Origin: Nothopassalora personata | Taxonomy: Eukaryota > Ascomycota > Dothideomycetes > Mycosphaerellales > Mycosphaerellaceae | DNA: 64,000 nt | Assembly: GCA_033816765.1 (NCBI GenBank) | Contig: CM066291.1 | Location: 1,364,001-1,428,000, forward strand | Direction of reading: 5' to 3' | Shown here: in pieces, positions 1 through 64,000 of the stretch | Numbering within the stretch: position 1 is the stretch's first letter | Layout: each line of letters opens with the position of its first letter | Position numbers and translations under genes: made by a program | The notes under the pieces: model-generated | The model's input: only the letters and a program-made list of their open reading frames with translations | What the model was told of the DNA's origin: nothing | The model's database searches: none

Positions 1-2283
1 TCTGAACCAGCTGATGCTGTTCTTGCTCAGGTAATTCTGAACCCCAACCGAGAAGAAACGCTTAAATCGGCCGTCTTCTATGCAGTCGTTGATCTGGCAC
101 CACTGGATGAACTCTGCAGCATTCCCTTGCTTATGAAAACCGTGTAAAAACTCCGGCCCACTGGTGCCCTCTGAGTCAAGAGAGTACAGCATGTTGAGCC
201 GGTTGCTAGTCCAGTAGTTTTCAATTTCGAGGTTCAAGTCGACCCCAGCATGCTGCACCATGGTGTTCGCATCACCCCCCTGATGAGCCCTGTCAAAGCT
301 GAAAATCGTAGGCCTGGGGAAGGAGATGAACCGAGTGCAGTGTTGAGGGTGCAGCGCCACTTGCAAGAGCCACAGCCCGGGGTCTTGTCGCATGATCTGT
401 TGGCTCAGAGAATACCACATGTTCTGGCAGACGCCGCCGTTGCTGACCTTGTTCAACTCTCGCAGGTGCCATCGGTACACGTCGAATTCTCGACTCATCA
501 TCTCTCTGACTGTTTTAACCCGCGGCGCTAGTTCAGCGTCATTGTACCAGTACAGCATGTTGCCATTGATGTAGGTACCGGTGCTATCGAGATCGGCTTG
601 GTCAGCTTCATCAATGCCAAATTTGTCGAGGATCTGATTGTAGTTGGCATGCGTGACGATGCCACTCGTGGTGCCGGCTTTGCCTCGAACACGGAGGCAG
701 CCAAGCGGGTTGACAGTCTTCTGACCACGCTTGTCAGGGCGAAACCACGACCCATTCTTCACCTTGATAGCTGAAAAACTCTTGCCTTCAAAGAGCCAGT
801 CTTGGACCTTGAGCGCGCGCTCACACAGGGTATTGGTGGTGATACCGGGATTCGTGACGAAGTGGAGGGCCTTGTGGCAGAAATCTCGGACATGCTGATC
901 GCACATCACAGCGCTAACCTTGCCATCCCTCTCAAGAACCTGCGAGACCGCATATTCGAGCATCTCAAGGCCCGCCATCCGGTGCTCAGGTAGCCAGTCA
1001 ATGCCATCCACATCAATCGAGTTCCTGAACTTGATGCCACAGTACCGCTCATTGCAGGTGCAGTTGGCGCGCTTGATCCGGAGGGCCTCGTCTTCCTGCA
1101 GGATCTGATCCTTGAAGACTGATACATCCCTGATCACAGCCGAAGGTGACATGGTGAGTATCGGATTGCCACCCTCAGTCAGGGCCGGAGTGGATCGTGG
1201 GGTGCCAACCGGTGTACCCAGCGGACTGCCTTCGCGTATGGGTGCGCCGTCCAGCGTTCGGTTAGGCGAGGATTGAGCAGGCGCAGTCATGCCCTCACCT
1301 ATGCTCTCGCTCATGCGGAGCTGCTCAAGTCGACTCGACTTGCGACCGCCTCTCGATGGGACTGCAGGCTGGGTAGAGGCTGGTGGAGTTGGCGTGGTAG
1401 TCTTTGCACGTCCTTTGCCTTTGCCACCCGGTGGTGGCTGAGTCTGTTGCTGGCCAGATGGTCCAGGTTGACCTGTGCTGTCCTCTGGGGACGCGGACTT
1501 CTCAGTGATAGTACCCTCCATGAAGTATGGAAGGCCATCCTCATAGACGGCTAGGCGGTGTCTTCTGATGATCTCCCTGCTCTCAGCCGACTGCGGATCA
1601 ATGCTGCGTGCTTCAGCCTCCCTGTCGCACCGGGTAAGATCACCAGGCTCCAGAATTCGCTTGCGATCTATGCCCTTGCGGCCGATCCTCATACGCCAGA
1701 TCAATGCCCTCTGAATTCTGCCAACAGCCTTGCTGTAGTCTGGGTACTTGTTGATGAAGGCCGTGAACTGGCGGCGCCCACTGTCAGTGCTGCAAAGCTC
1801 GGAGATGACGCGTCGATCAAGAATCTTGTTGTCCATCTGCTGTGGCCAGTGGCGGGTAAGCGTGGCGCGAAGAGTCCTCTCTCGGTTACGAATCTCTGAA
1901 CCGGTCTTGCGAATCTTGCCGACGATGGGAAACAAGACATCGAGCTTCCTGTTACCAAGGAATTCATCCTGGTAGGTCTTGCCCATGCCGCTCTCAACTT
2001 CCTCGAAAAACAGGTCAACCCAGACGGAGCAGTCTTCGAACACCTTCTCGAAGCCCTTGCAGAAGTCCTTCAACACCTCAACCCGCTTCTGAGGACTGAG
2101 CTCTCGGAACATGACATTAGCGGCGGACTTCGGCGTGTTCGTGTTGGCAAGGACATGCTTGACGTTGTCCGGCAAGCGAAGGGACTCGAACAAGGTCTGA
2201 GGTGGGCGGGTGAGCCCAGTAACAGTGCTAGTGAGCGCTGTGCTCGAGCCAGCCGGGCGTGACGATGGACCAGCTGAAGCCAT
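1..2283 (-). CDS. Hypothetical protein, 3' end beyond the window (at least 761 aa)
   Basis: One frame stays open from an ATG at 2283 down to base 1 with no stop, giving 761 codons and no visible end. I do not recognise the family. Residues 1-270 are mixed charged and helical. About 290-400 is a low-complexity hinge rich in P, G, Q, S and T with a basic patch (GGKGKGRAK). After about residue 420 it is globular, with a C-T-C-N-E-R-Y-C cluster and many W, Y, H and C residues. No signal peptide or membrane segment is seen. The region before the ATG is pyrimidine-rich (2420-2500), as in fungal promoters. It lies on the same strand as Gypsy element A, 600 bp past the pol stop, with a copy of the A-associated palindrome 435 bp upstream. 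It could be a host gene or a third frame of a larger element. Openness over 2.28 kb makes coding near certain; function is unknown. Confidence 0.8.
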   Translation of the reverse strand, partial: MASAGPSSRPAGSSTALTSTVTGLTRPPQTLFESLRLPDNVKHVLANTNTPKSAANVMFRELSPQKRVEVLKDFCKGFEKVFEDCSVWVDLFFEEVESGMGKTYQDEFLGNRKLDVLFPIVGKIRKTGSEIRNRERTLRATLTRHWPQQMDNKILDRRVISELCSTDSGRRQFTAFINKYPDYSKAVGRIQRALIWRMRIGRKGIDRKRILEPGDLTRCDREAEARSIDPQSAESREIIRRHRLAVYEDGLPYFMEGTITEKSASPEDSTGQPGPSGQQQTQPPPGGKGKGRAKTTTPTPPASTQPAVPSRGGRKSSRLEQLRMSESIGEGMTAPAQSSPNRTLDGAPIREGSPLGTPVGTPRSTPALTEGGNPILTMSPSAVIRDVSVFKDQILQEDEALRIKRANCTCNERYCGIKFRNSIDVDGIDWLPEHRMAGLEMLEYAVSQVLERDGKVSAVMCDQHVRDFCHKALHFVTNPGITTNTLCERALKVQDWLFEGKSFSAIKVKNGSWFRPDKRGQKTVNPLGCLRVRGKAGTTSGIVTHANYNQILDKFGIDEADQADLDSTGTYINGNMLYWYNDAELAPRVKTVREMMSREFDVYRWHLRELNKVSNGGVCQNMWYSLSQQIMRQDPGLWLLQVALHPQHCTRFISFPRPTIFSFDRAHQGGDANTMVQHAGVDLNLEIENYWTSNRLNMLYSLDSEGTSGPEFLHGFHKQGNAAEFIQWCQINDCIEDGRFKRFFSVGVQNYLSKNSISWFR

Positions 2284-2884
2284 GATAACTAGGATTCACT
2301 ATCAGTGAGATCGTAAGAGCTGGCTATCTCGTGGTGCCACTCTGGAGTGTTGGTAAGCTTTGAAAGCTTGGTATCGGGGTGGGCTTTGAAGGTCAAGGTC
2401 GTGAAGAGAGAGAGGCCAGAGAACCGTCTGATGTGTGGTGGTAGGTGGATGTGTTGGTGGTTCTGGTGATGGTGCTAGTGTTTGAAGAAAAAGAGAGGAA
2501 GTAGCAGGCAGAGAGCTGCGCTTAAGGATGCCTCTCAGCGTATGTCCCTGTGACCGTTGCAAGGCAGCAGCGCCGAGACCGGTCTCATAAGTGGCAAGAG
2601 CAGTGCCATTGAGATCACACTGAAGGTCCGATGGCCCTGCATGTGACCGAAAACCAGTGCTGGTGACCACCTAGGTGAGCATTCGGCAGGGGGCATGCCA
2701 CGCTGTCACGTGATCCGATTTACCGGTCCCGGGACCGGTAAATGTGACTCTACTAACTGAGGTCCAACCAAGGCAAGAACACCCCATGAAGTGAAGTCCA
2801 GATAACCGAATCGGCTTAACAAACTGAAGGGCATGCGCAACACATGCCTAAGGGAAGTGAACTCCGTACGCCATTGCCAACTGA
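2284..2884 (-). promoter_or_regulatory. Intergenic leader between pol of element A and the 761-aa frame
   Basis: No convincing gene. Read on the minus strand it goes from the pol stop, past the palindrome at 2718-2743, into a C/T-rich stretch (about 2420-2500) ending 5 bp or so before the ATG at 2283. An upstream frame of 122 codons (2302-2670) exists, but its composition looks like leader sequence, not protein. A promoter and 5' UTR for the downstream frame is the likely content. Confidence 0.4.
2706..2743. repeat. Palindrome copy 1 with flanking TCACGTGA
   Basis: TCACGTGA (2706-2713), four bases, then a perfect 26-bp palindrome at 2718-2743 whose 18-bp core is ACCGGTCCCGGGACCGGT, flanked by ATTT and AAAT. 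It lies between pol and the 761-aa frame. The block is the inverted counterpart of the one at 9863-9900, with the same 4-bp spacing. Confidence 0.9.
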
Positions 2885-5800
2885 TTAGTTCTCAGCCTCG
2901 ATCCTGCTGAACTGTGAAATTTCGGCTGCAGAAAGGTCATGAGGCCTGACCCATAGCTTCTTGGATTCCGGTTCAGGATACGATCCCCTTTCGTCAATTC
3001 CTACAGGTAGCACGTCTTCGTCGGCGATGGGCTCGATCTCGTTCGAATCACTGCTGTCTTCGCTATCAGCGACTTCTCCCTCCCCCATTACGAGATCGAT
3101 CCCATCATCCAGGCCTGGTACTCCTATGTTATCCGGGCGAAGCTCTGGAACTAGCTTAAGGTTTTCTCGTGCCTGAACTCCCTTCATTGGCGTGCCATCA
3201 AGTTCCTCAAGAATATAGGTACCAAACTTCCTGGAGACACTGGACACCCGATATGGACCTTGCCATCGGTAACCGATCTTGCGTGAGAAGTCATCCTTAT
3301 ATGGCTTGTCGAACCTCATGACAAGGTCGCCCTTCTGGAAACCAGCAAAGTCAACATTTCGGTGAGAATCGAAGTAGTCCTTGCTAAGTTCTCTTAGTCG
3401 CTTCCTTCGAGCATGCAGCTCTTCCAAACTAAGGTCTCGAGCCTGGAGTTGACGCGCACGTATGGCAAGCAGGTCCTCAGTCGTTCTCACCGATCCCCAT
3501 TGATAATTCGCCCACGTCGGGTACTCAACCTCAATTGGCAGAATCGTGCGATGGCCATACAGGACCTGAGCCGGCGTCATTCCAGTAGTACGACAGGTCG
3601 TGGTCCTATCAGCCCATAACACAGCGGGTACCCATTGCTCCCATCCGCGGTATGTGTTCCTTGTAAGCTTTGCTAACGCTGCAAGAATCGGACGGTGCCC
3701 AACCTCGACCGGAGCATTAGACTGCGGATGGTACGGTGATATTCGGATCCTTCGAACACCAAGTCCTACGAGCAACCGCTCAACCTCAGCCGCATGAACC
3801 GTAGCGTTATCAAGCACAATTTCAGCACAGCAGCCGTGCCTACAGAAGACATCTTCGTATAGAAACTTGGCAACTGTCTTCGAGCTGGGAGGTGCCCTTG
3901 TCACTCTAGCCTCGATCCAGTTGCTGAGTGCTTCGCGCGCAACTAGGAGGTATCCATTTTTGTGCACCTGGACGGGGTCCGAGTACCACTTCTCACCAAT
4001 GACCTGAGGGCTCGATGAGTGAAGCTCACCAGCGCGCTGGTTGCCTTCGCGAAACCTACAAGGAGCACAACTTCGAACCCACGCAGAGACATCGGCGAAG
4101 CACCCGTCCCAGTAATACCGATCGGAAATAAGGTTGTACACGACCTCAGCGCTGCGATGACCGTGTCTTTCATGGCATTCTATGACGATCTCCTTCTGAG
4201 CCTCATCATCGTCAATCACAAGTTGCAACGGTGCTCCTCGGCGCTTCTGGAAGAACAGCAATTGGTCTCGGACAAAGAAGTTGACGCTCTTCTTCACCAG
4301 CCGCCGGTACTCAGCACGGGTAACACCATCGGGCCGGGTCCTGGTTTCTATAACCTGAGCAAGCTGCTGAGAGCCCTCAGAATATTGGTCCCCGAGATGT
4401 CGTGTTTTCTGGATTTCAACTGGATAGGTGTCGACCGGCTCCGGGTACCTGAACAGCTTATCATCAATCATCTGGTCGACTTCGTCTTCGTCAGCTTTCC
4501 TGGGTTCTTGAGGTGTAGAGGGCCTTCGAGACAGGGCATCTGGGCCAGTGTGTCTAGTCCCCGCAACGTGCTTTACCTCGAACGTGAACAACCTGATCCA
4601 TGCGACCCACCGGGCCATTGCCGAGTTTGGCAGGTCCGAAGCCGGCCGGTTAAGCTGCCATACAAGTGTCTTGGCATCAACCTCAAGGACAAAATCAACG
4701 CCAGTGATATATCTCTGGATCTTCTTAAGCCCCTTAAGGACCCCAAGGCATTCCCGCTTCCCAGCATCATATCTGGATTCTGACGCGCTCCAGATTCCAC
4801 TCTCATACCGCACCGGGTGACGCCGTCGGGTACTGTCCATTGATTCTTGAGAAACGATACATCCCCATCCAGTGCCGCTAGCATCAACTGAGACAAAGAT
4901 GGACCCAGCACCAGGTGAGTAGCAGAGGGTAACTAAGGCTGGAGCCTGCACAAGGTACCTAGCAACCTCTTCTTTTGAGAACTGCTCATTTTCTGTCCAG
5001 GTGAACTCGGCGTCCTTCTTCAGCAGTTTGTACATTGGTCGAGCGATGATAACGAACCAGGGAATCCATATCCGGAAGTACACACACAGCCCCACATAGG
5101 TGCGGACCTCCTTGATACAGGTAGGCGTAGGCCAATCCAGGATCTTGGCCACAACCTTTGGGTCAGGATAGCGACCATCCGGGCCAGTAACGTACCCAAC
5201 AATCTTGAGCTTTTCGTATAACCATTGGGATTTGCCTCCAGCAACTACCGCACCAGCTCTTTCCAGGTCAGCAAGAACCAGATCCAGGGAAACGATGTGC
5301 TCAACGACCCATTTTCTCAACCCAGGCTCTAGTTCGGCATTCCCATAGTCCTCAGTTGGTCCCTTAATACCGATGTCATCGAGAAACGGCTTCGCTCGAT
5401 GCGAGATATGATCAAGCAGAATCTTTGTTACCGCACGCACGAACTGAGCAACTGAATTGGTAGCTCCTTGAGGCAGAGTCGTGTTGCGTACTAGGCCAAG
5501 AGGGGTCATGAAGGCTGTTAAGTCCCGGCAGGACTCATCCAAAGTAATCTGATCATAACCTGAAAACAGGTCCACAAGTGAAGCGACTCGGCACCCGGCA
5601 AAATCCTCTGAGAAGCTATCCGTGTCCGGTGGAATGTTAGCATCGCGCATAGTAACCTCATTCAGGAGCACAGCTGAGTTGATCAACCGATATGGCACAT
5701 CGCTTCCAGAGGCATCAACCTTCTTTGCGACCAGGAACCAGCTATTGGAATAAGCCCCTTGTGAGTATTCTAGGATGTTATTCTTGATCCGGGCTCTAAT

Positions 5801-6706
5801 CATGCGCTCAACAATTGCCCTAAGACTTGGGTGCAACCGGATAGGGCGTGCCTGCCATGGCCTATGAGGGACCGTGTTAATCTTCTGAGGTGGCACGACG
5901 TCGTGCCTAATTTGCCTCATGTGACTGAAATCCCAAGCGAGGACTGCCTCCCGGTTGTAGAGCATCTCATCGAATAAGGCCCTTTCCATTGGCAATAGCT
6001 TGATGCCAACCTTGATTGAGGTAAGTCGTTCTGGAGTGATCCGGCTACCTCGCTCAATACTTGAGAATTTCTTAGTCAAGTACTTCCCATCAAACGGACC
6101 TTGTCCTTCAGGCATCTTGGATTCCAGGTACAGTGCCCTGCGCTTCCATTCCATATCTCCCTCAACTCGTGATTCTGGGCGTTCGTGAACGCTCGCGTCC
6201 ACTGGCTTTTTCTTGTCCGCCTTACGCTTGTACATCGTGAAGACCTGCGGCATCCTAATGTTAGCTATATGTAGGCCTGCTTGTTGCTTCCGTGCCTGAG
6301 CATTCAATGCAGATTGTCTCAGGATCTCGGAGGGCCAGTCCCCTTGAACTGAATAAACGTTAGCAATAGAATCTCCCTCAAACGCGCCTGTTCCAATTTC
6401 TGCAACTCGTTCCTTTGCTACAGCAGTCCTAAGCAATCCCAATAAGTGAGCTGAATGGTTGCTAGGCGTTAGAGCCTTGCCGGGTTCCTGCAGATGCGTC
6501 GTGTCGTGGTCGTATCCGTTTTCCTCACTATAGCTATTTACCGGTCCCGGGACCGGCAAATCAAAGTCCGAGGTTTCTCCGAGATAGTGCGAGAACCTCA
6601 CTGATTTTGTCAAACCCGGCTTTAGCAAATCGGTGGGTTGAGCGCCGTAACTCAACCCACCATTCCATTTCCCGACGCTTTCAATAGTTCCTGAAGGGTT
6701 TTGCAC
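2885..6706 (-). CDS. Element A Pol: reverse transcriptase, RNase H, integrase
   Basis: 1273 codons. Residues about 290-460 form the RT with FLDD (441-444) in place of the usual YxDD. RNase H follows (SVDASGTGWGC, about 585). The integrase zinc-binding segment HERHGH...CAPC comes next, then the catalytic core with a conserved N-A-P-V-E motif, and a C-terminal domain with GDLVMRF and WQGPYRV as in Gypsy integrases. No protease is present here; it is at the end of the gag frame. The frame starts 54 nt before the gag stop, in the -1 frame relative to gag, so expression by -1 frameshifting or reinitiation is likely. The first 150 residues match no domain I know and contain the internal palindrome copy (residues about 50-57). 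The frame has no stops or frameshifts, so the element may be young or active. Confidence 0.93.
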   Translation of the reverse strand: MQNPSGTIESVGKWNGGLSYGAQPTDLLKPGLTKSVRFSHYLGETSDFDLPVPGPVNSYSEENGYDHDTTHLQEPGKALTPSNHSAHLLGLLRTAVAKERVAEIGTGAFEGDSIANVYSVQGDWPSEILRQSALNAQARKQQAGLHIANIRMPQVFTMYKRKADKKKPVDASVHERPESRVEGDMEWKRRALYLESKMPEGQGPFDGKYLTKKFSSIERGSRITPERLTSIKVGIKLLPMERALFDEMLYNREAVLAWDFSHMRQIRHDVVPPQKINTVPHRPWQARPIRLHPSLRAIVERMIRARIKNNILEYSQGAYSNSWFLVAKKVDASGSDVPYRLINSAVLLNEVTMRDANIPPDTDSFSEDFAGCRVASLVDLFSGYDQITLDESCRDLTAFMTPLGLVRNTTLPQGATNSVAQFVRAVTKILLDHISHRAKPFLDDIGIKGPTEDYGNAELEPGLRKWVVEHIVSLDLVLADLERAGAVVAGGKSQWLYEKLKIVGYVTGPDGRYPDPKVVAKILDWPTPTCIKEVRTYVGLCVYFRIWIPWFVIIARPMYKLLKKDAEFTWTENEQFSKEEVARYLVQAPALVTLCYSPGAGSIFVSVDASGTGWGCIVSQESMDSTRRRHPVRYESGIWSASESRYDAGKRECLGVLKGLKKIQRYITGVDFVLEVDAKTLVWQLNRPASDLPNSAMARWVAWIRLFTFEVKHVAGTRHTGPDALSRRPSTPQEPRKADEDEVDQMIDDKLFRYPEPVDTYPVEIQKTRHLGDQYSEGSQQLAQVIETRTRPDGVTRAEYRRLVKKSVNFFVRDQLLFFQKRRGAPLQLVIDDDEAQKEIVIECHERHGHRSAEVVYNLISDRYYWDGCFADVSAWVRSCAPCRFREGNQRAGELHSSSPQVIGEKWYSDPVQVHKNGYLLVAREALSNWIEARVTRAPPSSKTVAKFLYEDVFCRHGCCAEIVLDNATVHAAEVERLLVGLGVRRIRISPYHPQSNAPVEVGHRPILAALAKLTRNTYRGWEQWVPAVLWADRTTTCRTTGMTPAQVLYGHRTILPIEVEYPTWANYQWGSVRTTEDLLAIRARQLQARDLSLEELHARRKRLRELSKDYFDSHRNVDFAGFQKGDLVMRFDKPYKDDFSRKIGYRWQGPYRVSSVSRKFGTYILEELDGTPMKGVQARENLKLVPELRPDNIGVPGLDDGIDLVMGEGEVADSEDSSDSNEIEPIADEDVLPVGIDERGSYPEPESKKLWVRPHDLSAAEISQFSRIEAEN
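6536..6561. repeat. Palindrome copy 2, inside the pol frame
   Basis: The same 26-bp palindrome with one arm mismatch (GACCGGC for GACCGGT), 145-170 bp inside the start of the pol frame and just downstream of the gag stop. TCACTATA precedes it where copy 1 has TCACGTGA. Confidence 0.85.
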
Positions 6707-9564
6707 CTGTCCGAGCCAACTAGGGCAGTAAACATGACACTTTCACCTTTGCGGCTGGCAATAGTCCCCTCCCATGAACCATCATCGCAGTTACGGGCAG
6801 TGAGCCGCACCTTGCGGGCCCACGGACGTCCTAGGATTGTTGGCGAGTTTGGATCCGAGGAGATGAACATGTCCACTTGGCAGTGAACCCCAAATACCCA
6901 AACATCCAAATTGCCCACAACACCTTTGAACTGGGCCCGCCCTCCAGCACCTCGAAAGGCAAGCTGAGCACTCGACATTACTGGTAACCCAAACCTATGA
7001 GCGTTCCTCTGGCCGATGATATTCACCTCGGAACCCTCATCAATTAGGCACCTGATCTGGTTCTTGTTCGTCCCAAATTCCGCTACTACCCAAGGACTAG
7101 GGACCATAGCAAAGTTGTCAAGGACACTAGAGAGCCCGATCTTCTCAACATCCTCATATAGCTCAGCAGCAGGGACCGCACCCTTGGAGCAAAGCATGGT
7201 TGAATACACTCCGACATACTGGGCCTGACCATCTTCGCGGAAGACCTCCTCATTATACTCAGGTTCATCTTCACAGGTGACCACTTGTCCAGTGCGAACC
7301 TCAGGGTCCTTTCCTGCAAGACGTCGCACTGTAGCGAGCTTCTCCTGAAGAGCGGGGGTGTTAGCAACGCGACCGAAGAGGGCAGCCTCGAACCAGCGAC
7401 CATATCGAAACCAATCTTGGGCGTTCACACTGGGAAACGTTGTCTGGAGGATCTGATCAATCCAGTAGATGATACCCTCTTCCTTTGTAACCGGGCCATC
7501 ACCAGCTGAACCATACTGTCGGACGTAGTTGTCAATCCTCATAGTCTTGGCATTCTGCATACGCTTCCTTTGTGCGAAGGGGGCGTTCACGGGACCAACA
7601 GGCATATCCTTAGGCAGTCCTTTGTTAGCATCGTTCCCTGGTCTGTTCACTTGGGCATCACTTCCCCTTCCTAGGGTTACCCCGGATCCAGCTGATGACT
7701 GAGTTTCGCTCATTTGAGCACTGACTTCGTCAATCATTTCAACCTCCTGCTGGTCAATCTCAGCTTGCCGGATCTCCTGTTCCAATTGCAGGCGAACTTT
7801 CTCAGCAGCCTCAGCTCGGGCTCGCAGATCCTGGGCTGAGGACCGGGTCCTCGGGTACGGATTCTTCAGAATACCTACGGGTGCCTTCCCTTTCACTTTG
7901 TCAGACTGCACAGGATAGGCAGATACCTCGTCAAGCTCGCCCAAGTCGGTTGCCTGCTCCGCTTCACTTTCTCCGAATGAGACCCAATATGTCCCAGCAG
8001 CCTTCTCCTTTTGGCCAGACCGCGCGTCCTGAGGGCCATACTCCATTAAATGCCTGAAGTTAGGAGGGGGCTTAGAATGATCAGGAGGCGTGACCTTAGT
8101 CACCCCAGCGTAGTCCCTACCCATCCATTGCTTACGCAGTGCGGGAATCTCATACTGGTTGTCAAACTCGATCGGTCCATAATGTTCTTCGAGCAGAGGG
8201 AGCATGCAGAGCAGTTTCGGTTTGCTGTAGTCCCTCCGAAAGTTGAACTTGGTGGGACGTGGATCGCCTTCTTTCCCTAGATACCACCAGTTGTTCGGGG
8301 CGAGGTATACGTAGCCCCGGGATATTAAGGACCTCATCGCCCCACAATTGCTGGCCTGGTGCTTCGAACTGCCACAGTTGTAGCAACAACCATCCATCGC
8401 TTTGGACTGTTCGCGATTTTGCGATGGGGGACGCTGCATTGCGTAAACCTGCAGTTCAGTGTCTGGGTCGTGCCTCTCCGGTTGCATAGAGCGTTGATTC
8501 TCGCTCGGGTAGAAGGCACCCGCGTCCGCGACGCGACCGCGCTGGTATGCACGTATGCTCATTTCAGCTACCTTCTGGATTAGGTCATCATCAACAACAG
8601 TCCTGGAGGTGGCCTTCTTAAGCGTGTCAATCTCAGGCTTGAGGCGCGGCATTTGCTTCACGACTGAGCGGTGCAGCTGAGGCAAAGCAAGAGGGAAATC
8701 TGTATGCACAGCTTTCCATCCCTCCTCACCATCTGCGATGCTAGCAGCTTCATCGAGAATCCTCTGAAAGTCCCTGAACTTCTCAGGTTGCTTTGGGTGA
8801 AGCCCGCAAGCCTTGTAGACCGCTTTCGCGACTGCCTCTGGCAATCCCTGAAGGAGAAGGCGACTCCGGGAGCTGTTATCCAAATCCTCAGGTTCAATTA
8901 GGTCACTTGAGGATACAAATAGGCGGATGAATTCCTTCACATCTTGTTCTTCAGGCCTCTTGCCTTGCTGCGCCCTAACAATCTCCTCAAGATATTCCCG
9001 ACTCCCCAACATCGAGTGGGCGTCAAACCTTGAGAACTCTGACAAGAACGCCCTCCTGAAACGTGCCTTGCCGGTGAGCCACCCAGGCAGCCTCATGACC
9101 ACACGCCGGATAGTAATTTCGCAATTGCGCTCAAACCTGCCCCAGAAATCATCCTTCTTAATGGATGCCCGAGGCGGATACTGGTCCATTAGGTCGCCAA
9201 ACCGCTCCCAGAACTCAGTAGCATTGGTGCCATCAAAGAACGGATTCTCAGCACCTCCTGGAGGTGGAAAGCGAGGGCCAGCGTTTTCCATTGCTACTGC
9301 CAATCGTCTAAAGAGGGCAGTCATAGCATCCATTCCAATTGTGCTGTTCATTCCTACACCCATACCCAATTCAGCGGCGCTGGTTCCGCTTCTCCCTTCT
9401 TTACTAGATTCAGGTGTTTCCCCTTCCTCCGATTCCTCCATCCCCTCATGAGGGACAGAATCCCTGTAGACCCCTTCCATTTTCGTGGGGTTCACAGGCT
9501 GTTCGTAGCCTCTGCCTATGTCGGCAAAGGTGCTAAGTTTTTCTGGTGATGCAGCCGTATCCAT
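6652..9564 (-). CDS. Element A Gag with zinc knuckle and aspartic protease
   Basis: 970 codons. The N-terminus is acidic and low-complexity. A Gag-like helical region (about 110-350) follows, then a CCHC knuckle C-x2-C-x4-H-x4-C (CYNCGSSKHQASNC, about 393). A long linker leads to a retropepsin-like domain near residue 850, with active-site context CLIDEGSEVNII and the flap/ILG partner (TILGRPW). The usual D-T/S-G triplet reads D-E-G here, which may be a lineage variant. A small C-terminal tail overlaps pol by 55 nt. Gag here is about twice the usual length because it includes the protease. The assignment rests on the knuckle, the protease context and the adjacent pol. Confidence 0.88.
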   Translation of the reverse strand: MDTAASPEKLSTFADIGRGYEQPVNPTKMEGVYRDSVPHEGMEESEEGETPESSKEGRSGTSAAELGMGVGMNSTIGMDAMTALFRRLAVAMENAGPRFPPPGGAENPFFDGTNATEFWERFGDLMDQYPPRASIKKDDFWGRFERNCEITIRRVVMRLPGWLTGKARFRRAFLSEFSRFDAHSMLGSREYLEEIVRAQQGKRPEEQDVKEFIRLFVSSSDLIEPEDLDNSSRSRLLLQGLPEAVAKAVYKACGLHPKQPEKFRDFQRILDEAASIADGEEGWKAVHTDFPLALPQLHRSVVKQMPRLKPEIDTLKKATSRTVVDDDLIQKVAEMSIRAYQRGRVADAGAFYPSENQRSMQPERHDPDTELQVYAMQRPPSQNREQSKAMDGCCYNCGSSKHQASNCGAMRSLISRGYVYLAPNNWWYLGKEGDPRPTKFNFRRDYSKPKLLCMLPLLEEHYGPIEFDNQYEIPALRKQWMGRDYAGVTKVTPPDHSKPPPNFRHLMEYGPQDARSGQKEKAAGTYWVSFGESEAEQATDLGELDEVSAYPVQSDKVKGKAPVGILKNPYPRTRSSAQDLRARAEAAEKVRLQLEQEIRQAEIDQQEVEMIDEVSAQMSETQSSAGSGVTLGRGSDAQVNRPGNDANKGLPKDMPVGPVNAPFAQRKRMQNAKTMRIDNYVRQYGSAGDGPVTKEEGIIYWIDQILQTTFPSVNAQDWFRYGRWFEAALFGRVANTPALQEKLATVRRLAGKDPEVRTGQVVTCEDEPEYNEEVFREDGQAQYVGVYSTMLCSKGAVPAAELYEDVEKIGLSSVLDNFAMVPSPWVVAEFGTNKNQIRCLIDEGSEVNIIGQRNAHRFGLPVMSSAQLAFRGAGGRAQFKGVVGNLDVWVFGVHCQVDMFISSDPNSPTILGRPWARKVRLTARNCDDGSWEGTIASRKGESVMFTALVGSDRCKTLQELLKASGNGMVG

Positions 9565-9615
9565 TGTTGCGTGGTGCTTGCTTCAGAATGTGCTGATACT
9601 AGTTGTTGCTTGACA

Positions 9616-9727
9616 GGACCTTGTGACCGTGATTGTTGCTGAATACCTTGGACCTTGAATGTTTTTCGACCTTAGTCGACCTTGACCGTGAACCTTGGAC
9701 CTTGAACCGTGATTTTGACCTTATAAA
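9616..9727 (-). promoter_or_regulatory. Promoter/leader of element A gag with reiterated ACCTTG motif
   Basis: A TATA-like sequence (TTATAA, 9721-9726 on plus; TTTATAA-type on minus) lies about 155 bp upstream of the gag ATG. Between it and gag, ACCTTG or ACCTT recurs about eight times in roughly 110 bp (near 9618, 9645, 9652, 9669, 9679, 9692, 9699, 9718), often as TGACCTTG or GACCTTGAACCGTG. Promoter function is inferred from position. Confidence 0.4.
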
Positions 9728-9862
9728 CTGGATGCTGATACGCCACCGGGTGTACACTTGATAACCCCCCCTCATTGACCACCAAAATAATGTCTACCAA
9801 CCACCCTATGTAGGCCTGTCCGAGTTGTGGTGGTATGGAGCGGTGCTTGCGTAAGCAGGGGT

Positions 9863-9900
9863 ATTTGCCGGTCCTGGGACCGGGAAATCAGGTCACGTGA
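9863..9900. repeat. Palindrome copy 3 with TCACGTGA, inverted relative to copy 1
   Basis: A 26-bp degenerate copy (9863-9888, core GCCGGTCCTGGGACCGGG), then four bases, then TCACGTGA (9893-9900). It is about 300 bp upstream of the gag start of element A. Its reverse complement aligns with copy 1 across both the CACGTG box and the palindrome. Confidence 0.85.
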
Positions 9901-10739
9901 CGAGCAGCGCAGTAGCCAGATAAAACAAGAGGATTGGCGGACCCTAAACCCCTATACCCTCTACTCGAGAGGTATGAATTGAATTGTTGCCTTGATGCTA
10001 CGCTTACAATACTCAACTGCGCAGTATATATCTCAATGGCCATACCAGGTCCTGCTGGCTTGCCCAAATGTCCAATCAAACCTAAATGAAAAAGGGGCAA
10101 GTTGGACCCAAGGGACCCCTTCCCAAACCCAAACCCAAGGTCAACACAACCCATTAGTCGTCAATAATATGTTTATAACAAGTTAAAGCACATTAACATT
10201 GCCTACAATGCTATTAGGAAACTTTAGTAGAGAAGGCTTATTACTGTTAAGTATACCCTAACATCTAAGATAGTTGTAGATAGGTTCATAAAGCTAAAGA
10301 CTAGTCTACACTTCTAGAGGTTTATAAGCTAGCTTAACCTATTATAGAGGTCTAAGTACTACTAACAGGAGAAGAGTAGACTGTAACCTCCTATATAAGA
10401 TAAGTAGGAGTGTTAAGATGTAGCATCTTAAGGGGAGCTAATAGTTAGGTTATAATCTAATAGCCTAAGGCATCTACGATGACTTAGCTTATCGGAAGAC
10501 ACCTTCTCTCCCCTTTAGCTTAGATAGACATCTAACACAATTCACACATTAGTTCCTAATATATTACTATATGCCCTATGGCTATTAGCTAGTTAAAGAT
10601 TAATCTCTTACTCCACTCCGCTGCTAACTACGTATCCTATTAGGTCTTAACTTAACATATAGTGTCTATCGAGGGAGCGATAGATCCTTTATATAGGGGA
10701 TCTATGTTACGGGACACGGATCCTCGTGTCGTTACGTAC
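9901..10739. other. No gene; TpA-rich RIP-like DNA from about 10160
   Basis: 9901-10155 is unremarkable. From about 10160 composition changes abruptly to TA-rich with abundant TpA and few CpA/TpG, as left by RIP. No usable frame in either strand. Element B is inserted at its right edge, and similar sequence resumes at 13145, so an old repeat was probably split by B. Confidence 0.6.
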
Positions 10740-11058
10740 TGTTACGGATCGGTCTGGGGAAGCCCGTAGCCAACCAATCGATGCCAGCAGACCAGCGGAT
10801 GCACCCGATATGCAGAGTGCTCTCAGTGCTCTCGGGTGCTCTCTCGAGAGAGCAGAGAGAGCAGAGAGAGCAGGAAAGATCACGCCAAGACACGGCACTA
10901 TATAGACGACGCTCTTTTGCAAGTAGATAGGAGCCTCGTGCTCAACCCATTTTAAGTATACACCATATACTGTTTGGAACCACTACCTTCATAACTGATT
11001 GAGACATCCCTGCAAAGATCCAAGCCCGAGTTGTGATAACGTACAGCGGTTCCTAACA
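10740..11058 (+). repeat. Element B 5' LTR
   Basis: 319 bp, identical over its length to 12821-13139. It contains a TATA-like box (10899-10905, TATATAG), a CTCTCTCGAGAGAG palindrome and three tandem AGAGAGCA units. CGTAC target duplication on the left. Confidence 0.95.
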
Positions 11059-11084
11059 ACTTTGAGCACCACCACCAGGGCACT

Positions 11085-12083
11085 TTGCATATGTCTGGGA
11101 GAGACGCTACCCGGAGTCCGTCACGACAACAGCCACAGTCAACTGGCATCACGGAACGAATGAGCGAAATGTCGATTACAGGAAGCAGCAAGAACAACAA
11201 CACTCCTATGGGTATGCTGAACCCATTGGACCACCACCGTGCACCTAAGGTGTCTACGCCGGAGACGTTCGACGGGACCAAGGACAAACTGGAGGCTTTT
11301 CAACTGCAGGTTCAGTTGTACCTTCACTTCAACGCACACCAGTTTCAAGGCGAGGCTTCTAAAGTCTTGTACGCCGCATCCTTCCTACGAGGAAAAGCAG
11401 CTAGAGGATTCCGACCATACCTCAAGGACTGGCTACACAACCAGGGCGAGGGAGAAACACCGAAAACGGAAACTCGAAAAATTTTCCACGACTACGACGA
11501 GTTTGAGACGAAACTCGATGATCTATACGGGATACCAAATGAGGAGGTATACGCCGACCGACATATCCGACAACTTCGACAGACTACTTCTGTAGCGCTG
11601 TACGCCTCAGAATTCCAAGGATATGCCGCCGACCTGGAATGGAACGACGCAGCTTTGCGATCGCAGTTCTACCTCGGGCTGAAAGACAACGTCAAAGCCG
11701 AACTATCCCGAAACGCCAGCGTCGTTACGCTAGGGGCGATGATCAAGGCAGCAAAGGAGATCGACGAAAGGCTCCAGGAGTTGAGGTACGACCGACACGT
11801 ACAGCCTGGATACCAGAGACCCGCCGCGGGCGGAAGAGGGGGCTTCAAGGCCAGAAGTCAGGACCCTAATGGTTACGGAGACCCAATGGAATTGGACGTA
11901 ACGGAACGTAGGACAGGAAGGGGGCTGAAGAGCAAAGGTTCCACCTGCTACGTATGTGGCGAGCAAGGCCATTATGCAAGGAACTGCAAGAAAAAGAACA
12001 TAGTTAGCCGCGAGTTCAACGCAATGATTCGCGAAGAGAAGACATACCAGGAATGCGAGAGCTTTCTCTCGAAATCTGCCTAG
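11085..12083 (+). CDS. Element B Gag with CCHC zinc knuckle
   Basis: 332 codons. Residues about 65-230 form a retrotransposon Gag capsid-like domain (FLRGKAARGFRPYLKDWL, then the YASEFQGYAADLEWNDAALRSQFYLGLKD pattern in part). A basic linker follows, then C-x2-C-x4-H-x4-C (CYVCGEQGHYARNC). The PMELDVTER motif and the region after the knuckle (NIVSREFNAMIREE) match Gag of element C (PMELDVTER, NMVRREQFNTMQRR), so the two are homologous. It ends with a stop soon after the knuckle, unlike the 733-aa Gag of C. The start ATG lies 27 bp after the LTR. It would package B RNA, with Pol supplied by C-type elements. Confidence 0.9.
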   Translation: MHMSGRDATRSPSRQQPQSTGITERMSEMSITGSSKNNNTPMGMLNPLDHHRAPKVSTPETFDGTKDKLEAFQLQVQLYLHFNAHQFQGEASKVLYAASFLRGKAARGFRPYLKDWLHNQGEGETPKTETRKIFHDYDEFETKLDDLYGIPNEEVYADRHIRQLRQTTSVALYASEFQGYAADLEWNDAALRSQFYLGLKDNVKAELSRNASVVTLGAMIKAAKEIDERLQELRYDRHVQPGYQRPAAGGRGGFKARSQDPNGYGDPMELDVTERRTGRGLKSKGSTCYVCGEQGHYARNCKKKNIVSREFNAMIREEKTYQECESFLSKSA

Positions 12084-12186
12084 CAGAAACAACCTGATGA
12101 CGAGGCATCAAACAGCGGCTTCTTGATTTGATGACCTAGGACACAGAAGTCAACACTACGACACGGAAAACAGATAAAGGACGAAC

Positions 12187-12747
12187 TTACGACGAGACCA
12201 ACTCCGAGAAGGATTCAGGAAGGAGGAGATTCCCATCCAAGGACAAGCTAGGGTCGAAGACCGAAGGATCGGAGGCAGGAAACCACCAGTCTTCCGGGAT
12301 GGAAGGCGGAGCGGCCTCGAGCTCCCCTTGTTCTAACACTTGGATGCTCGCCTCCTCGACAGCGATCGCCTCGCCCTCGCGCTTTTCGTGCAGCTCAAGC
12401 TGACGACGAAGACGCGCCTCCTTCGCATAGGCTGCCGCGATCTCTTCACTCTTGCGAACGAGATCATGACGGACCGCTTCAAGCTCACGGGTGAGCTTGT
12501 CCCGTACGGACTGAAGGGACTTCCACTCAGCAGGAGTGACTCGCACGTCACAACCCTTGATGTTGTGTTCGTTGCACTCCGAACAGCGGCCCGATTTGAT
12601 GTGGACACGGCACACCTTTTTCTCACGAGTGCAGAAAGAGCACGACTTGACCATAGTAATCCCGTTCTCTCGAATGAACTTGGCAAGCTTCTTGCGACGA
12701 TGCGTACTGGTTTTGGTGACGGGAAGGGAAAGGGAAGAAGAAGACAT
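12187..12747 (-). CDS. Antisense ORF of element B: Zn2Cys6-like cysteine cluster plus coiled coil
   Basis: 186 codons on the strand opposite gag, with its ATG 73 bp from the 3' LTR. Residues about 35-68 have the spacing C-x2-C-x6-C-x8-C-x2-C-x7-C, which fits the Gal4-type Zn2Cys6 consensus (CX2CX6CX5-12CX2CX6-8C). A charged helical segment of about 60 residues follows (AYAKEARLRRQLEL...KREGEAIAVE), likely a dimerising coiled coil, then an acidic tail. The N-terminus is basic and serine-rich. It is clearly homologous to the antisense frame of element C at 14179 (shared SGRC, CDV, AYAKE-RLR, EAIAVE). Transcription from the antisense side of the 3' LTR is inferred. A DNA-binding regulator is the simplest reading; an RNA-binding or structural role remains possible. 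Confidence 0.8.
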   Translation of the reverse strand: MSSSSLSLPVTKTSTHRRKKLAKFIRENGITMVKSCSFCTREKKVCRVHIKSGRCSECNEHNIKGCDVRVTPAEWKSLQSVRDKLTRELEAVRHDLVRKSEEIAAAYAKEARLRRQLELHEKREGEAIAVEEASIQVLEQGELEAAPPSIPEDWWFPASDPSVFDPSLSLDGNLLLPESFSELVSS

Positions 12748-12820
12748 CGTTGGATGACAAAGTTGGAAAGGAATGACATCTTGTAAGCTTCGGGACGAAG
12801 CTAGGCTAGAAGGGGGATGG

Positions 12821-13139
12821 TGTTACGGATCGGTCTGGGGAAGCCCGTAGCCAACCAATCGATGCCAGCAGACCAGCGGATGCACCCGATATGCAGAGTG
12901 CTCTCAGTGCTCTCGGGTGCTCTCTCGAGAGAGCAGAGAGAGCAGAGAGAGCAGGAAAGATCACGCCAAGACACGGCACTATATAGACGACGCTCTTTTG
13001 CAAGTAGATAGGAGCCTCGTGCTCAACCCATTTTAAGTATACACCATATACTGTTTGGAACCACTACCTTCATAACTGATTGAGACATCCCTGCAAAGAT
13101 CCAAGCCCGAGTTGTGATAACGTACAGCGGTTCCTAACA
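12821..13139 (+). repeat. Element B 3' LTR
   Basis: Identical to 10740-11058, followed by the CGTAC target duplication (13140-13144). Preceded by the purine tract AGAAGGGGGATGG. TATA-like box at 12980-12986. Confidence 0.95.
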
Positions 13140-13239
13140 CGTACTAACGCGGGAGAGCCTTAGGCTTACCGTGCTTAGACCGTAATAAGTAGCTAACTAT
13201 TATAGGTGTAAAAAAGTTTTACTTTTTGCACCTATAACT
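13140..13239. other. RIP-like TpA-rich spacer between elements B and E
   Basis: Short TA-rich sequence with no frame, similar in composition to 10160-10735. It contains a short inverted pair (TAGGTGTAAAAAAG / CTTTTTGCACCTA, about 13203-13234). The last five bases before the LTR of E (TAACT, 13235-13239) are the target duplication of that element. Confidence 0.5.
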
Positions 13240-13445
13240 TATTACGTTACAAGTAGTTAGAAGTCATAAAATGGGCTTATAAAGGTGTCTTAAAAGTAGA
13301 TAGTAGATTATATATGTCTAAGCTAGAATTGAAAGGGCTACTTATAGAAAGGCTATAGGTAACTAATTAATGTTACCTGATTCTTAGCGGCTGCTACCTT
13401 AGGTTTAATTAGGCTACAGCGCCGGTGCACGCTTAGATCGTGACA
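13240..13445 (-). repeat. Element E 3' LTR (left)
   Basis: About 206 bp, homologous to 27545-27750; on the element strand it begins TGTCACGATC, where the right copy keeps TGTTACGATC. More damaged than the right copy, with more T and A in place of C and G. TAACT target duplication at 13235-13239. Confidence 0.85.
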
Positions 13446-13564
13446 CACCCCCTTAGCTCGTGCGGCTTGTAGGTAAATGAGCTAATCGCATGTAATCGCG
13501 TGCACCCTATCTATTACCTATTACCCTACCTACCCACCTTATAACGTTAGGCTTCGTTACTACG

Positions 13565-14090
13565 TGTTAGGTTTGGTATAACCTAATGATATCACAAGTC
13601 AAGAAGACAAGCTCAATCGGGTTTGTTCTCGGGCCGATGGGAAGTTTGAGGGAGAGTGATGAAGCAGTAGTGTCTTGACCTTACAAGGGCTCAAGAAACA
13701 ATGAGGCAGAGGTTGGGTTGTGGTGTATTCCAAACAGTGATATTGAACAGTGAGTTGAACGCCTCGAAGCCATAAGGGATTCTCAGCGCTCCTAAATACA
13801 AAGGAGATTCATAGTCTTAATCTGTTTGATCCGTTGATCTGTTCGACAGATCAAACAGAGCAGCAGATCGTCTCGCGTCGTACTCTGCTCTGATCTGTTG
13901 ATCTGTTCGACAGATCAAGCAGATCAGCAGAGCACTTTGCAGCGGCTGCGCCCGCTTAACTGTGAGGTATCTGATTGGCTTGCGGTTGCAGGCCCAATCC
14001 GATCCGTAACACACTTTGCAGCGGCTGCGCCCGCTTAACTGTGAGGTATCTGATTGGCTTGCGGTTGCAGGCCCAATCCGATCCGTAACA
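13565..14090 (-). repeat. Element C 3' LTR (left)
   Basis: 526 bp, same as 20407-20932. On the plus strand it runs TGTTAGG...CGTAACA. It contains two copies of a hairpin (13834-13854 and 13898-13918; 8-bp stem TTGATCTG/CAGATCAA, loop TTCGA) and ends in two tandem 79-bp units (13933-14011, 14012-14090). Confidence 0.95.
13933..14090. repeat. 79-bp tandem duplication at the LTR edge of element C
   Basis: Two adjacent copies of a 79-bp unit (CACTTTGCAGCGGC...CGTAACA). The same duplication is in the other LTR (20775-20932). On the element strand it doubles the start of U3, including the TGTTACGGATCGG terminus, so an internal copy of the LTR end sits 79 bp inside the real one. Confidence 0.9.
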
Positions 14091-14178
14091 CCATCCCCCT
14101 CTTAGCCTAGCTCGCCACGAGCTGAGGTCATAACTCTGTTGCCTCGGCCGTCGTCGTTTCTTTGTCCATGTTCTCATC

Positions 14179-14739
14179 ATGCCAAAGGTGTCATCTTCAT
14201 CCAGCACCTCTCGTCGCCTCAAGTTAGCAGAAACGATCGAAAGTTTTGGAGAGATAATGGTTCGGTCTTGTTCCAACTGTCGAGCGCATTCGCGCGTGTG
14301 CAAGGTACACGTGTCGTCGGGGCGGTGCAACGAGTGTGTGCGTCGCAACGTTCGTTGTGACGTGAAGGTGTCGCGTTCCGAGTTCGATCGTCTGATCGGT
14401 GAGAAGAAGAAGTTGGAGAGGCAGATTAAGGAGGCCCGCGAGGCTCAAGAGCGTGCTCGGGAGACTCTGAACACTGCATACGCAAAGGAGGAGCGGCTTC
14501 GGAAGCAAATGGAGCTCGTGGATCAGAGAGCCGACGAGGCCATTGCTGTGGAGTCCGCAGCCTTGTCGGAGCTGGAGCAGCAGGAGTCGCTGGACTTTCA
14601 CCTGTCTCCTAACACCTGGGGGCTCATGGTCGATCAGGGATACGACGTGTCGTCGGATTTCTGGTTGTACGGTCCTTCTTCGCTCCGGGTTTCTTCTGGT
14701 GTCGGAGGTACTCCATCAGGAGCACCCGGCAATTCTTGA
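14179..14739 (+). CDS. Antisense ORF of element C: Zn2Cys6-like cysteine cluster plus coiled coil
   Basis: 186 codons, antisense to gag-pol, starting 88 bp inside the 3' LTR edge and overlapping the end of the chromodomain frame (14624-14739). Residues about 30-65 carry C-x2-C-x6-C-x8-C-x2-C-x6-C, inside the Zn2Cys6 consensus, with SGRCNEC and CDVKV. About 70-140 is a charged heptad-like helix (EKKKLERQIKEAREAQERA, AYAKEERLRKQMEL). The C-terminal tail is Ser/Gly/Pro-rich. Homologous to the antisense frame of element B although the two elements differ greatly in size. The upstream sequence in both starts with CCATCCCCCT and TAGCCTAGC, the shared PPT side. A regulator of element or host transcription is an inference. 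Confidence 0.82.
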   Translation: MPKVSSSSSTSRRLKLAETIESFGEIMVRSCSNCRAHSRVCKVHVSSGRCNECVRRNVRCDVKVSRSEFDRLIGEKKKLERQIKEAREAQERARETLNTAYAKEERLRKQMELVDQRADEAIAVESAALSELEQQESLDFHLSPNTWGLMVDQGYDVSSDFWLYGPSSLRVSSGVGGTPSGAPGNS

Positions 14740-15940
14740 GGTTCTCTCTCGGTTCCCAGGTATTTTCTGATTCGTCGTATCCTTTCCACTTGACAAGGTA
14801 TCGCTGACCTTTCTTGTTCAGGATTTTTTCGACTTCGAATTCGTTCTCTGCTTCCGGCTCGAAATGGAAGTTCTCTTGGCAAGGTGTTTCGGCGTCCGCG
14901 GGTTCCAGCCTGGAAACATGGAAGACTGGGTGGATCTTTGCGTCGGGTGGTAGGCGTAGGCGGTAGTTGACTGGTCCGACGATTCTGTCAATGAAAAATG
15001 GTCCGACCTTGACATGATCCAGCTTCTTGGTCTGTCTCCTTGTTTTCAAGTTTTTTGTGAGGAGATAGACCTTATCCCCCTCTTTAAGCAGAGGCGCCAT
15101 TTTTCTGCCATCTTGTCGTTGGTGAGACAGTTTATGTTGTGCATCCGTGATCGCTTTTTGCGCTTCTTTGTGCACTTCCTTAAGAGTATCCGTCGTCACG
15201 ATTGCTCTTTCGGCCTGTGGGTGGAATCCAGGTTCTCCAAACAGGTTAGGATCCTTTCCAAAGTTCGCATAGAATGGCGTCGTAGAAGTTGTCTCTGATT
15301 TGTGGTTGTTCAGTGCAATCTGTGCCATTGGCAGCAGTGAAACCCAATTGTCTTGTGTATGGTTGATGTAGTGCCGTAGATATTGTTCCAAGGTTTGATT
15401 TGCTCTTTCCGTTTGTCCGTCGGTCTCCGGATGGTAGGCTGTTGACAGTTTATGTTTGATGCCGATTGTTCCCATGAGTGTTTTCCAGTAATTGGAAGTG
15501 AACAGCTTGTCTCTGTCCGTGATGAAAACTTCTGGGAATCCATGGTATCGGATCAACCTGTCCAGTATCAAGTATCCGAGCTGTTCTGCAGTGTATGTCT
15601 CTGATGCTGCGATGAAGTGTGTATACTTTGTAAGTCTGTCAACCATGACCAGTATCATGTCGTAGGGTTGTTCGGTGACTTGATCCCGTGAGATGGGGAG
15701 TTTGGTGATGAAATCCATCGTGACTTCGTCCCATGGTTTCGTAGGAGGAGTCCTGAATTGAAGGTGACCGTATTTTGCATGTCGGGCAGCCTTGTTCTGT
15801 TGACAGTGTACACAGCGTTTGACGTAGCGTAGCACTTTTGTCTCATCTGTGGAAATGAGAAGCTGCGTTGTATGAGGTCCACTGTTTTCGTTGTTCCAGG
15901 GTGTCCGTACAGCGGATCGTCGTGATGTTGTCGTATACAT
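14624..15940 (-). pseudogene. Element C integrase core and chromodomain (separated by frameshift)
   Basis: 438-codon frame. It contains the C-x2-C half of the integrase zinc finger (CVHC), the catalytic core with D-x-H-P-E-T-D-G-Q-T-E-R context (STAYHPETDGQTERANQ), a GPF/Y-like region (KVGPFFIDRIVG) and a chromodomain (YLVKWKGYDESENTWEP). Its N-terminal HH half is in the neighbouring frame (15655-18195), whose reading shifts near 15836-15840 in a run ACAAAAG; one base appears missing. The chromodomain marks it as a chromovirus, a group known to target heterochromatin, which fits insertion into RIP-degenerate DNA. Domain calls are firm; whether the shift is a mutation or recoding is not settled, but integrase zinc fingers are not usual recoding sites. 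Confidence 0.88.
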
Positions 15941-18195
15941 TCTTCCTCTCGGTCCTTTGGCACTTGGTATTTCCCTTGCGATATTGGGAATTGTTCTTCT
16001 GTGTCGCGTAGTATCCGCACGATGTTGTTGAACTCTTTCGTGTTGGCACTAAGACTTCCGTCGGGGTTTGTCTTGAGTATCTTGTGTTGCACTGGTTCTT
16101 TTGCTTCCATGTAGTCGCTTCTTCGGCTCAGCGCGTCGGCGCGGCCGTTCTCTGTCCCTGGAGTATATTTGATCTCGAACTTGTACTGTCCCAGCAGCTC
16201 CGACCAGCGGGCTTGCCTTCGGGTAAGTTCCTTTGTTGTCGTAAAGTATGTGAGATTCTTGTGGTCTGATAGAATCGTTAACTTTGGTGGTCCTTCGACG
16301 TATACTCTCCAATGTTGCATGGCAGCAACTATGGCTAGAAGTTCCTTGTCATGGATGTCGTAGTTCTGTTCCGCCGTGGTCATTTTTCGGGAGTAATAGG
16401 CTACTGGGTGTCGCTTCCCATCGTGTGTCTGTGTTAGACATGCGCCTATTGCCATATCGGACGCGTCGGTCTCGATGTGGACTTCCTTGCTACCATCGAA
16501 TAGTCGAAGCGTGGGGGCTGACACGCATTGCTCCTTAAGTCGTTGGAACGCGTCAGATTGTTCCTTTCCCCATTTCCAGTTGACGTCTTTCCTCGTAAGC
16601 ATCGTCATTGGTGCTGCTGTTTTCGAATAGTCCTTGATGAATTTCCGGTTGTAGTTGGCTAGTCCAAGGAACGATTGTACGTCCTTGACTGACTTTGGTT
16701 CTGGCCATTCTCTGATCGATTGTGTCTTTGCAGGGTCGATCGCGATCCCCGTGGTGCTGATGATGAAGCCCAAGAATTTGACTTCTTTCCTGTGGAACTC
16801 GCATTTCTCTGGTGCTGTCTTGAACCCTGCTCCGGTGAGCCGTTCAAATACGTCCTGGACTTGCTTGATGTGCTCCTGGAGGGATCCTTTGGTATAGACC
16901 AGTATGTCGTCCATATATGCGATGACGCATACGTCGAGTAGGTCTCTAAGTGTTTCGTTGACAAGGTCCTGGCAGGATGCGGGTGCGTTGGTCAATCCCA
17001 TTGGCATGACCTTAAACTCGTATAGTCCGTATCGTGTTCTGAAAGCGGTTTTCCATTCTTCTCCTTCCGCCATTCGTATAGCGTAGAAGGCATCTCGTAG
17101 GTCGATCTTGGTGTACCAGTCTGATCCGGTTAATCTGTCCTGTGCTTCTTCGATGTTCGGTAGCGGATATCGGTTTTTGATCGTGATCTCGTTCAACTTC
17201 CGGTAGTCTTGTACGAGTCGTAGTTTCCCGTTTGGTTTTGGAACGAACATGCATGGAGCGCCTGCGCTTGAGGTGGACCGCTGTATCCAACCTTTCGCTA
17301 GCTTCTCCTTCAGCCATTCCCGTAAGGTCTGGAGCTCTTTTTCGGACATTTGATATAGGGGTCCCCATGGAGGCTCTTTTCCTGGCTGAATGTTTATCTT
17401 ATGATCCCATGGTGCGTGTTTAGGTAAGGCGTCCCTGCCTCTTTCCTCTTCAAAGAGTCGCGACCACTTGCGATATTCTTTGGGAATATCCAACTCCGAA
17501 ATGTTGGTATTCTTCGATGGTGCGTTACTTCCATCCGTTCCGGTGATGTCATGACCCAACTGCCCCAAGTCGGTGTCTATCCCAGTCGAAGGTGGTTCTT
17601 CTGTCCTTCTAGTCGGTGCAAGCTGTATCCTATTTAGCTGTCTTACCTCATCTACCAGCGAACGCTGCCGCTGCGTAGGTTCAATGTCGATAACGCAATC
17701 GCATTGTTCAAACCTGAGTACTCCTCTTCTCCAGTCGATTACTGGGTTGTGCTTTCTCAACCAAGGCATCCCAAGTACGATGTCATGACTGGCCATGTCA
17801 GTAACATCCAAGGTGATTTCCTCGTGGTGCTGTTGGATTGCAAGTGGCAGCGGTATCGTCTCGCGCTCCACACTGGGTAAGGATGATCCGTCTACCGCGA
17901 TCAATTCATACCCCTCTTCCTTTCTTCGGGTAGCTAATCCGTGTCGTTTGACAAATGATTCGGAGGCAAAGTTCCCGCTCGCTCCGGAATCTATCATGGC
18001 ATATGTCCGTTGCCCGTTGACGATAATCTTCGTTCGAAACACTGTTGTTGATGCTTGAGCCTGTGTAGTGTTGCATAACTCCCTTTGGTCGCTCATTCCT
18101 GGGGAGTCGATCCTTTTCCCGATGCGTGGGTAGAACGTTGCATTTCGTGTCGCAAGGCTTCGGCTTGAACCTGTAGCGAAGCTCCTGGTCTCCAT
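15655..18195 (-). CDS. Element C Pol: protease, reverse transcriptase, RNase H, integrase N-terminus
   Basis: 846-codon frame in -1 register to gag, overlapping it by about 100 nt. Protease active site DSG at residues 69-71 with the partner DIVLGMPWL near 138-146. RT spans about 270-460 with YMDD at 427-430 and LPNIEE, FYAIRM and MGLTNAPASC blocks. RNase H begins near 572 (ETDASDMAIGACL) and ends with GRADALSRR (683-691). The integrase zinc finger starts with HHDDPLYGHPG (about 756-766). The last roughly 60 residues are off-frame sequence after the break at about 15838. All catalytic motifs are intact except the split integrase. Confidence 0.92.
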   Translation of the reverse strand: METRSFATGSSRSLATRNATFYPRIGKRIDSPGMSDQRELCNTTQAQASTTVFRTKIIVNGQRTYAMIDSGASGNFASESFVKRHGLATRRKEEGYELIAVDGSSLPSVERETIPLPLAIQQHHEEITLDVTDMASHDIVLGMPWLRKHNPVIDWRRGVLRFEQCDCVIDIEPTQRQRSLVDEVRQLNRIQLAPTRRTEEPPSTGIDTDLGQLGHDITGTDGSNAPSKNTNISELDIPKEYRKWSRLFEEERGRDALPKHAPWDHKINIQPGKEPPWGPLYQMSEKELQTLREWLKEKLAKGWIQRSTSSAGAPCMFVPKPNGKLRLVQDYRKLNEITIKNRYPLPNIEEAQDRLTGSDWYTKIDLRDAFYAIRMAEGEEWKTAFRTRYGLYEFKVMPMGLTNAPASCQDLVNETLRDLLDVCVIAYMDDILVYTKGSLQEHIKQVQDVFERLTGAGFKTAPEKCEFHRKEVKFLGFIISTTGIAIDPAKTQSIREWPEPKSVKDVQSFLGLANYNRKFIKDYSKTAAPMTMLTRKDVNWKWGKEQSDAFQRLKEQCVSAPTLRLFDGSKEVHIETDASDMAIGACLTQTHDGKRHPVAYYSRKMTTAEQNYDIHDKELLAIVAAMQHWRVYVEGPPKLTILSDHKNLTYFTTTKELTRRQARWSELLGQYKFEIKYTPGTENGRADALSRRSDYMEAKEPVQHKILKTNPDGSLSANTKEFNNIVRILRDTEEQFPISQGKYQVPKDREEECIRQHHDDPLYGHPGTTKTVDLIQRSFSFPQMRQKCYATSNAVYTVNRTRLPDMQNTVTFNSGLLLRNHGTKSRWISSPNSPSHGIKSPNNPTT

Positions 18196-20294
18196 GCTTC
18201 TCTGTTGTTGCGTTCCTGGATCTTCTGCGTTTCTGAGTAGAGTGCTTTCACGTGCTGAACTGACTTCCTGAGTTCATTCGTGATCGTTATTCCTGACGGC
18301 GTGATGTATCCAAATGCGGTCATCTTGCTTCCAATGGGTGGTCGCTCCTGTACGATCTTGGCGCTATCGTTGTCGTGTTCCACGATGGGGTGTCTCCAGA
18401 CCATCCCTCGCATCGTGTCGAGCATTAGATCGAACTGTTCTGGGTGCAGGTAGCGTCGTCGCTGTATCTTTGGGAAGACTTCTTCGCTTCTCCGAATTAC
18501 ATGTACGAGTAATTCGAAGATCATTTTTGGTGCGTCCATAGTAAACGTTTGGACTTCGTTGTCGTCGTCGGTGTCGCTCTCTTCTCCTTCGGAGGAATCT
18601 TCGTCGCTTGATTCTTCCGGATCCTGTTCTTCTTGGATGTTGTCCAGCCCGGTGGTTTCTTGACTTTCTTCCTGTGGTTCGGGTGACCACGATCCGTTCC
18701 ATCCTGGGTCCTGGTTTTCCTTGTCCTCGTCGTCGAAGCAGGATTCGTCGACGTCCACTTCCTGGAGCTTGGCATCCTGCCTGTGTTGCGCTCCCAGGGT
18801 TCCTCGCGGCTGCTGAGGCCAATACCCTGCTCCTAACTTGGCGGAGTAGTGAACCTGACACGAGTCTTGGTAACAGAATCGCCAATGAAGGCTTCCGTGA
18901 CCATTTCGAGATTCGGATTCGATCTCGTAGTCGACTCTTCTTGTCATCATTCCAAATTCCCTTGTTCGGTCCAGTCGTAGGACTTCTTGGCGGGCTCCTT
19001 CATAGAACGTCAGGAGTTCGCGTCGTTGACTTCTGTAGGGTTCTTCCGTTACGTTGGGGAAGTCCTCTATGACCTGTAGGATCTTATGTGTAATGTCGAG
19101 CCACGCTTGTCGTTGTCGCGCGTGTTCTGGGAATCGTTCCCTCACTACTGTAGTGAGTTGTTCCCAGGTTCCTTGCGCATCCGGGTGGTCTGGAAAGATC
19201 ATTCGTATAGGTCCTCGTGGGGAATTGGTGTGACCTCGTGTCATCATGTTGAACTGTTGTGGTTGGTTTCGCAATTCAGATGAAATGACCGTCATCTGTT
19301 GCCCATGGTATCCTCCTCGTCCCTGTGAGGGGTCCAGGAGAGGCTCTGTGCTTCCTTCGCTAGCTCTCTCCTCCACTCCTTGAGTATAGTCGGTGTCTTC
19401 TGGAGACCCGACACTGCTCTCAAGTTTACTAGTTCGTCGTTGCATCGTGTTGAACTGTTCGCGGCGCACCATATTCTTACCGCGACAGTCCCTTGCTAGG
19501 TGGCCAGGTTTGCCACATCCATAGCAGGTTCGTGTTTCCTTTCCTGAACTCGGGGGTCTTCTGTTCCCCTTGCTGTTCCTGATCTTGCGACCCCTTTCGG
19601 TGACGTCGAGCTCCATTGGCTGTGGTCCGTAGTATGGCTTGTTTCTGGGCTTACTGTAGTTGTCGTTAAAGCCCTTGTTACGATTGTCGTAGCCTGGGGT
19701 AAATCCGGCTCTTCCGGATACTTTGGAGTCGTATCGTCGCTCTAGAGCTCTCTCGTAGAGTCTGTCGTCAAGATCGATCGTGACCTTGACCAGAGATCCC
19801 AGGTCATCGATCCTTCGACCGTCCCTCATTAACTCATCCTTGACATGCTCCTTCAATCCTCTCCGGTACATGACTTGAAGTGCTTCGTCGTCCCAATCAG
19901 TAAGCTGGGCGTACTCCTGGAATTTGGCAGCGTAGTCGGCAGTGGATGTCTTCTGGGTCAGATGTTGGATGACGCGTACAGCAGTAGCAACCTCGTTCGA
20001 GATGCCAAAGACGCTCTTCATCGCGCTCTTGAGATGACCGTAAGACGTAAAGATCCCGTTAGCGTTGTCGTTGCCGTTGCTGTCCAGGTAGGTCCTAAGG
20101 AAGGGTTTGACCCAATGCTGTGCTCGTCCTCTCAGGAAGGTAGTGGCAAAAACAGGCTTGAGGTTCTCAGCCATGGAGTTGAACAAGAAGTACATATCCA
20201 TCTGAGCAACCCAAGTGTCGAACTTGTCTCGATCGCCATAGTAGAATTCTGGCTTGCCAACCTTGAGGGTGTCGTTGCCTGTATGAGTAGCCAA
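18093..20294 (-). CDS. Element C Gag with CCHC zinc knuckle and acidic extension
   Basis: 733 codons. A capsid-like domain spans about 20-200 (TFLRGRAQHWVKPFL, WDDEALQVMYRRGL). Then comes PMELDVTER, a basic stretch and CYGCGKPGHLARDC (about 270). A C-terminal half absent from element B follows: a mixed region and a highly acidic tract (EDSSEGEESDTDDDNE, about 585). This extension might act in assembly or chromatin contact; that is inference. The ATG at 20294 lies 113 bp after the 5' LTR edge (20407). A primer-site-like GCTTTGAAC follows the LTR. Confidence 0.9.
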   Translation of the reverse strand: MATHTGNDTLKVGKPEFYYGDRDKFDTWVAQMDMYFLFNSMAENLKPVFATTFLRGRAQHWVKPFLRTYLDSNGNDNANGIFTSYGHLKSAMKSVFGISNEVATAVRVIQHLTQKTSTADYAAKFQEYAQLTDWDDEALQVMYRRGLKEHVKDELMRDGRRIDDLGSLVKVTIDLDDRLYERALERRYDSKVSGRAGFTPGYDNRNKGFNDNYSKPRNKPYYGPQPMELDVTERGRKIRNSKGNRRPPSSGKETRTCYGCGKPGHLARDCRGKNMVRREQFNTMQRRTSKLESSVGSPEDTDYTQGVEERASEGSTEPLLDPSQGRGGYHGQQMTVISSELRNQPQQFNMMTRGHTNSPRGPIRMIFPDHPDAQGTWEQLTTVVRERFPEHARQRQAWLDITHKILQVIEDFPNVTEEPYRSQRRELLTFYEGARQEVLRLDRTREFGMMTRRVDYEIESESRNGHGSLHWRFCYQDSCQVHYSAKLGAGYWPQQPRGTLGAQHRQDAKLQEVDVDESCFDDEDKENQDPGWNGSWSPEPQEESQETTGLDNIQEEQDPEESSDEDSSEGEESDTDDDNEVQTFTMDAPKMIFELLVHVIRRSEEVFPKIQRRRYLHPEQFDLMLDTMRGMVWRHPIVEHDNDSAKIVQERPPIGSKMTAFGYITPSGITITNELRKSVQHVKALYSETQKIQERNNREAWRPGASLQVQAEALRHEMQRSTHASGKGSTPQE

Positions 20295-20406
20295 GGCATT
20301 GATAGCATCGTTTGCGGTCTGAGGTCGTCGGGCTCTGCCTGCTTAACTGGGGGCGGGTGTTCCCCGTTCACTCTGTCGGTCTCCCATCGTAGAGGGCGTT
20401 CAAAGC

Positions 20407-20932
20407 TGTTAGGTTTGGTATAACCTAATGATATCACAAGTCAAGAAGACAAGCTCAATCGGGTTTGTTCTCGGGCCGATGGGAAGTTTGAGGGAGAGTG
20501 ATGAAGCAGTAGTGTCTTGACCTTACAAGGGCTCAAGAAACAATGAGGCAGAGGTTGGGTTGTGGTGTATTCCAAACAGTGATATTGAACAGTGAGTTGA
20601 ACGCCTCGAAGCCATAAGGGATTCTCAGCGCTCCTAAATACAAAGGAGATTCATAGTCTTAATCTGTTTGATCCGTTGATCTGTTCGACAGATCAAACAG
20701 AGCAGCAGATCGTCTCGCGTCGTACTCTGCTCTGATCTGTTGATCTGTTCGACAGATCAAGCAGATCAGCAGAGCACTTTGCAGCGGCTGCGCCCGCTTA
20801 ACTGTGAGGTATCTGATTGGCTTGCGGTTGCAGGCCCAATCCGATCCGTAACACACTTTGCAGCGGCTGCGCCCGCTTAACTGTGAGGTATCTGATTGGC
20901 TTGCGGTTGCAGGCCCAATCCGATCCGTAACA
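20407..20932 (-). repeat. Element C 5' LTR (right)
   Basis: 526 bp, matching 13565-14090 including hairpins and the 79-bp tandem duplication (20775-20853, 20854-20932). Followed by the CTACG target duplication (20933-20937). Confidence 0.95.
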
Positions 20933-20937
20933 CTACG

Positions 20938-23900
20938 TGCTTATTAGAGCTCTATTGTAAGCTACACAGTAGGGCGCTGAGTTAGCGTTTTAGGTGAGGC
21001 TATTGTCCTAGCCTTACATCCCTATTTATAATCTTACTAAGTCCCTTACACTATAGTTAACCTATATAATAGGTTCTAAACGATGTGAATCTTGTCCGGT
21101 GGGGTGGCTAAGCTGTTCTTATAGTACTAAACGGTAAGGCGTGCTATCTCCCTACATTTTAACGGACATGTAAGGTTATAGGTTCGAGTCCTAGGGGTTA
21201 TTATATCTACTAAATTTATTGCTTAGCCTATCGTCCGCTTCAATGTCCGCTCTATTATTCTTAATTAAAATCCTAGGTATTATAGTACGCTATTACTTCG
21301 GCAATTAGGGTGCCTTACTACTATCTAATAACCGCGTATATGTGACTTCGGTTACGGTCTTAGAGAGCTCCGCTTCCTGCCTTAGGTAGAGATTACCATT
21401 TAGCTACGTCCTAGTAGGAACTCTTTTGCCTAATAAAAGGTCTTTATAGCTTATAAAGGCCTTATCTTTTTACTTAGGGTAAGGGTAATCCTAGCGACGG
21501 TAGTACTATAGGTACTACACGCCTAGCGGGTAGAGATGCTATCTCTAAGTAAGGTGAGGACGATAATAGAGGTATCGATAATGTTATAACGATCGTTATA
21601 ATATAGTAACGGAGGTGGTAATAGTAATGCTACTAGCAGCGAGGTTAATAGTGTTTCGGCGCCTATAATTAGCTACGCCGTTATAGGTGCTTATGCGCTA
21701 CACCGCTACTAGTAATAGGGGTGTTTCCGGTCCTTTTACTATGGGCTAATAGGAGTCCGAGAAACACCTAGTAATAATAGTACTAGGGTAGCGCCGGTAA
21801 ATAGTGGACGCTTACTCTAGCGGTAGCGGCGCTAGCGGCGCTAGGCGGTAGTACGGAGCCGGTAGAGGAGACAGTAGTGCCGAACATACTATATAGCCTC
21901 TACCGGTCTATGTTAGTTAAAGAAAGAAAAGAGGAAGGATTTAGACCTAAAGAGGTGTTTTTATGCAGTCCTACTACTAGTTCCTTCCTAATATAGCATA
22001 GAAGGATAAAAGGGAAGTCGCGCTTAGTGGTAGCTAATTACTATGTCGTTCTACATCGCTGCTACGATGCGCCGAGGAGAAGAGTCCTATAGTTAAAGCC
22101 TAGTACTAGTAACTGTCGAGAAGAGCTACTAGTGTAGTAGGCCTACGCATCTTAAGCGTTATCATCACCCCCTAAGGTAATACGGCTAGTGTTAGCATCT
22201 ACAGTAGGCGCTAAGGAGCGTGGATCTACGCCTTCCTTAGCTATGTTAAGCAGCTTCACGAAGTGCTTATGCTTTTATAGTAGTAGTAGCTTAGTAAGCC
22301 TATCTATAGGTATGTCGTTAGTGTTAAGATACCGAATCTCGATATCTCCTCGTTAGTCTCTCTAGCGGAGCTAATAGTAATAGATGTTAACATAGCGTAG
22401 CTTAGTGTTAAGCTTTTACCCTTACTAGTTAATAAGTCGAATGGTCTAGGTGTTATTACAGTATAGGTGTGTATACTAGTTAAACTCGAGATAGATCTCG
22501 GCGAAGATACGTTCCTACTAGATTAGCTCTAATGCCGCTTATAATAGGCTAAGGAGTTCGGCTTTGGTTAAGGACTTAGTAACAGTGATCTGCTTAGAGG
22601 CTTTATAATCGACTAGTCCAACGAATAGCATAAAGATCTATCCGCTAGAGCTAGTCCTATCGACGTTTATGCCGTAGGAGGCATCTAATGCGCCGAAGAA
22701 CTTATAGTTCTTACCGAGATGTTTAGGTTAACTATATAGGCTAGTAATATACTTACTAGCGCTATACACAAGGTAGAGGCTCTTAGTCTCTAGGAGGTAG
22801 CGTAGGCACTAATCCGTAAGCTTTAGATGCGTATCCGTTAGCTTAGTTAGGTACTACGAGAGCATTAATAAGGAGAAGGCGATGTCTAGGCGTGTGTGTG
22901 TTACTACGAAGTTTAGAGACCTAATGCGCTATTAGTACGTAAGGATCTTTATAGCATCTACAATATAGCCTTTAGGCACCGTCTAGTTAAGGTGTTAATC
23001 CACTAGCACATTTGTCTTACGTACGCTAGTGGATATGCTAAACTTAGCGGCGAGCTTCTTAATGTAGTCCTCTTATAAGAGCTATAGTAGTCTCTTTTAC
23101 CGGTCTCGTATTACCTTAATCCCTAAGAACTAGGTTAGGTCTCCGAGCTCGTACATCTTGTATACGTTAAGAAGCCGGTACTTAATGTATGTAGCATAGG
23201 CCTTGTTCTTGCGATAATAGAGCATAACTAGGTCGTCTACGTAGAAGAAGAACATAACCTTATCGTTATAGTAGATGCATTTAGAGTCTAATAGGGGAAC
23301 TAGGCCTAGGGAGGCAAGCGTTACAGTAAGACAGTTGTACTAAAGGAGAGGGGATTCCTTAAGTCCGTAGAGGGCCTTAACTAGTTTAAGAGCATAACCA
23401 TTACGTTCGATTCTAGGAGGTAGTTACAGGTACATAGTGTACGGTAGGTCCGAATTTAGAAAGGCATTTACAACATTAAACTGTTTAGCTTCTAGGTCGA
23501 AGCTCGCGGCTATAGTATAGTAGAGGCGGAACATGCTTACTAGTAGTGTAGCGGCGTATGTATCTAAGTGTGTACCCTATAGATCGCCTCTTACGTATAG
23601 CCGGGCCTTAAAGCTCTTTAGTATACTATGCTTATCTAGCTTATACTTGTACACCTACTTTACCGGTAGTAGTAGCTAAAGTCCCTCCTCTTCTTACTAA
23701 GCATTATAATCCTTCTCTTACTAAGTTACCCATTTAAATGTGCTAGTAGAGATTGCCTTAGTAAACTCCTTAGCTATAGCTTTACGCTATTGTTAGGCGA
23801 AGCGGTGCTTTATAGCGGTACGGTAGTTTAGAGGTTCGGGCGGAAGGTTATCGCGGTACATCGACGTAATAGTATTAACACGGCGTAGAGGAGAGAAGTC

Positions 23901-26900
23901 GCGTATACGTTCGGATCGAAGAACATCGTAGTACTTACGGCCTAGATAACGAGGTCTCTAGCGGATGCCCGCTATCTAGCTAATAATAACGTTAGCAACC
24001 ATAATATTATGTAGAGCATAGTAGAAGTAGGCCGTTCTAAGTCTCTTACCGGATCCGGTAAGGGCGTAATTAGTATTAGCGGAAAAGTCATCTATTTAGC
24101 TAAGTTCTTCGAAGGGGATTGTAGGCGGAGCGGTAGCGACATTTGAAGTCGTCGAAGCATCTACTATAAGCTCCTTACGATCTTCCTCTATAAGGGCATC
24201 CATTAACTACTATTGTAGTGTGTTAATGTACTGTTGTTTAGACGCGTCACTGTTATTTACCGCGTTGTTGTTATAGTTAGAGTTCTCTATGCTCTCATTA
24301 GTCGCTAGTTCGACCCCGGATTTAACCTAGTCTCGTGAAAGTGTAGGGGTTATAGCGTTATTTGTTAATAGCTAATCAAGTGGCTAGAAACTGCTGTTAC
24401 CTTTAGGTTAGTTAAATGTTACTAGCGCTCGGTGTTATGGCTAGTATAGTTTATGCCTAAGTAGTAATTGTTAATAGGCGTGTTAACGAGGGTTTTAATA
24501 GAGCGGCTGCTATTAAGCCTATTCTTTCACCCCCTCGGCCTATACTATGTCCTGCTTATAGTGAGCTATATATAGGTCGTAGTACTGTTTAGGCTCTTTA
24601 GCCGGTTCTGCTATTACGATGTTCTTAATAGGGGTTAAGTAACTAGCAGTGAGAATTGATAGGTCGTAGAACGTAGTCTTATTAAAGAGGACGTCCTTTA
24701 CCCGCATAACCCTATCTTTCGATAGGTCCTACACCCTATAGATGTTAGTAGAGTCGTAGCCTACAAGGTATCCGATAAGTGCTCGTTCTTTAAGCTTCTT
24801 AGTCTTACCTAGTTAAGTAGTGCTATAAATGTACACGTAGGCTAGGCAGCCGTACACTACTATATAGCCTACATTTAGTACCCTACCTATTGCTAATTCG
24901 AAGGGAGTCTTCCAGCCTTTTAATTAGATTAGTAACCGCTAGAGAATGTAGACGGTAGCTACTATACATTTATTCTAGAGCTTTTTAGGTAGGCGAGCAT
25001 AAATGCGGATTGTACGAGACATCGTAATAATGACGCCGCCCGCTCGTTCTACTAGGTCCTAGTTAGACGCGTAGTTAGCAGTGTTGTGCTACTCAATTTA
25101 ATTGTTATTAATAGTTAAGCGGAAGGCTATGCTAATAGCTACTTCATTATCGCTATAGAAGCAAATAAACCTGCGCCTAATGAAATTGATGAAGCTAAGT
25201 AGGCTGTTAAAGCAAGCTAATACTAATGGTTAGTCCCTATTCTTAATAGTAAATTGAAAGTGCCCGTAGGTATCTAAATCGTAGAAATGAACTAGGTAAC
25301 GATTACTATTGTATACTAGTATAAACTCAGCCAAATCTATAGCTACGTGTCTATAGGAAGTTATTACCCTAATTAGCTTAGTCCTATTAAACACTTTATG
25401 TGCCTTAGCTAGGCTACATACTCTATAATATATAGTGAGGGGTGCTTTAGGTGCATTAGGGTTAATAACCACCCCCTCAACTCTAAACGGAAGCTAGTTA
25501 ATGCGTTTAGCGCTAATATAGCCGAAGATTTAGTACTACTAGCGGCCTAAGAGCTTACGGTGTTTAATGAGGGTCCTACTAGACGTTACTGCACCTTTAG
25601 TACCCCCTATGCTGTTTATTACTACTAAAACGGTACGGTCGCCGTTAGAGTCCTAAATAGGCGGTGTTTAGATAGTATTACCCTTACTAATCGTACTAAT
25701 AAAGTGTACTGTGCGGTGCTTCTTAGTAATCTTCGGTAGGATGTGCCTATTGCTTAATAGCCATTTATAGACCATCTCTAACTAAGGTAGTGTAACTACC
25801 TTAAAGAACGGGATTGTACTAGTAGGGCGGTAGAGGTCCATTAATTTAGAGTCGTTATAGTAGACTAAATTAGTGCGGCTATGCTACTAGAGTCCGGCTG
25901 TTTCTATGCGGGCATAGGAAATAACATTCACATAAAAGCCTAGGCAGTAGGCAACATCTAGCAATGTGAATAAATACCCCTATATGTTCACATAAACACG
26001 CCCCAATGCGGCAATTAGAAAGGTTATTATTCTAGCCTAGATCTCTAAGGTGGTTAGGCGTTTAGTAATGAACTCTACCCCTTACTAGTCATAATGATTA
26101 ATCACATAGGTGTCTAAACAGTTGTTATAGACCTAGCAATCCCTAAAGTTAACACTTAGTGTGCTAATTGAGCTTAAAAGAACAGTAAGGCTAGTAAAGC
26201 CGTACGGTGCTATTTTGCCCTTAGCAATTACTTTATCTCGTTCCTTATCCGTGCGGCTATTACGGTTTAGAACACCTAGTAAGCGTTCACTATTATCGCC
26301 TAAGCAGTAGTTAATAAAGTGCTTCTAGTACTTCTTCTACTGCTCCGAGCGCTAATCCTTTAATAGACGCTTCTTAGGGTTAACTACATTATATAAATAG
26401 AGGTTCTTATAGCAGTTATCCTTAGGCTCGCCGGTGATATTCTAGTAGCCGCTTAGCTTATTACTACTCTTATTGTCCTTGTTGCTACGGTTACGGCTCT
26501 TGTCGCCGCGGCTACGGCTACGCGTGTTATTATTGTTCCTACCCCCTATGCCTACTATAGGTACTAGGGTCGGTAGGACTTCTAGAGGATCGTGTTCGGC
26601 TAATAGCTCGCCTACGAAGGTTATAAAGACTAATCGACCGCTGTTAGTAACTAGGGTGGTATCGCGTATCTATTCGAGGTATCGCTTAGTAAGTTTACTA
26701 AGAGAGAGCTTATTACGCTTCTACTCGTTATATAGTAATGCTCCATAGGTAGGAGCTTACTTCTACTATATTGCGAGTAAGAAGTGTCGTGCTAGGTCTC
26801 CGTACTTAGCGTAGTTGCAATCTAGCATCTTAGTCTATAACACTAGCTAGTCTAAGCACTAGTCGTTAATCCTTCGGGCTTGGCTCTTCTAAAGCCTATT

Positions 26901-27544
26901 TAGCTCTAGTGTAAGTTGTCGCTTACGTAGCATGTCGTCTAGTCTATACTGTGTCTTTAGAGCCTAGTACTTGCCTCTAAGAGTGCGTTTCCTATGCATA
27001 AGCTCTTAGCCTAGCTCCGTAGTAGTACGGATTAGGTAGGTAACTAGTTTAGACCTTACTACGGTAAAGATGTTATACATCCGCTACCTACGCTTAGCGT
27101 CCGACTAACGGAGCTTAATAAGCTCTTTATCTACCGCCGTAGCGTCTTTAGTAGTATATGCTAATTAGATCTATTCGAACGTTAAGAACACCGGCTCTAT
27201 TAGCTCGGTAGTAGTGTCGTTCGGATCCACATACTTCTAGATGTTTAGAGACTTAGCGTAGAGCTCTAACTAACGGTTAAACTTGTTCTATTAGTTATAA
27301 CTCTTAAGAACGATAGTAGCGTACGGTAAAGCACCGGTACTACCGGGTGTCTCGGTAGTCGCTATAACGGTGTTAATAAGCCTAATGAAAGTTCCTATAG
27401 GTCCACTAGGGTCACTACACTGCTATACAATAGTTGTTAATAGGATAATGATAGATCCTACTAGTTTTTGATAACGATGTAAAATCTGCTCTAGGGCTTC
27501 GTTTTGTGCAGCGAACGTTAGTAAGCGCCTGTCGGGCTTATAAC
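20938..27544 (-). pseudogene. RIP-degenerate coding region of Copia element E
   Basis: About 6.6 kb of TpA-rich, stop-filled DNA. Recognisable minus-strand relics are Copia integrase zinc-finger and core start (25230-25472: KAHKVFNRTK, HVAIDLAEF, RYLVHFYDLDTYGHF) and the RT active-site block FYVDDLVM (23223-23255). The order from right to left is LTR, gag (unrecognisable), integrase, RT, RNase H, LTR. The PBS-like GTTATAAGCCCG next to the right LTR resembles GGTTATGAGC of element D with G-to-A changes. Some stretches keep CpG-rich words, as expected when RIP hits CpA only. No functional protein can be made. Confidence 0.8.
21105..21191 (+). other. tRNA-like A box and B box in RIP-degenerate DNA
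   Basis: TGGCTAAGCTG (21105-21115) fits an A box and GGTTCGAGTCC (21181-21191) is a perfect B box, about 76 bp apart. The flanks do not pair into an acceptor stem, so it is not a working tRNA gene. A decayed tRNA, a SINE-like unit or chance are all possible. Confidence 0.3.
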
Positions 27545-27750
27545 TATCACGTTACAAGTGGTTAGAAGTTATAAAATAGGCTTATAAAGGTGTCTCAAAA
27601 GTAGATAGTAGATTGCATATGTCTAAGCTAGAATTGAAAGGGCTGCTTATAGAAAGACTATAGGTAACTAATTAATGTCACCTAATTCTTGGCGGCTGCT
27701 GCCTTAGGTTTGATTGGGCTGCAGCGCCGGTGCACGCTTGGATCGTAACA
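27545..27750 (-). repeat. Element E 5' LTR (right)
   Basis: About 206 bp, better preserved partner of 13240-13445, ending GATCGTAACA and followed by the TAACT target duplication (27751-27755). Confidence 0.88.
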
Positions 27751-27755
27751 TAACT

Positions 27756-28415
27756 ACCTACCTATTCTTTTATACCTTTCTATATAGGTGCTACTCTAAG
27801 ACAAAAGGCTACTATAATGTGTCCCTATAGTAGTAATTTGACTAACATCCCTATAAGTCCCTATCGAGGCAAGTTTTTTTTAAAAATGAATCCCCATAGA
27901 AGTAATAAACGACATAATTGTTCCTATGGGAGTAATTCACCGATTTCACGGGACGATTTCGCAAACCATTGACTTATGTCTCATCGTAGATTCGGGCCAA
28001 TCTTGCGTCGGTCTAGACACGCCCAGTCCTGCAACTGCATGAGGATCTTCACATATGGTGGTCAAGACGCTACCCAGCGTGTCTATAGAAGCGTAGGACG
28101 AGTGCATTTTCCGACGGGGCAAGTACATTTACAATTCATTGTCGTCTACGTCTTTGCTAGTTCTCAACAACACAGTCTTATCCACATCATATTCAGACTC
28201 CGACAGCTTCGCTCTTCGGTCTTCACCTCCTTTGAAACAAAAAACCCTACTCCGCCCCCCTGCACCCTCGCGTTCCAAACGTCCGAACACCTTGACCCAA
28301 AGTCTAGACCCGTGAGAACGATATAGGAACGAACGAACTGCTCTGCCACCTCCTAGAGTCTAAGGATGGTAAGGAACTCAGGCCCGAGGATCAAAGATGC
28401 GCAAACGGTAGTACT
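27756..28415. other. Transition from transposon nest to host DNA; no gene seen
   Basis: The first 150 bp are still TA-rich, with three loosely repeated words of the type CCTATRGNAGTAATT (about 27822, 27892, 27925). After about 27950 base composition is normal. Short frames here look non-coding. Confidence 0.4.
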
Positions 28416-28643
28416 TCAGAAGGCGAGCGATCTCTTACTAAGCTCCGCTGGGGTGTAGTTCACTAAGTAGAAGGGTGGATCAGGGTGAGCGAACGACCGG
28501 TGTAGAAAGTCTTCTAGGCGACTTAGGGTCGGGATGCAGAGGTAGTTGATGAAGAGGATACTGCTTGAGACGAAGAGCCATGGTGCGAGAACGGTGCTGT
28601 TGGCGACTGGGGGTAGTGCGGTCGGGATGAGCTCAGCGGCCAT
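28416..28643 (-). CDS. Possible small membrane protein, unrecognised
   Basis: From an internal ATG at about 28643 a 75-codon frame encodes one hydrophobic segment (VLAPWLFVSSSILFINYLCI) followed by a charged tail (RLEDFLHRSFAHPDPPFYLVNY). The same frame stays open upstream to 28805. No family is recognised. It may be a real small gene, a first exon or a remnant. A GT-rich microsatellite lies upstream (about 28819-28850). Confidence 0.3.
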   Translation of the reverse strand: MAAELIPTALPPVANSTVLAPWLFVSSSILFINYLCIPTLSRLEDFLHRSFAHPDPPFYLVNYTPAELSKRSLAF

Positions 28644-28805
28644 GGTGTCAGATCTGATTCTGAAGTAGCTCAAGTGTGTAGAGCGAGAAATGAGCGAGTC
28701 ATGGCAATCTGATATTAGTTTATGGTTGTTTGCTCGTTCCTTGATCACGTCTTCAGCTGCCTTGTGCTCCCTTCTTCCAGGATCTACCTGCATCACATTC
28801 GTCAA

Positions 28806-30059
28806 CTTACTTGATTTGTGTTGTGTGTGTGTGTCTTGATTGTGTGTGTCTACAAAGGAAGAAAGGCAGCTATATAACTAGCTTGTGCACAGGCACGGAC
28901 CCTCCAACCCCATTCACTTCAAGTCATAATCGTCTAAAACTTGGCCTTTCTCTTTCGCTTGTAAACTATAGCAGCTATTGCAGTACATGAGTCGAAGCAA
29001 GAATGTGGGTGAACAATATTTTGCACGTGTACGCCAAGACTACTCCTCACGTTGGCCAGGCCCAACATGCCTGGTATGGAGCTTCATTATCAGACAACAT
29101 CACCCACAGAAGCCGGTACACTACTCGTGTCATGCCTTCGTCTTCTACAATGATCGCCAAACTGACACCCCACTAACGAGTCCTTCACTGTTCCCTCACA
29201 CAGCCACATCACTCCTCGTGTCAGCTGTGAAACAAGGCGAAGTCTGTCGCTCATCCGCGCGCGGATCGCCAAGGATCTGGAAGAAATCACCAACAATATC
29301 AAGGAGAGCTTTCAAAAATGGATGTCCTGGATACATAGAACGCGGATCGGTGTTTTCTAGTTGATTCCTGGATCTCAGGAAGGTCTCCAAGAGGTCCAGC
29401 ACGTCGTTCATTGGCACACCATGCTGGCATGCATAGAAACTCTGCATTTTTGCAGGGAGATTACAGATGCGCCTCAGACTTGTTCACGTCGCTAGGGGGA
29501 ACTAGTGTAGCGATTTGTTAGCAAGCACGAGCCGACGTCAACATAGTTCTCTTCACGAACTACGGCGAGGATCTTTTTGAATGTGTCCAATGTGGTGCGA
29601 GTCTTGTCTTCACGAGCGTTTCTCGCGCTTTCAGACAGCCAGGTGATTGGCTTCTGTGTGCCGCGCATATATCGTATGTAGGTGGTACTTCTCATTCACG
29701 CGGGGGGATTTCATGGGACGCACGAGCGCGAAGGCGACTTCTTGCGTTTGGCGGGTTGGTGCTCTGAGGTGTTCGACGGACAATGAGTACAACTACGTTG
29801 TTAGAAGACATGTCAGTCTAACCGCGCGGCCCGGACCGAGCGATGGTTCCGAAGTCGAGTGAATGCTGTCATGAGGTGACCCAGGCGGTGTGCCTGGCGG
29901 CTGGAGTCATCAATTCATCGATTCATCTTGCTGACTTCCCCAACGGCAGGTGGCAAGTATGCCACCTCGCTGCCTGCGCCGCGCTATGCTCGGAGGGAAC
30001 GCCTCTATAGTACAACACGGCCACTTCCCAAGCAAGCCTTTCCCGCTGCATGCCAGTCA
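28806..30059. other. No supported gene
   Basis: Host-like composition. The best frame is 29196-29447 (-), 83 codons, helical (MNDVLDLLETFLRSRNQ...HPFLKALLDIVGDFFQIL), unrecognised and without clear splice context. 3' ends of neighbouring genes are probably included near 30000-30059. Confidence 0.3.
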
Positions 30060-31054
30060 TCACTTCGTCTGATCCGGCGTCCTCGCCATGCCCGCTCCAA
30101 CTCCTCGCAACAACACAATCGTGTTCCCCGTCTGCACACTCTGCCCCAACTTCTCGCCGAACTCCAGCAGCCTGCCTCCTTCCACGTGGAAGATCCTCAA
30201 CTTATCTTCCTCACTCTCGCTCCGGTTGTTCACGTTCTGCACCTGCAAGCTCTTCGCCGCAAGATCCAAAACTCTGCCGATCGAGTACTCGGAGCTGTAG
30301 AAGAAATTGCCCTTCGGTATCTTGGCCGTAATCGTGTCACTCGATGCCTCCACGTGTAGGTATATCCTCTTGTCTTGTGGGATCTTGTCTTCCCCCTTTG
30401 CCGTCTTCTTCAATGTTGCGGTTGCTGCTATTGAGGCTGCGGCGGATTGTTTTGCTTTTGTCTGTGGTAGGCTGGCTTTCTTCGATGCTCCCCATGCTCT
30501 TAGCTTTTCCAGCGCTGCTAGACCTTTCTCTTTTTGTGTTTGTTGTCCACCAGGTCTGGCGCCTTTTGGTGTGAGGTTCGCGCAGTTGTGCTCATGGGTG
30601 AAGCGATGCTTCAAGCAATACCGATAATTGCACTTGTCGCACTGCACGCCCGTCACCAGCGGTGTATCTATGAGCGTCTTGCACGATGCTTCGGAGCATT
30701 GCTGTTCGTGTGTGAGGATGTTCGGTTTGGGCGAGGGAGTATAGCCTCGTAATGCGCTCCCGCGGTTCGCGTCTGCTCGTCTTCGCGCCCATTCGCCGGC
30801 TTTGGGACATTGATGGGCGGTTTCAGTGCGGTGATCTAAGCAAAACTTGCTGGGATGTGTCAGCCAAACGTTGCTCCTGCTATACTGTCGAGATCACTTA
30901 CACACCCTTGACAGCTCTCGCACTTAAAGGGAAGGAAGTCCAGCTGCCGACAGAAGGGCATCTGGCAGTGTGCGCCTATTGCTTCCACGTCGCCGACCGA
31001 CATTTTGCTGAAGCTTTCGTCTGCGGATGGTTCGGGTGTTCGTGAGTTTGACAT
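30060..31054 (-). CDS. CUZ1: AN1-type zinc-finger protein, CUZ1/ZFAND1 family
   Basis: Two exons: ATG at 31054 to about 30902, then about 30845 to 30060. Exon 1 ends in CESC, and exon 2 opens with FCLDHR, so the first AN1 finger (C-x2-C-x9-12-C-x2-C-x4-C-x2-H-x5-H-x-C) is rebuilt across the intron. Donor GTAAGT at 30901 with acceptor AAG gives 312 aa; donor at 30905 with CAG at 30850 keeps the frame too. A second AN1 finger follows (CDKCNYRYCLKHRFTHEHNC). A basic linker and a ubiquitin-like C-terminal domain (RIYLHVEASSD, FHVEGGRLLEFGEKL, IVLLRG) complete the Cuz1 layout. In yeast and man this family links Cdc48/p97 and the proteasome and helps in arsenite stress and stress-granule clearance. 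Cytosolic. Confidence 0.88.
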
Positions 31055-31756
31055 GGCTGTGGCCGGAGTATGAGTTGTTATAAAGGGTACTTGTCGTGGT
31101 GCACGTGTTCATTGACGGCCTAACGATTGCTCATCAGCGCTGAGGCAAAGAAGATTCTGGGCGATGGGTGCTCGGCGCTCGGCTCGTTGTGGTTGCTCGG
31201 GGATGGCTGTGACTGGTACTCGTAGTACGAAACTGTCACTTAGCTCTACTGTATGCAGCAACATCAATATGCTGAGCCCTATCTACAGTATACGAGTCGC
31301 CGCGGGCTCGACGTCACGTGGTGTTCTATGTAGATGATGGGAGCTGCAGGCATCACATGCAAGCGCAGGGTTGGCAGTGACGGCTCGGTCCTTTCGATGA
31401 GCCGTGTCTGTGGTGTGGTGTGCGTGTGGTGCTTGTCGCGCTAAGTCTTATCAGCGGCGAGCGCGGAGACGACGCGGGGCCCAGCACGAGTCACCCAAGA
31501 GCTTCATCAGCTCCATCTATCTCCTGCCCGTGTTGCCGAGCTCCTCTCTTCTCCCGTCCTGCCTGTTCACGTTGCATCGTTGTTTCCTGGTTGTCCCCGT
31601 GCTACCAGTAAGTTTGCTTGAGGCTCGAGGCAACAGCTGGGACATCGTTCTATCGTTGATGACAGGAAGCTCCGCTAACGACATCACCAACGAGCTGACC
31701 AACCCACAGCATCGCGCATCGCGTGCTCTGAGCTCGGCGGAGAGGCATAGGCGACC
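31055..31756. promoter_or_regulatory. Divergent intergenic region between CUZ1 and the 1345-aa gene
   Basis: About 700 bp serving as the upstream region for two divergently transcribed genes. A CACGTG box (31314-31319) and pyrimidine-rich stretches (about 31480-31610) are visible. CAGTAAGTTTG at about 31608 could be a donor of a 5' UTR intron. No coding frame is convincing. Confidence 0.4.
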
Positions 31757-34700
31757 ATGTTACCTCCCCAGCTGCAGTACAGTCTACGCAAACGCTCGTT
31801 ATCGACTGGCTCCATCGACATCGTCCGAGCATCGACAAACTCCATCCTCGGCGGCCGTGTTGCTTCCTCCCAAACACGCAGCTTCTGGGGATGGCGTCGA
31901 CCAGATTACTCGTCCCATATCGATCCCATGTTTCACCGCTTCACTCGCTACCGCACATTGAAGACACGGGCAAAGCTTCTCGATAAGCTCCGACGCAAAG
32001 GCCGATGGAATTGGGATGTCGAGCAGCGTCCCTTCTTCAGTCCAAAGCAAGTAAGATTAGCACATGACATCGGACGGCCCAGGTGGCGAGTCCCCCGAGA
32101 TGGTGGCAAGAAGGACGGCAAAGATGAGCATGTCAAGGAGGATAGCTACGAGCTTAGTGAGCGCGAGAAGGAGTGGAAAGGCCAGATGGAGTCGATGCGT
32201 AAGCGTATCGAGCAGGATCCATACGAGGCTGTCTTCGGAAGGAGATTCGAGCCATTCTGGAGCCCACTAGTCCCTAGTTGGATGCGTGAGGAAATGGGTC
32301 CATCCCGTTGGCCAAAGCCGAAGGAGACTCCCGGGGAGAGTGAGTCTACCACACAGTCGAATGTGAATCCCATGCCCAAAGCACCGCAAACACCACCCCC
32401 AAAGCCTGTAGATCATGTAAAGCCACATACGCAGAAGAAGACTGGCGATAATGATGGCGAAACTCCCAATGGCCAACACACTACCCCCTCGTACAATCCG
32501 GAGAATGTCCTTACTGAACCTGATCCAGACTCTCCAAACGGGCAATTGACCAACTATTCGTACTCGTCGTCAACCTCGTGGGACTCGTGGACGAAAAAAG
32601 CCCGCAAAGAAGAATGGGACTCTGTCTCTGGCGAGACAAGACGATACGAGTATGACCCCATTTCTAATCGCATGGTGGCGTTCACCGCTCCGAATACAAT
32701 GGAGTCGTCCATGGAGCACATCGGTGGACAGCGCAAACAAGACTCTGCTCTGCCAGACCCTAAAGCCAAGCCTGACCTGAAGATGTTGCGATCGAAAGTA
32801 CAAGATCGCCAACAGGCTGAAAGGTCGACTGCCCCAGCGAAGACGTCTCAAGCAACACGAACGGCAATACCTGTACCCACACAAACGACACCTTCTCACG
32901 CCCAAAAGACATCAGTCTACTTCCCATCGCTCATCAATACATCGGTCGTCTCGAAGACATCGAAGTCATCGCCTGTTGCGACCGTGCCAAAGAGTGAGCT
33001 TGATATGCTAACAGCAGCCGAAGTACGTGCATCTGTAGGGAAGGCGAAACAGGAGAGTATTGCGGAGCAGAGGCAGCAAGATCGTGCCTATCGCCATGGG
33101 AAGCTTGACCTCAAGCGGAGTCCGTGGGACCAGGCAGAGACACGCATCATACTTGAGAAGGAGCTTGACAGTCTGCAAGATCAAAAGGAAGCTCTTCTGA
33201 AGCACGGAGATGGCTTGTTCCACATCGAGAAACAGAAGAAAGATCTCGGCAAGCTTGAACAGAAGTCCGCCGAGGTCAACAAGCAGCTGAAGAGCCTCGA
33301 TGCTATAGAAGCCCAGCTCGCAGCTGGAAAGCCTAAAGATGCATTCGTCTTTGACAAGGCCAACAGCAATACTGCACTCGAGACAGCTCTATCACGACAG
33401 GCAAAGAAGTCGGAGACTACACCAAGTGCGGAGAAGCCTTCTCCGCAGAAGTCATTACAGTCATCTTTGGAGCGAATGCAGTCAAAGGAACTTAGTCTCG
33501 CGGATGAGCTGGACGATTCCGCCGCTCATGAGTCGACAGGAGAGCCCGTAAACTACAAAACTGTCAACATACCGAAGAACTGGGAGAAGCAGGCTGATTT
33601 ACTCCAAGCGAATCGTATTCAGCGCACACGCGGCACCAGTATCAACTCCAACGGCAACGATCTAGCAGCTGAGCTCAACGCAAAGAACGCTACGAAGTCG
33701 ATTGTCGAAGACGCGATGAAAGCGAGAAAGGCTGGTGCACGCTGGATCGACATCATGAACGCAAAGAGAGCTGCCTGGGAAGCCGAGAAAGCCGAGAAGA
33801 AGGCAGCAATTGAGGCACGCGATGCTGACAAGAACGCAAAACTTGAGAAAGCTAATGCTATGCTCGAGTCTGAAGTGAAGGAGCAGAAGTTCCTCATGCA
33901 AGCCCACGAGAACCGCTATGCACACAAGATTCGATCGCTACGGCAAGAGCTCGACACAGCATACAAGCAGAGCAGTGTCCAGGGTGATATGCACACCGAC
34001 AGGATCCGCAGTCTCGAGCAGGAACTTGAGAACGCTCAGAGAGCTGCTGGCGGCACATCTAAGATGGAAAAGTTCCAGAGCGAGCGAGAGCGGTATCAAC
34101 AGAAGATCCGTGATCTTCGGTCTGAGTTGGACGTGGCATTCAAGCAGAGTGCCGTCGCCTCGGAGAAGCATATCGAGCGGATCCGGTTCCTGGAGGCAGA
34201 ACTCGAAAAGGCTCTTACCCGTCGCACAGATACGCTCGAGATCGAAAAGCGACGCTGTGTGGACAAGGTCAGATCGCTACGGGAGGAACTCCACAGGACT
34301 TTCGAGCAGGGTAGGCCTCAAGGAGACAAGCACGTCGAGCGTATACGCGAGCTGGAGAAAGAGCTCGAGCAAGCTCGGAAGCCCACCAATGCCAAGCCTG
34401 TCGAAGCTATACAGGCTGAGGGTGACTTCAGTGCGAATGTGGCCAAGTACGCGAACAACGCGAAGTGGTACAAGCAGGCTCAGAATAATGCAGCAGTGAC
34501 CGGAAAGCCGACCGAGCAAGAAATCGACGAGGCAACCCGGAAGCAGAAAGACCAAGAGCTTGTGCGTGAAGTGAAGAATATCTACGAAAGCAGGTACGGC
34601 ACAATCGATGTCAACCATCGCCAGCCCTTGGACGATCAGGCGATGTCGGTTTTAGACGTTGGAAAGCAAGCACAGCAAGTCGTTGAGGTCGAGTCTGATG

Positions 34701-35794
34701 TCGATCTTGGCAAGGCTCTGGCAGACTACGAGCATGAGCAGCGATATGGCTACCGCAAAGATGACCTTGAGGCTGAAATCGCGGCACAAGAGAAGGAAGC
34801 GCACGAAGCGCAAGCTTTGATGACAGCAGACTCGTCTGGCAAGATGACACAGTCTGTCGCCACCAAGCTCGCTCTTGACCAAGACTCCCATGGTGTCCGT
34901 ATTGTTGATGATGCTGCGCCTCGGCTGATTCCGACAGAGATCGCTGCTCGTAGCAAGCAAGAGGCAACCAAGTCGAAGGAGGAGTTAAACAGCTTCGACA
35001 TTACTTGGGAAGAGCCACCGGTCTACAAGATCCTGGCATACGACTCCGGTAATGACATGTTCTCGACCGCAACCACATCCTCGAACTTCACCGGCAACGA
35101 ACACCCCATCTCAATCCCCGAAGCTCTATCACAGCTGTACCAGCCAGCAAGATTCGTCCCTCACTTCTCAGAACTCCAGCGCGAGGGCTATCAAGTAATC
35201 CACGGCACCAAGGATTTGCTCGTCTTCAAGAAAGTCAAGGCTCCAGCTGCTACGCCTTCAATCGTTGACCATGGACTAATCAAGCCTGCCACTGAGGAAA
35301 CATCGACCACCAAGGCACCCAACACGACGGTCAACCCAGTTGACGGCATGACTCGCACAGTCGAGCCCGAGACAGGCAGCTTCGCTTCACCTACCGGCTT
35401 CGTCGGCGATCGATGGGACACTCCTGTCTTTGAAAAGCGACCCAACAACACGTCCTCCACGACCACCCCCGACCCCCTCACCGAATCGCTCAAAGAATAC
35501 GACACCAAACACTCGTACAACCCCCGCGTTAAGCGCGAGGAGCAAGTCTTCTCTGGTTCGCGGCTCTCCAGAAAGGAAAGGAAACGCCATCACCATGAAG
35601 CCAGCACGGAGCAAGTCAAAGAGTACAAGAAGAAGTGGAAGTCGTACCGTAGTCGCATGAGGTGGGCACTTGGAGTCGGTGTTGGCGCTAGCTGCGTTGC
35701 GTATGGGCTGGGTGCCGCTGCTGAGAGGAAGGAACGCAAGGAGAAGGAGAGGTGGGAGGAGATTCTGGAGGGGAGGAAGTCGAGGTGGTGGTAG
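31757..35794 (+). CDS. Large coiled-coil protein, probably mitochondrial inner-membrane anchored
   Basis: 1345 codons, apparently without introns. The N-terminus is basic, serine-rich and lacks acids (LRKRSLSTGS, TRSFWGWRR), like a mitochondrial presequence. It continues with a conserved-looking block around a YEAVFGRRFEPFWSP motif (about 155-175). The middle is disordered and rich in P, S and T. About 690-890 is a strong coiled coil made of three similar units of roughly 55 residues, each with a (H/K)(K/R)(I/V)RxLRxEL and an RIRxLExELE element. About 1090-1180 is a globular block (YKILAYDSGND, FVPHFSELQREGYQVIHGTKDLLVFKKV). Near the end, after a basic KERKRHHH stretch, lies one hydrophobic helix (WALGVGVGASCVAYGLGAAAE) and a charged tail. 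I recall similar fungal proteins labelled only serine/threonine-rich; function is not known to me. Confidence 0.85.
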   Translation: MLPPQLQYSLRKRSLSTGSIDIVRASTNSILGGRVASSQTRSFWGWRRPDYSSHIDPMFHRFTRYRTLKTRAKLLDKLRRKGRWNWDVEQRPFFSPKQVRLAHDIGRPRWRVPRDGGKKDGKDEHVKEDSYELSEREKEWKGQMESMRKRIEQDPYEAVFGRRFEPFWSPLVPSWMREEMGPSRWPKPKETPGESESTTQSNVNPMPKAPQTPPPKPVDHVKPHTQKKTGDNDGETPNGQHTTPSYNPENVLTEPDPDSPNGQLTNYSYSSSTSWDSWTKKARKEEWDSVSGETRRYEYDPISNRMVAFTAPNTMESSMEHIGGQRKQDSALPDPKAKPDLKMLRSKVQDRQQAERSTAPAKTSQATRTAIPVPTQTTPSHAQKTSVYFPSLINTSVVSKTSKSSPVATVPKSELDMLTAAEVRASVGKAKQESIAEQRQQDRAYRHGKLDLKRSPWDQAETRIILEKELDSLQDQKEALLKHGDGLFHIEKQKKDLGKLEQKSAEVNKQLKSLDAIEAQLAAGKPKDAFVFDKANSNTALETALSRQAKKSETTPSAEKPSPQKSLQSSLERMQSKELSLADELDDSAAHESTGEPVNYKTVNIPKNWEKQADLLQANRIQRTRGTSINSNGNDLAAELNAKNATKSIVEDAMKARKAGARWIDIMNAKRAAWEAEKAEKKAAIEARDADKNAKLEKANAMLESEVKEQKFLMQAHENRYAHKIRSLRQELDTAYKQSSVQGDMHTDRIRSLEQELENAQRAAGGTSKMEKFQSERERYQQKIRDLRSELDVAFKQSAVASEKHIERIRFLEAELEKALTRRTDTLEIEKRRCVDKVRSLREELHRTFEQGRPQGDKHVERIRELEKELEQARKPTNAKPVEAIQAEGDFSANVAKYANNAKWYKQAQNNAAVTGKPTEQEIDEATRKQKDQELVREVKNIYESRYGTIDVNHRQPLDDQAMSVLDVGKQAQQVVEVESDVDLGKALADYEHEQRYGYRKDDLEAEIAAQEKEAHEAQALMTADSSGKMTQSVATKLALDQDSHGVRIVDDAAPRLIPTEIAARSKQEATKSKEELNSFDITWEEPPVYKILAYDSGNDMFSTATTSSNFTGNEHPISIPEALSQLYQPARFVPHFSELQREGYQVIHGTKDLLVFKKVKAPAATPSIVDHGLIKPATEETSTTKAPNTTVNPVDGMTRTVEPETGSFASPTGFVGDRWDTPVFEKRPNNTSSTTTPDPLTESLKEYDTKHSYNPRVKREEQVFSGSRLSRKERKRHHHEASTEQVKEYKKKWKSYRSRMRWALGVGVGASCVAYGLGAAAERKERKEKERWEEILEGRKSRWW
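33900..34385 (+). repeat. Three degenerate tandem units in the coiled coil of the 1345-aa protein
   Basis: Units of roughly 55-60 codons each read (K)IRSLR-EL-, AF/AYKQS, then RIRxLExELE. They begin near 33912, 34095 and 34260. The DNA has diverged, so the duplication is old. Confidence 0.6.
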
Positions 35795-37673
35795 ATGCAT
35801 TGCATTTGGTTGGAGTTTATGGTTGATGAAGGTTATGGGTGCATGATGATATACGTGGAATGCTTGCGCTAACGCCGCTCTGATCTGTTCATGAATCTAG
35901 ATGAGGACGACACTGTAGGCGAGAGGAGATGAAATGATATTCCTCTGTATCAATTAGTGTCCAAGTTGCGTCGCCTGGGCATTAACTCGACCCGTCGTAG
36001 CGCATCCGGGCTGAGGAGCTGGAGCATCTTGGCTCTGGCCGATCATCGTGGATCCCTCGCCACTTGTCCACGAACCTCACGATCCCATCAGGCTGCCATC
36101 TACGAGCGTGGAATTGGCAATTCCCCATTCCGTACACGAATGGCGTCGCCACTGTCGAGTCTCAGTACCACTACTAACACCATCCAGGCTCCTCCAGCGA
36201 CAAATACATTCTTACGCTTTCCCTCCCTCACACACCCCCTTCATCGAGCCACGTCACATCCCACAAACAACTACAACCACCATAAATAAAACCCCCTCCA
36301 CCTCACCTCCCTCGCCACAGCTACAAGATCAGCAGACCCCGACGACTGTGTGAACGATTGCTTGGACGCTTGCACCGGCGGCACAATGACGAAACCCCAG
36401 TGTATAATTCCTTGTGTAAGCTTACAAAAACTCTTGATTTTCTTGTAGGAAATTTTTCGATGGGGTTATCCCATGTTCTGTAGTACCGGAGGTGTTTTTT
36501 CTTTTTGGAGTCGATCACTGTACTTGGCCTGGAGGAGTATGGAGGTTCCAGGAGTGGAAAGGTTGCAGTGGAGGATTGTCTTTCTTGGTGCTGGATTGTC
36601 TTTGGTGCTGGATTGTCTTTCTGAAGGGTGTGAGGAAGTGTGCTGAGAGCTTTGGAGGTTGACTTTGAGGGCGTTTGAAGTATTGAGTGCTGGTTGATGG
36701 GGGTAGTTGTTTTGATAGGTTGGAGAAGTCAAGGGCTTTCACGCAAGTATTTATAACATTCTTCATGACGGCAAAGGTCTCTATACTTGAGTCTGCTCAC
36801 GTCATAATACGAACAGGATTCTCCGTTGGGACTGTGGCATCGATCCGACTGTACGTCGGATGAACGTTGCACAGCTTGCATGCTGGCACAGCTTGGGCTG
36901 AGAGCCTTGGCCACAAGCATCGATGTGGATCGTCGAAGAGACCCTATGTTGGACTAGACCTCCGTCAGGCATGATGCTTGCGACAGAGTCGTGCAGAGCA
37001 GCTATGCAAGGCCAGTATGACTCTGCTCTTTCGCACTTCGTCAAGCTTGGTCGCTATTGCTTCGGTACATTTTCCAGAGTCCATCGAAGGCCGAGGCATC
37101 CATCTGAGACAGCCGAATATTCTCGAACAATAGGAGCATTGCATCGACGTTAATCCTCTCATACCAGTATGTTGAGGACACCACCAGGTAGGTACCTTGA
37201 CTTGGTTGCCACTCGAAGCTACTTGATCGGCAAGGTGGACGTGGCGACCGTTGTGTACAGATGAAGAGCATCGGATGCCAGACTGTTCGGCGGACATGGC
37301 CTGACTTGCTGCCACAGCGTATATGATATGGAGTATATGATATGGAGCCTTCGTCTGCCGCGTGGCCCATTGCGCCGAAACCCAATGAATGGCAATGATA
37401 TCGTCGAGGAGCTGACGCAGAGACAAAGGACGAACAAGCAGGAAGGTGCGGCCAAAGGTTTCGCCGTGGCCGGACGTGAACATCCCCACTCCCATCACAC
37501 CTAGTACTCATGCCTCCCGTCACATATGAGAAGCTCAGCGCCTAGCCAACACGAAGTTGAGAAACTTGACCTTGAGTCACATAGCGAGTGCAAATGTAAG
37601 AGCTGGATAAACGAAGGGCACCATTGGAGATGTTCATTGAAATCTTGCATACAAGGCTGTACCATTCGTGGCT
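35795..37673. other. No recognised gene in about 1.9 kb
   Basis: 3' flanks of two convergent genes plus unassigned sequence. A 17-bp unit GGTGCTGGATTGTCTTT is repeated at 36587-36620, and a 14-bp unit (ATATGATATGGAGT) at 37321-37347. Minus frames at 36965-37523 (up to 177 codons) overlap each other and have no family resemblance; a small gene there cannot be excluded. Confidence 0.4.
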
Positions 37674-38744
37674 CTACGAGATGAAGCAGAGGCAGTCGAG
37701 TCCGACGTAGAACACGAACAGTGGATAGACAGCCAAAGACACCCTGTTCTTGACCACGCCACTTCCTCCGAGAATGCTGATACCCGCTGCTAGTGACCAG
37801 AGTCCAAGCACGCTGTAGACCGGTATTCTTACGATCGTGGGTACTCGTAGTGCGCTGAGAAGTGCTGCGATGACCATTGGGAACAGGGTGTAGCCTATGA
37901 TGCAGACGGACTGGAAGAAGGAGCTACAAGTCACGTCAGCAGTTGTCGTGAAGTTGAGCAAAGTGCTCGACTTACATGTTACCACCCAACAGCTTGATCT
38001 GCAGCGTCACAATCGCCTCAGCAATCCAGACAGTCGCGAACACACCGCTGAACACCAGCGAGCGCTGATCGTCCCTGGCGTTCAAGCTTAGCAGGAAGGA
38101 GAGCAATAAGCAGAACAGCAGTGGTCCCCTGTAATCAATGTTAGCATCCTGCACATGCAGCTCTGATCGTTCCAGACATACCAGAGATCCCAATCCCTCA
38201 GCCCTTCACTCATGCCTCCCTCAAGCAGTTGATCCGCATCCGGCCACCTTCCCACAATACCCCTGACCTGCCCAATCACTCCCTCACCACCACCAGCTCC
38301 TTCACCGCCCTCTCCACCCATGCCACCTCCTCGTGCCATCACGCCTCCAAGGAGATACTTCGGCCACAGCACTTGTCGCATCTTCTCCCACACAGCCAGC
38401 AGATCTCTCCGCAGTGTATCCCACACACTCTCATCAATCGTATCTAGAGGGGCGCGACGGTCTTCACCGGGAATGGAGTTGTTCAGGTACCCTGTCGCGT
38501 TGTTTGCGGCGCGGTGATTTTGGTTCGCTTGTTGGTTGGAGATGTTGCCGGTCAAGGGTGCACGGTCGTGAGTGGATGATGGGTCTTCGAGGTCGTCAAG
38601 GGTAGCTGATGGGATTTGTTAGAGCAGTGAAGAAGTGGTATGGTGTGTTTCTGTCTTACTATCATCAGGATCTATCAGGCCGTCTTCAATGGGTTCGTTG
38701 GTGCCGTCGTGTCCACTGCCGCCGGCGGGGAGCATTGCGGCCAT
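37674..38744 (-). CDS. YIP4: Yip1-domain Golgi membrane protein, YIP4/YIPF6-like
   Basis: Four exons: 38744-38660, 38605-38182, 38128-37976, 37923-37674. They sum to 912 nt and give 303 aa. Donors are GTAAG, GTATGT and GTAAGT; acceptors end CAG, CAG and TAG. The cytosolic N-terminus carries the family motif TIDESVWDTLRRDLLAVWEKM, then a glycine-rich loop, then the RDWDLWGPLLFCL signature at the start of the membrane domain. Five hydrophobic segments follow, including SFFQSVCIIGYTLFPMVIAALL and a C-terminal VSLAVYPLFVFYVGLDCLC. Family members work with Ypt/Rab GTPases in ER-Golgi traffic. The glycine-rich loop (ARGGGMGGEGGEGAGGGEG) is a local expansion. The N-terminus is acidic and lacks a signal peptide, as usual. 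Confidence 0.93.
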
Positions 38745-39472
38745 GGCGACGTCACGATTCGAGTATCACTGTTATCTTGGCGTGATATGCTGTCCACACT
38801 TATATGTCGCGAGGTGAGTTGTTCTTATGATGTTGCCTTGATGCCAGCTGGACGACGTGACGCGCAAGGAAGCAGGCAGGGTCCAGCTTCACTCGTCAAA
38901 TATCATTCAATATTTGATGACACTTTCATTGTGCTCGACTGTCATATGCAGGTACTGTACGTGCTGGAAGACAGTGGCCGATGGATCATCTATCTCTACT
39001 CCCAACGGCTTTGGAGGCCAGCTCACCGCTCATAAAGATGTCACGTGCGTCTGACAGCCGCGTATCGCTCGCTGGCCAAGACAAAGTCACAAGATCGCGG
39101 CGCGACCACGAAATATAGCACTGGGCGCGGTGGTGATGCGTTACAGACATTGAGGAGCGAACTATAGACATAAAAAACGACCGTCGAGGCGTGTAACAAG
39201 GTAGACGTGCGCATGACACTGCACGGCAAGCTCGTCCACCTTCTTCATTAGAAATAGTGTCGACGTGCGCTTTCGGAATTTGTCCTTTAGAACAGTCGAT
39301 TCCGGTCGAATATACCTTCCTTATATTGAGCTCGACACTGCTTTTAATGAGTCTCCTCGCTACGTAGAAGAACTACAAGAGACGATGATAAGTTCCTCCC
39401 CCGCGATTGCCCCTGCCCACGCTCTCCCACGAAGGCTTACGATCAACGCTTGTCCTCTTATAGCAGACCCCT
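38745..39472. other. No gene seen
   Basis: Upstream region of the YIP4-like gene, then about 500 bp of unassigned sequence. Frames are short and overlapping. It abuts the TPR-like remnant on the right. Confidence 0.4.
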
Positions 39473-40300
39473 TTGTGCACATGGTCGGAAGTGCTGTTGA
39501 TGCTTAGACCAGAGCAGATGCGAACCACGATGTACATATTTGTACTGTGTTGCCGCAGTAGTGATCACGATTGGCACTCACTAAGAACGACCTCGGGCCT
39601 GTACTTCTCCGCAGGGTTGGACTTCATTCGTATGATATACACGGCTTTGGCACGAGTTGAACGTTACCAAGGCAACTTCAATTGCGCCTTCAAAATCATG
39701 GCAGACTGCTTGTGTGCCTATCAGTGTTCCGGAGCCAGGGATCAAAGTCATGTCCATATCGTACGCCATTTGGCGGAGCTCGAATGCGAACTGTCGAGAC
39801 CAGATGATGCGGAACAGCGCGTTTCCAAGTACGTGCAGAGACAGACGCTAGGGAGACCACTCGCTTCTTCACGCGAAAACACACGCTTGATGCACCCGCT
39901 CGCTGAAGCTCACATCCAGCAAGGCAAGTTGACGAAGGCACGCGAAGAATTGGCCGACTTGCTCGTGGCTCACTACGGTCTCAAGTGTCCCGATGCCTCG
40001 GATCAGCTCGATCACGTCCGAGCCGAGACTGGTCTAGCACGCTTAGCATACCTCGAGGCGAGCTGGACGCGAGCACAATCACACCTCGACGCTGGACTCA
40101 CGTTAGGCGCCAAGTATCACAAGACTTTCAGGGCTCGTAATTATTATCACGGACTGATAGTACGCTTGAAAGCAGTCTTGTACTTGAAGTTGGAGCAGAA
40201 AGAGGCCGCTGCCCAGAATGATTGGCGAGCAGTGAACATGTCTGATCAGACGCCGCGACACTTATGTATTGAAAATGATCAAGGAGGAATACTCACGCAT
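39473..40300 (+). pseudogene. TPR-like helical repeat protein fragment
   Basis: One open frame runs 39473-40555, but only about 39610-40250 looks like protein. It holds helix-pair repeats resembling tetratricopeptides: YTALARVERYQGNFNCAFKIMADC, HLAELECELSRPDDAEQRVSKYV, PLAEAHIQQGKLTKAREELADLL, ETGLARLAYLEASWTRAQSHLDAGL. No start-proximal domain is found upstream. The frame runs into the promoter of the following gene with low-quality residues. It could be the C-terminal repeat part of a longer decayed protein or a gene with introns I cannot place. Confidence 0.4.
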
Positions 40301-40425
40301 GTGCTGATCACATCATCAGTGGGAATGCTTGGCGGTTCCTCTCCGCTTTTGTGCACCGCAGCTCAGTCGGCATCGCTCGTCTTCATCTGTTGCGCAACCT
40401 GTATACATAGCAAGAGCACATTACC

Positions 40426-41996
40426 ATGTCTTACGAGGTCAGAAATTTTAGCAAGCACACCGCGCGTTTTGCTGACTGGCAAAGGATGCTGTTCAATTAC
40501 TCAACACACGCAGAGCCAAGCCAGCGGAGAGCTTGACGGAAATGCGCGGCACTGACGACATGGGAAGATGGATCGAACTAATGGGCCATTCAGTGAGTAC
40601 AGCTGCTCGTCATGAATGCCCATGAGCTGACTATGTCTGGAGATGCAAGAGCTCGATAGGCTACGCATTATACACGTCGCAGGCACGAACGGAAAGGGAA
40701 GTACTTGCCAGCTGACTGCTGCTCTGCTGCACGCGCACGGTCGCAGGACCGGTTGGCCAAAGAAAGTTGGAGTCTACACCTCTCCGCATCTGGTCTGCCT
40801 TCGCGAACGAATACTTGTCAACGGAGAGCAGATTAGTGAACAGGCTTTCGCCAAGGCTTTCTTTCAGGTATGGGAAAGGCTGCCACTAAAGCCAACACCA
40901 GACCTAGACATCCCTCGGTATTTGCAGCTGCTGACTCTGCTGGCTTATCACTACTTTCTTGAGCAGAAGGTCGACGTCATGGTCTGCGAAGTGCATCTTG
41001 GTGGCGAATTCGATGCTACCAATGTTATTACAAGTCCCTGTTTAACGGCTATCACACCTATCGGCATGGATCATGCTCATCTCTTGGGACCTACAATTGA
41101 GGACATAGCGTGGCACAAGGCTGGCATCATGAAGCATAGTCGTCCGACTTTCTCAACGGAACAGTGCCGAGCTGTGACGGACGTGCTCTATGCGCGAGCA
41201 CTAGAGAAGGACGTACATCTCGAGCTGGTATCTTCTCAATCAGGGTACGAAGACAGCGTCACTGCAGCATGGTCCTCCGGGCAGAAGCAGAATTTTTCCC
41301 TGAGCTTGAAGCTGGCCGATGCCTGGCTGCAAAGCTATAACAGCCGGCTCGATCCAGATGCTATTCCGGATGTGACCAAAAGCTTCCGGTCTTTGGGTAA
41401 ATTCATGCATGTAGGCGACCGATGGTTCGTTGATGGAGCACACAACTCAGAGGCGCTACAATCGACGGCTGAGTGGTTTGCTACTGCACGGGATTCCAGG
41501 TACAGTGATCTCCTCGCAGGGTTTTGCAGCCCTGTGCTAACCTTCAGGCAGTAAGCTCAATGTCTTGATGTTCGCACACTTCTCGAAACGAGACTCCGGT
41601 TCCCTTCTGGAGGATCTCTTGAAGGCGCTGGAGGATTTCCACGTCAGTGTGGACTGCCTTTTACTCACGTCGTACCAAGAGACTGACGGGGGAGTGGCAA
41701 GACTTGGTGAGTTACTGCGGCGTTCTCTGAAGTCTTGGCTGATTTGAGTTGCAGACCGCAACGGCATCGGACTTTACGATGAAAACAAGCAGCAGCGAAA
41801 CGCAAGAGTGTGGCGGGACCGGTACCCTGATCGATGCCTGTGCGTGGAACGCTCCATCGAAAGTGCTATCGCAGTTGCTCAACGGAGAGACTTTCTGTCA
41901 CAACCCTGGCAAGTGTTAGTCACTGGGAGTCTGAAATTAGCGGGCGGGTTTCTCAACGTGTACCACTCGCAATCCAACGAGGCCACGCGGATCTAG
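40426..41996 (+). CDS. Folylpolyglutamate synthase family protein (Mur ligase fold)
   Basis: Five exons: 40426-40437, 40485-40592, 40643-41499, 41552-41706, 41755-41996. They sum to 1374 nt, giving 457 aa. Introns are 47-52 bp with GTCAGA, GTGAGT, GTACAG and GTGAGT donors; GCTGAC branch sites are clear in the first two. The N-terminus MSYEDAVQLLN is typical of fungal FPGS. The ATP P-loop is GTNGKGS (54-60), followed by TSPHLVCLRERILVNGE, CEVHLGGEFDATN, GMDHAHLLG and KAGIMK blocks, and a DGAHNSEA ligase motif. The enzyme adds glutamates to folates, using ATP, in cytosol or mitochondria. The P-loop has N where FPGS usually has K, and EVHLGGEFDATN departs from EVGIGGxYDxTN. It may be a diverged paralogue or a dihydrofolate synthase-type enzyme. 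Confidence 0.88.
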
Positions 41997-42941
41997 TCTT
42001 ATCAGTCGTGGCTCCACCGAACAAGCGTAATGTCGATGCACCGTCCCGACACATGTTACAGAAGCGTGCTCTGACATCCAGTCAACTCAATGGTACTCAT
42101 ATGCAGCCAAGCCGGAGTACACGAAGCCATCGACGGCCTGTAATCCTTCGTTCAGTTGTTGCTCCAACCTTTATCGCCCCGCTGGTAGTCACTAGAGCTT
42201 ACTAGACAAAGGCAATGTAGTCTCGGCTCGGGGGCATACAGTCGCGTGGGATCATAAGCGAATGGGAACTTGAGCCGGATACACGTCTATAGCGGCAGAC
42301 TCGTTGCGCTGCTTCTTGTGTGTATTCCCCGTCATCCCTCCGACCGGGTTTGGCAGTCAAAGAAACTGTGGCAAGGGCTCTGCGATTCTTCCATGGTGGT
42401 TGCGGACGCTTACGCAACTAGTGATACGCTGCGTTACAGGCTAGATATGGGATTGTGCATTTAGATCATTAGCTGACACCTGATATAGAGTGTATGCGAT
42501 GATCGATTGAAGCTCGTTCTCAATGCTTGAATGTGTGGCTTCCTATACACCCACTTGTACCCTCCCATACTCAAGCGGCTGGAGTAGGCAGTTGACCAAC
42601 ACATTGTCTTCTGCTTCTTCTAACGATGTCGGACCCGGTATATTAATATAATACGTGTACGCACTAAGATAGACCCTACGATCGATCGTCACGGGGCTGT
42701 AAACGCCCGGCCGGAAGAACACTTGTCCGTCAAAACTGTTGCCAGCTCCAGCTCCACCGCCGTGGAGTATGTGATGGAACTCGACCAGGTTGCTTGGGCC
42801 CGAGTGTTACCGGTCGAAGGGGTCCGTTGACATCTTGCGAAGTGTGCCGCCGGGCACATCGGGTATGCGATGGAACTTTCAGGGGCTGTCAGAAGAATTC
42901 TATCGATGCGCAACCGCGAACCAGGACAGAAGAAATGAGGC
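41997..42941. other. No recognised gene
   Basis: About 950 bp of host-like DNA with only short overlapping frames. A minus-strand frame (42689-42964) has a C-P-G-C-K-F-D-F-type stretch just to its right and may be decayed 3' sequence of the gene split by element D. Confidence 0.35.
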
Positions 42942-43153
42942 TTAGTCTCTGTCTCCATGTTCATCGGTGCTGCAAAGTCGAACTTGCAGCCGGGACACCT
43001 GAATCCTGTGTAGTGCGCCCGGCCTCCTGCCGATCTTCACGACCGCACCCAGAGCTCGTGCAACGTCAAGACCCAGTGCTGAAATAGCCCGTATCATGTG
43101 CTCCAGGGCTTTGCATGTATCGTCGACTGGTTCCGCAGTCTCGATGCTGACCA
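42942..43153 (-). pseudogene. 3' half of an open frame split by element D
   Basis: Reading SIETAEPVDDTCKALEHM, IRAISALGLDVARALGAVVKI and onward, it continues in frame across one copy of the GACCA target site from the segment at 46843-47136. The joined frame has helical, Leu/Ala-rich character. It stops at 42942. Family unknown. Whether the gene was alive before insertion cannot be told. Confidence 0.5.
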
Positions 43154-43299
43154 AGATAATGTGAGTAGATTGATGTATTGAAGAAGATCTACGAAAGCGA
43201 GAGAGAGAGATAAGCTCGAAAAAAAAAGGGGTCCTGCCTAATGCGGACTAGTGCATCGGCAAAACCGGTGGGACCAGTGAATGGGCCCCAGCATCAAGT
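43154..43299 (-). repeat. Element D 3' LTR (left)
   Basis: 146 bp; GAGAGAGAGAG, a run of nine A and GGGCCCC are included. Matches 46698-46842 except for one A. Preceded by GACCA. Confidence 0.9.
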
Positions 43300-46200
43300 C
43301 ACCCCCATGACGAGGCTCTAGATGCAAAACAGGTGCTATCAGCACCAAACAGGACATACGCTCGGATCGAACATTTGCTGACCACCGTATTGTGGTTGTT
43401 GCTGAGCGAGTGATACAGTGCCCTACGCTGGCGCCGATTGGCTTCGAATTGATAGCCGTTCTGAGGGTCGCGGACGTTGACTGGCGCACGACGAGTGCGC
43501 TGCGGGCGTGTTGAGGGTGGTGGTGCCTCCTCAACAGGATCTGGTGTATCAGGAGGTGTGATAAAGTCGTCTTCATCATCATCCTCGACAGATGGCTTGG
43601 GAGGTGTTGTTGGCTGCACCTCCGGAAAGTCGTCCGGAGCGGTGTCTTGATAGCTGTCAACTACCTCCTGGGCCAAGTCCTCATTCACCTGCTGGACTGG
43701 TGTCTCAGCAGGGCGGTTGATAATAGTGATGTTCTTAGGTGTAGCTACACCCCCAGAATCACCACCCCCAGGAGCCACACCACGCTCGGCTCCAGCGCGC
43801 TTTGGCTGAGTCGATGCCTTGTGGTTGCGCTCTACAGGGAAGATGTCGTCCAGAGAGATGTATTCATCATCAGCTTCAGGCTCCTCGGCCAAAGCAGTGA
43901 TAGGCTCCTTGCCTTCAATGAACTGAACATCCTTGGTACGGAACACTCTATGCGCCTTAGCAACATAGACACGGTAGATGGTGCGGCTCTCGTATCCAAC
44001 AAGCTTGCCCTCCAATGAGCGGGAGTCAAACTTCTCACCTCGGCCGACACTGTGGTCGTACACGAAGGCGCGGCATCCATATGCCTTGAGGTGTGACAGG
44101 CTGGGCTTCACTTCGCCCTTGCCTTGCCACGTGTTGATGACTTCCTGAGGTGACAGTCCCTTGAGGGCTGCACTCGGAGTCAGGTTGAGTAGATAGACCG
44201 AAGCCTGCACAGCTTCTGGCCAGAGTGCCACTGGCAGGCCAGCATCAATCAGTAGCTTGCGTGACTGGACGCACACGATATGATTGCTGACCTCCGCACC
44301 GCCATTCTGTTCTGATGAATGAGGTGCTGTGATCTGAAGTGTGAAGCCCTCATCTTGTGAGAGCTGGGTGAGTGCGGTGCCTCCATACTCGCCGCCTCCA
44401 TCTATGCGTAAGATCACAATGCTGGCATTGTATTCTGTCTTCACATGACGGACAACGGTGCGGATATGCTGGGCAGCGCCATTCTTCTGCGCTGAACAGA
44501 ACACTGTTCGCTGCAGGCTGGCGAGGCAAGTGAATAGCGTGAAGTATCTCTCCTTGCCAAGCCCAAGGTTGCGGACTGTCACTACATCGGCTGCGATGAT
44601 GTAGTATGGTGTTGACGGTCGCACCATAGGTATGCGGTTATAGACTTTGTGCCCCAGTCCCATGCGACATGGTACGCATTCGCGTGGGTGCTTGCTGAGG
44701 TCACCGTTGCCGACAATGATGATGCGCTGATCGTTGTGAAGCTGCACTAGCTTGCGGCTGTGAATGTGTCCAAGGCGTCTGTGCCACAGGTCGCCAGTCG
44801 CGGCGATAGATGGCTCGACCTTAGATGATGCCAAAGCAGTCGGTGAATGCTTTAGCTTGAGGAATGGCAGTCCATTGTGACTGTAGCAGTGTGCCACCGT
44901 ACGCGCACCATTCCCCTTTGTGAAGAGGATCTGGTCGTCGTTACGATAATAGACACCCTTGCGGCGGAGAGCCTCTGTCGAGATCAGATTGGCTGCAAGG
45001 CCTGGCACGTACAGCACCTGCGAGAAGTAGGTGATGCCGCATCCATACAGGTCCAATTGGATAATGCCACAGGCTGTCGCAGTGATGGTGCCCTTGCCTG
45101 TCCTAATAGGGACATTGCAGGGCCGATAATCCATCATATTGCTCAGCTCGTTAGTCATATGAGAAGTGCAGCCAGAGTCCACAACCCAGTCGGTTGGGCT
45201 CTTCGCTGCCAGCAGTGCGGAGGTGTCTTGAATGTCATCCTCGGCAGCCATATACATGCTGTGGTTGCCGTTGTATGGAGTCATCAGATCCTCGAGGTTG
45301 TTCATGCCGTGAGCCGCAAATTGAGCGGTCTCTCCGGCGCGCTGCTGCTGAGGGTGGTCAGTGGTGTTGTTCACCTGCTGACGCTGTTGCTGGTTGCCAT
45401 TCTGGTTGCCGTTCTGCTGTGGTGGGTTCTTTGGTTTCCATCCAGCAGGTGCAAGTTCCGGATGTAGGTTCCAGCAAGTTACAGGTTGGTGAGTGGTACT
45501 GCCACAACCATGGCATGGGTCATACTGTTGACGCTGCTGGTTGTTGCCACCGTTGCCGTTACCGCGGCCTCCTTTGCCACGGCCACGACCACCTCGGCCT
45601 CCACGTGGATTGCCGCCGCCACCACGGTTGCCATTGCCGCCATTGCCCTGTGGGTTGGCGGGTGGGGTGGGAGTAGTCTGCTTTGCTGCAAGGTTTGCGG
45701 TCTCGCTCTGCTGAGCAGCCGCCTCATCAAGCAGATCACCAATCACCTTCTCGAGTGTGATGGTGGTGCTGTCCTCGATCCTGCCAGTCATCTGCCTCAG
45801 CTGTTCGCGCTTTGATGAGGCGAATGCTGGGAAGTAGGGCGCGATCTGGTACAGGAAGCGGAACATAGCCTGGGCCTTGGATATGGCCAGTTCTGTGTTC
45901 TTGAGATTGGCAAGCTTTGCCTGATACTGCTGGCAATACTTGTCAAGGTTGGAGCCACTGTAAGCATGTGACTCGAAGTCCAGATACAACGAGTATTCCT
46001 CGGACTTGCCGGTCTGGCCATATGTTGATTTGAGATGATCCCATAGTCCATCCGGAGCCTGATAGGCTTTGCAGTTGTCGGCGATAGACTGACTGCAGTT
46101 GGCGATGATGAGGGCGCGAGCTTGATACTTCTTCGCCTCCCATGCCTCAATCCGGTCGTCAAGCTCGTATTGCTGTTCACTCGGACGGATTGTAGGTCTT

Positions 46201-46505
46201 GGCTTGAGTGCTGTTGAATCGACAAATCCATACAGCTGCTCGCCACGCAGGACTGACTCGAGCATGTCGCTCCATCTCGGATAGTCGTCCTTGCCCTGGA
46301 GCTTGCTGACACCAGGGGTGCTATTGGTACTTCGACCAACCATGTTGCTGAAGATGCGACTCGTAGTCGCTATTGCTGGAAGCTTCTTCTTGGTTACAGC
46401 AGCCGACTCGGCTTGCTGTTGTTGCTGACTCTGGTCCCCGGTCACAGACTGCTGTGCCAGTGGTACCTCGAGTCCTGTGATGTTACCGTTATCGTCAGTA
46501 TCCAT
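43299..46505 (-). CDS. Element D Gag-protease-integrase polyprotein (Copia type, truncated)
   Basis: 1068 codons. Gag capsid-like region about 60-280 (W-x-x-L-K-S-T-Y-G-Q pattern). A glycine/asparagine-rich segment (GGGGNPRGGRGGRGRGKGG) precedes a CCHC knuckle (CHGCGSTTHQPVTCW, about 335). The protease has WVVDSGCTSHMT (about 442). Integrase has HRRLGH...CVPC, the G-G-E-Y-G block and HSSEQNGGAEV (DDE context). The C-terminal part contains SHLKAYGCRAFVYD, KGEKFD-type and acidic/proline regions. It then stops after GYQFEANRRQRRALYHSL, where RT would start in complete Copia elements. The deletion junction is probably near residue 1030. Confidence 0.9.
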   Translation of the reverse strand: MDTDDNGNITGLEVPLAQQSVTGDQSQQQQQAESAAVTKKKLPAIATTSRIFSNMVGRSTNSTPGVSKLQGKDDYPRWSDMLESVLRGEQLYGFVDSTALKPRPTIRPSEQQYELDDRIEAWEAKKYQARALIIANCSQSIADNCKAYQAPDGLWDHLKSTYGQTGKSEEYSLYLDFESHAYSGSNLDKYCQQYQAKLANLKNTELAISKAQAMFRFLYQIAPYFPAFASSKREQLRQMTGRIEDSTTITLEKVIGDLLDEAAAQQSETANLAAKQTTPTPPANPQGNGGNGNRGGGGNPRGGRGGRGRGKGGRGNGNGGNNQQRQQYDPCHGCGSTTHQPVTCWNLHPELAPAGWKPKNPPQQNGNQNGNQQQRQQVNNTTDHPQQQRAGETAQFAAHGMNNLEDLMTPYNGNHSMYMAAEDDIQDTSALLAAKSPTDWVVDSGCTSHMTNELSNMMDYRPCNVPIRTGKGTITATACGIIQLDLYGCGITYFSQVLYVPGLAANLISTEALRRKGVYYRNDDQILFTKGNGARTVAHCYSHNGLPFLKLKHSPTALASSKVEPSIAATGDLWHRRLGHIHSRKLVQLHNDQRIIIVGNGDLSKHPRECVPCRMGLGHKVYNRIPMVRPSTPYYIIAADVVTVRNLGLGKERYFTLFTCLASLQRTVFCSAQKNGAAQHIRTVVRHVKTEYNASIVILRIDGGGEYGGTALTQLSQDEGFTLQITAPHSSEQNGGAEVSNHIVCVQSRKLLIDAGLPVALWPEAVQASVYLLNLTPSAALKGLSPQEVINTWQGKGEVKPSLSHLKAYGCRAFVYDHSVGRGEKFDSRSLEGKLVGYESRTIYRVYVAKAHRVFRTKDVQFIEGKEPITALAEEPEADDEYISLDDIFPVERNHKASTQPKRAGAERGVAPGGGDSGGVATPKNITIINRPAETPVQQVNEDLAQEVVDSYQDTAPDDFPEVQPTTPPKPSVEDDDEDDFITPPDTPDPVEEAPPPSTRPQRTRRAPVNVRDPQNGYQFEANRRQRRALYHSLSNNHNTVVSKCSIRAYVLFGADSTCFASRASSWG

Positions 46506-46697
46506 CCACCACTGCAGAGCACCAACTAGGTGTCACTGCGATACTCGCCAAGTTGCCCACTGGGTCTTGGCTGAAGATGTTTGCTGCTGTCGCGTTTGGT
46601 CGCATGAAGTCGCGGACACGCGCAATCAGCAGGATACAATCAACAATGTCGTTCGAAGGTATGCGCGCAGTCGTAAGCGCTGAGGGTGCTCATAACC

Positions 46698-46842
46698 AGA
46701 TAATGTGAGTAGATTGATGTATTGAAGAAGATCTACGAAAGCGAGAGAGAGAGATAAGCTCGAAAAAAAAGGGGTCCTGCCTAATGCGGACTAGTGCATC
46801 GGCAAAACCGGTGGGACCAGTGAATGGGCCCCAGCATCAAGT
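46698..46842 (-). repeat. Element D 5' LTR (right)
   Basis: 145 bp partner of 43154-43299, followed by GACCA (46843-46847). Confidence 0.9.
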
Positions 46843-47136
46843 GACCAGGCGCTGGACCAGCGAGATGCATATGTCCTTGAGCGCTTCTCGAGCTTCGTAG
46901 ATCAGCCGAACGGCATCGACAGCCTCCTGCGGAGACACTGTACAGGCACACAAGCCGCTGGAAAACTGCTCTGATGCTCGTTCTTTCAACGGACCGATGT
47001 CTCGTCTTTCGAGGCCATGGTTGTCAGTGCGCGGATCTAGGCTGTGTGCATTGAATGTCTTGCGGAGGTGGAACGTGAAGGGCGAAGCCAATGGAAAGGT
47101 GCGAAATGGGGCACGAACGGCGCGCTGGTTCCAACG
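46843..47136 (-). pseudogene. 5' half of an open frame split by element D
   Basis: The frame is open from a stop at 47137 down to the insertion point, with no ATG; residues include RTDNHGLERRDIGPLKERA and AVDAVRLIYEAREALKDICI. At GACCA it joins the frame of 42942-43153 without a shift. It could be an internal exon. Its right end lies 16 bp from the stop codon of the dienelactone hydrolase-like gene, on the same strand. Confidence 0.45.
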
Positions 47137-47151
47137 TCACTTCAATACTGC

Positions 47152-48169
47152 TCACTTCTGCGACAACCAGAACTCGATATAGCCAGCCAGCGACTTCAGA
47201 CTCTGCTCCTTCACCCACGCTACACACAGTCAGCGAGTTCTATCACTTCCTTCGACAAAGGAGTTACTCACCCTCATAAGGGACATCCAGATTCGCCCGC
47301 AGAGCGAAACCATGCTCAACGCCATGGAACAGCTGCAGCGCATACTCCTTGCCATCCTCAATCATCACATCCACCGCCTTGTTCCTGCTCTCCGTCCCGA
47401 AAGTATAATCAACCTCAGCACAGCTCAAGAACAGTGGCGCCTTCAAGTTGCGGAAATGATGGTCCTTCAAGAAAGCTGGGTGCGCGAAGCCGCCGGCCTG
47501 GCAAGTGCCATCGGCCAGCGAGTTGCACACGTACGGTGCTCCGAAGCAGTATCTACGACGTCAGCACATTTGGGCGCGAGGAGGTCTGGAATGCACTAAC
47601 CCAACACATCCATACTTGGTGGTCGACTTTCCATACATCTTCTTGACTTCTGCTGTCCACTCTGGCACCTTCTTCGCAGCAAAGTCGGAGTGTTTCGCCT
47701 TCCACGCCTCGAAGTCGAATCCTTCCTTGCCCTCCTTCGGGCCAGTACGATGCAGGAAGATCGGGTCCTGGAACTGAATCAGCCGTGATCAAGCGGAAAG
47801 ACTCATGCCGCACTCACATTATTGAAATAGTCAAGCCCAAGCGTCAAGAAGCCAGCATGTGCAGCGTCGGGTCAGCAGACTACCAACAAGCCATCAAAGT
47901 GCAGCACTTATCTGCAAACTCATCCATCACCAGCTGAGCATTGGTGAACATGCCATACACATCGGCATAGTAAAACAGAATATGGCCATTACTCTTGCCA
48001 GGATTCGGAGAAACAACATAGGTATCAACACCCGCAATTGTCTCGAACTTCCCTCGCGGGCTTCCAACATGCATATGTCCCTTCAGACAGCAGTCTCCCG
48101 ATGGCCTATGATGCTATCAGTAATCTCGCTTGTGTCTGACGATTGAACAAGGTATACTTCGCAAGCCAT
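47152..48169 (-). CDS. Dienelactone hydrolase family protein, possibly a pseudogene
   Basis: Exon pieces read: 48169-48158 (MACE), 48113-47908 (PSGDCCLKGHMHVGSPRG, ETIAGVDTYVVSPNPGKSN), about 47857-47818 (AGFLTLGLDYFNN), 47767-47601 (DPIFLHRTGPKEGKEGFDFEAW, KYGCVG), 47552-47272 (YCFGAPYVCNSLADG ... HGVEHGFALR) and 47219-47152. The nucleophile motif G-Y-C-F-G-A spans an intron. The DYTFGTE Asp region and the GVEHGFA His complete a Cys-Asp-His triad typical of DLH alpha/beta hydrolases, about 240 aa. Such enzymes open lactones in aromatic degradation; many fungal members lack a known substrate. The acceptor before about 47857 has no AG in usable phase, so the gene may be broken or differently spliced. 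Confidence 0.65.
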
Positions 48170-50520
48170 GCTACATCAACGTGACGCTTCTCGGTGGAGC
48201 TCATCCTTGCAATCGTTGAAGCACTGAGCTTTGGTACCACAACACTTGGTTCAACTTCAAGAGGAGGACAAGATGAAAGTGATGTTGTACAGAGTCTAGG
48301 CCTCGGCGCTGAGGTCCCGGAGCTTAAGCTGTTTCCCCTCTTTGGAGGTCGGAAACGCACCGAAGGCATGCACCTGAACGGTCTACACAGAGTATGCACA
48401 TCAGCACAGCAGTGAGAGGTGATGTCATGGAGAGGAAGCTGTCGTCTTTCATTGAGTATCGGCAAGGCTCGCACGTTAGTCAGAAGAGCCTGTCTTCCTC
48501 AAGTCTTCCGGCGCTAGTGAAAGTATGAGCACGGGGCATTCCCGGAGACTGGCTCTTACAGGTCGACTTATCATGATGGTTGCATGGTAAGGCGTATTCT
48601 GTACTTTAGTGTTGAGAACGGGCAACGAGCGGGCAACGAGCTTCTGTTTTGTCACATTTAACAGCAAAGATGCCTCTCCAGTTTACAGCATGTCATAAAA
48701 TCAGTTTACAGAATGTCATAAATTTTATTAGATCCTGGGAGGCTTGCTACATAGACGTCCAGATCATCATAAACAAAGGCTAAGCTATACGAGGGCGTAG
48801 ACCAGCGACAGCTTCAGCAAGACGCCAATGCCTTGTTGCTGCACTATGGTATGCCCAAGCCGGCAGACATGACCAGAATCGACTGACGCATAGCAGGAAC
48901 GTCGTTCCCACCCGAGATCATCGCCCATGCCGAAGGTCGAACCATGTCAACAGTTCTGGTCATCGCATGCTTGACTGGATTTCTGGGTCAATATCGACCT
49001 TCATGGTGATGGTTGATCTTTGCCCATAGATCGGCCGTTCTGCGTTCGTTTGCATCGGCGTCAAAGTAGTCGTGCCGTGGGACGTCTGGGTCTGTAGCTT
49101 TGATGATGCGGATGGTTGCGTTGTCCGAAGGAGATTACCGGGGGCCTTCGACGATGAGTGACAACCACAGCACCTTTACCAGCGAGTCTTTACCGATAGT
49201 TTTTGAACAAATCGAGCTTGTTTCTGTGGTTTCTTAGAGATTCATACTATTGAAATTATTGATGACGGATTTTCGATATGCACATGGCAGAGTGTACAGC
49301 CAGGTTTGGATATGGTTGAAGCTGGACTCACAGCCAATGTTCTTGATACGCAATGAAGCCACTCGGCCGAGCCCGCTGCACACACGGCTCAGTCAAGGAG
49401 AAAGACAGGCATGACACGTGCGCAGAGCCTTATCAGGGCGTCACGTCGACAAGACATCGTCTGGATGTTAAAGCCGTCCAAAGGACTAGCTGCTACCTCG
49501 CCGAATGGTGTTGCCTGCTCCGCTACTTACAGATTGTTATGATGTTGCGTCAAGAATGGGAACGTACAGATGGTATGATAAGATTAGGCTACCCAGACCT
49601 TGGCCGAATGAAGCTTCCGAGACAAGCCGTCGCCGCGGTTCTTGGCACTGTTGGGTTTCGCAAAATTGAGCTTGACAACAACAACATACTTTCCACCATC
49701 ACATCATCAAGAATGCCCGGGGAACTCATCGCATACGCCTGGTGCTGTGCTACTGATGACATCGCAGCTACAAGCCGTCCATCACAAGCACAGTCACTCC
49801 GAGGTGTGGAGGCCGCGTTCAGGTACATTCAGGTACATCTCTGTCTGCCGTCCTTCAGAAGCACCTCCTCTGCCATCAGCAGCTTGATGCGAACGCACTT
49901 CTTAGCCCCGGAGACGTGACAGCACTTGGTGGGCACGAAGTATGAGTACCACTCCGAAGCGCTCGAGCCTTGTGTGGCGATAATGTATCTCCATGATTAA
50001 AGACAGCAGCTCACCTCGGCTTTCGACAGCCCACTTCTGGTGGCGATCTTCGACTCCACCGGACGCCTGCGCTGCAACCTACATTCAAACTTGAACTCAA
50101 GCCAATGACGAGGCCGAAGAGAAGTACTTGAATATCTGTCCTTCCTTATGAGGCAAGCGTCTCGCAAATGGACTGAGCATACACGACCGACCTCTTTCAA
50201 ACCAAGCACAGTGGCTGGAATGTGACCACCAATTGCTTTATCTGACTTCCTACGTGCAGCCAGCAGACCTTTGCCGATGCTGATCACTGCCCATTATCGA
50301 TGCTCAGCTCAAGCTTCGCGAAAGCCAATACAAGACAGAAGCACATGACCTGCTCGTTATCGACATGATCGCGCGCTATTGCAAAATCGTGGCTGCTGCA
50401 CGCAAGAGCAGCGCTGCGGAGAAGCTCCTGCCAAGAGCGTCCGTGGACAGCATATATACTGTGAGTGACTTGTGTGGGTCTGGATGCTCGGTAGGTGCTG
50501 CTTCATTGCTTCAACCAGAG
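48170..50520. other. About 2.3 kb without a recognised gene
   Basis: Upstream flank of the hydrolase-like gene, then unassigned sequence. A minus-strand stretch near 49010-49110 reads like protein (RIIKATDPDVPRHDYFDADA, NERRTADLWAKIN) but is short and bounded by stops, so it may be a gene relic. The plus frame 49353-49919 (188 codons) has no family resemblance and an irregular composition. Upstream of 50521 is the sedolisin promoter, with a TATATA at about 50453-50458. Confidence 0.4.
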
Positions 50521-52607
50521 ATGCGTTTTACTTCTTTCGCCGCTGTAGCGGCCGTGGCCACTGCTGCAGTCGCTGCTCCCACGAATGTCCAGCGACATGT
50601 ACTTCACGAACGCAGAGCCGAGTCAGAGAACTGGGTCAAGCGGGATCGTGTTCACAGCGATATCAAGCTACCAATGAGAATTGGTCTGACCCAGCAGAAC
50701 CTGCACAGGGGCCATGACTACCTCATGGAGGTGTAAGTCGACATGGCAGCGCAGTGGCAGCGAACGATACTGATCAGTAACCCAGGTCTGACCCGGACTC
50801 TCCACTCTATGGCAAGCACTACACCGCCCAGGAGATCAACGACATCTTTGCCCCAGCCAAGCACTCAGTCGACGCCGTCCGATCTTGGCTTCACAAGGCT
50901 GGTGTTGAGGCCGAGCGCATCTCGCAGTCAGTCAACAAGCAATGGATCCAGCTGGACATGACTGCAGAGGAGGCAGAATCGCTCCTCCAGACCAAGTACC
51001 ACTTCTTCGAGCACGCACCATCTGGCAAGCACACTATTGGTTGTGACGAGTGAGTACAAGGAACAGGTTGCCATAGGCATCGACTGATCTTATACAGATA
51101 TCACGTTCACGAAGATGTAAAGGAGCACGTGGATTACATCACCCCAGGTATCAAGCTGTATGCCACCAAGACCTCCAAGCCAGAGCCGATGGATATCGAG
51201 AGGCGATCATTTGGATGGGGCAAGGGACGCGGCACTCAGCCACCACTTACTTTACCCCTGCCGCTATCCCTCACGGACGTGCTCACGAAGGCACTGCCGC
51301 AACTTTGCGACATCGCCATTGTGCCCGGCTGTATCGAGGCCATGTACAACTTCACCAAGGCAACAACGGCCCAGCCAAGCAACGAACTAGGTATTTTCGA
51401 GGATCTTGGCGACTACTACGCTCAAGAAGACCTGAACTTGTTCTTCGCCACGCTGCAGCCACGCATTCCACAAGGCACTGGACCACAGCTGAAGGGCATT
51501 GATGGCGCCATGGCTCCTGCAAGCGTCGCTAATGCTGGAGCTGAGAGTGATCTCGACTTCGAGATCAGCTACCCAATCATCTATCCACAGAAGTCTATCC
51601 TCTTCCAGACTGACGACCCAGTCTACGAGGCCAATTACACCTATGCTGGCTTTTTGAACAACTTCTTCGACGCGCTAGATGGCTCTTACTGCCCGCCCGG
51701 TCTTTCAGCTTCAAGTGAACAGAGTCTCGACCCTCCTTACCCTGACCCAGCTGCGGGTGGCTACAAGGGTCAGCTTCAATGCGGTGTCTACAAGCCTACT
51801 AACGTCATTTCCATCTCTTACGGTGGCCAAGAGCCCGACCTCCCGGCCTCTTACCAGCAACGCCAGTGCAATGAGATCATGAAGCTCGGTATGCAGGGTG
51901 TTTCGGTCGTCGTTGCATCCGGAGACTCAGGTGTTATCGGACGTGGCGACACCACAGCAACCCCACCAGACAACGGCTGCCTCGACCAGAAGTACTATAA
52001 CCCAGACTTCCCAGCGACTTGTCCTTACATTACGACCGTAGGAGCTACTCTTCTAACCGGCGACCCAAGGAAGGACCAAGAGACTGCCGTCACCCGCTTC
52101 GGCTCCGGTGGTGGCTTCAGCAACATCTACCCAGTCCCAGACTACCAAGCTGCCGCTGTCTCTGGCTACCTCGCCAACAACGCGCAAACAATCCCCTCGT
52201 ACACTGACCCCAACGCCAAGGGCAACGGTCTCTACCACAAGGGTGGTCGTGGCTATCCAGATGTCTCAGCTGTGGGCGACAACATTGTCATCTTCAACAA
52301 GGGTGCACCAACTCTTATTGGAGGAACTAGTGCTTCTGCACCAGTCTTTGCTGCGCTGTTGACCCGTGTCAACGATGAGCGTCTGAAGGCTGGCAAGGGA
52401 CCTGTTGGTTTCGTCAACCCAACTCTGTACAAGAACCCATCTGCCTTCCACGACACCACCGTCGGTAGCAATAACAACAACGGCATGATCTGTGGACGAC
52501 CGAACAATGCTGGTGGATCTGGATTTCCAGTCGGAAAGGGTTGGGATCCAGTTACGGGTCTTGGTACTCCAAACTACCCACAGTTGTTGAAAATCTTCGG
52601 TGTCTAA
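50521..52607 (+). CDS. Secreted sedolisin-type serine protease (tripeptidyl-peptidase family, S53)
   Basis: Three exons: 50521-50732, 50786-51049, 51098-52607. They sum to 1986 nt and give 661 aa. Introns have GTAAGT and GTGAGT donors and CAG acceptors. Residues 1-19 are a signal peptide (MRFTSFAAVAAVATAAVAA). A prodomain spans about 20-210 (LYGKHYTAQEINDIFAPA). The catalytic Glu and Asp lie in ESDLD (E308, D312), the oxyanion Asp in ASGDSG (D435) and the nucleophile in GGTSASAP (S570). A calcium-site Asp lies in GWDPVTGLGTPNYP. All active-site residues are present. These acid proteases work outside the cell, trimming peptides for nutrition. It stands alone, with no partner genes nearby. Confidence 0.95.
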
Positions 52608-53079
52608 AGGCACGTGGGATATAACGCAGCATGCTAGTCATGCAGGATGAAGATATGTATGACTTACGATGTAGCGGCGAGACCGCGAACAATGAGTAGC
52701 AACGAGAGAACTGCTTTCTTGGATCATGGGTGCAGCAGCTCATTCAGCCCTTTCCTGGTTGGCGAGAATGTCTTTCGTCGCGAAATGAGTACGTGACGCG
52801 GGAACCTAGGCTTGATGCTTTGTGATTTGCTCGTGCTTTCGTGTTCGTCTTGTCGTGTCCACAGTCGCCTGATGGACAGTAAATCGTGATAGAAACAAGG
52901 ATTCAGGTTGCTACAGGGGACGTGCGCAGGGGTCATGCGACCAATCACGACGTGCCGGATACAGTTCCGGCACGACAAATGCAACCTCGACGCTTTCGTC
53001 TACCCACGAACTGATACAGTAGAAAACCACGATCGGGACGGCCGGTCGTAGGAGCAAATTCTGGCATGCAGATGGGAGT
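52608..53079. other. Intergenic, no gene seen
   Basis: 3' flank of the sedolisin and promoter of the next plus-strand gene. GTGCCGGATACAG...TTCCGGCAC is a short inverted repeat near 52951-52975, which could form a hairpin. Confidence 0.35.
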
Positions 53080-54417
53080 ATGAACAGTCGCGAAAAGATG
53101 ACCAAAGACCAGCATATCCGTGAAGGATGTCCTTTCCCAGAAGTCGCAGAATCTCTCGGTCCGTACATCAGGACTAGACAGGAGGTCATTGCCATTAGGA
53201 AGGCTCTTCACACAACTCTTCCACTCGCGCCGATCAGTCTTGGTCTGCTTCAGAAGCCAGAAGATGTGGACACTTCCTCGCTGGGTGGCGTTCGAAAAGC
53301 ATACTGGAAAGCACTTGAGGCGCACAGGCAGGCGCAAGCACGATACGATGCATTGAAAACAGAGCTGGAAGATCTGGTGCACAGAGATTCTGACGGGCTC
53401 ACATCTGTAGACGAGAGCAATGCGTTCTTGACAGAGAGCTATCTTCCCTTGATGCGGCAGAAAGAAAAGCGACGGAGGCTCAAAATCATCGAGAAGTCAT
53501 TGGCGAGGATCGAGTCTCAAGGCGACGACGCCACCAACCAAAGTCTTGACAAGGTGGCGAGACGTCAGGTCGGTGAGCCACCAGCGCCTCCTTCCACATC
53601 CGGGTTTGCAGACCGCGAAGCAGATTTCAGCGCAGAGTACGACCTGACACAACTAAAGAAAGCAATTCTCAACGTCAAGCGTCAACTGGAGGAGCACAAG
53701 GCGTCTACTCAGCAGCTCAATGGTGTTGATGGAGATGGTCACGGCCCGCAAGCTGAGCTCCGAGGCCTTCAGAAAGCGCACAATGAGCTTACCGCGTGGA
53801 TGGAGCAGCAACTCGCTCTGATCAGTGATGTTGGAAGCGCGAAAGATCCTTCGGATGCGTCAACTACGAAGAGCGGACAGAACGGCGACAGTGATCACGA
53901 CCTGGAAGAGATCGAGAGCCTCTACGAGCTGTATCTCAGAGCGAGGCAGCGTTTGCTGGATGTCGTTGCCCATCCACCCTCAAATGTCTCACCACCTTCG
54001 TCGCCACCGGACTTCCCGCGCCGTGGGTCAGACAGTGGTTTATCAGAGAGTCGATCCAAAACATCAACAATACTGGTCCCCTTCATTGCAAGCTTAACCT
54101 CGGCGAAGCAGAAAGAGCAGCAGCTTCTACAGCAGACCGCCTACACACGACGACAGCTCGCAGCAGCGGAAACGCAGAACTCGGCACTCTTCTCGCGCTT
54201 AATGGAAGAGAGTCATTTGGTGCAACCAGATTCGAGACGTGGAGCACCTCGCGGTAGAGACTGGGCGGAGGCCGCAGCACGTGCCGGTGCAGCGACAACA
54301 GAGGAGGTCAGCAAGCGCTTGCGGTCGGGACACGTTGCGGCAGACAGTGCAGCGAAGACTCTGCGAGCGATCAAAGGCATGCCCAACTCTATTGACGCTC
54401 TCGTAGAGGATTCATGA
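53080..54417 (+). CDS. Coiled-coil hypothetical protein, 445 aa
   Basis: A single open frame with good fungal codon character and no introns needed. The N-terminus may start at M1 or M7; M1 is taken. Residues about 80-170 and 210-260 are charged helices likely to form coiled coils (KALEAHRQAQARYDALKTEL, LTQLKKAILNVKRQLEEHKAS). About 305-340 is proline/serine-rich. 355-400 is another helix with AKQKEQQLLQQTAYTRRQL. The C-terminus has Ala-rich helices ending DALVEDS. No enzyme motif, signal or membrane segment. I do not recognise the family; a cytoskeletal or scaffold role would be a guess. Confidence 0.75.
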   Translation: MNSREKMTKDQHIREGCPFPEVAESLGPYIRTRQEVIAIRKALHTTLPLAPISLGLLQKPEDVDTSSLGGVRKAYWKALEAHRQAQARYDALKTELEDLVHRDSDGLTSVDESNAFLTESYLPLMRQKEKRRRLKIIEKSLARIESQGDDATNQSLDKVARRQVGEPPAPPSTSGFADREADFSAEYDLTQLKKAILNVKRQLEEHKASTQQLNGVDGDGHGPQAELRGLQKAHNELTAWMEQQLALISDVGSAKDPSDASTTKSGQNGDSDHDLEEIESLYELYLRARQRLLDVVAHPPSNVSPPSSPPDFPRRGSDSGLSESRSKTSTILVPFIASLTSAKQKEQQLLQQTAYTRRQLAAAETQNSALFSRLMEESHLVQPDSRRGAPRGRDWAEAAARAGAATTEEVSKRLRSGHVAADSAAKTLRAIKGMPNSIDALVEDS

Positions 54418-54505
54418 ATCACAACGGCATAGCATCACATCCGTCAAGGCGGCCTATTCTAGTCGTCGATCGTGAGGTCGTGAACATCTGCGATACCAGC
54501 GAATA

Positions 54506-55110
54506 CTACACTGGCGGCTTCTTCGCTCTGGTCTGCCAGATGAAACACAAGCAAATCACGAAGCCGAGACAGCCAAGAGCGGTGCCGAAATACCACGCAT
54601 CTCGGTGGCCGCCGTACACGCCATCTACGGGACTCTGATATCCATTGATCGAACCTACGAAGCCAATTCCAGTGGCGATTGAGTAATTATCCGTCTGCGA
54701 TACGCCAGCGACTAGACTTCCAGAGCTATGAAATCCAACCTACCGTGGCGATCACCGAAGCGGCGATGCCTTGGTGCTGCTTTGAGACAGCATTTGCAAT
54801 CAGCGTTGTTCCGAACGGAAAGCTCCAATTCATCGCACATGGCATGATGATGGTGGACAAGAATGTGTTCAGCCAGTAGGTCTGATCAGCTGGTGCTGTC
54901 ACCATCAGTACTGTGCCGACTATGAAAGCGACTACGGCTGCGCTCAACAGCTACTCGTAGACTATTAGCACGATTGCGTATTACACAAAGCAGGTTCACT
55001 CACACAGCGCACTCTGATCTTCTTCAAGATGAATGGCACCGCGACGGCTGCAGAGAAGCCGATGGGCGACACTGGGGCAAGTTCCGCTGCTGCGATAAGT
55101 GCTGGCTGGT
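54506..55110 (-). pseudogene. C-terminal remnant of an MFS transporter
   Basis: Read from right to left: about 55085-55004 (SPIGFSAAVAVPFILKKIRVR), 54950-54744 (AAVVAFIVGTVLMVTAPADQTYW, LSTIIMPCAMNWSFPFGTTLIANAV, HQGIAASVIA) and 54694-54506 (NYSIATGIGFVGS, WYFGTALGCLGFVICLCFIWQTR, stop). This matches the last three or four membrane helices of fungal drug:H+ antiporter-type MFS proteins, with introns in place. The first eight or so helices are missing; instead a short acidic N-terminus-like stretch (about 55120-55200) abuts. It is probably an internal deletion followed by decay. Confidence 0.7.
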
Positions 55111-55364
55111 CCGGTCTTGCTAATTCGTTGGAACATCTTGTGTCTTTTCGCTATCAGCATCGAGTCCATCGTCAGTTCTTAGCGTGGTCATGGAAGTTGT
55201 GCTTGGTGATGGGTCGATGTATGTCATTGATAAGTCTCCCAAAGAGAGGTGGCGTTCACAGATCAGTTGTTGCTCTCTGTGCACCGGTACGCATTCCAGT
55301 ACATGACGATGCATCACTGCTCCTTCGACAGTGCTGTCATCAAGCAATCAAGTTACTTAACTGA

Positions 55365-55880
55365 CGCAACATGCGATACTTGCTTGGATAAATGACTAGT
55401 TACTTGCTTGACTGATATTAAGGGCCTATACTCGACTGACTTCACTTTCTTAACTGTGTAAAAAATGAAATTTTTGCACTATTCATATATTCGAAGGCCT
55501 AGCGGTGCCCTCGCGGGTAGGTCGTTTTCCTTATATCTTCTGCGATTAAGTACGAGGTAGTATATAGTATATATAATCGTAGATTATGTAGGAGGTATAG
55601 ATCCGGTTTTGTCTATACGTATCATTAAGATTACTAAGGTTAGGAGTTTACGGGGTCACGGGATCTCGAGGTTACGGGGTCATAGCGTTACGGGATCGCG
55701 GGCCATAGCGGCTAAGTTTATAGCTAAGCTATAGATTCGGGCCTTTTATACATGTTTATACCCCTTATACGTACTTGTTTACTTGCTTGACTTAGCTGAC
55801 AATATCGCATGTTACTTAACTGGGTGTTATACAACCTTGCTTAATTGACTTAAAGGGAAAATTTGTCAAGCAAGCAGTCA
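55365..55880. repeat. Small RIP-like islet with ACTTGCTTGACT-type repeats
   Basis: An abrupt TA-rich, TpA-rich block (about 55440-55790) is bordered on both sides by related words: TTACTTAACTG (55351, 55813), ACTTGCTTGACT (55412, 55790), and ACATGCGATA on the left with its complement TATCGCATGT on the right (55802). This looks like a short degenerate transposon, such as a MITE or solo LTR, with subterminal repeats. No coding frame. Confidence 0.45.
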
Positions 55881-57340
55881 AAACAGATCAAGTTGATGGA
55901 TTGATGCCACCACTGTCCTTCGACTCGATCAATGACTAACGTCACGCGTCTCAGGCCTTGGTCCATCTTGGTGAGTCCGGAGTGACGACGCTGACGCCAT
56001 GAGTGCAACACGTGTTGACCTTATGACATACGAAACTGACACGCACGACTATCCCAGAGCAATTCAGGCTGCGGTGTTGGATTGGACGCAGAGTATTGGC
56101 TGCTTTGCCGTCACCGGACCTCGCATGAGCAGCAACTCTCTTGCTAACGGTCGGACACGATGCAATAGACTTCCTCACAAGTTATTCACGCGGTCTACCG
56201 TGCAGTCCTTCGGACGTCATGTGCGCAATTGCAAGAGAATGGTCAGCCAATTGGCCTACCCGGTTCGATATGTTCTTTATCCTTGCCACGAATGGCATAT
56301 AATGCAGCGCCAGTAACGGCCTACGCTGCGCTGAAATTTCTGAGCACAATCCGACATGTTTAGACACTATTCCTCATAGAACACTGCGACCCGGGTCATA
56401 GAACCGATAGGTACGTAATCGCCAGCAGCGTGCGATTCTCTCCCTCTTGACTTTTCGACTCCTTCCATGCAGGTAGGAAGCATATCAAAGGCATTATGGC
56501 GGCCCAACGTGAAGTCCAGCACCGAACAACATCCGTCACAACGTGACTTTTGATCGCTGCGACAACACTTCTCGGTGAACCTCCTGTCCCCCAAACCCAC
56601 GACTCGCAGTCCGGCCATCGGCAGCGCGTCTCGTCGTTCGCTCCATGTTCTGACCGCACCAGCTCAGCCTTGCCTTCATAGTCGGACACAAGCGAATCCG
56701 AGCTGCGGACGGCCCATCCGCTCGATCAGTATGCATGACAGCTATGGCTCCTAAGAGCCCAGGGACGGAGCGAAAGTACGATGTTGTTCAAGCTGTGCTA
56801 CTAGATGTCGTTCCCCACCCAAGTCTCGCAGCACATCAAGCCGCGATCCGAAACCACACATGATGCATCATTCACCTTACCTCATTCCTACCACGACCGC
56901 ACCTCGACGCCCTCGCTCTCCCAAGACTCCCCTCAATCCTGCGGTCAATTTCCTCCAACCTCCTCGCCGTATTCCTCTCCATGTGCCTCGTCTTTGGCGT
57001 TAGAATCTTTACCTCCACCAACCCCTTGACTCGGCAATAATCTGCCTCTCCATGACCACCCAAGCACTAACACTCTGCAATATCACACTCGCCTTCCTCT
57101 CAAGATACAGAGTCTACAAACCCGCCAACCCCGCGGCTCCATCGAGGCAGGATATGTCGCATCCGCGCTGGTTTTGAGGGTCAGAACCGTGACGGCGGCG
57201 CGACGCTTCGGACCTAAAGATGCCAAGAGGTTTCGTGGGGTCGCGATTGAGAGGCGGTTGAGGGTGTATAAGGGGTATCCGCTTCTGTGAGGAATTTTCG
57301 ACAGGTCGGAAGGACTGTCAAGCCACTGGGAGTGCGGTCA
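55881..57340. other. About 1.5 kb without a supported gene
   Basis: Short frames on both strands. A hydrophobic plus-strand stretch near 56945-57010 (LRSISSNLLAVFLSMCLVFGVRIFTSTNP) may be a relic of a membrane protein, but no start or end can be assigned. Confidence 0.35.
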
Positions 57341-57691
57341 CTAGCCGGGCGACACGGAGCCAAAGGCGTCGTTTGGGGCGATGCGGAAGATTTTCTCGTA
57401 GATGTCAAGGCGAAGTTCTGCGGGGAGTTGGAAGATAGGCGACTGGGACTGGGAGTTAATGGATTCGCCATGCTCCCCTTCATCAGTCTTGTTTAGTTAG
57501 CCTGCTTTGTCGATAGGTCGCGGGGTGTAGGAGAAGGTGCCGAACATGGTCCGTATTTGGAATTCGAGGTAGACGTTCTTGATCGGTGTGTTAGTCTCTT
57601 CATATGGGGCGTCCTCGGGCGAGAGCACGATCTAGTAGTCCTCGGTTTCGTGGGTGTAGATTTGTACGGTGCTTGCCATGATTGGAGCCAT
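57341..57691 (-). pseudogene. Decayed gene pieces, one with an F-box-like LPAELRLDIYEKIF motif
   Basis: From an ATG at 57691 the frame reads MAPIMASTVQIYTHETEDY, meets an in-frame TAG at 57634-57632, then continues IVLSPEDAPYEETNTPI and KNVYLEFQIRTMFGTFSYTP to a stop at 57497. A second frame directly after it (about 57490-57341) has SPIFQLPAELRLDIYEKIF, the start motif of many fungal F-box-like proteins, and ends at 57341. Neither piece is complete, so both look like remnants. They may come from two genes. Confidence 0.5.
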
Positions 57692-58218
57692 TTCGTGCCG
57701 TTTGGTATGAAATGCGCCGGCTTCGTTATGCCTGGGTCCAAGAGATAGAGGGTGACGACAAGTTATTTTTTGGGCGAAGCCTGGAGTCATGCCGAAGCAC
57801 CCGTATTGCTGATGAGTAGCTGCCTGGAATCCTTCGCCACGTCAGGCTGCTTTAGCTTTATGCGTGTACACAGTTAGCCAAGACATGACTAAAGAAGAGG
57901 TCTCAATCAGCAATATCGACACAGAATAGCATTATCAGCTGAACTACACAGTTTGTTCGCACTCTGCCCCATAGAACATGCTTCTAGTTGGTATCAAATT
58001 CTGCGGCCAAAATCAATCGAATTCGCAGCAGACTCGCAAGCATGGAGGAAGGAGATGGTATCGTGATAAAAGCAGAACGTTCCTCTCGCCGTGCCAACAC
58101 GCGCTTCCTGAACTTTCTTCGCTGAACGCTTCGAAGGATTTATCATGTATGATGGCATGAGTAGTGGGAATGGATATTATACTCGCATTGAAGGAATGGG
58201 TATCGCGGATTGTGTTGA
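57692..58218. other. Intergenic, no gene seen
   Basis: About 530 bp with no frame of note; 3' flank of the MSB1-like gene. Confidence 0.35.
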
Positions 58219-61200
58219 TTAGTGGCGTGCGGCGGCTCCGTCCATGTTGCCGGTGAGTTCGGCAACGCGAGCCTTGATTCGGGCGACACGAGACTCGATA
58301 GCTATGACACTGTGGTCAGTTGTATCATGAATGCAGGATGACGATTGAACTTACTCTCTTCACCGCTGGTCTCGCCATCATCGGTCTGAGAACGGACACT
58401 CTGACTTAGCCTGTTGCTGTGGTCCTCGCTGGCACGCTCCTGCTTGTACCGTTCTGCGCGCTTCTGTGCATTCTCACGAATGGTCGCCCATCGGTCTTGC
58501 TCGCTCGCAGGGTCATTTGGATCGTTCAAGCTGGCCTCGGACTCTTTGTCAGAGACTGGTGCATCGAAAGGCAGCGGCTCAGCGGCACCTGCGCCAGCCT
58601 GAGGGTGCAATCGACTCGCGGCGAGCGTGTTGAACTTTGGTTCTTCGTGCACATGCCCACGTTCAAAGACCGGAGCGGGAGATACTTCTTCGGAGTATCT
58701 CGGCTCCTGAGCAGGCAAGTCGTCAAGTGGACCCTGATCAAAATGCGAGAATTCGTGCTCTGCAGCTCGGTGCTCATTGATGCTATCACGAGAAACTGGA
58801 GCCGGCGAAGGATCGCGATATGGTTCAGATGCTGGCATTGAAGGCTCTTGGGCACCAGCTGCGTGTCGAGCAGCCGCTGCTGCAGCCAAGCGCGGGACGG
58901 TAGTGTTGCTGTGTTTCTTGCGCCTGAGCGAGAGGCGGCGGCCAATGCCAGACTCGGCTGGCGGCGCGGGTCCGTTGCTGCCAGGTCTTTGGAGGTCAAG
59001 GGAAGCGTCTCGCGCTGGGGCATCCTTCTTCTTGCCGAACATCTTCTTGAAAGCACCGCCGGTAGGAGCCGGCTTCTTAAGCTTGTTGGGATCTGGACCA
59101 GCAGCAGCTTTCTCCAGCATAGCTTTGCGCGCAGCAAGAGCAGCAGGATTGCCCGGTGTCGGCGTCTGTGGCTCCGGCTTGGATTCTTCCCTAGTCTGAG
59201 GACGGAAGGCAGGGTGATCGTCTTGAAGAGGCACGGGCTTCCTGCCAACTTTCGTGGTCGACATTGAGGATGAGAAATCATCTCCGACCTCTTTATCGAA
59301 GGCAGTAGAGTCGTCAAAAGGAACGGGCTTCGTCGCCGGAACAGCCTGCGGTTCTGACACGGCTGGAGCTGCCTGCGGTGTGTCGACCAGTGGCTCTGCT
59401 GGCGCGGAAGAGGCAGTACTTGGAACGACCGGCGATGAAGTTTCTCCTGCCTGATGCAGGTACGTCTGCTCAGTGTCCAGCTGTGGTTCGGCGAACTTAT
59501 TCGCCAGGGGTGAAGGCGGACCCAAAGCAGGAGATTCATCTGCTGAAACCAGCGGCAAATCCCGCTGTATAGGCTTGTACGCCGATGCTGCTGAGGCAGC
59601 TGGCGACGCAGCGGGCAACGCATTGGCATGAGCAGCAGCAAGGTTGAAAGATGAGGTTTTGCTGGCAGCTAGATCCTCTCTGGACATTCCCTTTCCTGCA
59701 AATATATCACCAAGGTACTGTTGCCGGATGGCGTTCTTGTCGTATGACTTTGCCCATTGCATTGCTGGTGCGGCCTCGCTCTGCAGTCCAAGCGTAAGCA
59801 CGCTGTTGGTCTTGGAGGCACTGGCATCGTCGTTTCTGCCACGGCGAGTGTTCTCGTTGTCAGCAGTGTCCTGCTTCTGATTCATAGCTCTAGCAGCAGC
59901 CTTGATCTTGTCATGCTGATCCGTGGATATGTTTGTCTTGTTTGCTGTTGCGGGCAGCACGCTCTGTGGTAGCTGTTGAGTAGTCTGCTTGTTCTCCCTT
60001 TCCTTTCGACCGAATCTACTGCGTTTTGTCAACGTAGAGAGGAAGCTCTTCTTCGGTGCGATGTAGGCCTCGCTGACTGGATCTGGAGAAGCGCCCTTAA
60101 GTTGCTCCTCCATAATGAGCCAGCGGTTGCCCATGATCGTAGTCTCGACGAGCGCGCATCTGCCGAACACAGCTTTGCGCTCATTTGGCTCCTCGCCAGC
60201 GAGACTTGTCATCCACACCCACCAGAAAGCATCATCAAGCTCAATGTTCGTGATGGCAGCAAGCTCACCAGGAGCCAGATTCTCCTCATTTTGCAGAACT
60301 GGGGAGGATGAACGGCTGCCAAGAGGTGGCAGGACCTGAGCTGGCGGGTACAATAATGTGGGCGACTTCGCCGAGCCATCATCAGCAAAACCGGACGACA
60401 GAAAATCGGCCCAGGACGGTGTCGTTGGTCGGCCGAGGGCTCCCGAACGTGAAAGCGGCTGTTGCCTGAGGCCTTGCCCAACAGTGTTCGTAGAGCCATT
60501 GACGCTAGTTGGTGATTTGTGAGAGAGAGCCTTCTCGTCCAGATCTGCAAAGCCAAGGTTCTGAAAAGCAGACCAAGACTCTTCTGGTTTTGCCAGTCCT
60601 TGTCGCGAGCGTGCAACAGTTTGCTGGTTTGCAGTGGCTACAGCGTTCAGAACGCGCTTGTTCTCTTCTGTCAGAGCATCGATAGGATCTTCGAATTCGG
60701 CGAACTCGCTCAGAACACGATCTCGGTCGCGATACTCAAAGTTCTTAGCTCTGCGCAGCAACGCAAAGGGAGTTGGCGAAACCGTATCCACCAACATGAC
60801 CACTCGGGGGGTTGATCGCTGAAGCAGAGTAGGCTTTTCGGGTGGGTATTCCGTGGAAGCAACCAGCGCTTGCAATGAGCGTGGTATCCGCTCAATGACG
60901 TTGAGTGACGGATCGGTGTCTGGCGACAAAGATCTAAGGTATGCGAAGAATAAATGACCAGATGCATCTGCGGCCGCAGTCCACGACTTGTACCCTCCTT
61001 CGAAACCTTTGCCGTTGTCTGTATGCTCGAATGCCCACCAGCCAGCCAGTCTCGACACTTTGCGTCCAGTCAAGCCGTTATTCTTGCCATGAGCTGCGAT
61101 CGCGGACAGTAGATCGTAAAAGTCGAAGATAATGCTTCTTCGAACCTCAGAGTCCACTACTATAGGGATGAATGTATCGAATGCGTTGCGTGCCAACTTT

Positions 61201-61710
61201 GCCTCCTTTTCACCCAGTCGGAAGCTCTCATATACCGGCCAGGAGACAACACCTCCCGGCATTCTGCTCCAGCACCACTTCATGATGCTGCACAGAACAA
61301 CGGAGTCTGTAAGACGAAGTTCCTGCTTCAACGACTCGCCCTTGTATTGTGAGGATCGCTCGGCGTTCGATTTGTAGTAGTTGTGAATAAAGGTGCGTCC
61401 GCCTGCCGGGTCTGAGTCTGGTCGAAATGGCAAAAGAAAGAATGGCGCATCAAGTGCCTCCGCTGCATGGTCGTTAGCTTGAGATCATTATCTCACGTGT
61501 TGAACTCAGCATACCTCGCGACTTCATCTCGGCAGTGCATAGATGCACCAGCTCCTGCACCTCCTCAGGCACAATGACTGTGCTTTCCCATCGCGACTGG
61601 TAGCCTCGAGGTCGCGGCGCCTCCAGGCTGCCATTGGCAGTGTCCCCGAGGTTCTTGCCCTTGGATGCCGGCTGTGCTCCCTTGTTCTTAAACCGAGAGA
61701 AGAGCGGCAT
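58219..61710 (-). CDS. MSB1: Msb1-domain (DUF1708) cell-polarity protein
   Basis: Three exons: 61710-61515, 61462-58355, 58301-58219. They sum to 3387 nt and give 1128 aa. Donors GTATGC and GTAAGT; acceptors CAG and TAG. The N-terminus is MPLFSRFKNKG. The Msb1 domain runs about 45-450, with VPEEVQELVHLCTAEMKSRA joined across intron 1 to ALDAPFFLLPFRPDSDP, then RTFIHNYY, LRLTDSVVLCSIMKWCWSRMPGGVVSW and AAHGKNNGLTGRKVSRLAGWWAF. The rest is disordered, rich in A, P, S and K, with basic KKMFGKKKDAPA and RRLSLRRKKH patches. The short last exon adds a helix (ESRVARIKARVAELTGNM). The yeast homologue acts with Cdc42, Bem1 and Rho1/Pkc1 in bud growth; a role at hyphal tips and septa is inferred. Domain order and length fit filamentous fungi. 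Confidence 0.93.
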
Positions 61711-63321
61711 CTTTGCTTGTGACTACACCTCCTCGGCGTGCAGGCTGTTTCGTGTTCTGGTGTGATTATGGACGCTGGTGGCCTGATGGAGTATGTACGT
61801 AGGCCTGACACAGACGACCCAGCGATTAGGCGGCTATCTATGCTGTATCCGCGTGCAAAAGCAGGAAGGAAGGCCGTGTGGTCGTCTGGCGCGAGGATGT
61901 AACGTGGAAGATGCGGGCTCGAGTGTCGGCGCGTGGGAAAGGTCGCGTCGTCGCCAGGGTTTGGACGCAGTGAATGCAGCCAATAGACTATTGCTCAGCA
62001 ATTCGAAAAGGCATTAGGGGGAGGAAGGAAAGGAGCAGACGGCAGTCTGTAAAAGATGCATTGTCCCGCAGACATAGGGCAAAAAAGAGCGTGAGGTGGT
62101 GGGTGGGTACCGTAGATGCCCCTTGAAGTTGGACGTGAACTAGCTCGTCGCCCGAACACAGAGGGAGCAGGAACAAACAGGGGTCCGCCCACTCGGAACT
62201 GTTCCTTCCTGACATGGACATCATCTACTTCTGCATCTTGTCTACGCTTGTTCCAACATTTCCACGTCGTTGCGGCTTGCGACGTCACCGGATGCTCACG
62301 TCGTATGTATGCATCGCACTGCGCCCGCCAGCTGCAGCAAGCACGCCAGATCCTGGGATATAAATACAACGTGTGTGCTGGCGACTCGCTAATAAAAGCA
62401 TAATAAAGTCGCTTAATCCCGTTCAAGGTTATGGCGCGGGGCCCCATTTCAGGTGCACGCTCCTCTCTTCACCTCATCTGGGATCGTAGAATATCGAGAG
62501 CAACACATAGCCCGTCACCAGCCCATCGTGACATCGGCACTCAGAGACACTACAGGCGCCTCCCAAGCCCGAGCTCGTCCCCAAAAGATGGATTTAGACA
62601 GCGCCAGCACTTCCCCAGCGCATGAACTCCGGTGTTTTGTCATGAAGCCTCCGCCACTCTCACGTAGATTGCCCGCCGCTTCGAATATGCTCTCACCAGC
62701 CGCGACGTCTCCATAGACTCTCTGGCGTGGGACGTCCCGAGGTTGGTCGCCATCTTCCCAGCATGGACCCTCAGAATAGTGAGCATGACCCCCCTTCTGT
62801 GCAGGAGCTTCCTGGTTCCGCAGAAGTGTTCATGCATGTAGTAGAGACCACAGGTGCGCCACCTGCTATCACGAAGGAAGGCGTCGGTATCCTCGACATT
62901 CACAGGACCAAAGACGGCAGCTGGCTTGTCGTGAGTGCATAAAAGTGCTGCCGGACTGGACATGGTGGCGACAGGGGCGTCATGAACCCAATTGTCGGTG
63001 AATCGCTATGGACGACTCCGACGTACTCAGGCTACACAGCGCTGTCGTCCAAGACATGATGATGTTCGAGCCGACGCGACTTGAGGCTCAACAAAAGGGT
63101 CAAACAACGCGACGTGATTTTTGTTGACGTCACCATACATCATTGATATGTTCGATCACGATGCAGGTACGATCGACTTGCTCGAGCACAAGCACTACAT
63201 GTATCGTCTTTTCCCGCCAGTGGCGCATCGAAGAATAGCCCATCAATTCTATCGACCTCTCATCACAGCTCAGGTAATCACTCCACAGCCTGCAGCTCCT
63301 TTCCATCGAACATCCGTCAAA
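61711..63321. other. About 1.6 kb divergent intergenic region
   Basis: Upstream regions of the MSB1-like gene (-) and the DUF3140 gene (+). A C/T-poor, G-rich stretch lies at 61840-61970 and several CCACC-type words near 62090-62110. The frames found are short. A frame from 63121 reaches the start of the DUF3140 gene in register but has no family features, so the downstream ATG is preferred. Confidence 0.4.
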
Positions 63322-63839
63322 ATGGTCAAGGACAATGATACTGTGATCGAGTGAGCACGAACGTATCCTAAGACCTCGGAACGACTACTGACATTTGTGT
63401 CCAGAGAGTGGAACGAACTCGTCAACATGTCCGCAGATGAGTTGAAAGAATGGCTGGGAAAGGACGAGTCCGCCGGAGCAGGCTGGAGCAAGGACGACGG
63501 CTCTGGAGAGACTATTGGCCACGAGAGGTATTTCTCCCACGTCGAAGTTTGAAGTTCTTTACTGATCAATTCCATAGCGGACGCAAAATCATCAAGATCT
63601 TGGAAAAGAACCCAAGCAAGGACTCAAGCAAGTACGACGACGAGGACTTGCAGCATATGCGTAAAGTCGTCTCCTACTGCAAGCGTCACCTCGCACAGGA
63701 GGAGAAGGCGAAGCAGAATCCTGATAGTAAGAGTGCGAAGAGTTTGAAGAATTGGGGTGAGTTGTATTGTGATGTTGTGAGTTGTGTGTGAAAAGTGTCG
63801 CTAATACAGTCTATAGGACATGATCCTCAGAAGTCGTAG
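63322..63839 (+). CDS. DUF3140 family small protein
   Basis: Four exons: 63322-63350, 63405-63527, 63578-63756, 63817-63839. They sum to 354 nt and give 117 aa. Introns are 50-60 bp with GTGAGC, GTATTT and GTGAGT donors and CAG, TAG and TAG acceptors. The protein reads EEWNELVNMSADELKEWLGK, then SAGAGWSKDDGSGETIGHESG, then KYDDEDLQHMRKVVSYCKRHL, ending GHDPQKS. This is the whole DUF3140 domain, often annotated as a DNA-binding protein without experimental support known to me. It is highly charged, helical, with no signal peptide. The upstream in-frame extension to 63121 is judged non-coding. Confidence 0.92.
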
Positions 63840-64000
63840 CTTCCATGCGGCATAGGGTATACACATCACGATTTGTATGCATTGGGCTGTGTCAAAATGT
63901 ACCATGGTATTCAATTTCCGTCCACATTATCGCTTTAATACTCCTCATCTCGCACAGCAGCCACCAAGACCCGAATTCCATCCTTCGGCACGAGAATTGC

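Follow-up and report, generated by a model that had tools for sequence, protein, structure and literature searches.

What does a small gene do that lies antisense at the 3' end of a retrotransposon? The question is raised by two related elements, which we call B and C, in the window analysed here, a 64,000-nucleotide stretch of the Nothopassalora personata genome. That LTR retrotransposons can carry extra antisense genes is long established, but no function has been attached to these genes. In these elements the protein appears to have the architecture of a transcription factor and the promoter region varies with it, a combination that turns an unknown role into one testable as recognition of the element's own U3.

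Element B (10740-13139) has gag but no pol. Its LTRs (10740-11058 and 12821-13139, both forward strand) are identical over 319/319 bases, and it is flanked by the 5-bp target site duplication CGTAC. U3 extends over approximately 10740-10882 in the 5' LTR, where it contains a GAGAGCA array (about 10812-10874), and approximately 12821-12963 in the 3' LTR. The forward-strand gag frame (11085-12083) encodes a capsid domain and a zinc knuckle (Pfam Retrotrans_gag 42.5 bits, zf-CCHC 26.4 bits). The antisense gene occupies 12187-12747 on the reverse strand. Between its ATG and the polypurine tract lies a conserved leader hairpin of 7 bp (12786-12802, reverse strand; folding energy -7.9 kcal/mol, z -3.9). 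The tract itself, AGAAGGGGGATGG (12808-12820, forward strand), was read directly, and a polypurine tract adjoining the LTR start is conserved in other modules too.

Element C (13565-20932) is read from the reverse strand and is a Ty3/Gypsy chromodomain retrotransposon. It has gag (18093-20294; Retrotrans_gag 60.3 bits), protease, reverse transcriptase and RNase H (15655-18195, identified with Pfam) and a pol end with integrase and chromodomain (14624-15940; Chromo 55.1, SH3_Tf2-1 61.9 and rve 31.3 bits, the last just below the Pfam cut-off of 32.6). Its 5' LTR (20407-20932) and 3' LTR (13565-14090) are identical over 526/526 bases, with a 5-bp target site duplication, CTACG. The U3 of the 3' LTR (approximately 13808-14090) begins with a 79-bp duplication and contains a CAGATCA/TGATCTG array (about 13821-13933). 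The antisense gene (14179-14739) and its leader hairpin (14108-14124; -8.5 kcal/mol, z -2.6) are on the forward strand.

Both antisense frames have 186 codons plus a stop and start close to the edge of the 3' LTR, their ATGs lying 73 bp from it in B and 88 bp in C, as the original prediction had described. It had also placed both frames antisense to gag, but neither overlaps gag. The B frame ends 103 bp past the gag frame, and the C frame lies opposite the integrase/chromodomain end of pol, overlapping it by 116 nt (14624-14739), with gag about 3.4 kb away. The arrangement recurs well beyond these two elements. After exclusion of 10 decayed rows from 109, an antisense frame was found behind pol in 99/99 paired pol copies from six families, and several gag-only families also have one. 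By the compiled lists, 68/121 gag-only copies retain the antisense gene though they lack pol; one of the other 53 was later found to have it. The elements are best explained as Ty3/Gypsy, comprising chromodomain pol families and their gag-only dependants.

Sequence comparison shows a conserved protein-coding gene. The B and C proteins are 47% identical across 126 residues (E 2e-34). Among the six frames over the antisense interval, only that of the antisense gene is open in 8/8 modules; the third codon position is the most diverged in 28/28 module pairs, and mean protein similarity is 87 bits in this frame and 22-45 in the remaining ones. A sense-strand frame (12340-12786 in B; 184-804 of locus L043) was weighed as the true gene and rejected, no sense frame being open in all 8 modules and the antisense frame scoring about double its strongest competitor among the five others. 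The claim that selection acts on the protein stood in part. Third positions and same-frame similarity support it between modules, but among young copies (19 copies, four families) we looked for purifying selection and saw none. The dN/dS comparison proposed with the original prediction was mixed, with clear selection between modules and 9 non-synonymous to 2 synonymous differences among young copies, which is close to neutral. Stops interrupt the gene body in 10/24 rows of D and 14/25 of H; many are apparently shared, yet these copies multiplied. The leader hairpin shows compensatory changes across modules.

The cysteine spacing, read directly, is x2-x6-x8-x2-x7 in B and x2-x6-x8-x2-x6 in C. 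The Zn2Cys6 consensus is C-x2-C-x6-C-x5-12-C-x2-C-x6-8-C, and both proteins fit it. The six cysteines are invariant in 20/20 and 30/30 aligned proteins and reach at least 90% in a broader set of 38 proteins, fragments among them; the second loop of the cluster is longer in G, H and N. Against Pfam Zn_clus (PF00172; cut-off 21 bits) B scored 10.4 bits, C had no listed match, and 2/38 relatives matched at E <= 0.01, so we call the protein Zn2Cys6-like and do not assign it to that family. The AlphaFold2 models (pLDDT 84.3 for B and 85.4 for C), made without metal, predict a Zn2Cys6-like cluster followed by a helix of 73-74 residues. Structural comparison of the model returned Zn2Cys6 factors in ten of ten rows, at low Z and covering mainly residues 25-96. 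These predictions favour the Gal4-like cluster and coiled coil proposed originally. Direct assignment through PDB sequences did not succeed, the matches being coiled-coil proteins and Lac9 at E 0.11-0.13. In 9/9 proteins the N-terminus is basic (+4 to +11) and the tail acidic (-3 to -11) with 3-6 aromatics, a composition that suggests activation.

The U3 regions suggest a link to function. Repeated or palindromic 7-mers are present in 9/10 U3s, exceeding 300/300 shuffles. On a shared body, the gene and U3 differ jointly: D, F, H and K are almost alike in integrase and LTR core but have different antisense genes and different U3s with repeated heptamers. Between D and F, identity is 96.9% along a 5.6-kb stretch and 100% along 202 bp of LTR, while their U3s are 43% identical (shuffled 45%) and their antisense proteins 36%; the F protein shows 70-73% identity with proteins from metagenomes. 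H and K match D at 97% in integrase and 97-99.5% in LTR core, each with its own gene and U3. This joint difference on an unchanged body formed no part of the original prediction. A lower pol score against C had at first led an F-like element beside E (L031, L046) to be read as a separate body, and so as a cassette donor. It differs from F by 217 transitions and 4 transversions across 2435 bp; these counts mark it as a copy of F that has decayed, and it is not used as evidence here.

Across different bodies the match between U3 and protein is suggestive. Strong congruence was expected, but the correlation of U3 motif similarity with protein similarity was weak (Spearman 0.22, 0.31 and 0.44 for 6-, 7- and 8-mers, reached by 484, 262 and 89 of 2880 permutations). 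Two pairs fit: K and N, whose proteins are 55% identical and where N is the best U3 match of K, and D and B, which have GAGAGCA arrays in common and whose proteins are sisters (98/81) on long branches. F and N go against it, with U3 motifs in common but unlike proteins, and the F-K and F-H U3s are 8-11 points over shuffled identity. B, E and G have U3s that are 65-83% alike and proteins 32-36% identical. In gag-only families, U3 and gene are only loosely coupled.

On balance we lean, at slightly better than even chances, towards a transcription factor carried by the element, probably an activating one, that acts on its own U3 and is exchanged with that U3 as a cassette. A small transcription-factor gene would thus lie on the antisense strand after pol (or gag) and ahead of the 3' LTR, its Zn2Cys6-like cluster contacting DNA, its long helix forming a dimeric coiled coil and its acidic, aromatic tail being of the kind found in fungal activation domains. 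We infer that the 3' U3, acting in the reverse direction, drives the antisense mRNA, and a regulator expressed backwards out of the LTR, as first proposed, is still the best reading. The protein would enter the nucleus, bind the repeated heptamers of its own U3 as a dimer and turn on, in trans, sense transcription of elements with that U3. The order in genomic RNA is pol, antisense gene, polypurine tract, U3, R; because gene and U3 are neighbours there, template switching during reverse transcription could exchange both as one regulator-operator cassette, leaving gag-pol and R-U5 in place.

The same protein could instead repress its own U3, whether to limit the element itself or to confer immunity to newly arriving elements of its type, as a phage repressor or an antisense brake of the HBZ kind would. 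An antisense position works against transcription in the sense direction, the operator-like arrays have the sense core promoter on one side and the antisense gene on the other, and in D, F, H and K the types of U3 and gene vary jointly, as immunity types would. We consider repression unlikely all the same, as the acidic, aromatic tails of all nine proteins suggest activation and retention of the gene by more than half of the gag-only copies is less expected of a brake.

Linkage poses a different difficulty. The gene adjoins U3, so one exchange moves both whether they interact or not, and a single template switch between pol and R would carry a gene with some other role, such as counter-silencing, nuclear entry or an action on the host. 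The contiguity itself, the pairing of fairly similar U3s with unlike proteins in B, E and G, the weak correlation across bodies and the multiplication of stop-bearing copies all accord with mere adjacency. The predicted transcription-factor architecture, the motif arrays in nine of ten U3s and the two cross-body pairs alike in both protein and U3 (K-N and D-B) count against it, and we regard it as improbable. The stop-bearing copies, together with the conserved structured leader hairpin, would also suit an antisense RNA that anneals to the genomic RNA and either supplies small-RNA silencing or escapes it, the frame being incidental. An incidental frame would hardly keep six cysteines in 30 of 30 aligned proteins, concentrate divergence at third positions in every module pair and preserve similarity mainly in its own reading frame, which makes this the least credible explanation, with very little probability.

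Several known systems resemble these elements in part. The antisense placement had been thought undescribed, but it had already been published for a fungal element and for plant Gypsy elements. In Botrytis cinerea, the antisense gene brtn of Boty-like Ty3/Gypsy elements follows pol and precedes the 3' LTR (Zhao et al. 2011, Virology, as referred to by PMC8365987, PMC7264820 and PMC4227169). It too is an additional antisense gene in that interval of a fungal chromodomain Gypsy element, a likeness of placement; the accessible parts of those three accounts mention neither a zinc cluster nor exchange with U3. No Botrytis record was found among 36 homologs, only two of which carry organism names. 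In plants, antisense aORFs (Grande gene23, RIRE2, Retand TRP28) lie between pol and the 3' LTR in most copies; the Grande protein is nuclear, TRP28 is predicted to bind DNA and a regulatory role has been proposed, coupling to U3 going unmentioned in the accessible text (PMC7264820, PMC11963269). The TRP28 domain (PF04195) was absent from the Pfam rows for B and C (E <= 1) and from the 8 families listed for 38 relatives.

HBZ of the virus HTLV-1 is likewise an antisense protein of a retroelement, made from the side of the 3' LTR, and has a coiled coil, but it is a bZIP protein, whereas those of B and C have a predicted zinc cluster. No bZIP family appeared in the Pfam rows for B or C or among the 8 families listed for the 38 relatives. 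HBZ is named in the available part of one account of the plant genes (PMC11963269). The fungal Zn2Cys6 factors Hap1, Lac9, Leu3, Ppr1, Put3 and Pho7 have the same cysteine spacing, and the cluster fold with a helix after it is predicted here too. Such host factors are much longer than the antisense proteins, and Gal4 recognises CGG triplets, whereas the U3 arrays are of heptamers.

Variation of U3 also has a parallel in Tnt1, a Copia element of plants. Its subfamilies in Solanaceae have unlike U3 regions on a conserved body, described as 'modular evolution', and the accessible text mentions no regulator gene moving with U3 (PMC1838419). Our literature search, a weak negative as most subscription papers were outside its scope, found brtn and the plant antisense genes and no antisense Zn2Cys6 gene exchanging with U3.

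A further comparison is with the immunity regions of lambdoid phages, in which regulator gene and operators differ as a block between otherwise similar genomes. It is an analogy only, the present case being a eukaryotic retroelement and repression hypothetical. It is possible, though we are doubtful, that these elements are a eukaryotic counterpart, in which elements with a common gag-pol would fall into regulatory types, each set by an exchangeable cassette of an antisense Zn2Cys6-like factor and its cognate U3 array, many coexisting in a single fungus without cross-talk and gag-only parasites having cassettes of their own. Such cassettes could explain how near-identical families stay young and numerous together in one genome and why gag-only parasites retain their own regulator. 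With at least 13 natural regulator types, this one genome offers material for testing how specifically each protein recognises its U3.

The antisense genes and U3 regions of these elements differ together on a common body, the remainder of the element. The autonomous families D and F are 96.9% identical across a 5.6-kb stretch that starts within the LTR and reaches the pol end, and 100% identical across 202 bp of the LTR, yet identity falls to about 50% between the pol end and the LTR core. Their antisense proteins are 36% identical and their U3s 43%, against 45% for shuffled sequence. Families H and K extend the pattern: their integrases are 97% identical to D's and their LTR cores 99.5% and 97.0% respectively, while the antisense gene and U3 are distinct in each. 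Across the six pairs among D, F, H and K the cores are 97-100% identical and the U3s 43-52% (shuffled 40-45%; H's U3 was taken about 33 bp short), with F-H 8 and F-K 11 points over shuffles. Metagenome proteins match F's antisense protein at 70-73% identity, and the gene lineages therefore predate the split of the present bodies. Judged from these alignments, a joint difference of gene and U3 on one body is something that exchange can produce and gradual change cannot.

The gag-only families B, E, G and N show a looser version. Their gags are 97-100% identical (N 93% over the portion read) and the antisense proteins of B, E and G only 32-36%. Their U3s differ only in part (65-83% identity for pairs within B, E and G, 52-58% when N is one of the pair), so the coupling of gene and U3 is looser there. 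N's LTR resembles the other gag-only LTRs over its first part only.

Both types occur in the window. Element B (10740-13139, plus strand) contains gag without pol between two identical LTRs of 319 bp, with a CGTAC target duplication. In element C (13565-20932, minus strand) the identical LTRs are 526 bp long and the target duplication is CTACG; it contains gag, and pol with an integrase and a chromodomain at its end. A 186-codon antisense frame adjoins the 3' LTR in both. The original prediction placed these frames correctly, at 12187-12747 and 14179-14739, and gave the right cysteine spacing, but was mistaken in calling them antisense to gag: B's frame lies past gag and C's over the pol end. 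The pol of this C copy (14624-18195) is in two overlapping frames; most other C copies have a single frame of 1214-1216 codons, and the copy at C7:3922410 (contig and position) has the short frame in common with this one. A long frame at 43299-46505 resembles a Copia-type gag-pol, judged from its translation. No relative of the antisense gene was found at E 0.01 in this Copia-like element or in the window's element A.

Several results indicate a real protein gene. Nine antisense proteins are fully readable in the 54.5-Mb, 40-contig genome (B, C, D, E, F, G, H, J and N). Over the antisense interval of the eight modules other than N, the antisense frame is the sole one to be open in every module (8/8), and protein similarity averages 87 bits in that frame against 22-45 in the five others. 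The six cysteines are invariant in two alignments (20/20 and 30/30 proteins). Neither stop nor split interrupts 117 of the 151 listed copies in nine families (B 27/32, C 15/15, D 14/24, E 3/3, F 4/5, G 14/14, H 8/25, J 16/17, K 16/16), counting one partial match each in B and D. Among stop-bearing H copies, three are interrupted solely upstream of an internal methionine, residue 26, and 14 downstream of it. Selection on the protein, which had been proposed, is apparent between modules: the third codon position diverges more than the first and second in 28/28 pairs (pS 0.64-0.89, pN 0.34-0.59), although saturation is near at synonymous sites, and aligning at the protein level favours this result somewhat. 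It does not appear among 19 copies of young families, where nine amino-acid-changing and two silent differences are about what would be expected without selection; selection may have had too little time to leave a trace in copies this young. Among the protein's relatives, those with an organism name belong to Pyricularia oryzae and Lithohypha guttulata. The host itself is probably a filamentous ascomycete. Two metagenome relatives, P0010 and P0011, are labelled galactokinase at source, but their sequences show no sign of one and the label looks like a misannotation.

In 99/99 paired pol copies an antisense frame lies no more than 1.5 kb away, on the other strand (D 23, H 23, J 17, K 16, C 15, F 5); these come from 109 pol rows, scored out of 2232 candidates, with ten stop-rich rows omitted. 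Three of 102 antisense rows have no listed pol. Among the 121 gag-only copies scored out of 1050 candidates, 68 adjoin a listed antisense frame, spanning eight module labels; the other 53 do not, although one of them, at C9:893025, proved to have a frame. The remainder may have antisense types too distant for the searches, or none. As far as compared, there are at least 13 types (B-H, J-O) with about 40% or more of residues different; L, M and O are known from search tables alone, and for K only the U3, leader and first codons were read. Some gag-only elements stand in tandem at even steps, as expected if neighbours have LTRs in common: C12:1356314-1367589 (2056 bp), C5:3760598 and 3762680 (2082 bp), and C8:1779520 and 1781657 (2137 bp).

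In the genomic RNA, pol is followed in order by the antisense gene, the polypurine tract, U3 and R. Under standard reverse transcription, strand transfer via R and a return switch close to the pol end would swap gene and U3 together, leaving R-U5 and gag-pol in place. As one switch carries both, co-exchange alone is no proof of functional coupling. With the terminal duplications of C and J taken out, repeated or palindromic 7-mers exceed 300/300 shuffles in nine of ten U3s (the exception is G, P 0.13). The most frequent words include GAGAGCA (B, D), CAGATCA (C), CTGATCA (F, K, N), CACGACC (H) and CGCGACG (J); some are common to several modules, so not all are module-specific. D and B, on different bodies, have like words, and their proteins group as sisters in the tree (98/81), on long branches; K and N, also on different bodies, have similar U3s and proteins 55% identical. 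F-N goes against the correlation of U3 with protein across bodies, which is weak: 484, 262 and 89 of 2880 permutations reach it for 6-, 7- and 8-mers.

The best reading of the sequences is that the product is a cognate regulator of its own U3, because of the U3 arrays, the factor architecture and the keeping of the gene by gag-only parasites. In families D and H, stop-bearing copies have multiplied. A diffusible factor provided by intact copies would fit that, but so would a dispensable gene. For the putative cognate regulator we favour activation, because of the protein tails, over its main rival, repression.

The leader separating the polypurine tract from the antisense ATG contains a hairpin (12786-12802 in B, 14108-14124 in C). 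It folds in 7/7 leaders tested (B, C, D, F, H, J, N), and B's stem is also found in E, G and K. In six gap-free aligned leaders 42/42 cells pair and both sides have changed in three of seven pairs, a compensatory pattern; sliding the partner gives 26-55% pairing. This count omits four leaders with differing stem lengths or loops. The hairpin could act in genomic RNA or antisense mRNA.

Decayed copies of the window's repeats have numerous TAG/TAA stops, and the differences in the one tested are almost all transitions, a pattern expected of repeat-induced point mutation. Between the D and F bodies (loci L023, L025) there are 153 transitions and 14 transversions, a transition excess resembling that of the same process. 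A decayed antisense-gene relative recurs, identical or nearly so, on contigs C20, C21, C30-C34, C39 and C40, and near a contig end at C9:5388 and C9:20192, suggesting a subtelomeric or unplaced repeat.

No earlier description of a Zn2Cys6-like antisense gene swapping with U3 was found, a weak negative in a literature searched mostly without subscription papers. Earlier papers describe an antisense extra gene, brtn, in fungal Boty (PMC8365987, PMC7264820, PMC4227169), antisense extra genes in plant Gypsy elements (PMC7264820, PMC11963269) and U3 modularity in Tnt1 (PMC1838419). If BRTN is homologous, the gene family is already known and its exchange with U3 is still new.
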